Positions 1-64,000 of a stretch of 64,000 nt of DNA are shown in pieces. Source of the stretch: Synechocystis sp. LKSZ1 (GTDB taxonomy: Bacteria; Cyanobacteriota; Cyanobacteriia; Cyanobacteriales; Microcystaceae); NCBI RefSeq assembly GCF_040436315.1, contig NZ_AP031572.1, positions 1,054,001 to 1,118,000 on the forward strand, written 5' to 3'. Made by a program: the position numbers and the translations under genes. A model generated the notes under the pieces. It did not search any database. It was not told the DNA's origin and saw only the letters and a list, made by a program, of their open reading frames with translations. Position 1 is the first letter of the stretch. The number at the start of each line of letters is the position of its first letter.

Positions 1-3000
1 GATTTTGCTGGGAAAATATTGGTTAGTTGGACTCAGGTTATTGCTACTGCTCACAATTCTGCTATCGGTTCCATTCAGTTGAGCATCCCCAACGGTAAAA
101 GGCACGGTTCCATTACCACCGTGGCGAATTGTAATGCCGCCGCCACCTTCAGGGCCGATGGTAGACAGACTCGCCTCATTATCATCTTGAGCAATAAAGC
201 GGCCTGTTGCTCGGAAAAAGCCCTCCGTTGTGATGTCTATACTTCCGCCTTGGTTAGCCCCCTGGGCATCGATAGAGACAACGGTAATATTCCCCGGCGC
301 TTCTAAGACGACATTACCGCCATTAGCGTTTCTTCCGCTAGTGTCAATGGTTCCTGTTGTAATTGACGTGCTGCTACCACTACGAATCAGGAGATCGCCG
401 CCGGTTTGACCCGACGTGTTAATAGCACCAGTGGTAATACTGCCCGGTGCGTTAAGCGTTATCGGCCCTCCTGCTGTACTCAAAGCCTGGGTAGTAATCG
501 CTCCCGTGTTTGCTGTGAGATCAAGGCCACGGGGTTCTATCCCCGAAAGCGTAACCCCTTGCATCAGGATGTTGTTTTGAGCAATTGCTGTTAAATCAAA
601 TCGGCCACTAATGTCTCCCAAGATTTGAAGATTTGTGCCACTGCGAAGAATCGTTGGGCCACCTAAAGTCACATTGCCGTTAAAGATTTGGCCTGCTGTT
701 GTGGTTAACGTTCCTGCGACTTGAGTAGGGCCCTGAATATCTAGGCTAGCCGCCGTCAGACCAGCATTGAATTGGGTTTGAGTAGTAGCGGTTACCGCCA
801 GGCCCTGATTACTGCTAACCGAACTGTTAAAAATCAGATTATTGCCTTGCAAACGACGCTCCCCATTGAAAACCACGGCATCATTAAAGATCTGATTTCC
901 TGAGGTTATAACATCTCCCTTGAGCACTGTTTTGCCTGCGGCATCGGTGGCTAAATTATCAATGGTAACTACGCGGTCAAATTCTGTGGTTCCCGAGGCA
1001 TTAACCGTTAAATTCCCAGGGCCACTCACCGTATTTTGGAAAGTGACGTTATTACCCGCCAGAGTACGATTGCCTGCCAACGTCACCGCATCACCATAGG
1101 TCTGGTTATTAGTGGTTGTGACATTCGCTTTTAGATTGGTTTGACCGGGAGCATCCGTTGTCAGATTTTGGACAGCAACTGCACCACCAAATTCTGTGGT
1201 TCCCGAAGCGTTAACCGTTAAATCCCCAGGGCCACTCACCGTATTTTGGAAAGTCACATTCTGGCCACTAAGAGTACGATTGCCTTCTAACGTAACCGCA
1301 TCGCCATAGGTCTGGTTATTAGTGGTTGTGACATTGGCTTTTAGATTAGTTTGACCAGGAGCATCCGTTGTCAGATTTTGGACAGCAACTGCACCACCAA
1401 ATTCTGTGGTTCCCGAAGCGTTAACCGTTAAATCCCCAGGGCCACTCACCGTATTTTGGAAAGTCACATTCTGGCCACTAAGAGTACGATTGCCTTCTAA
1501 CGTAACCGCATCGCCATAGGTCTGGTTATTAGTGGTTGTGACATTGGCTTTTAGATTAGTTTGACCAGGAGCATCCGTTGTCAGACTTTGGACAGCAACC
1601 GCGCCACCCAATTCTGTGGTTCCCGAAGCATTAACCGTTAAATCCCCGGGGCCACTCACCGTACTTTGGAAAGTGACGTTATTCCCCGTCAGAGTACGAT
1701 TGCCTTCTAACGTAACCGCATCGCCGTAGGTCTGGTTGTTAGTGGTGGTTACATTGGCTTTTAGATTGGTTTGACCGGGAGCATCTGTTGTCAGACTTTG
1801 GACAGCAACCGCGCCACCCAATTCTGTGGTTCCCGAAGCGTTAACCGTTAAATCCCCAGGGCCACTCACCGTATTTTGGAAAGTAACGTTATTACCCGTC
1901 AGAGTACGATTGCCTTCTAACGTAACCGCATCGCCGTAGGTCTGGTTGTTAGTGGTTGTGACATTCGCTTTTAGATTGGTTTGACCGGGAGCATCTGTTG
2001 TCAGACTTTGGACAGCAACCGCGCCACCCAATTCTGTGGTTCCCGAAGCGTTAACCGTTAAATCCCCAGGGCCACTCACCGTATTTTGGAAAGTAACGTT
2101 ATTACCCGTCAGAGTACGATTGCCTTCTAACGTAACCGCATCGCCGTAGGTCTGGTTGTTAGTGGTTGTGACATTCGCTTTTAGATTAGTTTGACCGGGA
2201 GCATCCGTTGTCAGACTTTGGACAGCAACCGCGCCACCCAATTCTGTGGTTCCCGAAGCGTTAACCGTTAAATCCCCAGGGCCACTCACCGTATTTTGGA
2301 AAGTGACGTTATTACCCGTCAGAGTGCGATTGCCTTCTAACGTAACCGCATCGCCGTAGGTCTGGTTATTAGTTGTTGTGATATTCGCTTTTAGATTGGT
2401 TTGACCGGGAGCATCCGTTGTCAGACTTTGGACAGCAACCGCACCTCCCAATTCTGTGGTTCCCGAAGCATTAACCGTTAAATCCCCAGGGCCACTCACC
2501 GTATTTTGGAAAGTGACGTTATTACCCGTCAGAGTGCGATTGCCTTCTAACGTAACCGCATCGCCGTAGGTCTGGTTATTAGTTGTTGTGATATTCGCTT
2601 TTAGATTGGTTTGACCGGGAGCATCCGTTGTCAGACTTTGGACAGCAACCGCACCTCCCAATTCTGTGCTTCCCGAAGCATTAACCGTTAAATCCCCAGG
2701 GCCACTCACCGTATTTTGGAAAGTGACGTTATTACCCGTCAGAGTGCGATTGCCTTCTAACGTAACCGCATCGCCGTAGGTCTGGTTATTAGTTGTTGTG
2801 ATATTCGCTTTTAGATTAGTTTGACCGGGAGCATCCGTTGTCAGATTTTGAACAGAAACTACACCACCCAATTCTGTGGTTCCCGAAGCATTAACCGTTA
2901 AATCCCCGGGGCCACTCACCGTATTTTGGAAAGTGACGTTATTCCCCGTCAGAGTGCGATTGCCTGTCAACGTCACCGCATCACCATAGGTCTGGTTATT

Positions 3001-6000
3001 AGTGGTGGTGACATTGGCTTTTAGATTGGTTTGACCGGGAGCATCAGTTGTCAGATTTTGGACAGCAACCGCGCCACCAAATTCTGTGGTTCCTGAAGCA
3101 TTAACCGTTAAATCCCCAGGGCCACTCACCGTATTTTGGAAAGTGACGTTATTCCCCGTCAGAGTACGATTGCCTTCTAACGTAACGGCATCGCCATAGG
3201 TCTGGTTGTTAGTGGTGGTTACATTCGCTTTTAGATTGGTTTGACCGGGAGCATCCGTTGTCAGACTTTGGACAGCAACCGCGCCACCAAATTCTGTGGT
3301 TCCTGAAGCATTAACCGTTAAATCACCAGGGCCACTCACCGTATTTTGGAAAGTGACGTTGTTCCCCGTCAGAGTACGATTGCCTTCTAACGTCACTGCA
3401 TCGCCATAGGTTTGATTACTGGTTGTTGTTACGTTTGCTTTCAGATTGGTTTGGCCGGGAGCATCGGTTACCAGGTTATTGACAGAAACCGCACCTTGAA
3501 ACTCTGTGGTTCCCAAAGCATTTACGGTTAAATCACCAAGGCCACTTACCGTATTTTGGAAAGTAACGTTATTACCCGTCAGAGTACGATTGCCTTCTAA
3601 CGTAACTGCATCACCATAGGTCTGGTTATTAGTTGTGGTTACATTGGCTTTTAGATTGGTTTGACCGGGAGCATCAGTTGTGAGATTTTGGACAGCAACT
3701 GCACCAGCAAATTCTGTGGTTCCCGAAGCATTAACTGTTAAATTCCCAGGGCCACTCACCGTATTTTGGAAAGTGACGTTGTTCCCCGTCAGAGTACGAT
3801 TGCCTTCTAACGTCACTGCATCGCCATAGGTTTGATTACTGGTTGTTGTTACGTTTGCTTTCAGATTGGTTTGGCCGGGAGCATCGGTTACCAGGTTATT
3901 GACAGAAACCGCACCTTGAAACTCTGTGGTTCCCAAAGCATTTACGGTTAAATCACCAAGGCCACTTACCGTATTTTGGAAAGTAACGTTATTACCCGTC
4001 AGAGTACGATTGCCTTCTAACGTAACTGCATCACCATAGGTCTGGTTATTAGTTGTGGTTACATTGGCTTTTAGATTGGTTTGACCGGGAGCATCAGTTG
4101 TGAGATTTTGGACAGCAACTGCACCAGCAAATTCTGTGGTTCCCGAAGCATTAACTGTTAAATTCCCAGGGCCACTCACCGTATTTTGGAAAGTCACATT
4201 CTGGCCACTGAGGGTGCGATTGCCTTCTAACGTAACTGCATCACCATAGGTCTGGTTATTAGTTGTGGTTACATTGGCTTTTAGATTGGTTTGACCGGGA
4301 GCATCCGTTGTCAGACTTTGGACAGCAACCGCGCCACCCAATTCTGTGGTTCCCGAAGCATTAACTGTTAAATTCCCAGGGCCACTCACCGTATTTTGGA
4401 AAGTCACATTCTGGCCACTGAGGGTGCGATTGCCTTCTAACGTAACTGCATCACCATAGGTCTGGTTATTAGTTGTGGTTACATTGGCTTTTAGATTGGT
4501 TTGACCGGGAGCATCCGTTGTCAGACTTTGGACAGCAACCGCGCCACCCAATTCTGTGGTTCCTGAAGCATTAACCGTCAAGTCCCCAGGGCCACTTACC
4601 GTATTTTGGAAAGTGACGTTATTCCCCGTTAGAGTACGATTGCCTTCTAAGGTAACTGCATCACCATAGGTCTGATTATTGGTTGTGGTTACATCCCCCT
4701 TCAGGTTGGTTTGTCCGATGGCATCTGTGTTTAATTCATTGACATTGATCGTCTGATCGAATTGCGTTAAACCACCACTATTTACTGTAACCAGACCGAG
4801 AGATTGTTGATCACCAATAGCTTCATTAGCTGTAATATTTCCAGTTCCGGTATTAATCGTAAGATTATAAAAAGAACTGCTACTATCTACCTGGCTATTA
4901 ATAGTACCTCCAAAGCGAATATCAGTGTTATCCGTCGTAGTCAAAGTCAAGTCTTTAATTAAAACGACGGGGCCAGTAAAAGTTTGAGAACCTTGACTAC
5001 GAATTAATCCGCCCAAATTGCTAGTTCCTGAGAAGGTCAAAGGGCTATCACTTTCAATATCTGTGCCAGTAAGGCTGGTTAGGCCTAAAAGACCGGGCTG
5101 TTCCTGAGGAGTGGTTAATTTTTGGTTATAGATGCCCGCACCAGTGTCAGCCAGGTTGCCCAGGATGGTTGTATTGTTGATATTAGTCAAGCCTCCTAAA
5201 TTATAAATACCGCCTCCTTGGTTGGCCTGATTATTGAGAATCGTACTATCTGAAAGAGTTAGGGTTCCTGACAAGTTAAAGATGCCTCCCCCCGCTCCAG
5301 CGACATTATTCGCAAAAGAACTATTGGTAAGGGTGACAGTGCCACTGTTATTGTAAAGACCAGCACCGGCATCGGCTTTGTTACCAGATACGGTTATCGC
5401 ACTCGCATTAATCTCACCCTTAAAGTTGTAAATTCCTCCTCCCTCTAGAGTCGCAACATTATCTGTAAAGGTGGTATTAGTGAGAGTGACTAATCCAGTT
5501 TCAGTAATAGGGATTTCAGTCGTATTAATGTTGTATAATCCCGCACCTTGGCTCGCTGAGTTACTGGAAAAACTACCGCCAGAAACCGTGAGAACCCCAT
5601 CTAAATTAAAGAGTCCACCACCGATATCTGAAGCATTACGAGCAAAGTTTACGTTGGTGAGAGAAGCCGTGCCGGAATTGTTATAAAGACCTCCCCCAGA
5701 AGATTGGGCCTGATTATCGGAGAGAATACTGTCTGCAATAGTTAAGCTGCCATTATTATTAATGATTCCTCCGCCCTGAGTATTGGCAATATTATTGGCA
5801 AGAGTACCATTGGTGATATTAACCGTAGCTCCTAAACCGGTGTTGTTGATGCCACCGCCGGTTGAAGCCTCATTTCTTAAAAGACTACTGTTGATAATAG
5901 AAACTTGACCGGCAGTAACCAACTGATCAGTACTAACATAATTGCTGTTAAAAATTCCGCCGCCTTCTTCGCTAGCTGTATTACCTGTCAGTTGACTATT

Positions 6001-9000
6001 ATCGGTAATGCTAATCAGGCCACCTTGGTTATAAATTCCTCCCCCTTGGCGAGCCGTATTATCTGCCAAAGAAGTACTAATAATTTTAATCTCAGAGAAA
6101 TTAACAACTTGTCCATCTGTAAGAGACTGAACACTATTGTAAATTCCACCGCCTCGATCGGCAGTATTATTGCTTAGAATGCTATCCGTTAAGTTGACAC
6201 TTCCTCCGAAATTTCGGAACCCGCCACCTGCATCACCTGCACGATTGTCTGATAACGTACTGAGACTGATATTGAGAATTGCACCCTCACCATTCCAAAT
6301 TCCCCCTGCGATGGAGGTAGCATTGTTCTCGGAAATAAGGCTGTTGGTAATGGTAAAAACGGCATTCTGACCCCGATTATAAATCCCACCAGCACTAATA
6401 GCACTATTATTGACAATAGTGCTATCGCTCAGGCTGACAGTGCCACCATTGGTAATAGCGCCGCCCCCTGCTTCTCCCCCTTGGTTCCCTGTAAACGTGC
6501 TACGGGTAATTATTGCTGTTCCTCCATTGAGAAGTCCAGCAGCACCACCAGTGGCGCTCGTAGCGTTATTAGAGACAATGCCATTGTCTAGGGTGAGGAG
6601 TGCTACCCCCAAATTACTGATTCCTCCCCCTGCAGTCTCAGTGTAATTATTCTCCAGTTTGCTATTGATGATATTGGCCGTACCTTGGTTGGCGATCCCT
6701 CCTCCAAAAAAGCCGGCATAATTGTTGGCAATAGTACTATCACTGACGTTAAGGTTCCCCCCCGAAAGCACGTCAATCCCTCCACCGGTTGAAAGATTGG
6801 TTCGATTATTAACCACCACGCTATTGTTTAGATTGAGCGTGCTACCTGTTCCAACCAAAAGGCCACCACCCCCTGGATCACTGCCTTGACCGGGGGTATT
6901 GCCGCCAGTAATAGTCAGACCCTCAATGTTGGCAATAACTCCCTCGCCAAAGATGTTAAAAACCCGGTTAGCGCCATCGCCCTGCACCGCCAAATTTTCG
7001 GCTCCCAGGCCAGTAATGGTTAAATTTTTATCAATTTGCAGTTCTCCGAGGGCCAACAAGATGCTGTTACCACTTAGGGCCGGGTTAAATTGAACTGTTC
7101 CTCCTGTGTCCGTATAGGTAATGGCTTCGCGTAGGGTGACATTGCCGGGAGTGAGCACGTCATCAAAAATATCGCCTAGTTGATCCACCACCAGACTGGT
7201 ATACAAGGTATTGGTTAAATCAAAGACGGTGTCATTTAGGCCTGGGGCGCTAGCAATGACGCTATAACTTCCCGCCACGGTGTTGGCGTTGGCCCCGGTA
7301 CGAACAAAACCACTGCTGTCTAGGCTTAATGTTTGGCTCGGTAAGATGGCGCTCGGGCCTGATTCTGGCACCAGGAATGTCACCAGACCGCCCTCCACTG
7401 GCTCTCCAAAGGGACTAGTAACCTGGAGGCCTAAGGGATTGCTAAAACTTGAGCCCACAGGAGCTGACTGGGGAGTACTATCGGGCAGGACTGTAACCGT
7501 AAAACCTCTGGACTCAAAGGCCCCGATATCACGCGGGCCAACTGCAGTAATGCCTCGCTGATCCGTTGATTCGGCCCCAGAGCCCCCGGCATCAATGGCA
7601 GGACTACCGGGAAGTAGAGCCAGAGTTGGTGTACTGCCACCATAGTTACCCAAGGCCGAGAGCACGGGATTAAGGGGATTACTTTCCGTTCCCACCAGAG
7701 TGCTAAGGGAAAAGCCATTGCTCCCATTGTTATTGCCGATCAAATTATTGCCTTGGTCAATCACATCGCCCTGGACATCGGGAAAGGCTCCGCTATTGCC
7801 CGCGACAATGGTATTTTGCAGACTCACGACGCTATTCTCTCCGTAGAGACCGCCACCCGACTGGGCTGTGTTGCCAAAAATCGTACTGCTATTGATGTTG
7901 GTAATACTAGCTGTTGAACTTTCGCTCTTGTAGGAGATTGCTCCACCCAGTTGCCGAGCTGTATTGTTATAAAAAGTACTATTTTTGATAGTGACCTGGC
8001 CATCACTACTCAATAGACCACCACCCGTATCACCAGCCTGGTTATTGGCCAGAGTTGTATTACTGATATTCAACGTTGCTAGTACGTTTTTAATGCCTCC
8101 GCCAGCGCTTTCAGCTTTGTTATCAATTAGCGTACTATTGCTGAGGTTAACTATACCGAGATCATTGTAGATCCCCCCCCCAGATACGCTAGCCTGATTT
8201 TGAGACAGAGTACTATTATCGATCGAGGTTGTTCCAAGATAGTTATACAGGCCTGCACCATCTGAGCTTTGGTTAAAAGAGATAGTACTATTGCTTAGGG
8301 TGACAGTTCCGCCATCGTTGTAAATCCCACCGCCAGTGGTAGCCTGATTCAAAGACAAAGTACTACTATCGATAGTGGCAGTTCCACCAAGGTTATAAAT
8401 TCCTCCCCCGAAACTGGCCTGATTACCAGACAGCAAAACACTGGTCAGATTAACAATGCCACCGTCGTTGTAAATCCCTCCCCCGGAACTAGCATTACCA
8501 TTCTGAATCGTAAGATTCGCTAGTTTGACGTTGGCCGTAGGCAAAATTTCAAGAACACTAGCTACTCCCGCACCATCAAGAAAAGTCTGGCTTCCATTGC
8601 CGTTGATGCTGAGGGCCTTAGAGAAAACGAGGGGAGACCCCTTCTGATAAAAACCCAGGCCAGGGCCAAGATTAATCACCACAGTTCCGGCCACATCACC
8701 GATGGCATCATGGGCACTCTGTAAGGATTGGCCCAGTTCCTGGGGAAGACTGATATCGCCATTAACCGCATTTAAATCAAAAATCAAGCCACCCGTACTG
8801 GTTAAATTGATGGTCGGTACGATGTCAGCGTCCTGCACGAATAAGCGTCCCGTTAAGCGGAGAGTTGCGCTTCCGCCCCCGGATTGAAAGATCGAATTGA
8901 GTAGGTAAATATCTCCAGCTTCAGTACCAGAACCTGCTGTCGTAATCGTGATATTGGTGCCGCTATCGAGGGTATTTTCAATTTGGAACGGAGTAATCGT

Positions 9001-10278
9001 GCCATTACTACCAATAAAAACATTCTGGGGGTCGAGCAGCCACAGGCCATTGGCCCCCGCCGTAGCCCCGGCCAAAACCGTCGCTCCCCGAACATCTAAT
9101 GCCCTTTTTCCGGAGGTTTCCACCTGGCCTCCATCTCCGCCAAGTGGCCCTCCCCTGGCAGTGGCTGTTCCCTGGAAGCGAGTATTCTGTTCTGACCAGA
9201 CCACAATCTGACCGCCGTCTCCCTGTTGGCTAGCATCTACGTTTAGACGGGAGTTGGCATCCACAATCGTCTGCTGAGACGCAGGCAAACTGGGCAGGCC
9301 CTGGGCATCTCCCCCCAGACGAATCGTTCCACCGCCCTGACTTCCAGAGGCGTTGAGGGTGGCCCCCTGGAGTTGAACTTGATTACCAACAACAGTGATA
9401 TTGCCGCCCTTTGTAGCCTGGGTATCCAGTGTTCCTCCTACCTGGGCCGTTGCACTGGGGACTAGGGCCTGATTAGCCAATTGCGGATCCAGTTTTTGGG
9501 CCCCCTGGGTCAGTAGAGTGGGTAGGTCGAGGGGATTAATCCCTTGGGTACTAATCGTGCTGGGGGATAGCTCTAGCTCCAAGCTGACTAAATTGCCTGG
9601 CCGGGATAGGCGGACGCGATTGGTGCCGGGAATAGCGGCAATGGTAATGTCACCGCCAGGAGCCTTCAGTGTTCCCGTATTGATCACAGAGCCCCCCACC
9701 AGCAAGAGGTGTTGGCCCTCGGCCACCGAGAGATTTCCCGTATTGATGATGGCCGCTGGATTGGCCAAGTCAAAGGCAAATTGATTGGGATTACCTGTTA
9801 ACTGGGCGTAGTCAGGACGGCCTACAACATTAAACCACTTGTCCTGCTCAAAGCCGATGCCGGTGGCGGTGGTAACGGCAAAATCACCAGTAAGATTTAA
9901 ACGAGCATTCGGCCCAAAAATAAATCCAGCCGGATTCATGATGAATAAATTCGAGTTGCCCCCCGAAACCTGGATCAGACCATTGATCAGGGAAGCATCC
10001 CCTCCTACCACGCGGGTCAAGATGTTACGAATTTGGGGATTGGTCAGAAAGTTAGCAATTTGTTCCTGGGTCAGGCCAAATTCTCGTAGGCTGTGAAATA
10101 AATTCTGCCCGGCTTGGGTTCCGCCGCTGATATCAAATTGGTTGTTATGTTGATTGACTACTGTCCCCGTACCATCGGGAGCGGCCGTAATCTGGGCCAG
10201 GGAGGGGAGGGATAGGCCGCTCCATCCGGCAAAAACCAGTAACCAGTAAATGCACCGACGGAAGGAAGAGAAAGGCAT
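1..10278 (-). CDS. Giant filamentous-haemagglutinin-type secreted adhesin, 3' end beyond the left edge
   Basis: The minus frame from the ATG at 10278 stays open to the window edge, at least 3426 codons; I checked the first 600 bases for stops and found none. Residues 1-29 look like a signal peptide ending near LPSLAQ. A two-partner-secretion haemagglutinin domain follows (about 30-330, with the typical NPAGFIFGPNARL stretch). Two blocks of short GGGIYN-type repeats (about 590-830 and 1130-1710) should fold as right-handed beta-helix. Then come 18 tandem 70-residue units (about 1860-3130), and a C-terminal stretch with the GGGGITIRHGG motif seen in cyanobacterial CHAT/haemagglutinin proteins. 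It is probably exported by a TpsB-type outer-membrane partner, which is not in this window. Function is inferred as a surface adhesin or cell-wall-associated protein; the C-terminal domain is unseen. Confidence 0.9.
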   Translation of the reverse strand, partial: MPFSSFRRCIYWLLVFAGWSGLSLPSLAQITAAPDGTGTVVNQHNNQFDISGGTQAGQNLFHSLREFGLTQEQIANFLTNPQIRNILTRVVGGDASLINGLIQVSGGNSNLFIMNPAGFIFGPNARLNLTGDFAVTTATGIGFEQDKWFNVVGRPDYAQLTGNPNQFAFDLANPAAIINTGNLSVAEGQHLLLVGGSVINTGTLKAPGGDITIAAIPGTNRVRLSRPGNLVSLELELSPSTISTQGINPLDLPTLLTQGAQKLDPQLANQALVPSATAQVGGTLDTQATKGGNITVVGNQVQLQGATLNASGSQGGGTIRLGGDAQGLPSLPASQQTIVDANSRLNVDASQQGDGGQIVVWSEQNTRFQGTATARGGPLGGDGGQVETSGKRALDVRGATVLAGATAGANGLWLLDPQNVFIGSNGTITPFQIENTLDSGTNITITTAGSGTEAGDIYLLNSIFQSGGGSATLRLTGRLFVQDADIVPTINLTSTGGLIFDLNAVNGDISLPQELGQSLQSAHDAIGDVAGTVVINLGPGLGFYQKGSPLVFSKALSINGNGSQTFLDGAGVASVLEILPTANVKLANLTIQNGNASSGGGIYNDGGIVNLTSVLLSGNQASFGGGIYNLGGTATIDSSTLSLNQATTGGGIYNDGGTVTLSNSTISFNQSSDGAGLYNYLGTTSIDNSTLSQNQASVSGGGIYNDLGIVNLSNSTLIDNKAESAGGGIKNVLATLNISNTTLANNQAGDTGGGLLSSDGQVTIKNSTFYNNTARQLGGAISYKSESSTASITNINSSTIFGNTAQSGGGLYGENSVVSLQNTIVAGNSGAFPDVQGDVIDQGNNLIGNNNGSNGFSLSTLVGTESNPLNPVLSALGNYGGSTPTLALLPGSPAIDAGGSGAESTDQRGITAVGPRDIGAFESRGFTVTVLPDSTPQSAPVGSSFSNPLGLQVTSPFGEPVEGGLVTFLVPESGPSAILPSQTLSLDSSGFVRTGANANTVAGSYSVIASAPGLNDTVFDLTNTLYTSLVVDQLGDIFDDVLTPGNVTLREAITYTDTGGTVQFNPALSGNSILLALGELQIDKNLTITGLGAENLAVQGDGANRVFNIFGEGVIANIEGLTITGGNTPGQGSDPGGGGLLVGTGSTLNLNNSVVVNNRTNLSTGGGIDVLSGGNLNVSDSTIANNYAGFFGGGIANQGTANIINSKLENNYTETAGGGISNLGVALLTLDNGIVSNNATSATGGAAGLLNGGTAIITRSTFTGNQGGEAGGGAITNGGTVSLSDSTIVNNSAISAGGIYNRGQNAVFTITNSLISENNATSIAGGIWNGEGAILNISLSTLSDNRAGDAGGGFRNFGGSVNLTDSILSNNTADRGGGIYNSVQSLTDGQVVNFSEIKIISTSLADNTARQGGGIYNQGGLISITDNSQLTGNTASEEGGGIFNSNYVSTDQLVTAGQVSIINSSLLRNEASTGGGINNTGLGATVNITNGTLANNIANTQGGGIINNNGSLTIADSILSDNQAQSSGGGLYNNSGTASLTNVNFARNASDIGGGLFNLDGVLTVSGGSFSSNSASQGAGLYNINTTEIPITETGLVTLTNTTFTDNVATLEGGGIYNFKGEINASAITVSGNKADAGAGLYNNSGTVTLTNSSFANNVAGAGGGIFNLSGTLTLSDSTILNNQANQGGGIYNLGGLTNINNTTILGNLADTGAGIYNQKLTTPQEQPGLLGLTSLTGTDIESDSPLTFSGTSNLGGLIRSQGSQTFTGPVVLIKDLTLTTTDNTDIRFGGTINSQVDSSSSFYNLTINTGTGNITANEAIGDQQSLGLVTVNSGGLTQFDQTINVNELNTDAIGQTNLKGDVTTTNNQTYGDAVTLEGNRTLTGNNVTFQNTVSGPGDLTVNASGTTELGGAVAVQSLTTDAPGQTNLKANVTTTNNQTYGDAVTLEGNRTLSGQNVTFQNTVSGPGNLTVNASGTTELGGAVAVQSLTTDAPGQTNLKANVTTTNNQTYGDAVTLEGNRTLSGQNVTFQNTVSGPGNLTVNASGTTEFAGAVAVQNLTTDAPGQTNLKANVTTTNNQTYGDAVTLEGNRTLTGNNVTFQNTVSGLGDLTVNALGTTEFQGAVSVNNLVTDAPGQTNLKANVTTTSNQTYGDAVTLEGNRTLTGNNVTFQNTVSGPGNLTVNASGTTEFAGAVAVQNLTTDAPGQTNLKANVTTTNNQTYGDAVTLEGNRTLTGNNVTFQNTVSGLGDLTVNALGTTEFQGAVSVNNLVTDAPGQTNLKANVTTTSNQTYGDAVTLEGNRTLTGNNVTFQNTVSGPGDLTVNASGTTEFGGAVAVQSLTTDAPGQTNLKANVTTTNNQTYGDAVTLEGNRTLTGNNVTFQNTVSGPGDLTVNASGTTEFGGAVAVQNLTTDAPGQTNLKANVTTTNNQTYGDAVTLTGNRTLTGNNVTFQNTVSGPGDLTVNASGTTELGGVVSVQNLTTDAPGQTNLKANITTTNNQTYGDAVTLEGNRTLTGNNVTFQNTVSGPGDLTVNASGSTELGGAVAVQSLTTDAPGQTNLKANITTTNNQTYGDAVTLEGNRTLTGNNVTFQNTVSGPGDLTVNASGTTELGGAVAVQSLTTDAPGQTNLKANITTTNNQTYGDAVTLEGNRTLTGNNVTFQNTVSGPGDLTVNASGTTELGGAVAVQSLTTDAPGQTNLKANVTTTNNQTYGDAVTLEGNRTLTGNNVTFQNTVSGPGDLTVNASGTTELGGAVAVQSLTTDAPGQTNLKANVTTTNNQTYGDAVTLEGNRTLTGNNVTFQNTVSGPGDLTVNASGTTELGGAVAVQSLTTDAPGQTNLKANVTTTNNQTYGDAVTLEGNRTLTGNNVTFQSTVSGPGDLTVNASGTTELGGAVAVQSLTTDAPGQTNLKANVTTTNNQTYGDAVTLEGNRTLSGQNVTFQNTVSGPGDLTVNASGTTEFGGAVAVQNLTTDAPGQTNLKANVTTTNNQTYGDAVTLEGNRTLSGQNVTFQNTVSGPGDLTVNASGTTEFGGAVAVQNLTTDAPGQTNLKANVTTTNNQTYGDAVTLAGNRTLAGNNVTFQNTVSGPGNLTVNASGTTEFDRVVTIDNLATDAAGKTVLKGDVITSGNQIFNDAVVFNGERRLQGNNLIFNSSVSSNQGLAVTATTQTQFNAGLTAASLDIQGPTQVAGTLTTTAGQIFNGNVTLGGPTILRSGTNLQILGDISGRFDLTAIAQNNILMQGVTLSGIEPRGLDLTANTGAITTQALSTAGGPITLNAPGSITTGAINTSGQTGGDLLIRSGSSTSITTGTIDTSGRNANGGNVVLEAPGNITVVSIDAQGANQGGSIDITTEGFFRATGRFIAQDDNEASLSTIGPEGGGGITIRHGGNGTVPFTVGDAQLNGTDSRIVSSSNNLSPTNQYFPSKI
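890..4690 (-). repeat. 18 in-frame tandem repeats of 210 bp (70 codons) inside the adhesin gene
   Basis: The anchor word ATTCTGTGGT (or a one-base variant) recurs exactly every 210 bases, from 981-990 to 4551-4560, giving 18 units. Each unit encodes 70 residues containing words such as NQTYGDAVTLEGNRTL and TVSGPGNLTVNASGT. Unit ends drift into related but divergent sequence on both sides, so the outer boundaries are approximate. Some blocks are almost identical: about 3325-3774 matches 3745-4194, a two-unit (420 bp) duplication, and the unit around 4150-4350 matches 4360-4560. No unit breaks the frame, which implies selection for the encoded repeat. Confidence 0.95.
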
Positions 10279-10533
10279 TGTGGACTTCGCTCCAGGCCAG
10301 GGAATAGTAGAAGGTTAACGCAGAAACAATGCTTGAGAGATCGTTTAATCGCTAGATAACTGCTCACCATCGCTGTTTTTCAAGATTTTTGCCAAGATAT
10401 CCAGCTTTTTCCCTTTCGCCTGGCATTATAGTCAGAGAAAACTTTACAGCATTTTCTACTGTCTTGATTTTCACAAATATTTACAGTCAAGTATTATCCT
10501 ACGGAGCCCCTCAATACAATCTGCTGTTAACGG

Positions 10534-11859
10534 CTATGTACTCAGTTTGTCGTCGTGGGTGGGCCGAGGGAAAGGGCCTTGGCTTACTCCCGCAATCGCT
10601 GACAGCAAAATCCATCCCAACAGATTAACCCGGAGGTCAAAGAGGGTGACATCAAATAGATTAAACAACGTCACACTGCCAAAGGCCAGGAGATAGGCAA
10701 ATAGAAGCAAGTGGAGACGTTGACGGTGCTTGTGTTCTCTTCGCTGACCAAGGCGCCAACAGAGGCGAGTCGCCTGATATAAAACTGAGCCGACTAAACC
10801 AAGGAATAGTAGCGTTCCAGGAATGCCAATTTCTGCCAACAGCATCAGGGGCAAACTATGGGGATGGCCTAGCCAGACGTTCATGGCGGCCTGGTAGAGG
10901 GGCGTAAAATTCCGCAGGCCCCAACCTGTCAGGGGTCGTTGGCTCAGCATCTGCAGGGCAAAATCCCATTGGGTACTGCGAAAGGCCGTTTTGTAGCGGT
11001 CGGGATAGAGTTCGTCAGATAAACGGGCCCAAAAATAACGAGGAATGATCTGCCGTAGTGGTTCTCGCCCCCAAGGGCCAAAGGCCGACCAGAGAACCAG
11101 GCCGGCTCCTCCTGCGATCAGGGCCACTAGGCGGTACCAACTTAAATACAAAGCATAAGCCACCAGGATTAACGCCGTCAGGCCCCAGGCACTGCGAGAA
11201 TCGGTCAAAAACAGAGCCACAATTTCAGCGAAGCAGATTAAACCTAAGCCGGCCAGTCCTCTCCAATGGGCCTTGTCGGACAGGGCCTGGCCAAAGCGCC
11301 ATTGGTCTATCAGCAGGCCAAGACTGAGGGGCAAAACCATCAGCAAATGGGCTGAAAACAGGTTGGCGTACATCAGCAGAGACGACATGCGCCCTTCAGG
11401 ACGGCCCTCAGCCACGAGATTTGTTCCTAGGACACTCAGCCAGGCCGGTGTGGCCCAGCCACCGTAGATTTGACCAAGCCCTAAAATCACCAGCACCAGC
11501 GCTGACAAACTGAGTATCCAAGCCAGATAACGGAGTTGAGAGAAATGACGAAAAACCAGACGATAAGCCAAAAAAAGCGCGAAATAGGGCAAAAAGTTGG
11601 CCAGACCGAGCAGGGCTTCCCCTTTGTGCTCTGCCATTAGCGTCGTTAGTACCAACCAAACACTGAGTAGTGCAAATCCCTTGGCCATGGGAGTTGCTAC
11701 CAGAGGACGAAAGGCCTGTTTCCAAAGACTAAACAGCGCAAACAATAGCCCCAGTAAGGCCATGATTGGATTAAAGGGCAGCCAGAGGATACCCCATTGA
11801 ATTGCCCGCCATTCCCGTGGGTAAGCTGGGGAAACAGGTGCCTGGGTGGTTAGGCTCAA
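10534..11859 (-). CDS. O-antigen ligase (Wzy_C/WaaL) family membrane protein
   Basis: 441 residues with about ten hydrophobic segments and a large loop between the later ones (about 270-330), the usual layout of the WaaL/Wzy_C family. Members join or polymerise glycans on lipid carriers at the cytoplasmic membrane. The words GRMSSLLMYANLFSAHLLM and LTDSRSAWG fit the family's conserved ANxFA and SRSA-type regions. The cyanobacterial IctB protein belongs to the same superfamily, so database names may say inorganic carbon transporter, but nothing here supports that role. The gene lies 22 bp downstream of the YaaW-like gene and may be cotranscribed with it. Confidence 0.75.
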   Translation of the reverse strand: MSLTTQAPVSPAYPREWRAIQWGILWLPFNPIMALLGLLFALFSLWKQAFRPLVATPMAKGFALLSVWLVLTTLMAEHKGEALLGLANFLPYFALFLAYRLVFRHFSQLRYLAWILSLSALVLVILGLGQIYGGWATPAWLSVLGTNLVAEGRPEGRMSSLLMYANLFSAHLLMVLPLSLGLLIDQWRFGQALSDKAHWRGLAGLGLICFAEIVALFLTDSRSAWGLTALILVAYALYLSWYRLVALIAGGAGLVLWSAFGPWGREPLRQIIPRYFWARLSDELYPDRYKTAFRSTQWDFALQMLSQRPLTGWGLRNFTPLYQAAMNVWLGHPHSLPLMLLAEIGIPGTLLFLGLVGSVLYQATRLCWRLGQRREHKHRQRLHLLLFAYLLAFGSVTLFNLFDVTLFDLRVNLLGWILLSAIAGVSQGPFPRPTHDDKLST

Positions 11860-11881
11860 AGTTATTGTCCTTTGCTAATCG

Positions 11882-12742
11882 TTAGGCTAATTGCCAGGCC
11901 TCGGCTCGGGTGAGGCGAATTTGGGCCAAGGAGACAATGACCGGGATGATGCGCCCGTAGTTGGTGGTAATGGCACGCCAACCGAGATCCGCCAAAAACC
12001 AACCCCAGAGGGCCGGGCCAAGAAACGAAAAGACCGTTTTGACGGCCCCGTAGCGAGCCGCTGTCATCGCCATGCCTTGACGGGCCGTTTGCAAGGTTAA
12101 TTGACTTTGTACCTGGGACGCCGCAAGGGCCCCTCCCCGGACGAGAGCAAACTGGGCGGCTTGGTATTGAGCGAGGTGGAGGGTGAATTCTTGAAGAATC
12201 CGCTTGAGCAGGAGAGGCCTCAAAACAGCACTGACAGCAATGGCCCCACTGCCCTTGAGCAGTAAATCCACGGGATTGTGCTGGAGTTGAACAGGGAGCG
12301 CTTCCGGCAGAGGACAACGGTCTAGGGATTTCTGGATACGGATAATTAGGGACTTTTGCTCGGTCTTAGGCAGCTTTTTCCAGGCCTGATTGACCAAATG
12401 CAGAAAAATCTCCGCTTCAATCTCCGTGGTGGCCATCTGTTGGGCGTAGGGAATTTTCAGGTATTGGCAGACTCGAATCAAGGCCTGACGATAGCTAAAC
12501 TCCTGGCTTTTCCCCTTAATCACCGTTAGACCATCAGCGGCTAGGTAGCGAAAACGCTCCTCCAACGAATCCAGCCAAGTCTGCCAGTCCTGGCTCTGGA
12601 CTTCAATGGGCCGGGGCGTTTGTAGATAATCCAGGGGATTAAATTTTCGACAAAAAAGAATTTGGGTTAGCTGTTTGAGCTCATCTTCCGTGGCTAACTC
12701 CAGGGCTGACCGCAGTTCGTCCAAGACCGTAACCTCCACCAC
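11882..12742 (-). CDS. YaaW-like family protein
   Basis: 286 residues. The N-terminal part (LDELRSALELATEDELKQLT, then LFCRKFNPLDY) matches my recollection of the YaaW/DUF3944 family, whose biochemical role is not established. The C-terminal half holds two hydrophobic stretches (about 150-190 and 235-265, the latter including SFLGPALWGWFLADLGWRAI), so it may be membrane-associated. It lies just upstream of the O-antigen ligase-like gene on the same strand with a 22-bp gap. I assign the family by sequence resemblance only and propose no function. Confidence 0.6.
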   Translation of the reverse strand: MVEVTVLDELRSALELATEDELKQLTQILFCRKFNPLDYLQTPRPIEVQSQDWQTWLDSLEERFRYLAADGLTVIKGKSQEFSYRQALIRVCQYLKIPYAQQMATTEIEAEIFLHLVNQAWKKLPKTEQKSLIIRIQKSLDRCPLPEALPVQLQHNPVDLLLKGSGAIAVSAVLRPLLLKRILQEFTLHLAQYQAAQFALVRGGALAASQVQSQLTLQTARQGMAMTAARYGAVKTVFSFLGPALWGWFLADLGWRAITTNYGRIIPVIVSLAQIRLTRAEAWQLA

Positions 12743-12855
12743 CAGGGCTAATCAGTTGCTTCGCCCCTCTCATTTTATAGCAGGATTTGGAGGACGGGAG
12801 AGACTCTGGGTTTCAATGGCCAGGGCCGGGGCCGGAAACCCAGGCGATTAGGGCG

Positions 12856-13257
12856 CTAGACTCCCCGTTCCACCGAGCGTTGGGCTTGGACAAATTCTTG
12901 TTTAAGGCGCTTCTTCAGTTTTTCTGGTACCGGTCGAGAACCATAGGCAGTGTAATAACCAGCGAGGGAGTTGAGGGCTGTTTGCATGGTCGTAAAGGAA
13001 CGTAGCCCACCGGATTTCGTTTCGCGGCGATAGCGGGAAATATAATCATTGATCTGAGCACGGGCTAACTCCTGAACTTCAGCACGATTAGAGGCATCGC
13101 TGGATAAATCGAGGGCAGTGGTAAGGGTTTCAATCACCGTCAGGGTGTCTTGACTGTAGTTACCCGTGAGGCCGGTGCCACTAGAACAACCCATCAGGCC
13201 CATGACCACAACCAGGACAAGGGCCAAGAGGCGAGATAGGGAATTTTTAAAAAACAT
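12856..13257 (-). CDS. psb27: Photosystem II assembly lipoprotein Psb27
   Basis: 133 residues from the ATG at 13257; longer in-frame starts exist, but this one places a clean lipoprotein signal peptide at the N-terminus with lipobox LMGC and the lipidated Cys at residue 24. The mature part contains LTGNYSQDTLTVIETL, SFTTMQTALNSLAGYYTAYG and PEKLKKRLKQEF, all characteristic of Psb27. Psb27 binds the lumenal face of CP43 during photosystem II assembly and repair and is released before the manganese cluster forms. The gene stands alone between YaaW and a divergent DUF3120 gene. Confidence 0.93.
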   Translation of the reverse strand: MFFKNSLSRLLALVLVVVMGLMGCSSGTGLTGNYSQDTLTVIETLTTALDLSSDASNRAEVQELARAQINDYISRYRRETKSGGLRSFTTMQTALNSLAGYYTAYGSRPVPEKLKKRLKQEFVQAQRSVERGV

Positions 13258-13468
13258 AATGGTGTGATCCTTAAACGCTGGAGTTATCCCAAATTTCCTT
13301 ATCGTATCAAGAAACTCGCCCTGTCCTGCCATTGACCCCAGGGCCAAGGGCCTCTCTTAGTGACCATGGCCACCTTTCACGTATTGCGATAGATTAAGTA
13401 AAGTAACAAAACTTAAGATTGCCTTCCAGTCTATCTTTATAAACTAACGCTTTTTAACTTCGGTTTTT

Positions 13469-14194
13469 GTGATTCCCCTACTGACAACGGTTATTACCCA
13501 ATACGCTCTCCGGTCTCGCTACGATAGCTTCCCTGTCGGCCGAGGGAGCCGCCTCTTTTCCCAGGTGCTGTTCCAAGTCCTCCTGGCGTCGGGCTTTCTG
13601 GTCTCGGTTCCCGTCTTTATCCAAGCCCCCCTGGTGCGAGAATGGCCCTGGCTAGGCCTGGGGCTGACCTTGGGCTGGGTCGGTTTAGCCGTTGTCCTTC
13701 TTCAATCCAGTAAAACCCAGCTCTGGGGCGATCTCCTGATCGGATTTAGTTGGAGTTGGCTGACCGGGGCCCTCTACTGGGGCTGGTTTCGTTGGGAACC
13801 CCTAGTGCATCTCCCCATTGAAGCGTTGGGTCTGCCCCTGGCCCTGTGGGGCATTGCTCGGGGCTGGGGCCGGGTGGGACATTTTTTCTACCTAGGTTCT
13901 TTACTGGGAACGGCGATTACCGATGTTTACTTCTACCTAACGGGCCTGATTCCGGCCTGGCGACAATTGATGGTCGCTTCCCCGGAGTTGATTAGTCCTA
14001 TCTTGCACCAGGCCCTAGAACAAATTCAAACTTTCTGGGGGGTCAGTTGGGGGATTGCTTTGGTTGGTTTATTATTGGGTCTAGGTACCTGGGCCTTACA
14101 GAAAAACGAACCCCACTGGTGGGCCTTGGCGGGTGCTATCTTAAGCACCATCCTCGTTGATAGTCTTTTTTTGCTAGCCGCTATCCTGGCCTAG
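13469..14194 (+). CDS. DUF3120 family multi-pass membrane protein
   Basis: 241 residues starting from GTG, with about six hydrophobic segments separated by short loops. The pattern (FYLGSLLGTAITDVYFYLTG, then LIPAWRQLM and a Trp-rich end) matches the cyanobacterial DUF3120 family as I remember it; the function is unknown. It is followed after 19 bp by the Cya1-type adenylate cyclase gene, so the two may be cotranscribed. The GTG start was taken because no in-frame ATG precedes the first membrane segment. Confidence 0.6.
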   Translation: MIPLLTTVITQYALRSRYDSFPVGRGSRLFSQVLFQVLLASGFLVSVPVFIQAPLVREWPWLGLGLTLGWVGLAVVLLQSSKTQLWGDLLIGFSWSWLTGALYWGWFRWEPLVHLPIEALGLPLALWGIARGWGRVGHFFYLGSLLGTAITDVYFYLTGLIPAWRQLMVASPELISPILHQALEQIQTFWGVSWGIALVGLLLGLGTWALQKNEPHWWALAGAILSTILVDSLFLLAAILA

Positions 14195-14213
14195 TTACTG
14201 TCTTCACTGTTTT

Positions 14214-15212
14214 GTGGAAAATACTAAAACCTCAGCTTCTCTCCTGTTAACCTCCCTGAACGGCAATCAACAGATTTCATTGTCGTCCAAAACCTACTGG
14301 ACGGTTGGACGCTACCAAGATAATGACATTGTCATCGCCGACCATACGATTTCTCGCAACCATGCAATTCTTCAGGCCACAGAAACCGGAGAGTTTTTAC
14401 TGATTGATCTGGGAAGTCGCAATGGCACCTTCGTCAATGGACGCCGAGTCAGTATTCCAGTCCTACTAAAAAACCGAGACCAAATCACCTTTGGCAAAAC
14501 CGAAGCGAAATTCTACGCCTCAGAACACGAGGGCCCTCCAAGCGGTATTTTTCTCCGTTCTGCCCACGAAACCCAAACTAGTGCTCTCCACGAGCGTCGC
14601 TTGATGTCGGTGATGGTGGCGGATATGCGCAATTTTACGGGGCTAACGCGTCAATTAGATGAAACCATGCTTTCTATTTTGATTGGCAATTGGTTCCGCC
14701 AGGCCGGTGATATTTTGCGGGATGCGGGCAGTTGGGTGGATAAGTACATTGGAGATGCAGTCATGGCCATCTGGTTCCATGCTCAGGATGACGTTACTCC
14801 CGAGGATATTCTGCGGATTTTCCAGGCCATTAATCGCCTCAATCAGAGTACGACAAAGTTGAGTCAACAATATCCCGTGCCTTTCCCTCTCAGAATTGGG
14901 GTTGGGGTAAACACGGGCTACGCCATGGTGGGCAATACCGGCAGTGGCGACCATCCCGACTACACGGCCATTGGTGATACGGTTAACGCGGCCTTTCGTT
15001 TGGAGTCCATCACCAAAACCGCCGGCTTTGATGTGGCCATTGGGGAAAAAACCTACAGCTACTTGGCAAATTTCCAAGAACTAGCCCAATTTTTCCGGCC
15101 CTACGAAACGGAATTGAAGGGCTACGACAAACCGGCCCTGACCTACGGACTGAATTTTGAACAACTCGATCCCTTTATCCGTCGCAACCAGTCCATGACG
15201 ACTCTAAGCTAG
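14214..15212 (+). CDS. cya1: FHA-domain class III adenylate cyclase, Cya1 type
   Basis: 332 residues from a GTG start. Residues about 22-100 form an FHA phosphothreonine-binding domain (VGRYQDND, SRNH, NGTFVNG). Residues about 127-310 form a class III nucleotide cyclase domain with the two metal-binding aspartates D137 (MVADMRNFT) and D181 (KYIGDAVMAIW). Synechocystis Cya1 (Slr1991) has this same FHA-cyclase architecture and nearly the same length; it makes cAMP for the SYCRP1 regulator. That adenylate rather than guanylate is the product is inferred from this resemblance. It acts in the cytoplasm and has no membrane segment. Confidence 0.85.
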   Translation: MENTKTSASLLLTSLNGNQQISLSSKTYWTVGRYQDNDIVIADHTISRNHAILQATETGEFLLIDLGSRNGTFVNGRRVSIPVLLKNRDQITFGKTEAKFYASEHEGPPSGIFLRSAHETQTSALHERRLMSVMVADMRNFTGLTRQLDETMLSILIGNWFRQAGDILRDAGSWVDKYIGDAVMAIWFHAQDDVTPEDILRIFQAINRLNQSTTKLSQQYPVPFPLRIGVGVNTGYAMVGNTGSGDHPDYTAIGDTVNAAFRLESITKTAGFDVAIGEKTYSYLANFQELAQFFRPYETELKGYDKPALTYGLNFEQLDPFIRRNQSMTTLS

Positions 15213-15348
15213 GCGCTACTGGCAAAGATAGCGCACGGCGTTTCCTGCCTCTGTTCTCCGACTTGGAGCGTCTTCAACGGTTAGGGATTCCAAGGGTGAG
15301 TTAAAATTTGTAAAGTTTAACCGTCACAGTCAGGATACAAGTAGCACC

Positions 15349-16785
15349 ATGCGAGCGGCAATTGTTGGGGCCGGATTAGCGGGAATGGCCACCGCTATTG
15401 ATTTAGTTGATGCCGGCTGGCAAGTCGAAATTTTTGAAGCCCGCCCCTTTGTTGGCGGTAAGGTCGGCAGTTGGGTCGATGGTGATGGCAACCATATTGA
15501 GATGGGCCTGCACGTTTTCTTTGGCTGTTACTACAATTTGTTTGCCTTGATGGAGAAAGTCGGGGCCTTGCAAAATTTACGTCTCAAAGAGCATACCCAC
15601 ACCTTTGTTAATCGGGGAGGCCGCTTGGGGGAACTGGATTTTCGCTTCATTACTGGTGCTCCCTTCAATGGCCTCAAGGCCTTTTTTACCACCTCCCAGT
15701 TGTCCACCGTGGATAAGTTAGCCAATTCCCTGGCCCTGGGGACGAGTCCGATTGTGCGAGGCCTGGTGGATTTTAACGGAGCCATGCGCGACATTCGAGC
15801 CCTAGACCGGATTAGTTTTGCCGATTGGTTTCGGAGCCATGGGGGCAATGACGGTAGTTTGAAAAAAATGTGGGACCCCATTGCCTATGCCCTGGGCTTT
15901 ATTGATACCGAGGCCATCTCGGCCCGTTGTATGCTGACCATTTTTCAGTTTTTTGCGGCCAAAACGGAAGCCTCTGTCCTGCGTATGCTAGAAGGCTCTC
16001 CCCACGAATATCTTCACCAACCGATTCTGGATTACCTCGAACAACGGGGGGCCAAAATCCATACCCGTCGCCAAGTACGGGATATTTACACCGAAGAATT
16101 AGAGGGCCAAACCCACATCACTGGCCTGGCTATTGCCGATGGCGAAAAGGTTGAAACCATCACCGCCGATGCCTACGTTTGTGCCTGTGATGTGCCGGGC
16201 ATCCAACGCCTACTCCCAGAAGCTTGGCGTCAACGCTGGCCCTTTTTCGACCATATTTACAAACTGGAAGCGGTACCGGTGGCCACGGTGCAATTGCGGT
16301 TTGATGGCTGGGTAACGGAACTCCACGACCCAGAAAAGCGCCACCAACTGCAACAGGCTGCGGGCCTAGATAATTTGCTCTATACCCCTGATGCCGAATT
16401 TTCCTGTTTTGCCGATCTGGCCCTGACCAGTCCCGCGGACTACTACCGCCAGGGCCAAGGGTCTCTAATGCAACTAGTATTGACCCCTGGTGATCCCTTT
16501 ATCAAAGAAAATAACGAGGCCATTGCCTACCGGGTACTTAAACAGGTCAAGGCTCTTTTTCCCTCGGCCCAGGACTTAAACATGACGTGGTACAACGTCG
16601 TGAAATTGGCCCAATCCCTCTACCGGGAGGCCCCCGGCATGGATGCCTATCGGCCCAGTCAAGCCACCCCGATACCTAATTTCTACCTAGCGGGTAGTTA
16701 CACCCAACAGGATTACATCGATAGTATGGAAGGCGCCACGATTTCGGGACGACAAGCGGCCCAGGCTATCCTACAGGCAAAGTAG
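15349..16785 (+). CDS. crtQ: Zeta-carotene desaturase, plant type (CrtQ/Zds)
   Basis: 478 residues. The N-terminus is a dinucleotide-binding fold ([17 protein letters not shown], residues 3-19, then EIFEARP) typical of CrtI/Pds/Zds amine-oxidase-like desaturases. [18 protein letters not shown] and the C-terminal [18 protein letters not shown] are strongly Zds-like. The enzyme introduces double bonds at C7 and C7' of zeta-carotene on the way to lycopene, peripherally bound to membranes and using quinone as acceptor. A TTAAAAT stretch about 45 bp upstream could be a -10 element. An SRPBCC gene follows after 28 bp, the same arrangement I recall for slr0940-slr0941 in Synechocystis. Confidence 0.92.
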
Positions 16786-16813
16786 TTCCCCCCATTCCCC
16801 ACCCATCAAAACA

Positions 16814-17263
16814 ATGGCTAACTGGTTAGAACATAGTGTGCAAGTGGAAGTCGAGGCCCCCATTGAGTTGGTGTGGAGTCTCTGGTCTGATCTGGAGCAG
16901 ATGCCCCGCTGGATGAAGTGGATTGAGTCGGTGAAGGTGCTGGAGGAAAATCCTGACCTTTCCCGCTGGAAGCTCGCTAGTACGGGTTTTGAATTCACCT
17001 GGCTGTCTCGCATTCTCAAGTTAGTTCCCCAGCAAATTATCCAATGGGAATCGGTGGATGGCCTGCCTAATCGGGGGGCCGTGCGTTTCTATGACCGCCA
17101 TGGTAAAAGCATTGTCCGTTTGACCGTGGCCTATGCCATTCCTGGCTGGCTGGGCCAAATTATGGATAATCTCTTTTTGGGCCGAGTGGTGGAATCAACG
17201 ATCCAAGCGGATTTGGAACGGTTTCGGGTCTACATCATGGATTTACAGGCCCGATCAGTCTAA
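16814..17263 (+). CDS. SRPBCC (START/polyketide-cyclase-like) family protein
   Basis: 149 residues. HSVQVEVEAPIELVWSLWSD at the start and IPGWLGQIMDNLFLGRVVES near the end fit the hydrophobic-cavity SRPBCC/COQ10 fold, which binds lipids or other hydrophobic ligands. There is no signal peptide or membrane helix. It lies 28 bp after the carotene desaturase gene, so a role with carotenoid or membrane-lipid ligands is possible but only inferred from position. Confidence 0.8.
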   Translation: MANWLEHSVQVEVEAPIELVWSLWSDLEQMPRWMKWIESVKVLEENPDLSRWKLASTGFEFTWLSRILKLVPQQIIQWESVDGLPNRGAVRFYDRHGKSIVRLTVAYAIPGWLGQIMDNLFLGRVVESTIQADLERFRVYIMDLQARSV

Positions 17264-17316
17264 TTCCCCATTTTTTTCATTGTCTCTGAACCCCTAACGT
17301 TCAACGAAGTTCTTGC

Positions 17317-18192
17317 ATGAAGCACACTAAGCTAGCCGTGCCCACCTATGACTCGATGCTTTTACCCACGATTCAGGCCTTAGAGAGCTTGGGGGGATCG
17401 GGGACAACGGAAGAAATTTATGAAAAAGTGATAGAAATTTTAGCTATTCCAGATCTTATTTTGGAAATTACCCATGGCAACAGTTCACAAACAGAAGTTG
17501 AATATCGTCTAGCCTGGAGTCGCACCTACTTAAAAAAATTCGGCTTACTAGAAAATTCAGCTCGTGGCGTTTGGTCTTTGGTCTCGACATCCCTGGACTT
17601 GAGAAAATTACAGGCTAGAGACATTGTTGAATTTGTCCGAGATAGTGATAAAAGGGAGAAGATAAAGACTGATAAAAACAATAATAATGATTTAAGCAGT
17701 AACACCGAGTTGCCAGAAACCCTAGAAGAACTGGAGTGGCATCAACAATTACATCAAGCACTACTCAGTCTTAGTCCGGGCACGTTTGAAAGGCTGGTAC
17801 AAAGATTGCTTCGGGAATCAGGCTTTGTACAAGTACAAGTTACAGGTAAATCTGGTGACGGTGGTATTGATGGCGTAGGAATTGCTCGAATCAATGGTTT
17901 CCTTAGTTTTCATGTTTTATTTCAATGCAAACGATATCAAGGTTCAGTAACTGCCAGCCAGATTCGAGATTTTCGCGGGGCCATGCAAGGACGGACTGAT
18001 AAAGGTTTATTAATCACAACAGGAACTTTCACGAGAGATGCCATTAAAGAAGCCACCAGGGATGGGGCCCCACCGATTGATTTGATCGATGGAGAACAAT
18101 TAGTCGCTCGATTAAAAGAATTAGGCTTAGGCGTCAAAATCAAGATGATTGAGTCTGTGGAAGTTGATTTAGACTGGTTCGCCAAAATATAG
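17317..18192 (+). CDS. Mrr-family restriction endonuclease (type IV-like)
   Basis: 291 residues. The N-terminal third (YDSMLLPTIQALESLGGSGT, then EEIYEKVIEIL and WSRTYLKKFGLLE) is the winged-helix Mrr_N domain. A charged linker at about 108-130 leads to the Mrr catalytic domain: FERLVQRLLRESGF, GDGGIDG with the metal-binding Asp, and FQCKRY, the QxK element of the PD-(D/E)XK fold. Mrr enzymes cut DNA carrying modified bases. No methyltransferase or specificity subunit is adjacent, which fits a solitary type IV enzyme. The gene is visibly richer in A+T than its neighbours zds and proB, suggesting acquisition. Confidence 0.85.
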   Translation: MKHTKLAVPTYDSMLLPTIQALESLGGSGTTEEIYEKVIEILAIPDLILEITHGNSSQTEVEYRLAWSRTYLKKFGLLENSARGVWSLVSTSLDLRKLQARDIVEFVRDSDKREKIKTDKNNNNDLSSNTELPETLEELEWHQQLHQALLSLSPGTFERLVQRLLRESGFVQVQVTGKSGDGGIDGVGIARINGFLSFHVLFQCKRYQGSVTASQIRDFRGAMQGRTDKGLLITTGTFTRDAIKEATRDGAPPIDLIDGEQLVARLKELGLGVKIKMIESVEVDLDWFAKI

Positions 18193-18216
18193 TTTTTAAA
18201 AAATCATGAGGGCCGG

Positions 18217-18690
18217 ATGCAAAAAGAACTCTATGAGCAGGATTTTCAAGAATGGCTAAAACAAACCATTGAGAATCTTAAAGATCAACAATTTATCCAA
18301 CTGGATCTGGAGCATTTAATCGAGGAGTTAAACGATTTGGGAAAATCCAACCAGCGGGCCCTCGAAAGTAATCTTTTGATTTTAATAGCCCATTTGCTTA
18401 AGCTCCGAGTTCAAAACAATGCACCGGAAACCATGAAAGTGAGTTGGCTCAATTCCGTTAGTGAAGATCGGCAACGCATTCTTTACGATTTAGCTGAAAT
18501 CCCCTCTCTCCAATCCCATCTCGCAACGGCTATCGCAAAAGTCTATGGCAATGCCCGCAAATTGGCTATCCGAGAAGGAAAACGAGCCAGTTTTGGGGTA
18601 CGGGTTCCCGCTGATGTCGAATATCCCGAAATCTGTCCCTTTAGCATTGCCCAACTTCTGGATGAAAATTTTGAAGGCCAGACGGAATAA
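18217..18690 (+). CDS. DUF29 family protein
   Basis: 157 residues, soluble and highly charged. YEQDFQEWLKQTIENLKDQQ, then LDLEHLIEELNDLGKSNQRA and LIAHLLKLRVQ match the DUF29 family, which is abundant in cyanobacteria and has no established function. It begins 24 bp after the Mrr gene and ends just before proB, sharing the lower G+C of the Mrr gene. The two may have arrived together, though DUF29 genes also occur in many unrelated contexts. Confidence 0.85.
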   Translation: MQKELYEQDFQEWLKQTIENLKDQQFIQLDLEHLIEELNDLGKSNQRALESNLLILIAHLLKLRVQNNAPETMKVSWLNSVSEDRQRILYDLAEIPSLQSHLATAIAKVYGNARKLAIREGKRASFGVRVPADVEYPEICPFSIAQLLDENFEGQTE

Positions 18691-18693
18691 TCT

Positions 18694-19803
18694 ATGGCAC
18701 AAACCCTAGTCATTAAAATTGGTACCTCTAGTCTGACCCAAACGGCCAATGGTCAACTAGCCCTTTCCACCATCGCGGCCCTGGTCGAAACCCTCTGTCA
18801 ATTGCGGCAAGCGGGCCATCATCCTGTTCTGGTGTCCTCTGGAGCAGTGGGGGTCGGTTGTGGTCGTCTGGGTATTAGCGAGCGTCCTAAACAGATGGCC
18901 ATGAAACAGGCCATTGCTGCCGTGGGCCAGGGCCGATTGATGCGTATTTATGACGATTTATTTAGTAGTTTGGGCCAACCCATGGCCCAGATTCTGCTGA
19001 CAAGACGGGAATTAATTGACCGCAGTTGTTACGTCAATGCCTACAACACTTTTCAGGCCCTGTTTGAACTGGGGGTGATTCCCATTGTTAATGAGAATGA
19101 TACGGTGGCCATTGATGAACTTAAATTTGGCGATAATGACACCCTGTCGGCCCTGGTGGCCAGTTTAGTCGAAGCGGATTGGCTGTTTATTCTGACTGAT
19201 GTGGATCGGCTCTATTCTGCAGACCCCCGCCTCGATCCCACGGCTCGGCCCATTCCCTTGGTCAGTGCCGGCGAATTATCCCAACTCCAGGTATCGGCCC
19301 ATAGCACCGGCTCGGCCTGGGGAACGGGAGGGATGCAGACCAAACTGACTGCCGCCCGCATTGCCAGTGAATCCGGTGTCCGTACTGCCATTACCTACGG
19401 CCGTAATCCCCAAAATATCCTCAACATTTTGGCGGGAGAACCCCTAGGAACCCAATTTGAGGCCCAGCCCCGCCCGGAAAATGCTCGGAAACGCTGGATT
19501 GCCTTTGGCCTAGTACCGGGAGGGAAAGTCTTCATCGATGCGGGGGCCGTCCAGGCCCTGTGTCAGGGGGGGAAATCCCTCTTGGCGGCGGGGGTGGTAC
19601 GAGTGGACGGCGACTTCCAGGCTGATGATGCAGTACAGATCTGCGACCTCCAGGGCCTGGAAATTGGCCGAGGCCTAAGCAATTATGCGAGTTCAGAACT
19701 CAGTCGTATTCAAGGTCGTCGTTCCGAGGAGATTGCCGTGATTTTGGGCTACCAAGGGCCAGAGACGGTGATCCATCGAGATAACCTCGTGCTTCAGAAA
19801 TAA
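18694..19803 (+). CDS. proB: Glutamate 5-kinase with PUA domain
   Basis: 369 residues, the usual length for the two-domain form. The kinase domain opens with [12 protein letters not shown] and contains [14 protein letters not shown] and [16 protein letters not shown], the substrate and nucleotide loops of the amino-acid kinase fold. The last 90 or so residues ([20 protein letters not shown], then [10 protein letters not shown]) form the PUA domain. The enzyme phosphorylates glutamate in the first step of proline synthesis and is usually feedback-inhibited by proline. It starts 3 bp after the DUF29 stop codon. Confidence 0.95.
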
Positions 19804-20061
19804 GGCCAGGTCGATTTACCGACAGAGACACTGTCAGTGGCTAGATGCATAAGCATTGATGGCATTGAGCGCATTGGTCAATCTTAAAGAAGGTACTGTT
19901 CCAGTTGATCGTAAGTTGGAATATCAGCCGCAAGGAAGGTTTTTAAGTCTTCCTTTGACGGCTTAGCTAATATTGCTATAGCCAATTCGATTAAGAGTGG
20001 GACAGTTGGTTATGAAATTCCGTTACAATGACTGCTGGACTCCTTTCGGAAAAAACTGATT

Positions 20062-20394
20062 ATGGCTCACAGCCTTGATTCGCGACAAAAGGTCATTAAC
20101 TTTATCGAAGCTGGTGGTAGTGTAACAAAAGCGGCGCAAATATTCAAGGTCGGCAGATCTAGCATTTATCGATGGCTTGATAGGGAAGACCTTGCTCCCA
20201 CCAAGGTAGAGCATCGTAAGAAAAAAGTAGACATTAAAGAACTCGAAGAAGATGTAAAGAAAAATCCCGACATCCCCTTGAAGGAACGAGCCCAGAAATT
20301 CGGTGTTACTTCAAGTTCTCTGTGCTACAGATTTAAGAAGATGAAAATCACGCAAAAAAAAACAACTTCGCTATCAAGAAAGAAATCACGGTGA
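20062..20394 (+). CDS. IS630-type transposase, first frame (DNA-binding part)
   Basis: 110 residues. SLDSRQKVINFIEAGGSVTK and FKVGRSSIYRWL form the first helix-turn-helix, and IPLKERAQKFGVTSSSLCYR the second, the paired DNA-binding domain of IS630 transposases. The frame ends shortly after a run of nine adenines (about 20354-20362). The catalytic part lies in the next frame, so a full transposase of about 280 residues needs slippage or frameshifting at the A-run, or the gene is a simple frameshift mutant. Confidence 0.85.
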   Translation: MAHSLDSRQKVINFIEAGGSVTKAAQIFKVGRSSIYRWLDREDLAPTKVEHRKKKVDIKELEEDVKKNPDIPLKERAQKFGVTSSSLCYRFKKMKITQKKTTSLSRKKSR

Positions 20395-20425
20395 AAGAGC
20401 AAAATACTATAGAGAGCTAAGAGAG

Positions 20426-20908
20426 TTGGTGAAGATTTACGGTATTGCAAGCCTGGTGTTTATAGATGAAGCGGGGTTTGAGGAGTTTGTATCATCGATA
20501 TATGGATGGTCAAAAAGAGGGAAAAGAATCTATGGAGAAAAGCAGGGTAGAAGAGGAAAGAAAGAAAATTTAGTGGCAGGAAGAAGAAAAGGAGTAAAAG
20601 ACTTTATAGCGCCAATGTTATTTATGGGGAGTCTAAATGCAGAAGGGTTTGAGGGATGGTTAAAATATCATTTGTTACCAGATTTAAAAGGGCTATCAGT
20701 CTTAATAATGGATAATGCACCAATTCACCGAAAGAATACAATAAGACAGTTAGTAGAGGAAGCCGGGCACAAGGTATTATTTCTGCCGACATACTCACCT
20801 GATTTAAATGACATTGAACATGACTTTGGGGCGTTGAAGAGAGCAAGAATCAATGCCAATGGAGAGAAAAGTATTGACGAAATCATCCGTGAATATTGTG
20901 CCAGTTAG
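20426..20908 (+). CDS. IS630-type transposase, second frame (DDE catalytic part)
   Basis: The stretch contains LVFIDEAGFEEF (first catalytic Asp), VLIMDNAPIHRK (second Asp) and FLPTYSPDLNDIEHDFGALK (third acidic residue), the DDE triad of the IS630 superfamily. The frame is open well upstream of 20426: from about 20352 it reads RKKKQLRYQERNHGERAKYY, the normal continuation after the DNA-binding part, so this is not an independent gene. Relative to the first frame it is +1. Two stop-free halves with all catalytic residues suggest the element could still be mobile. Confidence 0.85.
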   Translation: MVKIYGIASLVFIDEAGFEEFVSSIYGWSKRGKRIYGEKQGRRGKKENLVAGRRKGVKDFIAPMLFMGSLNAEGFEGWLKYHLLPDLKGLSVLIMDNAPIHRKNTIRQLVEEAGHKVLFLPTYSPDLNDIEHDFGALKRARINANGEKSIDEIIREYCAS

Positions 20909-21073
20909 TGTCCCATTCTTATTTGAATTGGCTATAAACGATTACACTGAATAGCAACACAGAGATCAAAAATATTTTTTACAAATCTACCATTTCCAAG
21001 CTCTCCAATTTGAAATTCAAATCTTTGTATTAAATCTTGTATTTTTTCTAGAGTGTTATCCACTAATAAATAT

Positions 21074-21257
21074 CCCTCTTCCATCAGATTAGGAAAGCCG
21101 ACTTGAGTAAGAACCTCGAAAACCCCTGAGTGCAAGCCTTTCAGATACAATTTTGAATCAATAATCAGATTGGTCTCTGTTGGTTTACACAATACCCCAA
21201 ACGCTTATCCAGCAAGCTTTTTAGTAGACTGAGTCCTCCGAAAGTGACGAAAGAGGG
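21074..21257 (+). mobile_element. 184-bp MITE-like element, copy 1
   Basis: Identical to 21744-21927 except for one base in the TACAA/TATAA position (21148 against 21818). The ends are imperfect inverted repeats (16 of the first 21 bases match; both begin CCCTCTT). It has no coding capacity of its own. Its left side abuts the AAA+ remnant and its right side an N-terminally truncated hicB, so flanks of two broken genes meet here, and no clear target duplication is visible for this copy. Confidence 0.7.
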
Positions 21258-21429
21258 GTATTTGGTAGCTTCTGTTCCTTCACTGAAAGGTTGTCATACT
21301 CAGGCCAAAAGCCTAGATCAACTCATGGAAAGAATTCAGGAAGCGATTGAACTTTGTTTAGAGGTCGAACAAGAGCCCAATCCCCCTCTTGAGTTTGTTG
21401 GCGTTCAAAGAGTTGCCATCCGTCGATGA
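21244..21429 (+). pseudogene. hicB: HicB-like antitoxin, N-terminally truncated
   Basis: From about 21258 the frame encodes EGYLVASVPSLKGCHTQAKS and LMERIQEAIELCLEVEQE, a textbook HicB partial RNase-H-fold domain. The residues normally before GYLVAS are lost; the only start codon in frame (GTG at 21244) lies inside the MITE-like element. HicB normally neutralises the mRNA-cleaving toxin HicA. Its TGA overlaps the ATG of the hicA remnant (ATGA at 21426-21429), the usual coupling. Probably non-functional because its partner is also broken. Confidence 0.7.
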
Positions 21430-21645
21430 GTAACCTTTCAGCCTTTACGGGACAAAAATAGTTAAAACCTTGCAGAAAGCTGGTTTTGCAGTGATCCGCG
21501 TGAAGGGAAGCCACCATTTTCTGATTCATCCCGATGGACGCAGGACTGTTCTGTCCATGCCCAAGAAACGATAGGAAAAGGTCTATTCTTTCAAATCCTA
21601 AGAGACTGTGAGTTGACCATAGATGAATTTTTAAAGTTTATGTAA
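21426..21645 (+). pseudogene. hicA: HicA-like mRNA interferase, frameshifted
   Basis: Three frame pieces together spell a HicA: MSNLSAFTGQK, then IVKTLQKAGFAVIRVKGSHH and HPDGRRTVLSMPKK, then GKGLFFQILRDCELTIDEFL. The catalytic His (GSHHF) is present. The first break is at a run of five adenines (about 21458-21462), where one more A would restore the frame; the second is near 21568, with several residues missing. Two frameshifts make it a pseudogene unless the sequence has errors. Confidence 0.75.
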
Positions 21646-21743
21646 AAGTTGAGAGTTTCGAGGCAGTAAAGTCCGTCCCGGAAGACCGTTTTATAGAACA
21701 AAAGAATGTCAAACAAACCAGGGTGCATTCCCCTTCAGCTTAG

Positions 21744-21927
21744 CCCTCTTCCATCAGATTAGGAAAGCCGACTTGAGTAAGAACCTCGAAAACCCCTGAG
21801 TGCAAGCCTTTCAGATATAATTTTGAATCAATAATCAGATTGGTCTCTGTTGGTTTACACAATACCCCAAACGCTTATCCAGCAAGCTTTTTAGTAGACT
21901 GAGTCCTCCGAAAGTGACGAAAGAGGG
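21744..21927 (+). mobile_element. 184-bp MITE-like element, copy 2
   Basis: Same orientation as copy 1, which lies 670 bp to the left. Here both flanks carry TTAG (21740-21743 and 21928-21931), which could be a 4-bp target duplication. Terminal inverted repeats begin CCCTCTT at both ends. It lies about 110 bp upstream of the frmA start and might affect that gene's promoter. Between the hicA remnant and this copy (21646-21743) I see no gene. Confidence 0.75.
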
Positions 21928-21974
21928 TTAGTCAGGAATTTTTGAGGGACCGCAAACTTCGATCAAAAACTTAA

Positions 21975-23153
<1,179 letters not shown>

Positions 23154-23229
23154 ATCGTCGTCCAGAGAGAGCAGAAACAATGTTGCTAGCTGATAGACCC
23201 TTGTGCAGACTAAACCAAGGTCAACAGTT

Positions 23230-24117
23230 ATGAGTAATTCTGTCACAGTAGCGTTTTTGGGGATGGGAACGATGGGCGCTCCCATGGCCGCCAACCTGGC
23301 CCGTCACGGCCATGCCCTAACGGTTTGGAATCGCACCCCCGACCGTCCTGGCCTGACGCTGGCCCAGGCGGCTGGCGCTAAGGTAGCCAACAGTATAGCT
23401 GAGGCCGTTAGCCAGGCCCAGATTATTTTTACCTGCCTGGGAGACGTGCCGGATGTCACCGCTGTTCTGCTGGGGGAAGGAGGAGTTCTGGAGAATGCAC
23501 CGCCCCATAGCTTAGTAGTGGATTTTAGTACTATTGGCCGCGAAACCGCTGTCTTTCTGGCTCAGCAACTCCAGGCACGTTCTCTTCGTTTTTTGGATGT
23601 CCCGGTTTCTGGGGGTGATGTAGGGGCCCAGCAAGGAACCCTAACCATGATGGTGGGGGGTGATCCCACTGATTTTGCCCAGGTACTGCCCTATCTCCAG
23701 GCCATGGGGAAAAATATTACCTACTGTGGCCCGGTGGGGAGTGGTCAGGCCGTTAAACTCTGTAACCAAGTCTTGGCGGCCCTGCATATGGTCGCATTAT
23801 GCGAAGCCCTAACCTTAGCCGAAGCCCAGGGCCTAGACCCCCAACTGGTGGTGCAGGTTTGTGGGACGGGGGCCGCTGGTTCCTGGGCCTTGAGCCATTT
23901 GGGGCCGAAAATTTTAGACGGGAATCTGGAACCGGGCTTCATGGTGCAACATATCCTTAAGGACCTACGTTTAGTGCAGTCAACCATCCAGACCCAAGGC
24001 CTTAACTTACAGGGGGTGGCCCTGGCCGAACAACGCTTTCAACAAGTGGGAGATCTACCTCATGGCCTTGGCCAAGGAACCCAGGCCATGATTCGTACCT
24101 ATCGAGAAAACCTATGA
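23230..24117 (+). CDS. 3-hydroxyisobutyrate dehydrogenase-family NAD(P)-dependent oxidoreductase
   Basis: 295 residues from ATG at 23230. FLGMGTMGAPMAANLARHG is the N-terminal nucleotide-binding motif, DVPVSGGDVGAQQGTLTMMV the substrate loop, and GSGQAVKLCNQ carries the conserved catalytic Lys. Members reduce or oxidise beta-hydroxyacids such as 3-hydroxyisobutyrate, tartronate semialdehyde or succinic semialdehyde; the substrate cannot be told from sequence. Its stop overlaps the start of the GIY-YIG gene by 4 bp, so translation is probably coupled. Confidence 0.88.
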   Translation: MSNSVTVAFLGMGTMGAPMAANLARHGHALTVWNRTPDRPGLTLAQAAGAKVANSIAEAVSQAQIIFTCLGDVPDVTAVLLGEGGVLENAPPHSLVVDFSTIGRETAVFLAQQLQARSLRFLDVPVSGGDVGAQQGTLTMMVGGDPTDFAQVLPYLQAMGKNITYCGPVGSGQAVKLCNQVLAALHMVALCEALTLAEAQGLDPQLVVQVCGTGAAGSWALSHLGPKILDGNLEPGFMVQHILKDLRLVQSTIQTQGLNLQGVALAEQRFQQVGDLPHGLGQGTQAMIRTYRENL

Positions 24118-24641
24118 CCTATTCTGCCTTGGCCGATCTACCCTTTTGGCCCTACCTCAACGATGCCGGGGATCTCAATCCTGACTGGCAGGGAAAAACC
24201 GGAGCCTATGCCATCTATGACCAACAACAGGCCCTCCAGTACATTGGCTATTCTCGGGATGTCCGGGCCAGCCTGCTCCAGCACCTCGTCCGTCAAGTAG
24301 AAAATTGTTATTGGGTCAAACTGCAATGGGTGGAACGCCCGAGCCGGACTGTGCTAGAGGACATTCGCCAGGCTTGGATTGCAGAAAACGGGGCCTTGCC
24401 AACCGGCAATGGAGAAGACCAAGCCCTCTGGTGTCAGCCGATCCCGGTTACACCGGCCCTGACCGAGGCGGAACGTCTGACCTTTGACCAGAGCGATGAA
24501 TTGGGCCAGGCGAAGCTATTAAAAACGGTGGCGCGACGGCTAGAGGCGGAACGGCTGGCCCAACTCCAGGCCCGGGGGGCCAAGTTAGAGATTCGCTTCA
24601 ATCCCAAGCTCAAGGAACAGGGGTTATTGGATGTCAAATAG
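24114..24641 (+). CDS. GIY-YIG nuclease-fold protein
   Basis: 175 residues. GAYAIYDQQQALQYIGYSRD is the GIY-YIG core (here AYAIY and YIGYS), followed by the Arg-bearing helix SLLQHLVRQ and an acidic residue in ENGALP. The C-terminal 60 residues are Leu/Arg-rich and resemble no domain I know. GIY-YIG proteins of this kind are common in cyanobacteria; the role is unknown. It overlaps the upstream dehydrogenase by 4 bp and the downstream permease by 11 bp. Confidence 0.8.
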   Translation: MTYSALADLPFWPYLNDAGDLNPDWQGKTGAYAIYDQQQALQYIGYSRDVRASLLQHLVRQVENCYWVKLQWVERPSRTVLEDIRQAWIAENGALPTGNGEDQALWCQPIPVTPALTEAERLTFDQSDELGQAKLLKTVARRLEAERLAQLQARGAKLEIRFNPKLKEQGLLDVK

Positions 24642-25416
24642 TCTGCAATTCTGGCAGTCCGTCCAGGGAGTGGCCCAGCGGGTCTGGTGGGAGCTACTGC
24701 ATCGTAAACGCAGTTTGCTGTTTTGGCTGGTGTTTCCCTTGGTGGTGTTACTGCTGAATGGCATCATCTTTGCTGACCGGGCCGAGTTGGAACTGTCGGA
24801 GGCCCTGCAATTTGCGGCTCCGGCGAGTCTGGTGGGGGCGGCCTTCTTTTTCAGTTGTCTGGGGGGAAGCGTGGCCATTATTGTGGCGGAACGAGAACAA
24901 AATACTCTCAAGCGCCTGCTGATCACCCCGCTTTCCGGTGGCGCCTATTTTGCGGGGATCTACCTGGCCCTGGGGGGCATTGCTCTCCTGCAAACCCTGG
25001 CGGTGTTAATACTGGTTTATCTATTGGGAGCCCCCTACCAAGGGAATTGGGGCCTGGGATTAGCGATCTTGGTGCTCAGTGTCGCCGCCTACGTTGGGGC
25101 CGGCTTTATCCTAGGCACGCAATTGGCCCGGCGGACAGAGGATGTTAATGCCCTGGTTGCAACCCTTGGCCTGCCGTTAATGATCCTCGGCGGGGCCTTT
25201 TTCCCCAGTTCTATTTTTCCAAAATCCCTGCTGGCCATCGCCCGCTACAATCCGGTTTACCATATGACCGAGGCCTTAACCCAAGTCTGGGCTGAAGGGA
25301 AAGATTGGCCGACCATTCAGGGCCACCTGCAATTTCTAGCTATCTTTACCGTCTTTATGATCCTGGGGGGTTGGTTGGCCTATCAGCGAGTCTTGGCCCA
25401 GGAGCGTCGTCGTTGA
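24631..25416 (+). CDS. ABC-2 type transporter permease
   Basis: 261 residues with six hydrophobic segments. LLHRKRSLLFWLVFPLVVLL near the start and AEREQNTLKRLLITPLS after the second segment are typical ABC-2 permease features, as is LPLMILGGAFFPSSIFP before the last helices. Such permeases export lipids, glycans or drugs with a separate ATPase. No ATPase gene is next to it, so the partner must be encoded elsewhere. The ATG at 24631 lies inside the end of the GIY-YIG gene. Confidence 0.85.
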   Translation: MSNSLQFWQSVQGVAQRVWWELLHRKRSLLFWLVFPLVVLLLNGIIFADRAELELSEALQFAAPASLVGAAFFFSCLGGSVAIIVAEREQNTLKRLLITPLSGGAYFAGIYLALGGIALLQTLAVLILVYLLGAPYQGNWGLGLAILVLSVAAYVGAGFILGTQLARRTEDVNALVATLGLPLMILGGAFFPSSIFPKSLLAIARYNPVYHMTEALTQVWAEGKDWPTIQGHLQFLAIFTVFMILGGWLAYQRVLAQERRR

Positions 25417-25502
25417 CAAAGGGAAGACTTGTCTTCCGTGTCGTTAGGTTCTTCAGTCAAAACTTGCTACCATGTGTAGCGGTTTTGCTCCTGGAAAAAA
25501 GA

Positions 25503-25769
25503 ATGTTTAACCTTGCCTTGCCCCTGGCCATTGCCGGGGAATTTCCTGTCTATTTTGTGGCGGTCTATGCCGTGGGATTAGTCGCGGCAGTCTCCCTTGG
25601 CTTGATTGCCTGGTACAACTCCAAGCGACCAGTGGGTTGGGAAAATAGCCAACGACCCGATTTTATTCCTGAGCTTAAGTTGGGCAATGAAGAAACAACC
25701 GCCCCAGACCTGTTCGATCCCAACCAGGAACCGGAAGCGGCCCCCAACCCGCCCGCAGACAATTCATAA
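25503..25769 (+). CDS. Small single-helix protein, possibly Psb35
   Basis: 88 residues from ATG at 25503. One transmembrane helix (about 15-38: FPVYFVAVYAVGLVAAVSLG) is followed by AWYNSKRPVGWENSQRPDFI and an acidic, proline-rich tail. The helix and the KRPxGW...RPDF region recall the small cyanobacterial protein Psb35, which stabilises the CP47 module of photosystem II, but this is from memory and the tail is longer than I would expect. Treat as a conserved cyanobacterial membrane protein with a tentative name. Confidence 0.5.
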   Translation: MFNLALPLAIAGEFPVYFVAVYAVGLVAAVSLGLIAWYNSKRPVGWENSQRPDFIPELKLGNEETTAPDLFDPNQEPEAAPNPPADNS

Positions 25770-25805
25770 GCAATAGCTTCCTGGCCTAACGTATTGCTCC
25801 ATCTT

Positions 25806-27185
25806 CTAGGGCGTCTGGGCCAATTTCAAAATGTCGTAGACGATGGCCATACTCTCTCCGTAGAGGACATCCTGTCCCCAACGCTGGAGTTGTCGGCCCA
25901 GAAGTTGTTCAGTGCCTTGGTCTCCCAGGTCAGTCACTTGTTGAATGCGGTAATTTTGGGCCCCGCCGCCCGCTTCCATTCGCATACAGCCCATGGTGCC
26001 GGAGCAGAGGACAGTTCCACAATCCGCCTGGGCATTGGTGGAGCCAAGTTTCAAACTGATTAAATCTCCCAGCACTTTGCCGGTATCGGCTACGGGTAAA
26101 CCAGCCAGTTCTGTTTCGACAATCCGCTGACTTGGACAAAGGAATTGCACCCGGCGAATATCGTAATCCCCCGGTTCATGGCGATACTGGATGGGTTGCC
26201 ATTGCAGACGACTGGCAATCCACCCCAAAAACATCAGGGCCTGGGTATGATTACCTTTCTCGTAATCAATGGCGACCTGGTCAATTTCTCCCACCGCGCG
26301 ACGACGCTCAGGAGAATCAAAGGCCTCGGCGGTGAGTTCCTGCCAGGGGGCCAAACGACCCCAATTGAGGTCAGCAATATTGGTCTGGTGCTGGAGCAGG
26401 CGACTGGTCTGCCACAGATCCAATTCGGGATTGGTGAAGGTACTGGAATCCACAATAATCGTATTAGCCAAGCTCGCTAGACGCTGGAACAAGCCATACT
26501 CGGTTTCGGGACTAGCCTTCCACCAGACAAATTTGGGCAGTTCCGGGATCATCAGTTCGGTGATAATGCCGCCAACGCGCTCAAGGGCATTGTAGGTGCC
26601 CTTGAGGGTGATGTACTCACAGCAGACTAGGGCATTGTGATGGCGTTTCTGGATGGGACAGTAGGCCGCCACCTGGGCCTGGACGCCTTCGTCGGCCTCC
26701 GGGGTGGGGCAGAGGGTAATAATCCGGCAGGGATTGGAAGCAGCAATGGCATCCGCCACGCCACTGCCCTCTAGATCGGGGGAGTAGGGTTGGGCCAGGC
26801 GTTGGGCCGCCGTAGTCAGGGTTCCCTGAGCCTGGGCTTGTTTAAATTCCTCTTGCACCCGTTGGACAAATTCAGGATTGGATTGGCCCGTCACGGGCAA
26901 GTCGTACTGTTTTTGGGCCGATTTAATAGCGGCGGTCATGCGGGGGCCGGCAATACCGTCAATGGGGCCCGTGTAAAAGCCAAGGGCCGCGAGTAGAGAT
27001 TGAATGGCGTCGGGTTCATAGACCACAAAACTAAAGGTGGTGGCCCGTACTGCCGCTAGGCCATCTTCATTATTGCCGTAGGTGCTCCAAATCTGGGCCA
27101 GCTCTTTTTCGATAACGTCCAGAGAAACATCTTTAGGGTCTTGCAGAGAAACCAGGGGAGGGGCTGGGGGCGTACTTGGGGACAT
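25806..27185 (-). CDS. opcA: Glucose-6-phosphate dehydrogenase assembly protein OpcA
   Basis: 459 residues from ATG at 27185; an upstream in-frame start would add 24 poorly conserved residues. Residues about 55-110 (LLAALGFYTGPIDGIAGPRM) are a peptidoglycan-binding-like fold found at the N-terminus of cyanobacterial OpcA. The rest matches OpcA (NPCRIITLCPTPEADEG, ITELMIPELPKFVWWKASPE, CGTVLCSGTMGCMRMEAGGG). OpcA is an allosteric activator of G6PDH and links the oxidative pentose phosphate pathway to redox state, through cysteines that thioredoxin can reduce. zwf is not adjacent here. Confidence 0.92.
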   Translation of the reverse strand: MSPSTPPAPPLVSLQDPKDVSLDVIEKELAQIWSTYGNNEDGLAAVRATTFSFVVYEPDAIQSLLAALGFYTGPIDGIAGPRMTAAIKSAQKQYDLPVTGQSNPEFVQRVQEEFKQAQAQGTLTTAAQRLAQPYSPDLEGSGVADAIAASNPCRIITLCPTPEADEGVQAQVAAYCPIQKRHHNALVCCEYITLKGTYNALERVGGIITELMIPELPKFVWWKASPETEYGLFQRLASLANTIIVDSSTFTNPELDLWQTSRLLQHQTNIADLNWGRLAPWQELTAEAFDSPERRRAVGEIDQVAIDYEKGNHTQALMFLGWIASRLQWQPIQYRHEPGDYDIRRVQFLCPSQRIVETELAGLPVADTGKVLGDLISLKLGSTNAQADCGTVLCSGTMGCMRMEAGGGAQNYRIQQVTDLGDQGTEQLLGRQLQRWGQDVLYGESMAIVYDILKLAQTP

Positions 27186-27307
27186 GATCTTCTGGGGGTC
27201 AGCAGATGAGATTGGCCCTATCTTAGACTTAGAAATTACTTTGCTGATCATTCCCACGGATTTTCTTCAGATGCTACTCTAGGCCAAATTCCTTGGCCTT
27301 GCCCTCC

Positions 27308-29809
27308 ATGATCGAACGCAAGCTTTCGCCGGGCTGGATTCTCGGCGCGATTTGGCTGTTGAGTAACCTGAATGACCGTCTTTGGTTGGCCCTCGACCAC
27401 TCCATACCCGCCTGGGACCAAAGCAATCACCTCAGCTATGCCCTGACCTATCTCCAGGCCCTGCAAAGCCCAGACTTTTTCAACGGTGATTGGTGGCGAC
27501 AATTCTGGATGCTTTCCCCCAAGTATCCCCCCTTGACCTATCTGATGACGGTTCCCTTCCAGAGGATTTGGGGAACGGGCCAGGCGGCTCCTGTCTGGAA
27601 CGGTGATGGTGTTGTCCTCTTAACGAATTGGCTATACAGCGGCTTGCTCATTGTGTCGGTGTACTTAATTGGCCAACAGTTGTTTAACCGCCGGATTGGC
27701 CTGTGGGCGGCGGCGATTACCGTCCTTTTGCCTCGCATTTATCAAACGCGGCTGTTGTACCTCCTCGACACGCCGTTGTTAACCTTTGCTGTAGCCAGCT
27801 TTGCCTGTTTGACCCTCTGGCAGGGCCAGAAAAGTCTGAGAAAACAATGGTTCTGGAGCCTGGCTTTTGGCCTCTGTCTAGGCCTCGGCCTCTTCACGAA
27901 ACAAAGCATTTTATTTTATTTATTTTTTCCCATTTTGGGATTAAGTATTTATTATTTGTGGCACCGAGCCTGGCTCAGAATTCTGCAATTGGGGTGTGCT
28001 TTTTTGTTCTCGGCTCTGCTGTGGTTTCCCTGGTATCGCACTAATTGGATTTATCTCTTCAGTACGGCCCAAAATTCCAATGCCATCCCCGCTAGTTTGG
28101 AAGGAGATCCCCCCATTAACTCCTGGGCGGCCTGGGTCTATTACTGGAACGATTTACCCTTGGCAGTAACCTGGGTCTGGTTGATCGTGCCCCTAGTGGG
28201 CCTGTTGTTGCACCTGCTGGGCCGGTTTCCCCAGAAAACCAACGATTTATCCCTCAAACAAGTCTTACCCGGCCTGCTCTGGCTGGGTCTCTATGTGGGG
28301 GGTACCTACTTGGTTTGCTCGGCTCTCTACAACAAGGATAGTCGTTACATCCTGCCCTATTTACCCGGCCTAGCCCTGTTCCTGGCGGTTGGCCTGACGC
28401 GCTGGCGGGGCCGCTGGCGTTGGGTGCCTTGGGCCACCTTGGGAGTCGGCATCTTGGTGATGCAGACCAATCTCTTTGCCATTCCCGGCACAGAGGCCCT
28501 GAGTCGAACCCTCAATCCTGCCGTCTTTTTTCGGCCCCATTTGGCCCAGATCCCCCCCCAACCAAGCCTTTTGGTGGATATTGTCCATCAGGCCACCACG
28601 GCTAATCCCTACCAACGCATTAATCTAGGGGTGATTCCTAATACGGACAGTTTTAATCCCAACACCCTTAATTATTTTGGGGCCCTAGATTCTTTCCGAC
28701 TCTTTGGACGGGAATTAGGAAGTCGCCCAGAGCAGATCCAACAGGATCAAGCCAATTTTGATTGGTTCTTAACCAAACAGGGGGATAACGGTTTTGCCCA
28801 AGCGGCCCAACTCGATGTGGCCCAGGCCCTGCCCCAAAATCCTTTTTTTAAAACCTTTCACCATTGGTCGAGTCCTGGTCGTGCGGATCTTACTCTAGAT
28901 CTATATCAACGGGTTCATCCCTCTGTCGCCATTACTCCCCTAGCAGACCCTGTTCCGGCCCTGCGCCTAGAGCATCTAGAGATTTCCGCCGTTGCTCCCC
29001 CCGGCCAACCCCTGCCGGTAACCTACCAATGGGCCGGGGCCTGGCAAGACCTCAATCAAGGCCTGGTACTGATTACTTGGCAAAATATCACTGATCCTAG
29101 CCAAGCTTGGTTTGGCGATCATGCGGTGGGTCTGGGGCAACTACTTCCCCCCGAGCAACCGACCCAAGGCCTGCAAATTTTAGAGCATACTGCCATGCTT
29201 CCCCCGGCCACCTTACCGGCGGGTACCTATCGTCTGCGGGTGGAATACCTAGACCGTCGCACCGGCCAAGCGACCCCCATGGCGTTTCCGGCCACCACCG
29301 TCCGCCTAGACCCTGGGGCCAAGGCCCTGGCCGCTCCTCCCCTTGATTACGTCACTCAACTCCGTACCTTAGCTCCTGATTTAGCCAGGGGGATTCCGGG
29401 CCTCGACCCGATTTTTCAGCAAATTGACCGCCTGAACCTCTACGACCCGACTCAGGATTATTTAAAACAGGCGGATGCCAGTCTGAGCTATCGACTGAGT
29501 CAGAATCCCCCCGATCCCGTTGCCCTCACCTATGCTTTGGTTCTCTCCCGTGTCCTCCAGCAGAATCCCCCAACGGCCATTGCGGCCCTGCAATCCCTAG
29601 TGCAGTTAGATGGCCAGAATCCCTACGCTCACGCCTACCTGGCCTTTGTCTATCTCTACGATTGGCAAGGTCGTCCCGCAGAACAGGCCTTGGCCCCTGC
29701 CTTGGCCCTGGCTCCCAATAATCGAGAAATCAATCTCCTATTGGGTATTGCCAAATTAATGCAGGGTAATCTTTGGGGGGCCTGGCACACCCTTAAACCC
29801 TGGCTGTGA
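27308..29809 (+). CDS. GT39-family membrane glycosyltransferase with TPR-like C-terminus
   Basis: 833 residues from ATG at 27308; a TTG at 27293 is also in frame but less likely. The first 400 residues hold about eleven hydrophobic helices and the first-loop acidic residues (SIPAWDQSNHLSYALTYLQA), as in dolichyl-phosphate-mannose-type GT39/ArnT transferases. A soluble region of about 270 residues follows, then about 130 residues of helical TPR-like repeats. These enzymes transfer sugars from polyprenyl phosphate to protein or lipid on the outer face of the membrane. Donor and acceptor are unknown. It is divergent from opcA. Confidence 0.8.
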   Translation: MIERKLSPGWILGAIWLLSNLNDRLWLALDHSIPAWDQSNHLSYALTYLQALQSPDFFNGDWWRQFWMLSPKYPPLTYLMTVPFQRIWGTGQAAPVWNGDGVVLLTNWLYSGLLIVSVYLIGQQLFNRRIGLWAAAITVLLPRIYQTRLLYLLDTPLLTFAVASFACLTLWQGQKSLRKQWFWSLAFGLCLGLGLFTKQSILFYLFFPILGLSIYYLWHRAWLRILQLGCAFLFSALLWFPWYRTNWIYLFSTAQNSNAIPASLEGDPPINSWAAWVYYWNDLPLAVTWVWLIVPLVGLLLHLLGRFPQKTNDLSLKQVLPGLLWLGLYVGGTYLVCSALYNKDSRYILPYLPGLALFLAVGLTRWRGRWRWVPWATLGVGILVMQTNLFAIPGTEALSRTLNPAVFFRPHLAQIPPQPSLLVDIVHQATTANPYQRINLGVIPNTDSFNPNTLNYFGALDSFRLFGRELGSRPEQIQQDQANFDWFLTKQGDNGFAQAAQLDVAQALPQNPFFKTFHHWSSPGRADLTLDLYQRVHPSVAITPLADPVPALRLEHLEISAVAPPGQPLPVTYQWAGAWQDLNQGLVLITWQNITDPSQAWFGDHAVGLGQLLPPEQPTQGLQILEHTAMLPPATLPAGTYRLRVEYLDRRTGQATPMAFPATTVRLDPGAKALAAPPLDYVTQLRTLAPDLARGIPGLDPIFQQIDRLNLYDPTQDYLKQADASLSYRLSQNPPDPVALTYALVLSRVLQQNPPTAIAALQSLVQLDGQNPYAHAYLAFVYLYDWQGRPAEQALAPALALAPNNREINLLLGIAKLMQGNLWGAWHTLKPWL

Positions 29810-29811
29810 CC

Positions 29812-32346
29812 CTAGGCCCGGAGTCGTTGCTGAAGAAAGAGAGTGACATCCTTGGCCTTGAGGGGAGGACTAAACCAATAGCCCTGGGCTTCCGGGCAAT
29901 GGAGTTGTTGTAGGAGTTGTAACTGGGTTTCCCCTTCCAGGCCCTCCGCGATAACCCGACACTGAAAACCTTTGCCCAGGGCAACAATGGCCGCAATTAG
30001 GGCCTTTTCCTGGGGTAGGCCCCGCATATTGCGGATTAACTGTTGGTCTAGCTTGACGGTTTGCAAGTCGAACTGGGTAATAAAGCCCAGGCTAGAGGCC
30101 CCGGTGCCAAAATCATCCAGGGCAATGCGTACCCCTAGATTACGAAGATCCCGGAGGGTTTTCTTAGCGGAGGGGGGGTCATGGCGCAGAACGGCCTCGG
30201 TAATTTCAAGTTCTAACCAACGGGGGTCTAGGCCGGTTTGGTTCAGGATTTTGGCAACGACGGTGGCCAACTCTTGGCGGTAAAATTCTTGACGACAGAG
30301 GTTAACACTCACGGGCACCGGCGGCAGTCGATCCTTTTGCCAGGCCAGATTATGCTGACAGGCCTGACGCAAGACCCAATCGCTAATCTCAAAAATCAGG
30401 TTACTCTGGGCCGCCAGGGGAATAATTTTATTGGGAGCAATGTCGCCCACTTCCGGATGTTCCCAGCGCAGAAAGGCCTCCAGGCCGGTGACCGCTCCTG
30501 TCTGGAGGTCAAGCTGGGGTTGATAACGCAGGTGGAATTGCTTCTTAGCAATCGCTTGTTCTAAAAGTTGCTCTAGACGGATCTGGAAACGGGCCTCGGT
30601 GCTAAAGCGAGTATTATAAAACTGGTACTGATTATGTCCCTCTTGGCGGAGCTGGTGCAAGGCGATGTCCGCATGGTTGAACAGTTCCGGGACGGTGGTG
30701 CCATCGTCAGGATAGACGGCAATACCGATAGTACTACTAAGGAGGAAGTCTTGGCCGGCTACTGTTACCGGTTGACGAAAACGTTCCAGCAGCCGCTCGG
30801 CAAAGGTACTCAAGTCCTCGACCTGTTTAAGCTGGGGTAATAGAATACCAAAGGTAGCATCGCCCCAATAGCCCATAGTCTGTTCCCCGGCAAGGCCTTG
30901 TTGGAGGGCCTGGCCCACAGCTTTCAGCAATTCATCTCCTAGGCGATAACCATAACTCTGGCTCAGGCGGGCAAAGGCATTGAGGTGGATAAACAGAACC
31001 CCTAACGATTTTTCGGGGGACGGTTGGAGACGTTTTTCCAGTTGCTGTTCTAGGTAGAGACGATTGGGAAGGAGAGTCACCGGATCTGCTAGCCGCTGGT
31101 GTTGGAGTTGGTCTTCAATGGCCTGTTGCTCCCGCAGATCCCGCACAATGAAGCAGTAAACGAGATGGTCTCCCCAGGTTTGGCGATGGATTTTGGCCCC
31201 GACCCGGATAAAACTGCCATCCCGCCGTTGGTGTTGGGATTCTTCCAGCAGAATCATGTCTTGGCTTTGTAGGGGCCTGAGAATGGGATCCAATTGCTCA
31301 GGACTGGTTCCCATCAATTGATAAAGATTCAGATCCAGGATTTCTGTTTCGTTGTAACCCAGTAGATGCTGATAGGTGGGATTGGCCTCTAGAACTTGCT
31401 TGCTATGGGCATCCACGATGACAAAGCCATCAGTGGTTAACTGGCGGTAAAGATGATGACGTTGTTGCAGTTCCACATAGTTGTTTTCCAGGCGACGTTG
31501 GGCCGTAATTTCGCCACAATAACAGCGAATTAAATGTTTTTCGGGAAAGACATAAACTTGTTGACTAAAGGCCTGACCCCCGTAGTTCAGTTCCCGCTCC
31601 AGGGCCAGACCACTAATACCCGGAGTTAATTGAAACAGGCCCGCGAAAAAGGGATGATTTTCCTGTAGGGTCTGGAGATCCGGAAAGAAGCGATGGGTGG
31701 CGGGATTGGCATAGAGGAGATGCCCCTCCTGGGTAATTTCCACAATGGCCTGGGGACTGAGTTCTGCCAGGGTAAACAGGCGATTGTCCTGCTGGGTTGG
31801 TTGTTTCTGCTCTGCCAAAGCCTCTTCAATTTCTGAGGCAAACAGAATAGCTGTGGAAAAAACGGCCTCTTCGCTGAGGGGAACCTCGGGGTCAAAGTCT
31901 TCCCGGTCAAACTGTTCCGGGCGTTGGGCAAGGGGACTGGGGGAAAAGAGCGCCGGGGCCGGTGATAGGCTATCAGAGGGAGCGCCGCTGGATTCCGCAT
32001 CAACTTCAACAATCTGGTAGTTGACCCGTGATTTACTGCCAAAGGTAATCTGGTCACCGTTTTTTAATTCGTGGGAGAGACAGTATTGGCCATTCACCAT
32101 GACGCCGTTAGTACTGCGTTTTCCCTGGAGGTTGCCGTCGATAATGCGATAAGTATAGTGTTGGTTTTGGTAGTCGTTAATCCGCAGTAGGGTGGCGTGG
32201 TGACGGGAGACTTGACGGTCGTAGAGAATAATGGCGCTACTGGGATCTCGTCCAATATCGTAGGTATTTTCTTCCAGGGTAACGATACGACGAGACTTCT
32301 GGTCTTCAATTACCAAGATATGGCGGACGGTGGGCGTATTAGTCAT
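29812..32346 (-). CDS. FHA-PAS-PAS-GGDEF-EAL signalling protein, degenerate GGDEF
   Basis: 844 residues from ATG at 32346. Order: FHA domain (YDIGRDPSSA, SRHH), two PAS-like regions (about 190-280 and 300-415), a GGDEF domain and an EAL domain. The GGDEF signature is WGDATF, so cyclase activity is unlikely. The EAL domain keeps the key residues: GLEAFLRWEH, VSVNLCRQEF, LEITEAVL, LDDFGTGASS, VKLDQ and IAEGLE. I infer a c-di-GMP phosphodiesterase regulated through FHA and PAS inputs. No membrane helix is visible. Confidence 0.88.
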   Translation of the reverse strand: MTNTPTVRHILVIEDQKSRRIVTLEENTYDIGRDPSSAIILYDRQVSRHHATLLRINDYQNQHYTYRIIDGNLQGKRSTNGVMVNGQYCLSHELKNGDQITFGSKSRVNYQIVEVDAESSGAPSDSLSPAPALFSPSPLAQRPEQFDREDFDPEVPLSEEAVFSTAILFASEIEEALAEQKQPTQQDNRLFTLAELSPQAIVEITQEGHLLYANPATHRFFPDLQTLQENHPFFAGLFQLTPGISGLALERELNYGGQAFSQQVYVFPEKHLIRCYCGEITAQRRLENNYVELQQRHHLYRQLTTDGFVIVDAHSKQVLEANPTYQHLLGYNETEILDLNLYQLMGTSPEQLDPILRPLQSQDMILLEESQHQRRDGSFIRVGAKIHRQTWGDHLVYCFIVRDLREQQAIEDQLQHQRLADPVTLLPNRLYLEQQLEKRLQPSPEKSLGVLFIHLNAFARLSQSYGYRLGDELLKAVGQALQQGLAGEQTMGYWGDATFGILLPQLKQVEDLSTFAERLLERFRQPVTVAGQDFLLSSTIGIAVYPDDGTTVPELFNHADIALHQLRQEGHNQYQFYNTRFSTEARFQIRLEQLLEQAIAKKQFHLRYQPQLDLQTGAVTGLEAFLRWEHPEVGDIAPNKIIPLAAQSNLIFEISDWVLRQACQHNLAWQKDRLPPVPVSVNLCRQEFYRQELATVVAKILNQTGLDPRWLELEITEAVLRHDPPSAKKTLRDLRNLGVRIALDDFGTGASSLGFITQFDLQTVKLDQQLIRNMRGLPQEKALIAAIVALGKGFQCRVIAEGLEGETQLQLLQQLHCPEAQGYWFSPPLKAKDVTLFLQQRLRA

Positions 32347-32693
32347 TGGCAAGTAACCGTTAAGTATGGGCGCGCTTACTGTCGTGAAGGGTCTATACCA
32401 AACCATGCCCTCCCCTGTCCGTAAAGATAGCAGGTTCAGTTCCCCGGATTAGCTTAAAAATGAGGGCGGAGCACACAAGACAGGGTTAGGGAACAAAATC
32501 AAAGCGGGGCCAAGGGTTTTCGGCTATTTTGATTGTAGGTTACTCCTTCCCTTACTAAGTAATTGTATCCTGTCCAATTCTCGTCGTCGTTTCTCCCGAC
32601 TGACGCCTGCCAATGACGGGAGATTCCGTAATGCTAGCTCCCTTAAACCCGCTAGAATGCTCCTAGTTGATTCACTTGAGGGAGATATAGTCT
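32347..32693. promoter_or_regulatory. Divergent intergenic region between the EAL gene and the DUF4090-like gene
   Basis: 347 bp without a gene. On the plus strand a TAGAAT (32653-32658) is a plausible -10 element about 35 bp upstream of the ATG at 32694, and GAGGGAGA just before that start is a good ribosome-binding site. No convincing -35 was found. No tRNA or strong terminator hairpin was recognised. Confidence 0.35.
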
Positions 32694-32990
32694 ATGTCGG
32701 ATACCACTACGACAAAAACCACCGGGGCCGATGCCATTGATGAAGCCATTGCCGCCGGCATTGACTTCGATGGTTCGCCGATTCCCGCCGCTAAATTGGA
32801 ATTGTACCAGCGGGTTATGGCCCTGGAGGCCCAACGCCAACGGAGTGGCGTGAGTAATACTATGCGTTCCCGCATTGTGCGGATTGGTGCCAAGCATATT
32901 CCCCAAACTGAGCTCAACCAACAGTTGCTTGATGCGGGTTTTGCTCCCCTCAAAGATAAAGAAATTGCCTTTTTCTACGGTGGCAAATAG
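32694..32990 (+). CDS. Small conserved cyanobacterial protein, probably DUF4090
   Basis: 98 residues, soluble. The core GIDFDGSPIPAAKLELYQRV and RSGVSNTMRSRIVRIGAKHI is very conserved in style, and it ends EIAFFYGGK. This matches my memory of the cyanobacteria-restricted DUF4090 family; the function is unknown. A strong ribosome-binding site precedes the ATG. The lipase-like gene follows after 18 bp. Confidence 0.6.
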   Translation: MSDTTTTKTTGADAIDEAIAAGIDFDGSPIPAAKLELYQRVMALEAQRQRSGVSNTMRSRIVRIGAKHIPQTELNQQLLDAGFAPLKDKEIAFFYGGK

Positions 32991-33008
32991 TCCAACTTTT
33001 CGTTCTTG

Positions 33009-33608
33009 ATGCTCACCATGGCCCTGTCCCGCAATCCCGTTTTATTAGTACATGGCATCTATGATACGATGGCTAAGTTTAGGGCCATGGCCGTCTACCT
33101 CCAACAACGAGGTTGGGAAGTCCATCGCCTCAATTTAAGGCCCAATAATGGGACGGCGCCCCTCGATCAATTGGCTCATCAAGTTGCAGATTACGTCCAA
33201 GCAAACTTTTCCCACCAACAAAAAATCGATCTTCTGGGCTTTAGCATGGGAGGCCTGGTCACGCGCTATTACCTCCAACGTCTCCAGGGCCATCAACAAG
33301 TCCAACGCTACATTAGCATCTCGGCCCCTAATCAAGGCACCTGGTTGGGGTTTGGCCTCCCCCGGGCCGGTGTCTGGCAAATGCGGCCGGGCAGTCGATT
33401 TTTGCAAGACCTCAATCAGGATTCCCAACATAGCTTGGCTAATCTCGACGTTACCGTGTTGTGGACACCCTACGACCTGATGATCTTGCCGCCCGAAAGT
33501 TCCCGTCTCGGCCTAGGCCAGGAAATCCAGATTCCCGTTCCCATCCATAGTTGGATGGTGTCCGACTCCCGTGTGCTCCAGCACGTCGAGCAGGCCCTTG
33601 TTCGTTGA
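33009..33608 (+). CDS. Lipase-like alpha/beta hydrolase
   Basis: About 200 residues; starts at 33009 or 33018 are both plausible. NPVLLVHGIYDTM gives the oxyanion region, LLGFSMGGLVTRYYLQRL the nucleophile elbow (Ser in GFSMGG), and IHSWMVSDSRV a candidate catalytic His near the end, with Asp in WTPYD. The family includes bacterial triacylglycerol lipases and acyltransferase-like enzymes. There is no signal peptide, so the substrate is probably intracellular. It ends 8 bp before the convergent dnaX stop. Confidence 0.82.
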   Translation: MLTMALSRNPVLLVHGIYDTMAKFRAMAVYLQQRGWEVHRLNLRPNNGTAPLDQLAHQVADYVQANFSHQQKIDLLGFSMGGLVTRYYLQRLQGHQQVQRYISISAPNQGTWLGFGLPRAGVWQMRPGSRFLQDLNQDSQHSLANLDVTVLWTPYDLMILPPESSRLGLGQEIQIPVPIHSWMVSDSRVLQHVEQALVR

Positions 33609-33616
33609 TTATGACC

Positions 33617-36600
33617 CTAGAAAGGAATATCTTCATCATCGGTTGCGAGTGTCGGTGGCAGAGGGCGACCCGTAATCATAGGTTTATGCTCCTCGCTCGG
33701 AGGTGTCGGGTCTGAGTCTTCGGCCCGGATCCACTGGCCCTCAAAGTTTTTGGCTAACCGCTCCATGGCCTTATGAAGGTCTTGAGGCTGACTGACGGTT
33801 TCGGTCTCTGGAGAGGGGGACGAGGGAGGATTGACCGTTGGGGGGACAGGGGCTGGGGTAGAAACAGACGGCTTGGGAGTGGGCAGGGCCTGGACTTTAG
33901 GAGGGGGCGGTGGCGAGGGCACGGGAACCAGCTGGGGGGACTCTGGCTTCGCCACGGGTTGGGAAGGATTGACCGCCGGGGCCATTGCCATTTGGAGAAT
34001 AAATTTAACCTGGAGTGGTCGTTGGCAAATCCGCCGCAGGGCCACTTCAACATCCGCTTGGTGCTGTTGGGCCATTCTCAAGAGCGGGTCGCTCCGCATA
34101 CCGATCTGGGCCAGGGAGGTATCTAAGTGGACAAGACTGCCGTGTACCTTTAGGAGGGCCTGGGCCGCTGGGGACAAATAGGGCAAACAGTCTTGCCAAA
34201 CTTGAGCCAGATCCGTGGTTGCTGGGGAAGGTAGTGGGGTTGGGGTTGAGGGCGATGGGACGGCGGCCACCGACTCCTCCGGGGAAGCGGGTTCTGGAAT
34301 CACTGGAGGCGATGGTGGTGGACTCACTGGCATTGGCGAGGGGGCAACGGCAGAGGCGGTTGATACGGCAGGGGCATTGCCAACTGCGGAGGGAAGCAGG
34401 CCCAAAAGCGTTACCTCTAGCCAAAGCTGGGGTTGGGTGGTGTTGCGGAGTTGGACTTCGGCTTCTCGCAGGCATTGTTGGCCCTGAAGAATGGTGTTAA
34501 TTGGCCAAGACTGGGCAAGCTGAACCAAGGCTTGCCAGGTCGAGGCCGTCACTGCTACGAGGTCTGTGCGCTGGGGGGCCGTGCGGGCAATCAGCAGGTT
34601 CAGGTAAAAGCTAGCTAGGTTTTGCAGGACGACCAAGGGTTCCCGGCCCCGGTTCAGGATCTGACGACCGATATCCAAAAGCTGTTCAGGATTATCAGCG
34701 GCAATGGCCTGGAGCAGTTTCAAGAGGTCTTGCTCTGGCACCGTTCCCACTAAATCCCAGACCTGTTCCGGGGTTACCGGGCCCGGCAGTAAACTAAGTT
34801 GGTCGAGGAGACTTTCTGCATCCCGCAGGCCCCCATTGGCCAACTGGGCCACCAGGGTCAGAGCTTCGGGTTTCAAGGCAATGGCCTCTGCCTGGGCAAT
34901 ATGGGTGAGGTGGGCCACCATAGACGCAAGGGGAATACGGCGATAGTCGAAGCGTTGACAGCGGGAAATAATTGTGGGTAGAACTCGCTGGGGATCGGTT
35001 GTGGCTAATACAAAGACTACTCGTTCTGGAGGTTCTTCTAGGGTCTTGAGTAGGGCATTGAACGCAGCCGCACTTAACATATGGCAGTTATGAACTAGAA
35101 GACCATTGGCAACAAAATTGTGATTATCTTCTACTTCAAGGTCATAAACAGCTTCAATGCCAGCGAGGGTTACAGACTCGACCGTTACCAAATTTGTAGT
35201 CCATGGTAGGGATTGAGTATTGTTTAAAATCGTTAAGGAATTTTCGGGTGCTTTTTGCTTTAAGGGATAAGTAGTAGTAAATTTTTTTAGTGTTAGACTT
35301 TTTATATTTTCTGACTTCAGCCAGGTATCCGTGGGAGGTAAGCCAATCGGCCAAAAGCTGATTTTCTGATTCGGAGTATCCTTCAGTATGAAATTGAATA
35401 TGAGGACTTCCTTGAGGACTAAGGATAAGAGAACCATCATCCAAATACCACCAGGCGATTCCTTCACTGGTAACTTTTTCCAACCAGTTAGAAGAAATAG
35501 CTTTAGCCTGATGGTTAGGTCTAACGGTTTCAAAGATATCACATAGCTGGGGATGACAGATGGAGTGACATACGATGGAATAATTTCCGTATCCTTGATT
35601 GACTCGACGATTAATTTGGATTTGAAGTTCGGGTAGTTGCTTTGCTTTATATTCTGCCCATTCTCGCTGAGATTCACCGTGAGTCCATCCCAGACGGGGG
35701 AAGCGACTGTAGGGATTTGGTTTGGTAATGTGGGCATCCCCGAGCAGAGTTCCATAGATAAGTCCCAATTTTTCGGAGGATAGAGCTTCCAATGTTCCCA
35801 GGAGTTTTTGGGTTCGGAGATCCCATATTCCATGGCCTTTTTGGTAAGGATGCTTTTGCCAATAGGATTGGATCCCCTGAAGACCAAAGCCTTTTTTTTG
35901 CATGAATTCTGGGACTGCCAATTTCTGACCACAGCCGCAGGCACAGAATGGCCGGAGAGGTTCTGCTTGGACCAAAATGGAGGCAAGATCGTAATCTTTT
36001 TGTCCGAATTTATTCCCTTTGAATTGGTGTCCTCGTACAAAGCGGCGGCGGCGATGATCTGTTCCGTATTTTTTGATAAGGGTTCCGCATCCACACTCAC
36101 AGGGGATAAGATCTTCATCCCGGCTGTTAGATTTTCTGCTGATATCCATCCTTTTTCTGTCCTAATAAGATGATTTGGTGTACATTGAATTGTCCCTTGT
36201 TTGGTGTGTATTAACAGTGTTTTTTTCTGCCCTCGCTCGAGCCAGCGAGTCACTTTTTTGTACTCCCATGAATTTGTTGTTTCGTTATAACTTAAGACTT
36301 TTTTGCCCAATAAATCAGGATTGTCAATACGCATTAAACCCCGCGATGTCTGGACGAGGCTACTACCAACTAAACATTCATCAATAACATAAATCTTATA
36401 GCGACACTGTACTGGTGCAAACTGGGCCCGTTCAATGATCTCCCGGATGTTATCTACGCCGGTGTTGCTGGCCGCATCAATTTCAATCACATCCAGCGCC
36501 GATCCCTTGATAATGGCCTGGCAAATTGCGCACTGGCCACAGGGACTGGGGGTGGGGTTTTCCCCGGCAATACAATTCAGGGATTTAGCTAAAATGCGAG

Positions 36601-36763
36601 CCGAAGAGGTTTTGCCCGTTCCCCGCGGCCCCGTAAAGAGGTAGGCGGGGGCGATGCGTTCCTGCACAATGGCATTGCTTAGCGTTGTGGCAATGGCTTC
36701 CTGCCCCACGAGGTCAGCGAAGGTCTGGGGGCGATATTTGTGGTGCATTGGTTCGTAACCCAT
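33617..36763 (-). CDS. dnaX: DNA polymerase III gamma/tau subunit with an intein
   Basis: 1048 residues from ATG at 36763 (MGYEPMHHKYRPQTF). The host protein has Walker A GPRGTGKT (about 45-52), a four-Cys zinc module (from CIAGENPTPSPCGQC onward), and Walker B VIDE|CHMLS interrupted by the intein after the Glu. After splicing the protein would be 618 residues: clamp-loader ATPase domains III-I, then a proline-rich tau-like linker (PAPVPPTVNPPSSPSPETET and similar) and a C-terminal helix-rich end. It loads the beta clamp and couples polymerases. The intein occupies residues 130-559. Confidence 0.93.
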   Translation of the reverse strand: MGYEPMHHKYRPQTFADLVGQEAIATTLSNAIVQERIAPAYLFTGPRGTGKTSSARILAKSLNCIAGENPTPSPCGQCAICQAIIKGSALDVIEIDAASNTGVDNIREIIERAQFAPVQCRYKIYVIDECLVGSSLVQTSRGLMRIDNPDLLGKKVLSYNETTNSWEYKKVTRWLERGQKKTLLIHTKQGTIQCTPNHLIRTEKGWISAENLTAGMKILSPVSVDAEPLSKNTEQIIAAAALYEDTNSKGINSDKKITILPPFWSKQNLSGHSVPAAVVRNWQSQNSCKKKALVFRGSNPIGKSILTKKAMEYGISEPKNSWEHWKLYPPKNWDLSMELCSGMPTLPNQIPTVASPVWDGLTVNLSENGQNIKQSNYPNFKSKLIVESIKDTEIIPSYVTPSVIPSYVISLKPLDLTIRLKLFLLTGWKKLPVKESPGGIWMMVLLSLVLKEVLIFNFILKDTPNQKISFWPIGLPPTDTWLKSENIKSLTLKKFTTTYPLKQKAPENSLTILNNTQSLPWTTNLVTVESVTLAGIEAVYDLEVEDNHNFVANGLLVHNCHMLSAAAFNALLKTLEEPPERVVFVLATTDPQRVLPTIISRCQRFDYRRIPLASMVAHLTHIAQAEAIALKPEALTLVAQLANGGLRDAESLLDQLSLLPGPVTPEQVWDLVGTVPEQDLLKLLQAIAADNPEQLLDIGRQILNRGREPLVVLQNLASFYLNLLIARTAPQRTDLVAVTASTWQALVQLAQSWPINTILQGQQCLREAEVQLRNTTQPQLWLEVTLLGLLPSAVGNAPAVSTASAVAPSPMPVSPPPSPPVIPEPASPEESVAAVPSPSTPTPLPSPATTDLAQVWQDCLPYLSPAAQALLKVHGSLVHLDTSLAQIGMRSDPLLRMAQQHQADVEVALRRICQRPLQVKFILQMAMAPAVNPSQPVAKPESPQLVPVPSPPPPPKVQALPTPKPSVSTPAPVPPTVNPPSSPSPETETVSQPQDLHKAMERLAKNFEGQWIRAEDSDPTPPSEEHKPMITGRPLPPTLATDDEDIPF
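35087..36376 (-). other. DnaX intein, 430 residues, splicing blocks intact
   Basis: The first residue is Cys (CLVGSSLV, block A). Block B is TIQCTPNHLI with the TxxH motif. Block F is EVEDNHNFVANG and block G ends VHN followed by extein Cys. All residues for class 1 splicing are present. Insertion is in Walker B (VIDE/CHML), a known dnaX intein site. The in-frame residues from about 100 to 390 resemble no endonuclease or other domain; they are the shadow of an ORF in another frame (35154-36149). Confidence 0.93.
35154..36149 (-). CDS. LAGLIDADG homing endonuclease encoded out of frame within the dnaX intein
   Basis: 331 residues on the same strand as dnaX but in another frame, from ATG at 36149. 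It opens with two Cys-rich modules (PCECGCGTLIKKYG followed by RRRRFVRGHQF; CACGCGQKL), then a LAGLIDADG-like helix LGLIYGTLLGDAHI (about 128-141) and a second, GIAWWYLDDGSL (about 230-241), with basic DNA-binding residues between and after. The start overlaps genuine intein sequence after block B, and its end overlaps the sequence just before block F. No well-placed ribosome-binding site is visible (AAAGG touches the ATG), so how it is translated is open. Confidence 0.8.
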   Translation of the reverse strand: MDISRKSNSRDEDLIPCECGCGTLIKKYGTDHRRRRFVRGHQFKGNKFGQKDYDLASILVQAEPLRPFCACGCGQKLAVPEFMQKKGFGLQGIQSYWQKHPYQKGHGIWDLRTQKLLGTLEALSSEKLGLIYGTLLGDAHITKPNPYSRFPRLGWTHGESQREWAEYKAKQLPELQIQINRRVNQGYGNYSIVCHSICHPQLCDIFETVRPNHQAKAISSNWLEKVTSEGIAWWYLDDGSLILSPQGSPHIQFHTEGYSESENQLLADWLTSHGYLAEVRKYKKSNTKKIYYYLSLKAKSTRKFLNDFKQYSIPTMDYKFGNGRVCNPRWH

Positions 36764-36926
36764 CGCAGTAACTCCATCAGATACAGGGACAATGGACAAT
36801 CCGAATACTTGGCCCCCGATCAAGTCTAGCTCAGGGGTGGAAAGATGCTGTCACCACCGGTCAGACCATCGGCCGAGCAACCTTTGCGCGTAAGATAGGG
36901 GAAAATTTGCAGGTTTATCTCCCCCC

Positions 36927-37523
36927 ATGTCTGATTTACCAACGCCAGTCACTGACCCCACCGAAGCCCTGAGTCATCAATTGACTACTTTAATGGAACA
37001 GGTCACGGCCCTCAGCCAGCGCGTTACCCATCTAGAAAACAAACTTTTGCTAATTCCTGATATTGATCGTTACGGCAAACTGCAAGACCTACTCAAACAG
37101 GGACAATTGAAGGAAGCCGACCTGGAAACTACCCAGATTATTCTGGACACGGCGGCCATGGGCCGAGATGAACTCAGTCCCGAAATTATCGCCAAGTTTC
37201 CTTGTACTACTCTGACCGTGATTGACCGGCTCTGGCGTACCTATAGCGAAGAACGGTTTGGCTTCAGTATCCAGCTGGAAATCTATCAACAGGGCGGAGG
37301 CAGTATCGATACCCTGCGGACTCAAGACCGTAAGGTGATGGGGAAGTTTGCCCAGACCGTTGGCTGGCTGGTGGAAGGGGAACTGCAATTTCCCAACTAC
37401 GATAACTGGGACTTTTCGCTCCAGGCCCCTAGGGGCTGCTTTCCCGCGATTTGGTGGCGATCTCCCTACGGCCTCAAGATGGTGACGTTCTTCTTTTCGC
37501 GTTTAATGGAATGCAATATCTAG
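36927..37523 (+). CDS. GUN4-domain protein
   Basis: 198 residues. A short coiled-coil-like N-terminus (ALSHQLTTLMEQVTALSQRV) precedes the GUN4 fold: LLKQGQLKEADLETTQIIL, KFPCTTLTVIDRLWRTYSEE, RFGFSIQLEIY and LQAPRGCFPAIWW. GUN4 proteins bind porphyrins and stimulate magnesium chelatase; related GUN4-domain proteins serve as sensors. This one is shorter than canonical GUN4 and lacks its N-terminal helical domain, so it is probably a paralogue. The last 4 bp overlap the convergent pentapeptide gene. Confidence 0.85.
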   Translation: MSDLPTPVTDPTEALSHQLTTLMEQVTALSQRVTHLENKLLLIPDIDRYGKLQDLLKQGQLKEADLETTQIILDTAAMGRDELSPEIIAKFPCTTLTVIDRLWRTYSEERFGFSIQLEIYQQGGGSIDTLRTQDRKVMGKFAQTVGWLVEGELQFPNYDNWDFSLQAPRGCFPAIWWRSPYGLKMVTFFFSRLMECNI

Positions 37524-38254
37524 GGCTGGAAGTTGGACGGTAGCAGGGCCTCCCTGAGATCGGCCTGGGCCAACAAGGTTCCCGTGAGGTCGGCCCCCCG
37601 TAGATCGGCGCCGGTGAGAATGGCGCCAGTGAAATCGGCATAACTGAGATCGGCATTCTGGAGATTGGCCCCGCTTAAGTCTGTGGGCCAAGTGGGCGGA
37701 TTACCAGTCTGAAACGTTGCTCGACAGAGTTTGCTTCCCGCTAAATTAGCCTGTACTAGACAGGCCTGACCCAGGTTAGCGTAGCTCAAATCGGCCCCTT
37801 GCAAGTTCGCCTGGGCCAGATTGGTTCGTTGTTCCCCCGTGGGCCGCAGATCCGCGTCAATTAACAGGGCCTGTTCAAGATTGGCGCCCTGGAGATGGGC
37901 ACCGCTCAAGGTGGCTTTGCAGAGATAGGCCTGACTCAAATTCGCCCCCTGCAGAAGCGCACCACTGAGATCGGCGTCGCGCAAACAGGCCAACATTAAG
38001 TTTGCCCCTCGTAAATCCGTTCCCCACAATAACGCCTCACTCAAATTGGCCCCCAATAACTGGGCCTGGTGCAGATCACTTTTGCCGAGACGAGCCTGGC
38101 GAAAATCAGCCTGCGTGAGATTAATGCCGGGTAAGACGACTTGAATGAGGTCACAACCCCGGAGATTCAGACCGGGAAAATCTCGCTCACCGAGGAGGTA
38201 CCGACGCAAAAAATCTTCGACGAGGGGATGGGAGGAAACTGGAGACACGGTCAC
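37520..38254 (-). CDS. Pentapeptide-repeat protein
   Basis: 244 residues, almost entirely A(D/N)LxX pentapeptides from residue 25 to 235 (for example [19 protein letters not shown]), which fold as a right-handed quadrilateral beta-helix. There is no signal peptide or membrane helix. Cyanobacteria have many such proteins, mostly of unknown role. A break around residues 127-140 ([14 protein letters not shown]) is the only interruption. It is divergent from bioU, with about 150 bp between the starts. Confidence 0.9.
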
Positions 38255-38400
38255 TCAGGATGAAGGGCTTTGTTGATCCTAGCAGAGGACTGGGAAGACC
38301 TTCACCAGCGGTGTTGACTGGGGAACTTTTTCGCAGGGCCAGTCCCAAAGCGTTGATAATAGAAAAGATTGAGAAGCACTACAGAAGGGAATCGATAGGT

Positions 38401-39396
38401 ATGACGGTTAGTCAATCCCCCATCAACGTTGGTATTTTGGGTTTTGGTGGCCTGGGTCAAGCCGCCGCAAGAATTTTGGCCCCTAAACAGGAAATGACCT
38501 GGGTCGCCGCCGCAGACCACCAGGGTTTTCTCTACGACCCCCAGGGCCTCGACCCTAATCAAGCCATTGCCACCTACCACCAGCACGGCTCCGTGGGCCA
38601 CGTTACCGGCCAAGGCCACCTCAGTGACACCAGCATTACTGACCTCGTTCAAAAAGCGCAGGTAGATGGTTATTTTTTGGCCCTGCCCAACCTACCCAAT
38701 ACCTTTATGGCAGATGTGGCTCGGGACTTTATCCGTTCCGGCTGGCGGGGGGTTCTCGTCGATGCCCTGAAACGAACCAGTGCCGTCGAACAACTCCTGG
38801 CCCTGCAATCGGAATTAGCGGAAGCGGGCATTACCTATCTGACGGGCTGTGGGGCAACCCCCGGACTGTTAACTGCCGCCGCCGCCCTCGCGGCCCAAAG
38901 TTACAGTGAAATTCATCAGGTCAAAATCACCTTTGGGGTCGGCATTGCTAACTGGGAGGCCTATCGAGCCACGATTCGGGAAGATATTGCCCACATGCCT
39001 GGCTTTGATGTGGAAAAGGCCAGGGCCATTAGTGATGAAGAGGTAGCCGCACTTTTAGATAAAACCAACGGCATTCTGTCCCTGGAAAATATGGAACATG
39101 CCGACGATATTATGCTGGAATTAGCCGGCATTTGTCATCGTGACCAAGTAACCGTTGGGGGCGTGGTGGATACCCGTAACCCCAAAAAGCCCTTGAGTAC
39201 TAACGTGCAAATTACCGGACGCACCTTCGAGGGCAAAATTTCGACCCATACCTTCACCCTCGGGGATGAAACGAGCATGGCGGCCAACGTCTGTGGCCCG
39301 GCCTTCGGCTATCTCAAGGCTGGCCAACAACTCCACCGTCGCGGCATTTATGGCCTGTTCACCGCCGCCGAAATCATGCCGCTATTTGTCCGCTAA
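38401..39396 (+). CDS. bioU: (S)-8-amino-7-oxononanoate synthase BioU (suicide enzyme of biotin synthesis)
   Basis: 331 residues from ATG at 38401. The N-terminal Rossmann motif is [16 protein letters not shown]. With this start, the lysine in [14 protein letters not shown] is residue 124, the number of the Lys that Synechocystis BioU sacrifices as amino-group donor when making DAPA. Other matching stretches are [20 protein letters not shown] and [16 protein letters not shown]. The protein can look like saccharopine dehydrogenase in databases. BioU replaces BioA in many cyanobacteria. Its 3' end overlaps the convergent hydrolase gene by 4 bp. Confidence 0.88.
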
Positions 39397-41012
39397 TCTC
39401 CAGGGCCAATTGGCAAACGGCAGTAGCTGTTCCCCAGGGCCAGGGTGAGGGTCATTACCTGCTGGTCGATCAATTCTGCCTCGGCAGAGGACTTGCCCGT
39501 ACCGGGATTAACGTCGTAGGCGGGAAAACTGGCCCCACCTATACTCAGGCGTAAGCAATGGCCGGAGGGAATGCAAGCGGCCAGGGCCTGGAGAGAAAAA
39601 TGAACCCGTTGCTGGGGAATACGCTCAAAGCGTCCGTAACCTTGACTTAGGTTATAGACGCTGCCATCAGGTCGCACTTCCGCTAAAACTACGCTGAGGT
39701 CAAAGCTGGGGGTATCGCTAGTAACCTCAAGACAAACTTCGGGAATGCCGAGTAAAGCCAAAGGCTCACTGAGGGGGGCCGAAGTATAGGTCAAAACATC
39801 TGCCCGAGCATCCAAGGCTGAACGCTCCGCCTGGCCTGACGGAAAACCAGCATGGCCAGCCACAGAAGGCACGGGCCGCCAAGGGTCATGGACTAAAGTA
39901 TCCACATTGGGTTGGAGCGGTGGCTCAGGGCCAAACTGGCCGGCGGTTTCCTGGATACTGGCCAACCCCGTACTGTTTAAATACCAATTTTCTCCCGTTG
40001 AAGTCGGAAAATCAGCTCGGGTTAGCCAGCGGTGACGGCCTAGTTCAAATACTTGAACCGGCGGTTCAGCCAAAAGGCCATTGTCCTGGCCCTTGAGGAT
40101 GGCGTTAAACCAGGCAATTTGCAGTTCATCAATCTTGCTCACCGCCTGGGGGCCATAATCAATTCCCCCACTTTTTCGCCCCCAGGGGAGATGGCCCCAG
40201 GGGCCAATCACCAATCTTTGCGGTGAGGTTCTCTGACTCATGGCCTGGAAACAGGCCAGATTGCCCCGCAGATGGGGGTCAAACCAACCACCAATGTGGA
40301 GCATGGGCAAGTCAACGGATTCACAGAGAAATTCGGGTGATAGATTCCGCCAATAATCGTGGTCAGCTGGATAGCGTAGCCAATCGTGGTAAAAAGAGTC
40401 TGACGCTAAGCGATGAAACCATTCTGGGTTGGCCGGGCGGGCATCGGTAAAACTCAGTTGCCGCGACCGTTGATACAGTTCCTGAAAGGCAAAGACATCT
40501 CCCCGACGTTGGGCCGAAGCCGCCGCTAATTGTACGGCCCAGCCCAGGTTCATCTGTAAACAAAAGGCCCTATTTTCTGTAGCCCAGTCGCGGTAGAGAT
40601 CCCAGGCGATCATGGCGGGACAGAGGGCCTTGAGGTTCGGCGCGAGACTGGCACTGGCGTAGAGTTGCGTCATGCCTTGGTAGGAAAAACCGTACATCCC
40701 CACTTCCCCGGTACTACCCGGTAGATTTGCCAGCCAGGCCAAGGTATCTTCCCCATCCTCAACTTCGTGGGCAAAAAGGCGAAAGTTCCCCTCAGAGGTT
40801 CCCCGGCCCCGGACGTCTTGAATCACCACAATATAGCCCTGGGAAGCATACCAGCGGGGATGGGCATAGACCACCGTGGAGGCAATTTTGCGGCCGTAGG
40901 GTTGGCGCATCAACAGGATCGGTAGTTTTTCGTCGCTGTCGGGCCGGTAAATATCAGCATCGAGCTTCACGCCATCACGGGTCAACAACGACAAGGTCTC
41001 TAACCGAATCAT
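39393..41012 (-). CDS. CocE/NonD-family hydrolase (X-Pro dipeptidyl-peptidase-like)
   Basis: 539 residues. The S15 alpha/beta-hydrolase core has [14 protein letters not shown], the nucleophile elbow [14 protein letters not shown], an acidic residue region near GGWFDPHL, and GPWGHLPWG with the candidate His. The C-terminal 200 residues form the jelly-roll domain of cocaine-esterase relatives ([32 protein letters not shown]). Substrates may be acyl esters, amides or X-Pro peptides. There is no signal peptide. It overlaps the DUF3593 gene upstream by 4 bp. Confidence 0.88.
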
Positions 41013-41308
41013 GGTTTTTTCTGGGAGTGATGCTCCGCAATGGCCTGATTAAAACCGAGAACAATCAAAATATTGGTCAGGGTCAGCAACGACTCGGCGC
41101 TACCATGGAGCCAGTCCACATTGGCCAGGGCCTCCCCGTACTGTACCTTGGCATAAATGCCCGCAGGAATGGTCACGGCCACAAAAACCAACAAAAAGTA
41201 AAAGCCGATCAGGGCCAAGCGGGGCGTCTGGCCAGAGCGATGGATAAACCACAAAAATCCCAAGTAGGGAAATAGAGAAAGGGCAAATAATGTATCTTTG
41301 GAAGGCAT
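41009..41308 (-). CDS. DUF3593 family membrane protein
   Basis: 99 residues from ATG at 41308 (a TTG 15 bp upstream is in frame). Three hydrophobic segments: TLFALSLFPYLGFLWFIHRS, ALIGFYFLLVFVAVTIPAGI and a shorter one near the end. IYAKVQYGEALANVDWLHGS and AESLLTLTNILIVLGF match the cyanobacterial and plastid DUF3593 family as I recall it; the function is unknown. It shares 4 bp with the downstream hydrolase gene. Confidence 0.7.
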   Translation of the reverse strand: MPSKDTLFALSLFPYLGFLWFIHRSGQTPRLALIGFYFLLVFVAVTIPAGIYAKVQYGEALANVDWLHGSAESLLTLTNILIVLGFNQAIAEHHSQKKP

Positions 41309-41365
41309 TAATTTTGGCGGCAATCGTTCAAAAATACCAGTAACATCGCGGACTTGGAGAGTTTG

Positions 41366-41623
41366 TTAATCTTCCTGGCTAATGGTCAAGCGGCGAGGAC
41401 AGCAACGCTCGATTACAGAACGAATTCCCTGCGCTCCTTCCAGTTCTAGGTCATGGAGATAAACCGGAGAATGGGCCTCGGCTTCAACGCTAGAATCAAA
41501 GGGGCCAAAATAATAGATACAGGCCGGAGATTGGGTTTCGATGCGAACCCACCACTTCTGATTGACAAAAAAAGCAATACTAACAACCGAAAAATAGATT
41601 AAAAAGAGCAAAAGACCTAACAT
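41366..41623 (-). CDS. DUF1816 family protein with N-terminal membrane helix
   Basis: 85 residues. Residues 1-20 are a membrane helix (MLGLLLFLIYFSVVSIAFFV). The rest, KWWVRIETQSPACIYYFGPF, SSVEAEAHSPVYLHDLELEG and AQGI, is the DUF1816 signature, common in cyanobacteria, where short versions lack the helix. No function is established. It stands between tldD and the DUF3593 gene on the same strand. Confidence 0.8.
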   Translation of the reverse strand: MLGLLLFLIYFSVVSIAFFVNQKWWVRIETQSPACIYYFGPFDSSVEAEAHSPVYLHDLELEGAQGIRSVIERCCPRRLTISQED

Positions 41624-41687
41624 AAACCCTTATCCCGTCCCTAGACCCGAAAATCAAACATCTTGATTGTAGTTTGCTTCCCCTTGC

Positions 41688-43085
41688 TCAAACATCACCT
41701 CCCACCACCACATCCCGAATTCGCAGACTGGGGCCGCCACAGCCGACGGGCAGGCCACTCTGGCCCCCTTTGCCACAGCCCCCCGATTCATCCCAGTAAA
41801 AGTCATCCCCCAGGGCCTCGATGTTGGCGAGGGTCTTGAAGACATTGCCAGATAGGGTGACATCCTTGACCGGTTCCGCTAGTTGGCCGTTGCGAATCAT
41901 CCAGGCCTCGCCGGCGGTAAAGGTAAACATTTCACCGTTGGTCATCCCCCCCAGCCAATTACGGGCATAGACCCCTTCTGGTATCCCCTGGAATAAATCC
42001 GGTACTGGGGTGGTTCCCCGCTCAATCCAGGTATTGGTCATGCGGACAATGGGAGGGTAATGGTAATTAAGACAGCGAGCATTGCCCGTCGGTTTTTCGC
42101 CTAATTTTCCGGCGGTTTCACGGGAATGAAGCCGGCCCACCAAAATTCCATCTTGGATCAGGGGGGTCGTCGTCGCAGGCACACCTTCATCATCGTAGGC
42201 GTAGCTACCCCGGTGGCCAGGGGGCGCCGCCCCGTCTAGGATCTGTAGCTCGGGGGGGCCAAAGCGTTTGCCGAGACTCATCACTTCCAACAGGTCAGGA
42301 TTTTCGTAGAGCATATCTGCCTCGGACAAATGACCAAAGGCCTCATGGACAAACAATCCCGTCAAAATGGGGTCGATCACCACGGTATAGCTTTTACCCT
42401 TGACCGTCGGGAGACTGAGAGCCGTCACAGCCCGTTGGGCCGCTGATTGAACCGCTTTGTCGAGATTCAACAGATCGGCAAAGCCGCGGCGGGAGCCGGT
42501 GGTTTCTCGGCCCGTCTGTACCTGACTTCCCTCGCGGGCCGTGGCCGAAAAGCGCATTTCTAGATCGCACCAGGCCTGATCAATCCAGGTTCCTTCCGAC
42601 GTTGCCAGGAGAATGCGCTGATGACTGTCGTTGTAGCGGACACTGGTGGTGGTAATTTTGTCACTAGTCTGGCGGAGGAGATCATTGTAGTGGTCACAGA
42701 GGGCCTTTTTTTCCACGAGAGCAATCTGGCGGGGATCACGCTCCGAGGAAACTTGATGGCAGACCGCTTGGATGGGGTCAACCGGAGCCAGTTGGGTTTC
42801 TTCTTCTCCCACCCACTTCGCACTGGTAATCGCCGCTTCCATTCGTTCCGACAATTGGCCCAGGTGATTAAAGGTGGCAAAGCCCCAGCCGCCCCGATGA
42901 CAGGCCCGGATCTGGCCCCCGATGGCCAGGCTCTCACTCAAGGTTTCCAGGCGGTCGCCCCGGAGCAGAATCTGGGTACTGTCCGACTGTTCCAGCCGAA
43001 TTGCCAGAAAATCCACCCGCTGACGATAGCGCTGAAGACAATGGTGGAGTTGCTCTTGAAATTGCTCAAAGCTAAACTGAGTCAT
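41688..43085 (-). CDS. tldD: TldD/PmbA-family metalloprotease, TldD-like subunit
   Basis: 465 residues. The zinc-binding HExxxH motif is in LFVHEAFGHLSEAD; further family features are the glycine-rich GAAPPGHRGSYAYDDEGVPA and the C-terminal GGCGKGGQSGLPVGCGGP. TldD acts with a partner subunit (TldE/PmbA) to cut short or unfolded peptides, for example when maturing modified peptides. The partner gene is not in the window. The start faces the CRISPR array, with 110 bp between. Confidence 0.92.
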   Translation of the reverse strand: MTQFSFEQFQEQLHHCLQRYRQRVDFLAIRLEQSDSTQILLRGDRLETLSESLAIGGQIRACHRGGWGFATFNHLGQLSERMEAAITSAKWVGEEETQLAPVDPIQAVCHQVSSERDPRQIALVEKKALCDHYNDLLRQTSDKITTTSVRYNDSHQRILLATSEGTWIDQAWCDLEMRFSATAREGSQVQTGRETTGSRRGFADLLNLDKAVQSAAQRAVTALSLPTVKGKSYTVVIDPILTGLFVHEAFGHLSEADMLYENPDLLEVMSLGKRFGPPELQILDGAAPPGHRGSYAYDDEGVPATTTPLIQDGILVGRLHSRETAGKLGEKPTGNARCLNYHYPPIVRMTNTWIERGTTPVPDLFQGIPEGVYARNWLGGMTNGEMFTFTAGEAWMIRNGQLAEPVKDVTLSGNVFKTLANIEALGDDFYWDESGGCGKGGQSGLPVGCGGPSLRIRDVVVGGDV

Positions 43086-43195
43086 GGTCTGGCCGGGGCT
43101 AGTACTAATTGTTCTTCATTATGCCTGAATCTGGTTGGGGGATGCTAGGCTAGGGGCGCAATGTTGCCATTCTCGCTGATGTAATTATGTATCGC

Positions 43196-45028
43196 GTGCT
43201 CAACGCCTTTCGGCATCTAAGGTTTGGACACACGTTTGCGCAGAAAACGCTCTACCGTCGCACCGAGTGCTCAACGCCTTTCGGCATCTAAGGTTTGGAC
43301 ACTTGACTACAAGCCCATCGTTCACGTTCAGGCTGTTAAACGTGCTCAACGCCTTGCGGCATCTAAGGTTTGGACACATTTAAGTCCGCCGCCGCGGCTG
43401 TTACCGCTGATTCGTGCTCAACGCCTTTCGGCATCTAAGGTTTGGACACTGCGCAGATGGCCAACACGCTCTAGAAGGTCGGAACGTGCTCAACGCCTTT
43501 CGGCATCTAAGGTTTGGACACGACGAAGTACAGGAAGCTATCGCCCTAGTACCAGGGCGGTGCTCAACGCCTTTCGGCATCTAAGGTTTGGACACATCGA
43601 TAGCAAAGTTCAAGGCCCTGCTCATCTTTGTGCTCAACGCCTTTCGGCATCTAAGGTTTGGACACATTTACCGGGGAAGACCGCTGAGCCAGGAATAATC
43701 AGTGCTCAACGCCTTTCGGCATCTAAGGTTTGGACACTACCTGCTGACTGACGGGAGCCGCTACAAGATTGGGTGCTCAACGCCTTTCGGCATCTAAGGT
43801 TTGGACACCCACGGAAATGGGTTCACGGGTGCGTGGATTGTAGTGCTCAACGCCTTTCGGCATCTAAGGTTTGGACACATGAATTAGAGAACTCTAGGGT
43901 TAGGTGTCCCTTCGTGCTCAACGCCTTTCGGCATCTAAGGTTTGGACACCTTCTAGTATTGTATTGGTGGAAGGTTCCAATACACGTGCTCAACGCCTTT
44001 CGGCATCTAAGGTTTGGACACCTTCTAGTATTGTATTGGTGGAAGGTTCCAATACACGTGCTCAACGCCTTTCGGCATCTAAGGTTTGGACACCTGGTTC
44101 CTCGTCATAGCCTTGAGCAGATTCGCCCCGTGCTCAACGCCTTTCGGCATCTAAGGTTTGGACACTTTCTGGTAGCCCTGCAAAATCATTTCTACTTCAG
44201 CGTGCTCAACGCCTTTCGGCATCTAAGGTTTGGACACCCTCTTGGATGTCGTCTAGGGAATGCTTCAGCGAATGTGCTCAACGCCTTTCGGCATCTAAGG
44301 TTTGGACACATAGAGTCCATAGGCGGCAAGGTTGAGAGGGGTACGGTGCTCAACGCCTTTCGGCATCTAAGGTTTAGACACTCTCTACGGGCCCGAGCCG
44401 ATTTATATCTTTCTATTTTGCTCAACACTTTACAGCATCAATGGTTTAATTATGATGTTCCGTCTAGCAATCGGAGGGTGACATTCCCTCTGTGCTTAAC
44501 GCCTTACGGCATCTAAGGTTTGGACACCCTGTTCAATATCGAGACGGTCTAGCAGAATTTGCACGTGCTCAACGCCTGTCGGCATCTAAGGTTTGGACAC
44601 CCACTTTTCTTTTTCCGTGTTTTCGCAGGTGAAGTGCTCAACGCCTTACGACATCTAAGGTTTGGATACCCAAGTCATCGAAAAGACAGAGTACCGTGAC
44701 CGCATATGCTCAACGCCTTTCGGCATCTAAGGTTTGGATACATAACTGCCAAAATTCAGATTAATAACAACGTCAGGGTGCTCAACGCCTTGCGGCATCT
44801 AAGGTTTGGACACGTGGCGATAAATGCCTTGGCTTCCTCTAAGGTTTCGTGCTCAACACCTTTCGGCATCTAAGGTTTGGACACTCAACCAAGACAAGGG
44901 GGTCAATTTTTGTCTCCTTAGTGCTCAACGCCTTTCGGCATCTATGGTTTGGACATTGCAGGAAGGGCTACAGCAACAGCCGGAGCAGATTGGTGCTCAA
45001 CGCCTTTCGGCATCAATGAATGGAGTAT
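43196..45028 (-). CRISPR. CRISPR array, 26 repeats of 36 bp, 25 spacers
   Basis: The plus-strand consensus starts GTGCTCAACGCCTTTCGGCA and ends AGGTTTGGACAC. Repeats start at 43196, 43267, 43342 and so on to 44993; spacers are 33-39 bp, mostly 36. On the minus strand the repeat folds as ATGCC-GAAA-GGCGT and leaves an 8-base tag TTGAGCAC, as expected for Cas6 cleavage. Variant repeats change the loop to GTAA or GCAA, still GNRA, so the minus strand is the likely crRNA strand, the same as the cas genes. Repeats at 44418, 44492, 44634, 44706, 44921 and 44993 are altered; the last has lost its plus-strand 3' third. The spacer at 43950-43985 is repeated at 44022-44057. Confidence 0.97.
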
Positions 45029-45279
45029 TAAGGATTATCGCAATTAGGATTTAAGCCTTTTAAGACAAGCACAGAATTAAGGGGTTTAGTGGGGTCAAGC
45101 TGGCCCCGGACATCCCCGTGAGCGCCATAGTAGTCCTCGGTATTGACATCAAATTGAATATCCAGGGTTTCCAAAATAGAGACATCGTTATAGCCACCTT
45201 CGTAGCCCTGGACGACGACAGGTAAAGACGGATCATATTGAGATAGAACTTCGATTAATGCGGCAATCGTCATCATCAT
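45028..45279 (-). CDS. Small hypothetical protein between cas5 and the array
   Basis: 83 residues: an N-terminal helix (IAALIEVLSQYDPSLPVVVQ), then GYEGGYNDVSILETLDI and an acidic region. Similar short proteins of unknown role occur in phages and bacteria. The stop codon TAA (45028-45030) adjoins the decayed terminal repeat. It lies 31 bp after cas5 on the same strand, so it is probably cotranscribed with the cas operon and would read into the array. It is not a Cas family that I recognise. Confidence 0.65.
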   Translation of the reverse strand: MMMTIAALIEVLSQYDPSLPVVVQGYEGGYNDVSILETLDIQFDVNTEDYYGAHGDVRGQLDPTKPLNSVLVLKGLNPNCDNP

Positions 45280-45310
45280 TTAAAAGGGAATTGCTCTACT
45301 TTGATCGACA

Positions 45311-45943
45311 CTAATAATTCGCTTTTATTGTAACCCAGGCCTCCTGACGAAATTCTCCCGTTTTCTCCAGGGTAAATCGCTGGAATGTCCCCTGGGTTGT
45401 TTTTCGATCAATCCAGACTGGCAAGGCAATCAAACCCCGGTTATCCACCACGAGCCAATGGATCGGCCCATCCGACTCACGATAGGGTCGAAATCCGTTC
45501 ACCATGGCCCAAGATTCTCCCAAAGATAATCCACCAAAACGGCTAATTTGGTCGGGTGTAGAGACAGCAATCGCCACTCGTTCAGCCAACGTCACCTGAG
45601 CTTTTTCTCCTGAAGAATCAATGACAAGAGCAATTTTGAGATCAGTTAATAACTCTTGAAAATTGGGCTTAGAAAACTTACTACTAGGATAAGTTCCCAA
45701 TCTCTGCTTACTAAACTTGTGATGGCGTTGTTTACGGACAATGCGGGAAATGGGAGGGTGATTACCAATTAAACCGATAGCAATTTTTACCCCTAAATGG
45801 GTTGTTAAGTCTTCTTCTCCCACTAAGGACAGGAGAAAGCCATAGACCGTTGAAGGAGGCGGATAAAGATAGGTTTCTTTGTAGTCTCTGGCAAAACTAC
45901 GGGGAAAACTCGTACAGGGACAATCGAGATAAAACGTGTTCAT
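45311..45943 (-). CDS. cas5: Type I-MYXAN Cas5 (Cmx5/DevS-like)
   Basis: 210 residues. YKETYLYPPPSTVYGFLLSL near the N-terminus is the characteristic Cas5 stretch; SLGESWAMVNGFRPYRESDG follows later. Cas5 caps the 5' tag of crRNA in Cascade and contacts Cas8. It is separated from cas7 by the toxin-antitoxin pair rather than lying next to it as usual. It starts 18 bp after the toxin stop. Subtype naming follows the Cas8 and Cas6 neighbours. Confidence 0.88.
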   Translation of the reverse strand: MNTFYLDCPCTSFPRSFARDYKETYLYPPPSTVYGFLLSLVGEEDLTTHLGVKIAIGLIGNHPPISRIVRKQRHHKFSKQRLGTYPSSKFSKPNFQELLTDLKIALVIDSSGEKAQVTLAERVAIAVSTPDQISRFGGLSLGESWAMVNGFRPYRESDGPIHWLVVDNRGLIALPVWIDRKTTQGTFQRFTLEKTGEFRQEAWVTIKANY

Positions 45944-45961
45944 AGTTTGTCTAGATCAAAA

Positions 45962-46602
<641 letters not shown>

Positions 46603-46614
46603 TCACCTCTTGGG

Positions 46615-47475
46615 TTATGCAGAAAGTTTAATTTTTAAGGAGTCTTTTGCTTCGGCGATTGCCGCTTTAACCCCTCCTTGTACCTTAACTCCTAGTTTTT
46701 TTAATTGCTCACCGTAGGGAGTTCGTGTTATTTCTCCACCGACCATTAACTCAGAAGCAGAAATATCTCCGACCTCTACTAAATGCACTAAGCGAGAACA
46801 TCCGACACCATCTCCAATCCGCTCGAAACAGCCCATAATCCAGGGACTCGGATCTTCGGTGATGCGTAACACGATGGATTCAGGACGAAATTCATAAAGG
46901 AATCGAGAATGATTACCCCCCACATGGCGAAGGCTAGCTATCGCTTCCAATAAATATTCAGCCCGCTCAATTTTTTTCAGGTGAAAAGGGGTAACAGCTA
47001 AAGTGTATTGATAAGCTGTGCAATGAACTTCTGTTTGGTGAATTGAGGTTTTACCCTTTGTCCCGCCCGTAGAACCAAAAGCTATATCACCCCAGTAGGG
47101 ATCGAGACTGATCGCCCGACTAATTTCTAAAGCTCCCCGTCGTTTAGTGGTGGCATCTTTATTGTCGGAACCTTTTTTCGCGTCCATATAGCCAAATAGG
47201 TCGTCATCAATAAACTTTTCGGCATTGAAGACTTCGGTTTTAAATTCGTATTTGTCCTGGTCTGGATTGAAAGTGCGATTAGTTTCATCGCCATGATGCT
47301 GTTGAAAATATTCCCGATAGGCCCAACGAATAGCCTCAGCACTTACTGTTGTGTATTGGTCAATGCCACGGGTAATTTTTTGTAAAGTGGACAGGGTACT
47401 ACCATCTCCTTCACCTCGATTATTAGCGGCAACAGCAGTCGGGGTCACGATAGTTGCAAAAAGATGTTGCGTCAT
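46615..47475 (-). CDS. cas7: Type I-MYXAN Cas7 (Cst2/DevR family)
   Basis: 286 residues. LFATIVTPTAVAANNRGEGD at the N-terminus and LEAIASLRHVGGNHSRFLYE in the second half are typical of the DevR/Cst2 branch of Cas7, the backbone subunit that polymerises along the crRNA. HQTEVHCTAYQYTLAVTPF supports the RAMP-like fold. It begins 50 bp after cas8. No frameshift or missing segment is seen. Confidence 0.92.
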   Translation of the reverse strand: MTQHLFATIVTPTAVAANNRGEGDGSTLSTLQKITRGIDQYTTVSAEAIRWAYREYFQQHHGDETNRTFNPDQDKYEFKTEVFNAEKFIDDDLFGYMDAKKGSDNKDATTKRRGALEISRAISLDPYWGDIAFGSTGGTKGKTSIHQTEVHCTAYQYTLAVTPFHLKKIERAEYLLEAIASLRHVGGNHSRFLYEFRPESIVLRITEDPSPWIMGCFERIGDGVGCSRLVHLVEVGDISASELMVGGEITRTPYGEQLKKLGVKVQGGVKAAIAEAKDSLKIKLSA

Positions 47476-47525
47476 GATGGGTAAATTCCTAAACGTTAAG
47501 TTGATGATTGGTGAGTGGATTACAA

Positions 47526-49037
47526 TTAAGCAAGCTCAAGTTCAAAACCTGCGTCTGTTTCTGGCTCAGTGGTGACTTGGTCAAGGATTTCTTCCGGGAC
47601 TTCCGTTTCTCCTTGCTTGTTCTTTCCTTCATAAGTGGCGATCGCCAATAAAGCTAAATCACGGGCTTTTCGCCAATTGTGGCCACGATGGAGCCATTGA
47701 TAAATTTCTGGCCCAGACCCTCGGGCCGCTTTATTGGGATTACGGCTGAGAAAATCCACTACGGCGGTGGCAAACTCTTGCTGAGTATTGGGACGTTGTA
47801 ACAGATAAAGAATTTTCTTCGTGACCTGTGGATAATCTAGTTGTCGTCCTTGTTTGTTAGCCTGTTCAATTTGACTTCGCAGATAAGTGCTAAATCCTCC
47901 TTTGATAGCATCAAAAAAAGTTTGTTCAAGCGGTTCAAGATAATGGGTCATTTGGTTCAATCCTTTACGTTCATAAATTTCGTTGGTTTTACGGAATTCA
48001 AAAAAGCCTTCATACCAACGTTTGTTGGCAATTAGGTTATCCGCAATCCAGGGCAAGACCTTAGACGGAGCCAACCAGGTTCTCTCACCATCTTTATCTT
48101 GAGTGGTACGAACAACTGAAGGAAATAATTGCCAAGCATTTTGATATAGCTCCAATACTTGCTCGGTTACATTGACTCGATAAACTTCCTGTTTTAAATA
48201 GGATTGATTACCATCCCAGGGTTGTTTCCCTAAGCGATACACTTCACAGTAGTTCACACGAAACGCTTGAGAGTCTTCAATCAGTTTCTCCTGTAGAAGA
48301 AATCGCAAGGCTGACTCTCCTGCTCCATTAGCCCGAAATTGTCCATAGGAAGTCAATTTTTGCACTGTTTTTCCTGTTGCTTGCTTGCGGCGCTTGACCC
48401 AAGCTGTAAGGTTAGTAACACTAGGAATAACTAATGCTGATAAAAAACTAGGCAATCGAAAATATTGACAAGCGATCGGCAAGAAGAGCAAAGCTATATA
48501 ATTTTCTGGAGATTCTTGATATGCACCGTTCGCAAAATCTTCCACTAATCCGGGCAAATGATGGCCTTTTAAGGGAATACTTTTCTTAAATTTACCCTTA
48601 TTATCAAAAGCCTCTTTAAAGTCACTGGTGTAGTAACAACTCAGTAAAGGGCGATAATTGATTAGAATTTCTGGTTGCCCCTCATCTACTCGAAAATTTA
48701 AGGGAATGGTTTGTTTCTCGAAACTCCTTTGTTTACTATGCTGTAAAAAAGTAGTGGTTACACCATCTGTAAAAATGTAGCGATTGGGTTCATCCAATTT
48801 GAGGGCTTTCACCTCTAGATAACCATTTTTAATTTGATAGGTCTGTTTTAATAACCATTCAATAGCTTCTTGATCAGTGCAATCCCAAGTTAGTTTTACT
48901 TCATTATCTGAAAAATCCCCTTTCAGCAACGCATCTGTTTTATCAATTCCCGATAAAGCTAATGCTAATCCTGCGACTCCTGCCCGATGGGGTAGTAAAC
49001 TATTGGCATTAAAGAGTGAAAGCTTCATTGTTGTCAT
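47526..49037 (-). CDS. cas8: Type I-MYXAN Cas8 (Cas8a1/Cmx1, Csx13-like)
   Basis: 503 residues. NANSLLPHRAGVAGLALALS at the N-terminus and SRNPNKAARGSGPEIYQWLH near the C-terminus match the Cmx1/Csx13 large subunit of the Myxococcus-type (MYXAN) system, which recognises the PAM and recruits Cas3. The ATG overlaps the cas3 stop (TAATG). Current schemes file this family under I-B or a relative; I use the MYXAN name. A MKLSL start three codons later is also possible. Confidence 0.88.
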   Translation of the reverse strand: MTTMKLSLFNANSLLPHRAGVAGLALALSGIDKTDALLKGDFSDNEVKLTWDCTDQEAIEWLLKQTYQIKNGYLEVKALKLDEPNRYIFTDGVTTTFLQHSKQRSFEKQTIPLNFRVDEGQPEILINYRPLLSCYYTSDFKEAFDNKGKFKKSIPLKGHHLPGLVEDFANGAYQESPENYIALLFLPIACQYFRLPSFLSALVIPSVTNLTAWVKRRKQATGKTVQKLTSYGQFRANGAGESALRFLLQEKLIEDSQAFRVNYCEVYRLGKQPWDGNQSYLKQEVYRVNVTEQVLELYQNAWQLFPSVVRTTQDKDGERTWLAPSKVLPWIADNLIANKRWYEGFFEFRKTNEIYERKGLNQMTHYLEPLEQTFFDAIKGGFSTYLRSQIEQANKQGRQLDYPQVTKKILYLLQRPNTQQEFATAVVDFLSRNPNKAARGSGPEIYQWLHRGHNWRKARDLALLAIATYEGKNKQGETEVPEEILDQVTTEPETDAGFELELA

Positions 49038-51310
49038 TACTGTTTACCTCCCTGTTTTTTTGCACCAACTTCCTCTGTATAAGACCAAATATCAGAGGGA
49101 GCAACGGGATAAAATTTATACTTTTCTTTTGGTTTCCATTTATTCATAGGAACGGGTATGGTGTATTTCAGAATATCTTTCGTAGGTAAGGTTTTAATCG
49201 TCGGTAAATCTTGCTCTAAAAGTACCGTGATGTTGTGACTTGCTGGGCGTAGGGATGCCGGGTAACTTCTCCAATAGCCATCTAACCAAACCAAATCTAG
49301 ATCATCTTCAATAGCTGTTGGCTCTGGGGTAAACGCTTCTAGCCATTGGGCTAACTGAGCTTGATTAACGTCATCTGTAAAATTTTCAATCATGGCTTTT
49401 CCCTCTGCTAACATGGCGGCACTGTAGGGAAACCCCTCTTTGTCATCGGGATAAAACCAAGCATCTAGGGGATGACCACAATATCGACGGTTTAAGCGTC
49501 CTAGCCGTTGAATTAACCCCGCAGGATCGGCAATCTGAGAAACTAATAACGTAGCGGATAAATCCAACGACATTTCTGCTACTTGGGTACAGATAGCAAT
49601 CACAGGCTTCTTCTGATTTGGCTTAAACGCATCCACAACGGCACGATGATGGTTTACCCTATCTTGATAACGATACCGACTGTGATAAAGCAGTGCCTCT
49701 AATCCTCGACGTTTGGCTTCCTGATAAACAGCGATCGCCGTATTGACCTGATTACAGACCCAGAGAACTTTTCCTCCCTCGGCTAATTCTTGCTCCACTC
49801 GCTCCCAGTTCGGTACTTCTTGGAGATAAAAGCGATAACGAGGTTGGATTTCTAGCTCCCTTGGCCCTTCAATAATTTCAATCGGTTCACCAACTGCCTC
49901 CTCAATTGCCCGTTTTTGCCAGGGCAATATCGAAGCTGACATTAATAAGATAGGCGCTTTGACAACCTGCAAAAATCGCAATAACGTCCCAAACAGTTTG
50001 GCATCATAGCAGTGAATTTCATCAAAGACAAAAGCCGCATTGGCGATCGCCGGAAAACAGTAAAGCGGACGACGATTACATTGAAATAAGCCCAGTACAG
50101 TGTCAACGGTACACACGACTGATTCAGCTCCCCAGGCCCGGAAGGATTCAAGTTTAATAGCTATCTCTGCTCCCGATTCTAGTTCCTCTTCTTCCCCAGT
50201 TTTCATCATCTCTAAATCCACTTGATAGCGGGAGTGGAATAGCTCGGCTTCTATTTTGCCGTGAACATAATCAATAAATCCCTCGGTACTGGTTCCCGTC
50301 GTGGGATAACAGAAAAAGAGCTTACGACCAATGGCATGGGTTTTTGCCCAGTTATAAGCCCCCAGTGTTTTTCCTGTACCACAACCGGCCCTGACGATGG
50401 CTACATGGCTTGTGATTTTGCCCAAATTTTCTTGAAATGGTAGTAATATATGTTTTCCTAGACGTTGTTTAATGACTTTATCGAGTTTGTCTTGATCCAG
50501 GGTTGTAGAAATTTCTTGCTCAATCCATTGTTTGTAAGTTAATGTCCGACCATCCTCGGTTTTTAAATCCACATTAGGAAATGCAGACGCAGAACAATCT
50601 CCTGCAATGAGCAACGCTTTGATGACAGCACATAGAACTAGATCAATAGATTGCTCTTCTAAGGCCTCTTTTATGGCTTGACGCTTTTGTTTGATCTCTG
50701 TAACCGTCCAATTTTGTTTAGGAGCCACTGAGAGTTTCAGCTTTTTAGGTAAACCTTCTAGACTTTTAATGCCATACCTCAGCAAGCCCCTAAAATTAGA
50801 ATGCTGGAAATAGAGTAATATTTCGACTTCACCACTCTGCTTCAGTTCGCCAAACTCATCATTTTGTTTTCCTTCTTTTCCTCCTAGCTTAAGATGATGT
50901 CCACCTGCCGCCACTAAGGCCGTATAAAAATCTCCTTCGGCTTGTTGTAACCATTCTCGAAATTCCCAAGCTAAAAAAACAGAAATAATTTCATGGCGTA
51001 ACATTTGTTGCTGATTTAGATCCCGTCGGGGAGAGGTACCGAGAATTTGGGAGCGCACCATACCTTGAAAATGATGGTTTGCCTTACCCCAATCGTGAAG
51101 ATAGGCCGCGAGTCTTGCTGTATTTCTCAGATAGGCTAAATCATAGATTAAACCAAATTGCTTTAGTAGACGCTCACCTAAAACATCAACTAACGTCGTA
51201 ACAGCATTAACTACATCTGCCGTATGGCCTACCAAGCTATAAGACCCCTTCCAATGCCCTGGCTGATAGGATTTAGCCAGCAAACAATCTGGTTTCAATT
51301 TAGGCAACAT
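49037..51310 (-). CDS. cas3: Cas3 HD nuclease-helicase
   Basis: 757 residues, full length. The HD nuclease is at the N-terminus (LVGHTADV with His29, AAYLHDWGKANHHF with the HD pair). The SF2 helicase follows: VRAGCGTGKTLGAYNWA (motif I), FVFDEIHCYD (II), LLMSASILP (III) and AGLIQRLGRLNRR (VI). All motifs look intact, so target degradation should work. It overlaps cas6 by 11 bp and cas8 by 1 bp. Confidence 0.95.
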   Translation of the reverse strand: MLPKLKPDCLLAKSYQPGHWKGSYSLVGHTADVVNAVTTLVDVLGERLLKQFGLIYDLAYLRNTARLAAYLHDWGKANHHFQGMVRSQILGTSPRRDLNQQQMLRHEIISVFLAWEFREWLQQAEGDFYTALVAAGGHHLKLGGKEGKQNDEFGELKQSGEVEILLYFQHSNFRGLLRYGIKSLEGLPKKLKLSVAPKQNWTVTEIKQKRQAIKEALEEQSIDLVLCAVIKALLIAGDCSASAFPNVDLKTEDGRTLTYKQWIEQEISTTLDQDKLDKVIKQRLGKHILLPFQENLGKITSHVAIVRAGCGTGKTLGAYNWAKTHAIGRKLFFCYPTTGTSTEGFIDYVHGKIEAELFHSRYQVDLEMMKTGEEEELESGAEIAIKLESFRAWGAESVVCTVDTVLGLFQCNRRPLYCFPAIANAAFVFDEIHCYDAKLFGTLLRFLQVVKAPILLMSASILPWQKRAIEEAVGEPIEIIEGPRELEIQPRYRFYLQEVPNWERVEQELAEGGKVLWVCNQVNTAIAVYQEAKRRGLEALLYHSRYRYQDRVNHHRAVVDAFKPNQKKPVIAICTQVAEMSLDLSATLLVSQIADPAGLIQRLGRLNRRYCGHPLDAWFYPDDKEGFPYSAAMLAEGKAMIENFTDDVNQAQLAQWLEAFTPEPTAIEDDLDLVWLDGYWRSYPASLRPASHNITVLLEQDLPTIKTLPTKDILKYTIPVPMNKWKPKEKYKFYPVAPSDIWSYTEEVGAKKQGGKQ

Positions 51311-51944
51311 TTTCTACTTCCTCCTTTTTGGGATAGAACCAACCACAACCAAAATGTCCCCTACCACCTAAACCTAAACATTGCAATTTAATGGAATCCT
51401 CATTACTTAATCCTTCCACAGTTACACCGAAACCCATAATGTGCTTGCCATGAATACACAGCGATCGTCGAGCTAAATTACCGTCAGCACTACTCTCAAT
51501 AAATGGTTGACCTTGAATTTCTAGTCTTTCTAACCCTTTTTGACAAGATTCAAGAAAATATTGAGGGGCAGTATGATCATCCCACTCCTCTAATTTAATT
51601 ACTACGAGTCGAGACGTTAAAACAGACTGAGGTTGAATGATGGTTAAGCGCGGCTGAATTAAGCGAATTAAATTTCCCCGTAAATCTAGTACCTGATTTT
51701 GCAAGATACGGTACCATATTTGGGCTTGCTCTGCTGGACAACGTAATCGAAAGCGAGAACGACGATTCAAATAGATCATTCCTTGCTTATTACCAATACC
51801 AGGAATGCTAGAGATTAAAATCTCTGGAGAAATTTCAAGATCTTGAGCTTGGCAGATTTGTTTAATTGCGGAGTAAAGACTATAGCCATGATCGGCGGGA
51901 AGGGTTTTACCTCGCAGGGAAAATTGAACCTCTAAGAAATTCAT
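51300..51944 (-). CDS. cas6: Type I-MYXAN Cas6 (Cmx6) crRNA endonuclease
   Basis: 214 residues from ATG at 51944, which shares a base with the TAA of the upstream regulator (TAATG); a longer in-frame start inside the regulator is rejected. FLEVQFSLRGKTLPADHGYS is the usual Cmx6 opening and GLGGRGHFGCGWFYP the C-terminal glycine-rich loop of Cas6 RAMP proteins. It should cut the array transcript at the base of the repeat hairpin, leaving the TTGAGCAC tag. Confidence 0.9.
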   Translation of the reverse strand: MNFLEVQFSLRGKTLPADHGYSLYSAIKQICQAQDLEISPEILISSIPGIGNKQGMIYLNRRSRFRLRCPAEQAQIWYRILQNQVLDLRGNLIRLIQPRLTIIQPQSVLTSRLVVIKLEEWDDHTAPQYFLESCQKGLERLEIQGQPFIESSADGNLARRSLCIHGKHIMGFGVTVEGLSNEDSIKLQCLGLGGRGHFGCGWFYPKKEEVENVA

Positions 51945-52948
51945 TACTCGAAATCTCCTGTTTGGTTTTGTTGGGCCATCACCTGCGTCTCCTCCTGAAG
52001 TAGTTTGACCAACTCCGGTGGGGATTTCGCTAAGGCCTCTTTGCCATAACCCAAGACCCACCGCTTCACCTCCTGAAGCCCGCCCACTTCTATGTGCAGA
52101 GTCAAAGAACCATCCTCATGCTCGTCAATTACCTGGGAATGATGCCAGCGTCGTTCTCGGATATAGGGGGCTGCTTTCCGGGTAAATTCAATCGCAATCG
52201 GGTATAGGCGATCGCCTTTTTCCATCTGGAAGGCCCGGTTAAGATGTTCCTCAAGGTTAAAGTTGGAATCTGGCTCAAAATGGCTATCCAATAAACGATA
52301 TTCCCGAATCCGGTCTAAACGAAAATCCAAAAATTTGTGGCGGTAATGACAAAAAGCCACCAGCAGGGGATTAGTCCCTCTGTAAATATTCAAATGATAG
52401 GGATCTACTACCCGCTCCGTTTCTGCATCACGATTGGCCGTGTAATAGTGTATCCACACTTGGCGCGATGACTGCCAAGCCTCCATCAAGACTTGATAAA
52501 TTTCCGGGTCAAGGTTTAACAGCTCGGCCCCTGCCCGAAAGTGAATCCGCTCATCCGCCAATCGTTGTAAATCAACCCAAACCCGCTCTGGCAAACGCCC
52601 GGCAAGTCGTTGAATCGAAGATCTTAGCTCGGCTTCATAGGCACTACCGGAATAGGCTTCTAAGGCCTTGGCCCCCAAGGTCAGGGCAAAGAATTCTCCC
52701 TGACTTAAGGGAATGGTCGGTAAGCGCCAACTTGCATCGGTGTAGTAGTAGCCTCGCTTTAATTCAAATTGCAGGGGAGCATAAAAATAAACTTCTAAGC
52801 AATCTATATCACTCCGAATCGTGCGTTCAGATACTTCAAGGGTTTCTGCCATAGAGCCTGCCGTGTGACGGATACGAGAGCGAATCAAATCGTCAATCTT
52901 GATTAAACGCTCCAGTTTTTTGGGAGGTAAAGATTTTGCAACAGCCAC
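51944..52948 (-). CDS. WYL-domain transcriptional regulator of the CRISPR locus
   Basis: 334 residues. The N-terminal winged helix is LIRSRIRHTAGSMAETLEVS followed by ERTIRSDIDCLE. The WYL domain covers about 150-230 (VWIHYYTANRDAETERVVDP, FCHYRHKFLDFRLDRIREYR), followed by a WCX-like C-terminus (IREYRLLDSHFEPD onward). Synechocystis Sll7009, a WYL protein next to its subtype I-D genes, represses its array, so this protein probably controls the operon it heads. It overlaps cas6 by one base. Confidence 0.85.
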   Translation of the reverse strand: MAVAKSLPPKKLERLIKIDDLIRSRIRHTAGSMAETLEVSERTIRSDIDCLEVYFYAPLQFELKRGYYYTDASWRLPTIPLSQGEFFALTLGAKALEAYSGSAYEAELRSSIQRLAGRLPERVWVDLQRLADERIHFRAGAELLNLDPEIYQVLMEAWQSSRQVWIHYYTANRDAETERVVDPYHLNIYRGTNPLLVAFCHYRHKFLDFRLDRIREYRLLDSHFEPDSNFNLEEHLNRAFQMEKGDRLYPIAIEFTRKAAPYIRERRWHHSQVIDEHEDGSLTLHIEVGGLQEVKRWVLGYGKEALAKSPPELVKLLQEETQVMAQQNQTGDFE

Positions 52949-53207
52949 TGAGTTGTACCTGAACTCTACTGAGTATCCTAAAACAGCTCCCCTGCAAAAA
53001 ATATTCAGGGTATAAAATTATTGATTTTGAACAGGATAATAAATGTCTGGTTTCCCTTTTTTTCCCTTTTTTGCGATGTGGGCCAGCCCAAGCCAGCCAA
53101 GAAGATGGGACTGACATGCACCCGTGGAATCCCTAGGCTAAGGGTAGAGAGTTAACCTTAGCTCTCAATTGGTCTCGGTGTGTCAGGAAGTGATCAGGAG
53201 ATGACCG

Positions 53208-53363
53208 ATGAAACGCAACTTAGTCACCCCTCTGGCAATCGCCTTGCTCCTTGTCTTAGGTCTGGAAGCCACCGTTTGGGCTGCTTCCCCTCATCCCCAG
53301 GACAGTCAAGTCGTTTATAACGGCAAATGTCCGGGAGATAAGGACGACGATTGTAAAGATTAA
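53208..53363 (+). CDS. Small secreted peptide with two cysteines
   Basis: 51 residues. A signal peptide (MKRNLVTPLAIALLLVLGLE, cleavage after ATVWA) leaves about 26 residues containing NGKCPGDKDDDCKD. The AGGAG at 53196-53200, seven bases before the ATG, is a strong ribosome-binding site. The Cys-Pro...Asp-Asp-Asp-Cys segment suggests a disulfide loop or metal binding, but I know no family. No other gene lies between the WYL regulator and 53478. Confidence 0.6.
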   Translation: MKRNLVTPLAIALLLVLGLEATVWAASPHPQDSQVVYNGKCPGDKDDDCKD

Positions 53364-53477
53364 TCTCAGGTCAAGGCAGGACTCAGCATGGGACACCAGG
53401 ACTGAGTATCTGTTGAGACCCGGAGGGGGCCGACTAAGTCAACCTGGATAGCATCTCCTTCACCTCCTTTTTGTGGT

Positions 53478-53918
53478 TTATGAGGCCTGAAGAGACGGGC
53501 CCGACTGGAATAATTCAAAGGCTTGACGAGTAAAGTGTCGCAATTTTTCTCGAATATCGGGGGCCGGTAAGGCTGGGCCTACCACCTGCCAACTTTCTAC
53601 GGTGGAAAGACGCCAGGCCAGGCCCTGGTGGTTAATCCCAATGGTTTCAATGCCGATCAGGCGTTGGGTTTGGTCGCTGGGGTCGGGGTGGAAGCGAATT
53701 TGCACCAACATACTCCGGCTCTGGTAGCGGGGACTCCAGCCAGGCAAGTGAAAGGCAATGTCAATGGAATAGGGATCGACGCTATTGCGCGTATCTGGGT
53801 CATTGCGCCAAGGTCTGAGGTCGGCCCGGGCATCGGGGAACTGGGCCTTGAAGAGGTGGACAGCGGTGGTGATCTTACTGGTAATCTCCAGGCTGTGGGC
53901 TTTTTCTAAAGCGTTCAT
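53478..53918 (-). CDS. Conserved hypothetical protein
   Basis: 146 residues from ATG at 53918. Soluble, mixed alpha/beta: KITTAVHLFKAQFPDARADL, a segment with IDIAFHLPGWSPRYQSRSML, and LVQIRFHP. It resembles cyanobacterial proteins of unknown function in style, but I cannot name a family. It stands alone, convergent with the small secreted peptide gene. Confidence 0.6.
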   Translation of the reverse strand: MNALEKAHSLEITSKITTAVHLFKAQFPDARADLRPWRNDPDTRNSVDPYSIDIAFHLPGWSPRYQSRSMLVQIRFHPDPSDQTQRLIGIETIGINHQGLAWRLSTVESWQVVGPALPAPDIREKLRHFTRQAFELFQSGPSLQAS

Positions 53919-54043
53919 AACGACCCCTCTCAAAAACAGCAATACAATCGAAATTTCTTCAGTATCTCCCCAGGGCCTCGCGCAAGACTGTAGCCTGATA
54001 GCAATTCTTGCCCAAATTCCCGCGAGGTGTCGAGATGCCAGGT

Positions 54044-54412
54044 CTAACGCAATTCCCGGCCAAAGGGAAACAGGGCCAAGGGAATCAGCTTAAAGTGTTG
54101 CAAGGCGAAGGGGAAGCCAATAATCGTCACCGCCAAAATCAGGCCCGATGTCAGATGGGTGAGGGCAATCCCCCAACCCAGCACCAACAGCCAGACCAGG
54201 TTCAAAATCATATTTAGCAACGACCCAGCCTCAGGGGTTGGCACAATTTCTCGTCCAAAGGGAGTCATGGTGGCCACGCCTAATTTAATAGCCTGCTGGC
54301 CAAAGGGAATCCCTACAATAGTGAGACAGACGAGTATGCCGCCGAGGATATAACCGATTCCTGCTAAAAACCCTCCAAAAATTAACCAGATGAGATTTCC
54401 GAGTAAACTCAT
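54044..54412 (-). CDS. yccF: YccF-domain inner membrane protein
   Basis: 122 residues with two copies of the YccF motif: GNLIWLIFGGFLAGIGYILG with IVGIPFGQQAIKL, and LNLVWLLVLGWGIALTHLTS with IIGFPFALQHFKL. The protein is hydrophobic with about four helices and ends in FPFGRELR. The function is unknown. It is divergent from dnaB with about 125 bp between the starts. Confidence 0.9.
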   Translation of the reverse strand: MSLLGNLIWLIFGGFLAGIGYILGGILVCLTIVGIPFGQQAIKLGVATMTPFGREIVPTPEAGSLLNMILNLVWLLVLGWGIALTHLTSGLILAVTIIGFPFALQHFKLIPLALFPFGRELR

Positions 54413-54538
54413 GGCCCAACTCCTTATCGGCTCGTGTCTTCATCCTAATCTAGGCGATAGATTGTATCCGCTACCATAACAAACCCCTTTTTTCTCTGCC
54501 ACTCCCCATCCTGATTCGTCGCCCTTGCTACCTTTTCT

Positions 54539-57160
54539 ATGATTGATAGTCATTCCCTCCCTCCCCAAAATATTGAAGCCGAAGAGTCGATTCTTGGGGG
54601 GATTCTCCTCGATCCAGAGGCCCTAGGGCGGGTGATGGATCTGATTACCGTTGAGGCCTTTTATGTCAAGGCCCACCGCCAGATCTACGAAGCCATGCTG
54701 AGTCTCCAGATTCAGGGCAAACCAACGGATTTAATGACTGTTAGTAGCTGGCTACAGGATCATCACCTCTTAGATAGCGTGGGGGGCGTTGCGACCCTGA
54801 CCCATCTTCTTGACCGCACGGTATCCGCCGTCAATATTGACCGTTACGCCACCCTGGTGATGGACAAATACCTGCGGCGTCAATTAATTTCTGCAGGCCA
54901 TGAAATTGTGGCCCTGGGCTACGATACCACCATCGAGCTAGACAAAATTCTGGATGAGGCGGAAAAAAAGATCTTTCGTCTAACCCAAAAACGACCCCAG
55001 GATGGCCTGGTTCCCCTGGCAGAAACCTTGGTTCAAACCTATAGCGAACTCGAAAAGCTTCACCAAAAAATTACCACACCGGGAGTTGTCACGGAATTCT
55101 ACGATTTGGATGCCATGACCGGTGGTCTGCAACGGTCTGATTTAATCATTCTTGCCGGTCGTCCTTCCATGGGTAAAACTGCTTTTGGACTGAGTATTGC
55201 CGCTAATATTGCCAAAAAACACAATCTTCCTGTTGCCATTTTTAGCTTGGAAATGTCCAAGGAGCAATTGGCTATTCGTTTACTAGCCAGCGAGGCCCAA
55301 ATTGATAGCAATCGCCTCCGGACAGGTCACTTTAGCCAGGCGGAATACGAACCGTTAACCATTGCTCTAGGGAATTTATCTAGTATTCCAATTTTTATTG
55401 ATGACAGTGCCAATCTTACGGTAATGCAAATGCGCTCCCAGGTACGCAAACTTCAAAGTGATCACAAAGGCCAACTGGGTTTAGTATTAATTGATTATTT
55501 ACAATTGATGGAAGGAGCTAGTGATAATCGTGTCCAAGAGTTATCTAAAATTACTCGCTCGTTAAAGGGGTTAGCGAGGGAAATCCATGCCCCAGTCATT
55601 GCTCTTTCTCAATTAAGCCGTGCGGTGGAATCTCGTACCAATAAACGTCCCATGATGTCTGATCTTAGAGAAAGTGGTTGTATTAGTGGTGATAGCTTGA
55701 TTACCTTAGCAGATAGTGGCGAAAGAGTCCCCATTAAAGACCTACTAGATCATAAAAATTTTAAAGTAATTGCAATTAATGAAAAAACGCTAAAACTAGA
55801 AAGTGCTTGTGTTAGCAACGTTTTCTATACAGGGCAAAAAACCATTTTTCATTTGAAGACTCGCTTGGGCCGATGTATCAAGGCAACTGCTAATCATCAA
55901 TTTTTTACAATGGATGGCTGGAAGCGCTTAGACCATTTAGAGGTCGGTGAACATATTGCCTTACCTCGAATTATCCCTCTAAATAACAACAATTCGTCTA
56001 TAACTAAAGATCAATTAGCTCTATTAGGACATTTAATCGGTGATGGTTGCACCCTGCCTAGACATGCCATTCAGTATACGACAAAAGATTTAGACCTAGC
56101 GGAGATAGTCGTTGAACTAGCTGAGAAAGTTTTTGGAGATAAGATTGCTCCTAAAATCAAACAAGAACGACAATGGTATCAAGTCTATTTATCTGCAAAT
56201 TACTCACTTGCCCCTGGTATCAGAAACCCTATTACTCAATGGCTAGAATCATTAACAATCTTTGGTCTACGCTCCTATCAAAAATTTATTCCCTCTATCG
56301 TATTCCAGCAATCATCAGTAGCAATCTCTATTTTTCTCCGGCATTTATGGAGTACAGACGGTTGCATAAACTTACTTCAAGGACAACGTCCAAGACCTGT
56401 TGCTTACTATGCAAGCAGTAGTGGACAATTAGCAAAAGATGTACAGTCTCTGCTGTTAAGACTAGGAATTAATGCACGATTATCTCGAATTTCTCAAAAT
56501 GGGAAAGGAAGAGATAACTATCATGTTACGATTACTGGTCAAAGAGACTTGCAACTATTTATCGATCATATTGGTGCCATTGGCTCTAGCAAGCATAAGA
56601 GCTTACGACAAATTCAAGACTATATTCATACCCATGTAGCAAATCCTAATCGAGATATTATTCCCCAAAGTATTTGGAAGTACTATGCTGTTCCTGCAAT
56701 GCAAGCTTCGCAAATGACGATTCGTAGTATGCAATCACAATTGGGAGTTGCCCACTGTGGAACCAGTTTATACAAGCAAAATGTGAGTCGTTATCGAGCC
56801 GCTCGATTAGCTGAAGTCGTTCAATCCCCTGAAATTGCTAATTTAGCGCATAGTGATATTTATTGGGATGCCATTACAGAAATAACAAGAGGAGAAACCG
56901 AGGCTGTTTTTGATTTAACCGTGCCAGAATTGCATAATTTTGTTGCTAATGACATCATTGTTCATAACTCTATTGAGCAAGATGCTGACTTGATCATGAT
57001 GATTTATCGGGATGAATATTATAACCCTGACTCTCCAGATCAAGGCATAGCCGAACTTTTAATTACCAAACACCGCAATGGGCCAACCGGTGTGCTCAAG
57101 CTTATTTTTAAACCCGAATTTACCCAGTTTTTGAATCTCAAAGGTGGTCATGAATATTAG
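54539..57160 (+). CDS. dnaB: Replicative DNA helicase with an intein
   Basis: 873 residues; 443 after splicing. The N-terminal domain (PPQNIEAEESILGGILLDPE), linker and RecA-like C-terminal domain are present: Walker A AGRPSMGKTAFGL, Walker B VLIDYLQLM. The intein interrupts SDLRESG|SIEQDAD, the classical cyanobacterial DnaB site. The last extein ends HEY. The downstream GT39 gene starts inside the last codons. G+C falls sharply across the intein. Confidence 0.95.
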   Translation: MIDSHSLPPQNIEAEESILGGILLDPEALGRVMDLITVEAFYVKAHRQIYEAMLSLQIQGKPTDLMTVSSWLQDHHLLDSVGGVATLTHLLDRTVSAVNIDRYATLVMDKYLRRQLISAGHEIVALGYDTTIELDKILDEAEKKIFRLTQKRPQDGLVPLAETLVQTYSELEKLHQKITTPGVVTEFYDLDAMTGGLQRSDLIILAGRPSMGKTAFGLSIAANIAKKHNLPVAIFSLEMSKEQLAIRLLASEAQIDSNRLRTGHFSQAEYEPLTIALGNLSSIPIFIDDSANLTVMQMRSQVRKLQSDHKGQLGLVLIDYLQLMEGASDNRVQELSKITRSLKGLAREIHAPVIALSQLSRAVESRTNKRPMMSDLRESGCISGDSLITLADSGERVPIKDLLDHKNFKVIAINEKTLKLESACVSNVFYTGQKTIFHLKTRLGRCIKATANHQFFTMDGWKRLDHLEVGEHIALPRIIPLNNNNSSITKDQLALLGHLIGDGCTLPRHAIQYTTKDLDLAEIVVELAEKVFGDKIAPKIKQERQWYQVYLSANYSLAPGIRNPITQWLESLTIFGLRSYQKFIPSIVFQQSSVAISIFLRHLWSTDGCINLLQGQRPRPVAYYASSSGQLAKDVQSLLLRLGINARLSRISQNGKGRDNYHVTITGQRDLQLFIDHIGAIGSSKHKSLRQIQDYIHTHVANPNRDIIPQSIWKYYAVPAMQASQMTIRSMQSQLGVAHCGTSLYKQNVSRYRAARLAEVVQSPEIANLAHSDIYWDAITEITRGETEAVFDLTVPELHNFVANDIIVHNSIEQDADLIMMIYRDEYYNPDSPDQGIAELLITKHRNGPTGVLKLIFKPEFTQFLNLKGGHEY
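55679..56968 (+). other. DnaB intein, 430 residues, with in-frame LAGLIDADG endonuclease
   Basis: Block A is CISGDSLITL, block B ATANHQFFT, block F VPELHNFVAND and block G IIVHN before extein Ser. The endonuclease motifs are LLGHLIGDGCTL and FLRHLWSTDGCI, in the same frame as the splicing domain. Insertion site and size are those of the Synechocystis DnaB intein (about 429 residues). It appears full-length and potentially active. Confidence 0.93.
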
Positions 57161-58763
57161 AGAAAACAATTTCCGATTTAGTGCTAAGAAACCAGCATCT
57201 AATTTCTGGCTAAAAACTTTAATTGTTAATCTGATTTTGCTTGGCATTATCTTCCGTATTTCTAACATCGAGCATAAAGTTTACTGGCATGATGAGGTTT
57301 ATACGGTTCTTCGTTCAGGAGGATACTTTAGTGAAGACCTCACTCGCTCGTTATTTAACAATCAGGTCTTGACAGCTCAAGAATTACGCCAATATCTAGA
57401 TATAAAACCCCAAAGTACTATTGTTGATACCCTACAGTCCTTGGCCCGAGAAGATCCCCAGCATCCCCCTCTCTATTTTTTGATTAATCGCTGGTGGATG
57501 CAAATCTGGGGAACCTCTTTAACCGCTTTGCGGAGCTTGCCGGTGCTGATTAGCTTACTATCCTTACCCGCTATTTATTATTTAACTCGAGAACTATTTC
57601 CCCAGAGTTTGGCTTCCCTACTGTCTATCCTGCTCTTGTCCCTGTCTCCATTAGATATTTTATTTGCTCCCGTTAGTCGTCAGAATAGTCTTTGGACGTT
57701 CCTGGTAATTATAAGCAGTTATTGCCTACTCAAGGCTTTACGTTCCCAAGAAAATAAATATAAGATGCAATGGTGGGGCCTTTATTGTCTGAGTTGTCTT
57801 GCTGGCTTTTATACGCATTTATATTTCATTTTGACCTATATTGCTCAAGTCCTAATTTTTCTAATTGCTATTGTTAGCTATCCCCATTTTCGTTATCACA
57901 TCAAGGCCTGGATTATTTCTAACAGCTTGATCCTGCTAGGAATTTTTCCCTGGGTGATGGTCATGGTTCATAACTATTCCAGGGCCTTATCCGTTACCAG
58001 TTGGAGTCAAGGACGCTATAGTCTCGATACGGTTAAGCTTTGGTTTTTGAATGCGACGGCTTTGCTAGTGGATCTCGATCTTGGCTTTAATCATCCCCTG
58101 ACGTATGTGGCTAGACTCCCCTTTCTATTGGTTCTACTAGTCTCCTGCTATTGGCTCGGACGTCAACAATCACGCTTTATTTGCTTATTTTTATTTAGCT
58201 TGGCCGGCCTACCTTGGCTCCTCTTAATTTGCTCCGATCTGGCCTCCGGTAGCCAGCGGTCAACGGTAGGGCGCTATTTAATTGCTTGTTATCCATTTTT
58301 ACAAATTATCATGGCCTATGGCCTGGCTTATTTTCTAGCGACGGGCCAGAAATGGCGCTATGGCCTCATTGCCCTTTTACTGAGTTGCACCGTCATTTCC
58401 AATACCATTAATTCTTTTTCTTTAACAAGCTGGTCAAAAACGCCCAGTAACGGCAATATCGAAGCCAGTCAACTGATTCGTCAGGCTAAAACTCCGCTTA
58501 TTGTGACAGACCGAGGCAATTATTTCACCAATTTAGGCAATATCTTGGCCTTGAGTTATACGTTACCCATTAACACGCCGATAGGTCTTCTGACTTATCC
58601 AACTCAGACCCCGATGCTGGCGGATGTTTTAGCCCAACACCAAGGGACAGTTTTTGTCTACGACCCTTCCGATCGACTCCTCGCTAGCTTAGCGGCCCTT
58701 GGTCACCAGGCCCTCCTCGTTCAGCCAGAGGGCCGTCTCTTTAAACTCAAGGTATCGGATTAA
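57150..58763 (+). CDS. GT39-family membrane glycosyltransferase
   Basis: 537 residues from ATG at 57150, inside the end of dnaB (11-bp overlap). The first loop has VYWHDEVYTVLRSGGYF with the conserved acidic residue; about ten helices follow and a soluble C-terminal part of about 120 residues. It belongs to the ArnT/PMT superfamily that uses polyprenyl-phosphate sugars. Acceptor unknown. Translation may be coupled to dnaB. It is not close in sequence to the larger GT39 protein at 27308. Confidence 0.8.
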   Translation: MNIRENNFRFSAKKPASNFWLKTLIVNLILLGIIFRISNIEHKVYWHDEVYTVLRSGGYFSEDLTRSLFNNQVLTAQELRQYLDIKPQSTIVDTLQSLAREDPQHPPLYFLINRWWMQIWGTSLTALRSLPVLISLLSLPAIYYLTRELFPQSLASLLSILLLSLSPLDILFAPVSRQNSLWTFLVIISSYCLLKALRSQENKYKMQWWGLYCLSCLAGFYTHLYFILTYIAQVLIFLIAIVSYPHFRYHIKAWIISNSLILLGIFPWVMVMVHNYSRALSVTSWSQGRYSLDTVKLWFLNATALLVDLDLGFNHPLTYVARLPFLLVLLVSCYWLGRQQSRFICLFLFSLAGLPWLLLICSDLASGSQRSTVGRYLIACYPFLQIIMAYGLAYFLATGQKWRYGLIALLLSCTVISNTINSFSLTSWSKTPSNGNIEASQLIRQAKTPLIVTDRGNYFTNLGNILALSYTLPINTPIGLLTYPTQTPMLADVLAQHQGTVFVYDPSDRLLASLAALGHQALLVQPEGRLFKLKVSD

Positions 58764-59487
58764 TTTCCAGCAAATCCTGCACCACTGCATCCATGCCCAT
58801 TAGCTCCACCGGCGGTAAATGAGGCCACTGAACGGCAATCACCGCTTGGGCTCCGGCCTTTTTGGCCATGGTAATGTCGCCCTGGGCATCTCCAATCATT
58901 ACAGTGTAGCGAGGTTCGACGTCCATTTGCTCGCAGGCCCATTGGTAAAGGGCCGGGTCGGGTTTGCTGCGGCCCTGATCCGAGCCCAATAGTAGAGAAA
59001 AATGCGGGCCTAGTCCGTGGTCATGGACAAAACGCTCCACACTGGCTGTCCGGGCTGCTGAAACAATGGCCAATTTGACCCCCGTGGGGATGAGTTGCTC
59101 AATCAGGGCCCGGCCACTGGGAAAAATCGGACAGGTTTCTCGATTGGCTTGAACCTGCTGGTCAGCTCCCTGGAAACAAGTATCAGCCATCGTTAAGGCT
59201 TCAAACCAACTGCAACCCGTTTCAGCGATGTAAGCCGCGGCGGCAATCAGATTCTCGCGACGACTTCCCACAGCCATTAAACCCGCAGGGTCTAAGTGAT
59301 TTGCCTTTAAGCCAAAGGCTCGCTGCAGGGCCTGGCCTTGCCCCGTGACTCGGGTTTCAATCTGTTCAATCCGGGCAAGGGTCAATTGCTGGAGATAGGG
59401 ATGAGAATTTTCTAGGGTGCCATCCTTATCAAAAACAATGGCCTGAATATCCGACCAGATCTGACCGTTACAGTAGAGCGCGACCAT
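58747..59487 (-). CDS. HAD-superfamily hydrolase (phosphoglycolate phosphatase-like)
   Basis: 246 residues. IVFDKDGTLENS is HAD motif I (nucleophile Asp and acid Asp), KLAIVSAARTAS motif II, GRSKPDPALYQWA motif III and TVMIGDAQGDITMAKKAGA motif IV. The cap domain lies between motifs I and II. Substrate not determinable; phosphoglycolate phosphatase, needed in photorespiration, is one possibility. The 3' end overlaps the convergent GT39 gene by 17 bp. Confidence 0.88.
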   Translation of the reverse strand: MVALYCNGQIWSDIQAIVFDKDGTLENSHPYLQQLTLARIEQIETRVTGQGQALQRAFGLKANHLDPAGLMAVGSRRENLIAAAAYIAETGCSWFEALTMADTCFQGADQQVQANRETCPIFPSGRALIEQLIPTGVKLAIVSAARTASVERFVHDHGLGPHFSLLLGSDQGRSKPDPALYQWACEQMDVEPRYTVMIGDAQGDITMAKKAGAQAVIAVQWPHLPPVELMGMDAVVQDLLEINPIP

Positions 59488-59502
59488 GCTGTTTTGCCAT
59501 TT

Positions 59503-59682
59503 CTATAGCCGGTCTAGCCAATCTAGGATGGAATCCAGTTGGGTGATATCGATAAAGCCATACTGCCAGAGAACCATGGGTAGTTCGGAAGGAAGCCCCT
59601 GGATTTGCCGCACTCCCAGTTGAATCTGCTCCGAGGAGAGTTGCAGATCGTCACGTAAAAAAGTAATGAGTTTCTCTAGCAT
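59503..59682 (-). CDS. DUF2949 family small protein
   Basis: 59 residues, ATG at 59682. EKLITFLRDDLQLSSEQIQL and LPMVLWQYGFIDITQLDSIL followed by DWL match the cyanobacterial DUF2949 family. Function unknown. It lies 15 bp before the HAD start on the same strand and may be cotranscribed with it. Confidence 0.8.
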   Translation of the reverse strand: MLEKLITFLRDDLQLSSEQIQLGVRQIQGLPSELPMVLWQYGFIDITQLDSILDWLDRL

Positions 59683-59698
59683 CTTGGCCCTCTAGCAC

Positions 59699-59836
59699 TT
59701 AACGACGACGGGAAATCAAGGGAGTTTCTTGAACCGGAACCGGAATAGCCTGGGTTTCTACCTGCGGCTGACGGAGAAGGGTCAGAGCAACAAAACCAAC
59801 GACAACAGCACAAAGGGTAAGGACTAACATGGGCAT
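59699..59836 (-). CDS. Small single-helix membrane protein
   Basis: 45 residues from ATG at 59836 (a second ATG at 59830). An N-terminal hydrophobic helix (MPMLVLTLCAVVVGFVALTL) is followed by a Pro/Val-rich tail ending ISRRR. No family recognised. It ends 16 bp before the DUF2949 start, which supports a real small gene in the same operon, but coding status is inferred from layout only. Confidence 0.4.
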   Translation of the reverse strand: MPMLVLTLCAVVVGFVALTLLRQPQVETQAIPVPVQETPLISRRR

Positions 59837-60151
59837 TGCTAACACTTTGTAAATTTATGTAAACAATATTAGGACGATTGACGGAAATTGACAATGACGG
59901 GGATCACTACCCAGACTAACCGGGGGGCTAGCGCCTTGATTTTAGTCCAGAAAAATAAGCAATCCTTTATGGAGCAAGGGCTAGCGTCAATCATTAACGA
60001 AAAATTAAGAAATAATGCTGAGGCTAAGCAGCAAGGCACGAAAAATAGATCGGCTTTCAAAATTTTCCCCGACGAGGGTCCAGCGTTTGAAGTGGCCCTA
60101 CCGTCCAGGCTCGGTTTGCCAGAGCCAGAAGAAGCGTTTATCAACGCCCCT
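59837..60151. other. Gap without a convincing gene
   Basis: 315 bp. Open frames exist on both strands (plus from 59888, minus from 60249) but their translations look random, overlap the secreted-protein gene and share no family motif. No tRNA, repeat or clear terminator was recognised. Confidence 0.4.
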
Positions 60152-60802
60152 CTATTTCTTTTTGCGGAAGCTGTAGTCCATGAGTTCAGTAGTGGACTGG
60201 AAAGCAGCCGATTCAGTAAGACTTTTAACCATGCCCACCTGATTCGCAAACCACTGAGTTCGTTTCATTTCGGTACCGGCCTGGATAACGGTGGTCTCGA
60301 CCTTCATGGCTGAAAACTTGCCGGCGGGTACCACCACCTCTTCGGCCCCGACAACTTGGCTGGTCTCTTCAATGGCGACGCCCATCATCCCTGTCCCTTT
60401 CCAGTTCCAGCGGTCGCCCTTGGTCAGGGGATTTTTGAGGAATAGCTTCACCGGTTCATAGAGGTTAGTCAAATTGTTTTGGGGATAAAGAGTCTTGTGC
60501 TCTAGAACCTGGCCCTTGGGCTTGGAATACCAAACAAAAAATTGACTGCCCGATTGGACTTCTGTCTTAATCCAACTTGTACCATCATTTTGCTTTTCTG
60601 CCTGCAGGACTTTGACGGTAAATTCAGACTTTTGGCCTGCACTGGTTGTGCTTTGGTATTTCCACCAGGCCTCCAATGGCAAAGGATAGTAGTCCGGAGG
60701 CGGTGGCGTGGGGCGGCCCTCGACACGAGGAGGTAGAGCGATGGCCGTAAGGCTGGCAAGGGCACCAAGGGCCAGGAATTGAAATGTCTGACGGGTCAGC
60801 AT
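60152..60802 (-). CDS. Secreted hypothetical protein
   Basis: 216 residues from ATG at 60802. Signal peptide MLTRQTFQFLALGALASLTA with cleavage near VEGRP, then PPPPDYYPLPLEAWWKYQ and a beta-rich body (GTSWIKTEVQSGSQFFVWYS, GAEEVVVPAGKFSAMKVET, TQWFANQVGMVKS). The body resembles proteins annotated as DUF3108-like or outer-membrane lipid-binding beta sheets, but I cannot assign a family firmly. Probably periplasmic. Confidence 0.7.
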   Translation of the reverse strand: MLTRQTFQFLALGALASLTAIALPPRVEGRPTPPPPDYYPLPLEAWWKYQSTTSAGQKSEFTVKVLQAEKQNDGTSWIKTEVQSGSQFFVWYSKPKGQVLEHKTLYPQNNLTNLYEPVKLFLKNPLTKGDRWNWKGTGMMGVAIEETSQVVGAEEVVVPAGKFSAMKVETTVIQAGTEMKRTQWFANQVGMVKSLTESAAFQSTTELMDYSFRKKK

Positions 60803-60883
60803 GATGGTTCTCTGAACAAGGGGAAGATTAACTAGAGGCAATATACTTCATCTTTTGGAAATCCTGTCCAGTTTGATCACTCA

Positions 60884-60970
60884 CCCCGTGTGTAACTCTT
60901 TTTAAGACTTTACCCCGTGTGCAACTATTTTTAAGACTTTACCCCGTGTGCAACTATTTTTTAGGTCTTG
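60884..60970. repeat. Three tandem 29-bp repeats
   Basis: Units at 60884-60912, 60913-60941 and 60942-60970, each starting CCCCGTGTG and followed by AACT, a T-run and AAGACTTT or a variant. Units 1 and 2 differ by two bases; unit 3 diverges at its end (TAGGTCTTG). They lie in the 405-bp gap 60803-61207 upstream of the secreted-protein gene and the hydrolase gene, which are divergent. Otherwise the gap shows no gene. Confidence 0.85.
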
Positions 60971-61207
60971 ATTGACAAGGCTTTCAGAACTTAGGAATCT
61001 TAGAGTATTGCCTGGAACCCTTATTCTGTCGTTCTTAGTTGCACATCGCGTGACTTTGATTTACAACGTTTTCAGCAATTAGTAGGGTTAGACGATGGTC
61101 TAGATCCCTGATTCCGTCGTTTCCAGTCCACATTGGGTGGAGTATGTCAAAATTGCTATCAACAGAGTCGTTACCATAACCTAGAACAATCCAGCGGGGA
61201 CAAATAA

Positions 61208-62032
61208 ATGAGCACGCTCAAGGTCAAGGACGGGACGGAAATTTACTACAAGGACTGGGGTAGTGGTCAGCCCATTGTTTTTTCCCATGGGTGGCCGCTA
61301 TCCGCGGATGATTGGGATACCCAAATGATGTTCTTCTTGAGTCGGGGCTATCGCGTTATTGCCCATGATCGACGCGGTCACGGACGTTCCAGTCAAACGA
61401 GTGAAGGGCATGATATGGACCACTATGCGGATGACCTCGCTACACTCACTGCACATCTTGATTTAAAGGATGCGATTCATATCGGCCACTCGACGGGCGG
61501 TGGAGAGGTCGTTCACTACATAGCACGACATGGTGAAAGTCGTGTGGCCAAGGCGGTCTTGATTAGCGCTGTCCCCCCTCTAATGGTGAAGACCCCCGAT
61601 AATCCTGACGGCCTACCGAAAGAAGTATTTGACGATTTCCAAGTTCAAGTAGCGACCAACCGAGCTCAGTTCTATTGGGACATACCGGCTGGCCCTTTTT
61701 ACGGCTACAATCGACCCGGCGCAAATGTCTCCCCAGGGGTAATTCAGAATTGGTGGCGGCAGGGCATGATGGGCGGAGCAAAGGCTCATTACGATGGGAT
61801 TGTGGCGTTCTCCCAAACGGATTTTACCGAAGATCTAAAGAAAATATCAGTGCCAACCCTGGTCATGCATGGTGATGATGACCAAATTGTCCCCTATGCC
61901 ACCTCTGGTCTGCTAAGCGCCAAGTTAGTAAAAGGGGCGGTCTTAAAAGTCTATAAAGGTTTTCCGCATGGTATGCCAACGACGAATGCGGCGCAGATCA
62001 ATGCTGACCTTCTAGCATTCATTCAGTCATAA
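61208..62032 (+). CDS. Alpha/beta hydrolase of the cofactor-free haloperoxidase/esterase family
   Basis: 274 residues. [16 protein letters not shown] carries the oxyanion [21 protein letters not shown] the nucleophile Ser, [11 protein letters not shown] the catalytic Asp, and [12 protein letters not shown] the catalytic His. This combination is typical of non-haem chloroperoxidase-type esterases, which are usually esterases in vivo. No signal peptide. It is monocistronic, and its G+C is slightly lower than that of its neighbours. Confidence 0.9.
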
Positions 62033-62154
62033 ATACACACGGCTGGCCTTTCTCAGGCTGGCTTTGTATGAGGTCGGTTCAGGATAAACTAAAAGTCTGA
62101 TTCCATTGTAAAGTATTCGTAATTGAGTACGTTTCTAGGAGAAACCGAGCCGCC

Positions 62155-64000
62155 GTGGTATCCCAATATAATCCCGCTGAGATCGAACAGAAATGGCAAC
62201 AGGCCTGGAGCGCCGCGAACCTTGACCAAACCCCTCCGGTCTCAGATAAGCCCAAATTCTATGCGCTGTCGATGTTCCCCTATCCCTCGGGAACGCTTCA
62301 CATGGGCCATGTCCGCAACTACACCATTACCGATGTGATTGCTCGGGTTAAGCGGATGCAGGGATACCAGGTTCTCCACCCCATGGGTTGGGATGCCTTT
62401 GGCCTACCGGCGGAAAATGCGGCCATTGCGCGGGGCATTCCACCAGCCCAGTGGACGTACCAGAATATTGCCCAGATGAAGCAACAACTCCAGCAATTGG
62501 GCCTTTCCCTGGACTGGGAACGGGAAGTAACTACCTGTTCACCGGACTACTATCGCTGGACCCAGTGGCTGTTTCTCAAATTTTTCCAAGCGGGCCTGGC
62601 CTACCAAAAAGAAGCGGCGGTGAACTGGGACCCCATTGACCAAACTGTCTTGGCCAATGAGCAGGTCGATAACGAGGGCCGTTCCTGGCGCTCTGGGGCC
62701 ATGGTGGAACGCCAACTTTTACGGCAATGGTTTTTGAAGATCACGGACTATGCAGAGCGCCTACTGACGGATCTCGATCAACTCAGCGGCTGGCCGGAGC
62801 GGGTCAAATTAATGCAGGCCAATTGGATCGGTAAGTCCGTCGGGGCCTACCTGGAATTTCCCATTCAAGGGCGGGAGGAAAAAATTGCCGTTTTCACAAC
62901 GCGCCCGGATACCGTCTATGGCGTGACCTACGTGGTACTGGCCCCAGAACATCCCCTAACGCCCTTGGTGACGACCCCCGAACAAAAAGAAGTGGTGGAG
63001 CAATTTATCCAACAGGTCTCGACGGAAAGCGAGATGGAACGGACGGCGGAGGACAAGCCCAAGCGGGGTATTCTGACCGGCGGCACAGCGATTAACCCCT
63101 TCAATGGCGAAACTATTCCGATTCTGATCGCCGATTATGTCCTCTATGAGTACGGCACTGGGGCTGTGATGGGGGTGCCGGCCCACGATAGCCGGGATTT
63201 CAAATTTGCCCAGGAAAAGGGCCTAGATATAAAAGTGGTAATTGTTCCTGGCCCTGAGACAGAAGCAACCAGCCTGAGCCAGGCCTACACCGAACCGGGA
63301 ATTTTAATCAATTCCGAACAATTCAACTGTATCGACTCCCATCAGGCCAAAACCGAGATCATCCGCTACGCCGAAGACAACGGTTACGGCAAGGCCCGAG
63401 TGCAATACCGTCTGCGGGACTGGCTCATTTCTCGGCAACGCTATTGGGGCTGTCCGATTCCAGTGGTGCATTGTCCGAACTGTGGCATTGTGCCGGTGCC
63501 AGAGGCCGATTTGCCCGTTACTTTACCGGAACAAGTGGCCTTTAGCGGCCGTGGGCCCTCTCCCCTGGCCCAGCTTGGGGATTGGGTTAATGTTCCCTGT
63601 CCCAGTTGTGGCACGCCAGCTCGACGGGAAACGGACACCATGGATACTTTCATTGACTCATCCTGGTATTTCCTGCGTTATCCCGATGCTACTAATTCTG
63701 AACAGGCCTTTGCGCCGGAACGGGTCAATTATTGGATGGGCGTGGATCAGTACGTGGGGGGGATTGAACACGCCATCCTCCATTTGCTCTATTCTCGTTT
63801 CTTTACCAAAGTCCTCTACGACCAGGGCCTGGTCAAGGTGGAGGAACCCTTTAACCGTCTGCTCACCCAGGGGATGGTCCAGGGCCTGACCTTCAAAAAT
63901 CCGAAAACCGGTAAATATATTCCCGCCGACCAAGTGCAAGTAGGGGAAGGGGATAATCTCTACATCGACCCGGAAACCGGTGAAAAACTGGAATTTTTCT
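62155..64000 (+). CDS. leuS: Leucyl-tRNA synthetase, 5' part
   Basis: Starts at GTG 62155 (encoding [18 protein letters not shown]) with TAGGAGA about 11 bases upstream; 615 codons are present and the gene runs off the right edge. The HIGH motif is [14 protein letters not shown]. The editing domain shows [21 protein letters not shown] zinc-binding region has CPNCG and [21 protein letters not shown] and [17 protein letters not shown] are LeuRS-specific. The KMSKS loop lies beyond the window. Confidence 0.95.

Follow-up and report, generated by a model that had tools for sequence, protein, structure and literature searches.

The window analysed here, a stretch of 64,000 nucleotides from Synechocystis sp. 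LKSZ1, carries on its minus strand a dnaX gene (DNA polymerase III gamma/tau; NCBIfam PRK14948, E=9e-235) that contains an intein. The gene was taken to extend from the ATG at 36763 to 33617; an alternative start, given in the list of open reading frames, is the TTG at 36823, with the same end. The intein (35087..36376, minus strand) lies between IDE and CHM, an insertion site which we take to be the Walker B region. It is exactly 430 codons long, begins with CLVGSS, ends with VHN/CHM and contains no stop in the dnaX frame. The nucleophile C1 (at 36376), block A, block B with its TxxH motif (CTPNHL in the window; T66 and H69 are invariant in the intein alignment) and the terminal VHN/C (at 35087) are all present, and the dnaX frame matched Pfam Intein_splicing (E=3.4e-14; 53.4 bits, cut-off 35.8) and TIGR01443 intein_Cterm (E=1.1e-9). 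These coordinates and the Pfam match confirm the stop-free 430-codon intein with splicing blocks that a first-pass annotation, made by a model from the letters alone, had described. The Hint splicing domain is represented by an N-terminal part (intein residues 1-91, 36104..36376, minus strand) and a C-terminal part (residues 394-430, 35087..35197, minus strand, with the conserved VYDLEVEDNHNFVANGLLVHN), which flank an insert of residues 92-393 (35198..36103, minus strand).

A second ORF, of 331 amino acids, occupies much of the same DNA in the -1 frame of the intein (35154..36149, minus strand; offset 2 from dnaX). Its ATG (36147..36149, minus strand) is located within the Hint Gly-Trp codons (GGA TGG) 3' of block B, and it terminates within Hint sequence; the overlaps with the Hint sequence GWISAENL... 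and with VTVESVTLAGIEAV were found as previously described. The translated product matched the Pfam family LAGLIDADG_2 (PF03161, E=1.1e-19; 71.5 bits, cut-off 25) and the LAGLIDADG homing endonucleases of PHROG 11023 (E=4e-10), and the NCBIfam profile search of this ORF returned no match. Both LAGLIDADG helices carry catalytic acidic residues that are invariant in two alignments: Asp138 in helix 1 (LGLIYGTLLGDAHI, 35727..35768, minus strand) and Asp237/238 in helix 2 (EGIAWWYLDDGSLI, 35424..35465, minus strand). The alignment of the endonucleases also delineates two Cys-rich modules, CECGCG...GH (36027..36101, minus strand) and CACGCG...GH (35832..35945, minus strand). Thus both ORFs and both Pfam domains were recovered, and the second-frame endonuclease with its two helices and two Cys-rich modules stood up to inspection. 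The third frame of the 1290-nt intein contains 33 stops.

AlphaFold2 predicted the endonuclease with a mean pLDDT of 87.6 (17 sequences in the alignment). The solved structures closest to the predicted fold were I-WcaI (TM 0.77 by target length) and I-SceI, and PI-SceI was also among the fold matches. A profile search gave the same picture, the best match being 6x1j (I-WcaI, E=6e-33), with I-SceI also matched; the match to I-SceI and I-WcaI spans profile positions 102-297 and leaves the N-terminal Cys-rich modules outside. According to these models the endonuclease has a LAGLIDADG fold of the I-SceI type. In the predicted intein-frame product the Hint ends are ordered (block pLDDT 70-84 in the N-terminal and 54-73 in the C-terminal part), and residues 92-393 have pLDDT values below 50, a contrast that is partly an effect of alignment depth (3 sequences for the intein frame vs 17 for the endonuclease). 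As modelled, the intein-frame insert looks like unstructured filler.

Since the matched I-SceI and 6x1j are named intron-encoded, the insertion might be suspected to be no intein but a group I intron that contains an endonuclease ORF. Against this stand the N- and C-terminal Hint parts with their splicing residues, and the intein frame, which is kept open and whose Hint flanks have an omega of 0.17 (see below). Rfam, searched over 34500-37200 at E<=1, returned no intron match, only two snoRNA matches with E values of 0.7-0.9, far below the cut-offs. The intron reading was rejected on the Rfam result and the presence of Hint, and we attach next to no probability to it.

The arrangement was then followed in relatives. 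Among 148 genomes, the window's own included, the endonuclease was matched in 18 (E<=0.001) and the N-terminal part of the intein in 29 (E<=1e-8). With a threshold of E<=1e-15, the endonuclease was found in 12 of 386 genomes of a phylum sample and in 46 of 217 genomes of one family (f33). The relatives include Laspinema sp. D2d and a Nostoc sp. MAG, the copy of the latter being a deletion derivative; two of the genomes, G046 and G049, are near-copies of each other. Full-length endonuclease matches were obtained in 37 dnaX inteins, all but one of which were exactly 1290 nt long and had the same frame offset (the 1290-nt set was selected by length, and its constancy is therefore counted against the 37 full-length matches; the ends of the inteins in L071, L085, L087 and L089 were taken from a separate search). 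In all 36 the intein frame was free of stops, so that the host frame continues through the element, and in 31 the endonuclease frame was also without an internal stop. Internal endonuclease stops occurred in the remaining five (L067, L071, L079, L082 and L088), that of L079 falling within motif 1, and in two others (L042 and L089) the endonuclease ends about 8 codons early. The third frame had 11-26 stops in the tabulated 1290-nt loci. The catalytic Asp and Asp-Asp were present in 36/36 (24 recognized by pattern and 12 by inspection of the alignment rows), and CxCGCx modules numbered two in 30 and one in 6 of the endonucleases. The 37th full-length match, from Laspinema, has an intein of 1566 nt in which both frames are open; its endonuclease contains extra Cys-rich modules and lacks an ATG where the others have theirs.

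These relatives bear on two findings that would have spoken against the dual-frame reading: homologues carrying the same protein in frame, and a sequencing or assembly error that had split an in-frame endonuclease from the intein frame. Among the dnaX inteins found, none had the endonuclease in frame; the 36 inteins of 1290 nt all carried it in the -1 frame, as did that of Laspinema, so that these are not bifunctional inteins with the endonuclease in the intein's own frame. An error would account for one genome. It cannot account for 36 genomes that share the 1290-nt length, the offset and the open intein frame, nor for the 1566-nt Laspinema intein with both frames open, and, as Hint and host sequences flank the endonuclease in one frame, each case would require two compensating errors. 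Such an error can be dismissed for practical purposes.

Selection on the two frames was studied by permutation and by substitution rates. When the synonymous codons of the window's endonuclease were shuffled, a mean of 6.0 stops was expected in the intein frame and 0 were observed; a stop-free intein frame was obtained in 0/5000 shuffles. With background codon usage the same null predicted 10.8 intein-frame stops, and the third frame stayed near the shuffle null (20 stops observed, 17.8 expected). Four other genomes, two of them near-copies, agreed with the window, the weakest being G118 (P=0.019). In the converse shuffle, in which the intein-frame peptide was fixed, 11.6 endonuclease-frame stops were expected in the window and 0 were observed. 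The dN/dS ratio (omega) was determined in both frames, as had been proposed in the first-pass annotation. For 13 pairs on separate tree paths the values were 0.27 (0.22-0.32) for the endonuclease, 0.80 (0.63-1.02) for the intein-frame insert and 0.17 for the Hint flanks. Leaving out the four pairs that hold an endonuclease stop gave 0.29, 0.91 (0.69-1.21) and 0.16, respectively, and the 9 closest pairs gave 0.21, 0.63 (0.41-1.10) and 0.14. Expressed relative to the synonymous rate of Hint, changes that alter the endonuclease and are silent in the intein run at 0.23, and changes that alter the intein and are silent in the endonuclease run at 0.68. Selection was thus detected in both frames, as a low omega in the endonuclease and as avoidance of stops in the intein frame, where the amino-acid constraint is weak, the omega interval reaching 1.02.

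The peptide of the intein-frame insert was also compared between genomes. In six pairs tested, similarity was not above the codon-shuffled null for G000-G046; in three of the six the unread third frame exceeded its own null as much as the intein frame or more, and in two (G000-G118 and G046-G118) the intein-frame peptide exceeded its null by more than the third frame did. These comparisons are consistent with some, weak, amino-acid constraint on the intein-frame loop. A second functional domain in the insert is unsupported, its similarity being mostly matched by the third frame and no fold being predicted for it. Taken together, the omega of the insert and the third-frame comparison argue that the endonuclease is a strongly constrained protein and the insert mostly filler held stop-free. 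The earlier claim that both frames have to remain open over about 1 kb was correct, but the insert appears to be unstructured and selected mainly against stops.

The same data were weighed for the possibility that the endonuclease is a dead relic, no longer translated and conserved solely through common descent and the demands of the intein frame. Internal stops in 5/36 endonuclease copies would fit this, as would the many partial endonuclease copies and shortened inteins among the relatives. A relic is difficult to reconcile, however, with the endonuclease omega of 0.27 and with catalytic residues retained in all 36 copies. Moreover, constraint is weak on the intein frame, which thus probably does not account for the preservation of the endonuclease. 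The converse shuffle, with the intein peptide fixed, predicted endonuclease-frame stops in the window, where none occur. We consider a dead relic very improbable. That the endonuclease is overprinted on the dnaX intein is supported by the homologues, the selection tests and the structure prediction.

The shortened inteins were collected by an end-pattern search, which finds only inteins with ends that fit the pattern and missed some (e.g. L044 and L071). The intein frame was stop-free in 34 of the 35 shorter dnaX inteins recognized, the exception being L045. In six genomes examined for the state of the site, dnaX was uninterrupted in five (G001, G002, G004, G010 and G018) and contained a mini-intein in G003. 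Intein and extein trees were compared for the 33 of 36 loci with enough flank. L081 and L082 were placed among the g78 inteins in the intein tree, and the extein tree holds g78 together (support 100, starred); an AU test did not reject a single g78 clade for the inteins (p-AU 0.166). Between L079 and L081 the four-fold differences were 0.54 in the exteins, 9/32 in Hint and 14/102 in the endonuclease. The patchy distribution of the dnaX intein, together with an intein divergence that is lower than extein divergence in some pairs, is suggestive, but only suggestive, of horizontal spread by homing.

Related endonucleases were found out of frame in other genes as well. A distant endonuclease match in genome G587 (L103) led to the same arrangement in a UvrD-like helicase with an ORF of 1221 aa, the host being named from its motifs and its resemblance to L184, a UvrD match in Pfam. 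The intein is located at IDE/C...HN/CQD, a 295-aa LAGLIDADG ORF lies in its +1 frame, and the third frame has 26 stops. In plasmid, phage and viral collections the window's endonuclease had no close relative; the viral proteins that matched it best over the full length were about 30-36% identical, and viral scans with single queries added no locus on a new contig. From 95 viral relatives 80 were kept and 79 classified (L162 was omitted as a twin of L161). In 21 of the 79 loci (20 distinct ones after removal of L165 as a duplicate) a longer open ORF enclosed the endonuclease in a different frame. Another 30 were in frame with a longer ORF (scored as a longer ORF in the same frame, whether or not it holds an intein), and 28 were free or unjudged, a class that includes loci with little flank. 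More distant LAGLIDADG_2 enzymes thus do occur in frame within longer ORFs. The out-of-frame set includes Xanthomonas phage FoX3, in which an annotated helicase covers the nested, itself unannotated, endonuclease.

Pfam searches of 18 of the 21 viral host ORFs detected Intein_splicing at E<=1e-3 in 16 (9 above the curated cut-off) and failed to detect it in those of L161 and L173, the latter being without any match; the hosts that Pfam named were ResIII, DEAD and UvrD helicases, and terminases. LAGLIDADG_2 was matched in 10/10 nested viral endonucleases scanned. Synonymous permutation indicated that host-frame stops were avoided in all 20 distinct viral loci (P<0.05; weakest L156, 0.02), with the third frame close to the permutation null in most of them. 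The relative frame was -1 in 6 and +1 in 14. A family search of cyanobacterial genomes yielded 21 endonuclease matches in 19 of 377 genomes: 9 were out of frame in dnaX (in G000, G118, G302, G359, G419, G429, G431, G443 and G464), 1 was in frame (L253) and 11 were free-standing. The extent of the out-of-frame arrangement in cyanobacteria and phages is not visible from a single sequence.

The endonuclease tree comprised 81 rows, among them 7 dnaX loci and 62 of the 79 viral ones; support was weak for 37 of the 78 inner branches. The 13 rows of the -1 frame (7 dnaX, 6 viral) formed one group with a support of 88. The +1-frame rows need 5 changes, 2 of which are forced by starred branches, and out-of-frame vs in-frame needs 4 changes when free-standing rows are excluded. 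As judged from these frame changes, the out-of-frame arrangement has at least two origins, and probably more.

The first-pass annotation had proposed internal initiation or slippage as the way in which the endonuclease is made. The endonuclease-frame ATG is at the same place in 36/36 of the 1290-nt inteins. As proof of a start its conservation is weakened, since this ATG, lying in Gly-Trp codons, is also kept in 31 of 35 shortened inteins. An AGGA 10 nt 5' of the ATG (36160..36163, minus strand) is weakly Shine-Dalgarno-like and not diagnostic: it is present in 24/36 full-length vs 18/35 shortened inteins and is uninformative on initiation because it is nearly as common in the latter. In the viral loci the first ATG or GTG of the nested ORF was preceded by GGAG or GAGG at 4-11 nt in 8 of the 20 distinct cases, against a background of 102/1904 (5%) for the other ATG/GTG codons in the viral host ORF spans (P=5e-6). 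By class, such sites were found in 5/6 of the -1 frame and in 3/14 of the +1 frame, the enrichment in the latter being weak (P=0.036).

Programmed -1 frameshifting from the dnaX/Hint-N frame would be an alternative to internal initiation. The relative frame is indeed -1, an A-run is located just 5' of the ATG in the window, and a scan for X XXY YYZ heptamers found one that is common, A AAT TTG, in 28/36 inteins about 26 codons 3' of the ATG. The A-run of the window is not conserved: the slippage motif GAAAAAGG proposed earlier is present in the window, GAAAAAGC occurs in L032 and L035, and 33/36 inteins have neither. A shift at the downstream heptamer would truncate the first Cys module, and the heptamer may persist only as endonuclease codons; it was not accepted as the mechanism. 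In addition, 15 of the 28 out-of-frame rows in the tree belong to the opposite-frame class, for which the shift would have to run in the other direction, and Shine-Dalgarno sites are enriched 5' of the viral starts. Of the two routes proposed earlier, slippage at GAAAAAGG is therefore unsupported and frameshifting as a whole appears unlikely, whereas internal initiation is favoured by the sequence comparisons, because of the ATG at the same place in 36/36 inteins and the viral Shine-Dalgarno enrichment.

In classical bifunctional LAGLIDADG inteins such as PI-SceI the endonuclease is situated in a loop of the Hint splicing domain. There it shares the reading frame and the polypeptide of Hint, whereas the dnaX endonuclease, being out of frame, requires a translation event of its own. 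I-SceI and I-WcaI, which the catalytic domain matches best in fold and in profile, are carried by introns, whereas the dnaX endonuclease is carried by an intein. The natural DnaX intein of Synechocystis PCC 6803, presumably 430 aa and thus of the same length as the intein described here, may, if that length is right, also be of this dual-frame type, and an intein that serves as a laboratory tool (Ssp DnaX) may then itself be dual-coded. Ssp DnaX shares its host protein with the present intein and has been engineered into mini-inteins, with a putative endonuclease domain noted; an engineered mini-version splices efficiently (PMC3443213, PMC3620165), which supports splicing of the dnaX intein in the window. 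The available parts of these papers treat mini-inteins and do not mention a second frame (PMC3443213, PMC3620165).

The nearest published case, as far as the accessible portions of the literature go, is ShiLan, an insertion in a mycobacteriophage methylase whose HNH endonuclease is hidden in another frame and which has no splicing domain (PMC11855218). According to its abstract, similar out-of-frame HNH insertions occur in other phages and prokaryotes (PMC11855218), and a second report concerns phage Applejack (PMC12613952). ShiLan resembles the dnaX intein in that the endonuclease ORF lies in the other frame of an insertion leaving the host ORF open, and in that it is thought to home and the translation of its endonuclease is left unexplained in the sections available (PMC11855218). 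It differs in its nuclease, which is HNH and not LAGLIDADG, and in its host gene, which is called non-essential (PMC11855218); here the host is dnaX, and selection was measured in both frames. The authors of that report find no splicing domain, and the insert should stay in the methylase (PMC11855218), whereas the dnaX element has Hint: the dnaX intein thus shares with ShiLan the endonuclease in the other frame of an open insertion and does not share the absence of a splicing domain. In STALEMATE a meganuclease or intein ORF also overlaps another ORF in a shifted frame, but that system is man-made, for biocontainment, whereas the dnaX overlap is natural and evolved (PMC12455656). An open-access literature search, with most subscription literature outside its scope, did not find an out-of-frame endonuclease inside a true intein among the texts available.

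We conclude that the element is very probably a mobile intein in which one piece of DNA, read in two frames, specifies both the splicing domain and a homing endonuclease. Translation of dnaX would yield a precursor in which Hint folds from its two ends and, as its motifs suggest, splices out; the excised intein would carry a loop of about 300 residues, predicted to be unstructured, which is the out-of-frame reading of the endonuclease gene. Ribosomes would initiate inside the dnaX mRNA, in the -1 frame, at the ATG within the Hint Gly-Trp codons and produce the putative 331-aa I-SceI-like LAGLIDADG enzyme with its two Cys-rich modules. This enzyme should cut intein-free dnaX at IDE/CHM, whereupon the intein would be copied in. 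Selection, as the comparisons indicate, preserves the endonuclease sequence in one frame and purges stops from the other. Where homing is unselected, the endonuclease would gain stops and deletions while the intein frame is kept, resulting in mini-inteins; the pattern itself was observed. Related endonuclease genes occupy inteins of other ATPases, out of frame and in either relative frame.

Overlapping genes that are long (about 1 kb), conserved and on the same strand are, to our knowledge, thought to be rare outside viruses. The two overlapping products would have opposing roles in a single life cycle, with splicing protecting the host and homing spreading the element. The many genomes offer a natural series at one site (intact pairs, stopped endonucleases, partial copies and mini-inteins), and the third frame provides a built-in control for the study of overlapping genes. 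As the unannotated nested gene of phage FoX3 illustrates, intein nucleases can be missed, and it becomes testable whether homing nucleases benefit from translation that is independent of splicing. Frame-decoupled inteins probably represent a widespread, overlooked class of mobile elements, in which LAGLIDADG_2 enzymes would have entered the inteins of ATPases (clamp loader, helicases and terminases) repeatedly and in both frames, each with its own translation start. The dose and timing of the nuclease would thereby be separated from host synthesis and splicing, and the nuclease hidden from annotation, and the host-frame loop would be evolved junk held stop-free, readable but meaningless.

Within three pairs of dnaX inteins, four-fold site divergence was lower in the endonuclease than in the Hint domain of the same pair. 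The differences amounted to 6/107 sites in the endonuclease versus 8/28 in Hint for the L056/L076 pair, 0/114 versus 4/35 for L072/L074, and 14/102 versus 9/32 for L079/L081. The smaller proportion of differing sites in the endonuclease may be a sign of either dual coding or gene conversion.

The dnaX intein of Laspinema (L036/L002) is 522 codons long with both frames still open, and has been enlarged through additional CxCGCG modules of its endonuclease. In the locus L045 (G091:C300, 1516-2341) the N and C parts of the dnaX intein are not in the same frame, and between them lies a repeat in which LRGDRVLPP-like units abound; this reflects either a broken dnaX or else an assembly problem. In the window, dnaX is adjoined by an ORF (37520-38254, minus strand) with many A(D/N)L-type repeats, which probably encodes a pentapeptide-repeat-like protein.

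Among the viral loci, the annotated putative DNA helicase of Xanthomonas phage FoX3 (L150, MT161383.1, 24911-30567) is a helicase with an intein, in which a LAGLIDADG endonuclease absent from the annotation is nested out of frame. The viral contig L163 carries two Intein_splicing stretches within one terminase ORF, the out-of-frame endonuclease being located in the second. In phages Ymer and AN_ECEAS (L151 and L152) a related LAGLIDADG ORF has a hypothetical ORF upstream of it and a helicase ORF on its other side. These two flanking ORFs resemble fragments of a single gene, and the arrangement looks like a fractured gene, an intron or a split intein.

In a cyanobacterial genome, an intein with the junctions IDE|C...HN|CQD lies inside a UvrD-like helicase (L103, G587:C61:1500-6000, minus strand), and its LAGLIDADG gene is out of frame with it, in the +1 frame. 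This locus represents a second case of an out-of-frame endonuclease in an intein of a cyanobacterial genome, with a relative frame opposite to that in dnaX.
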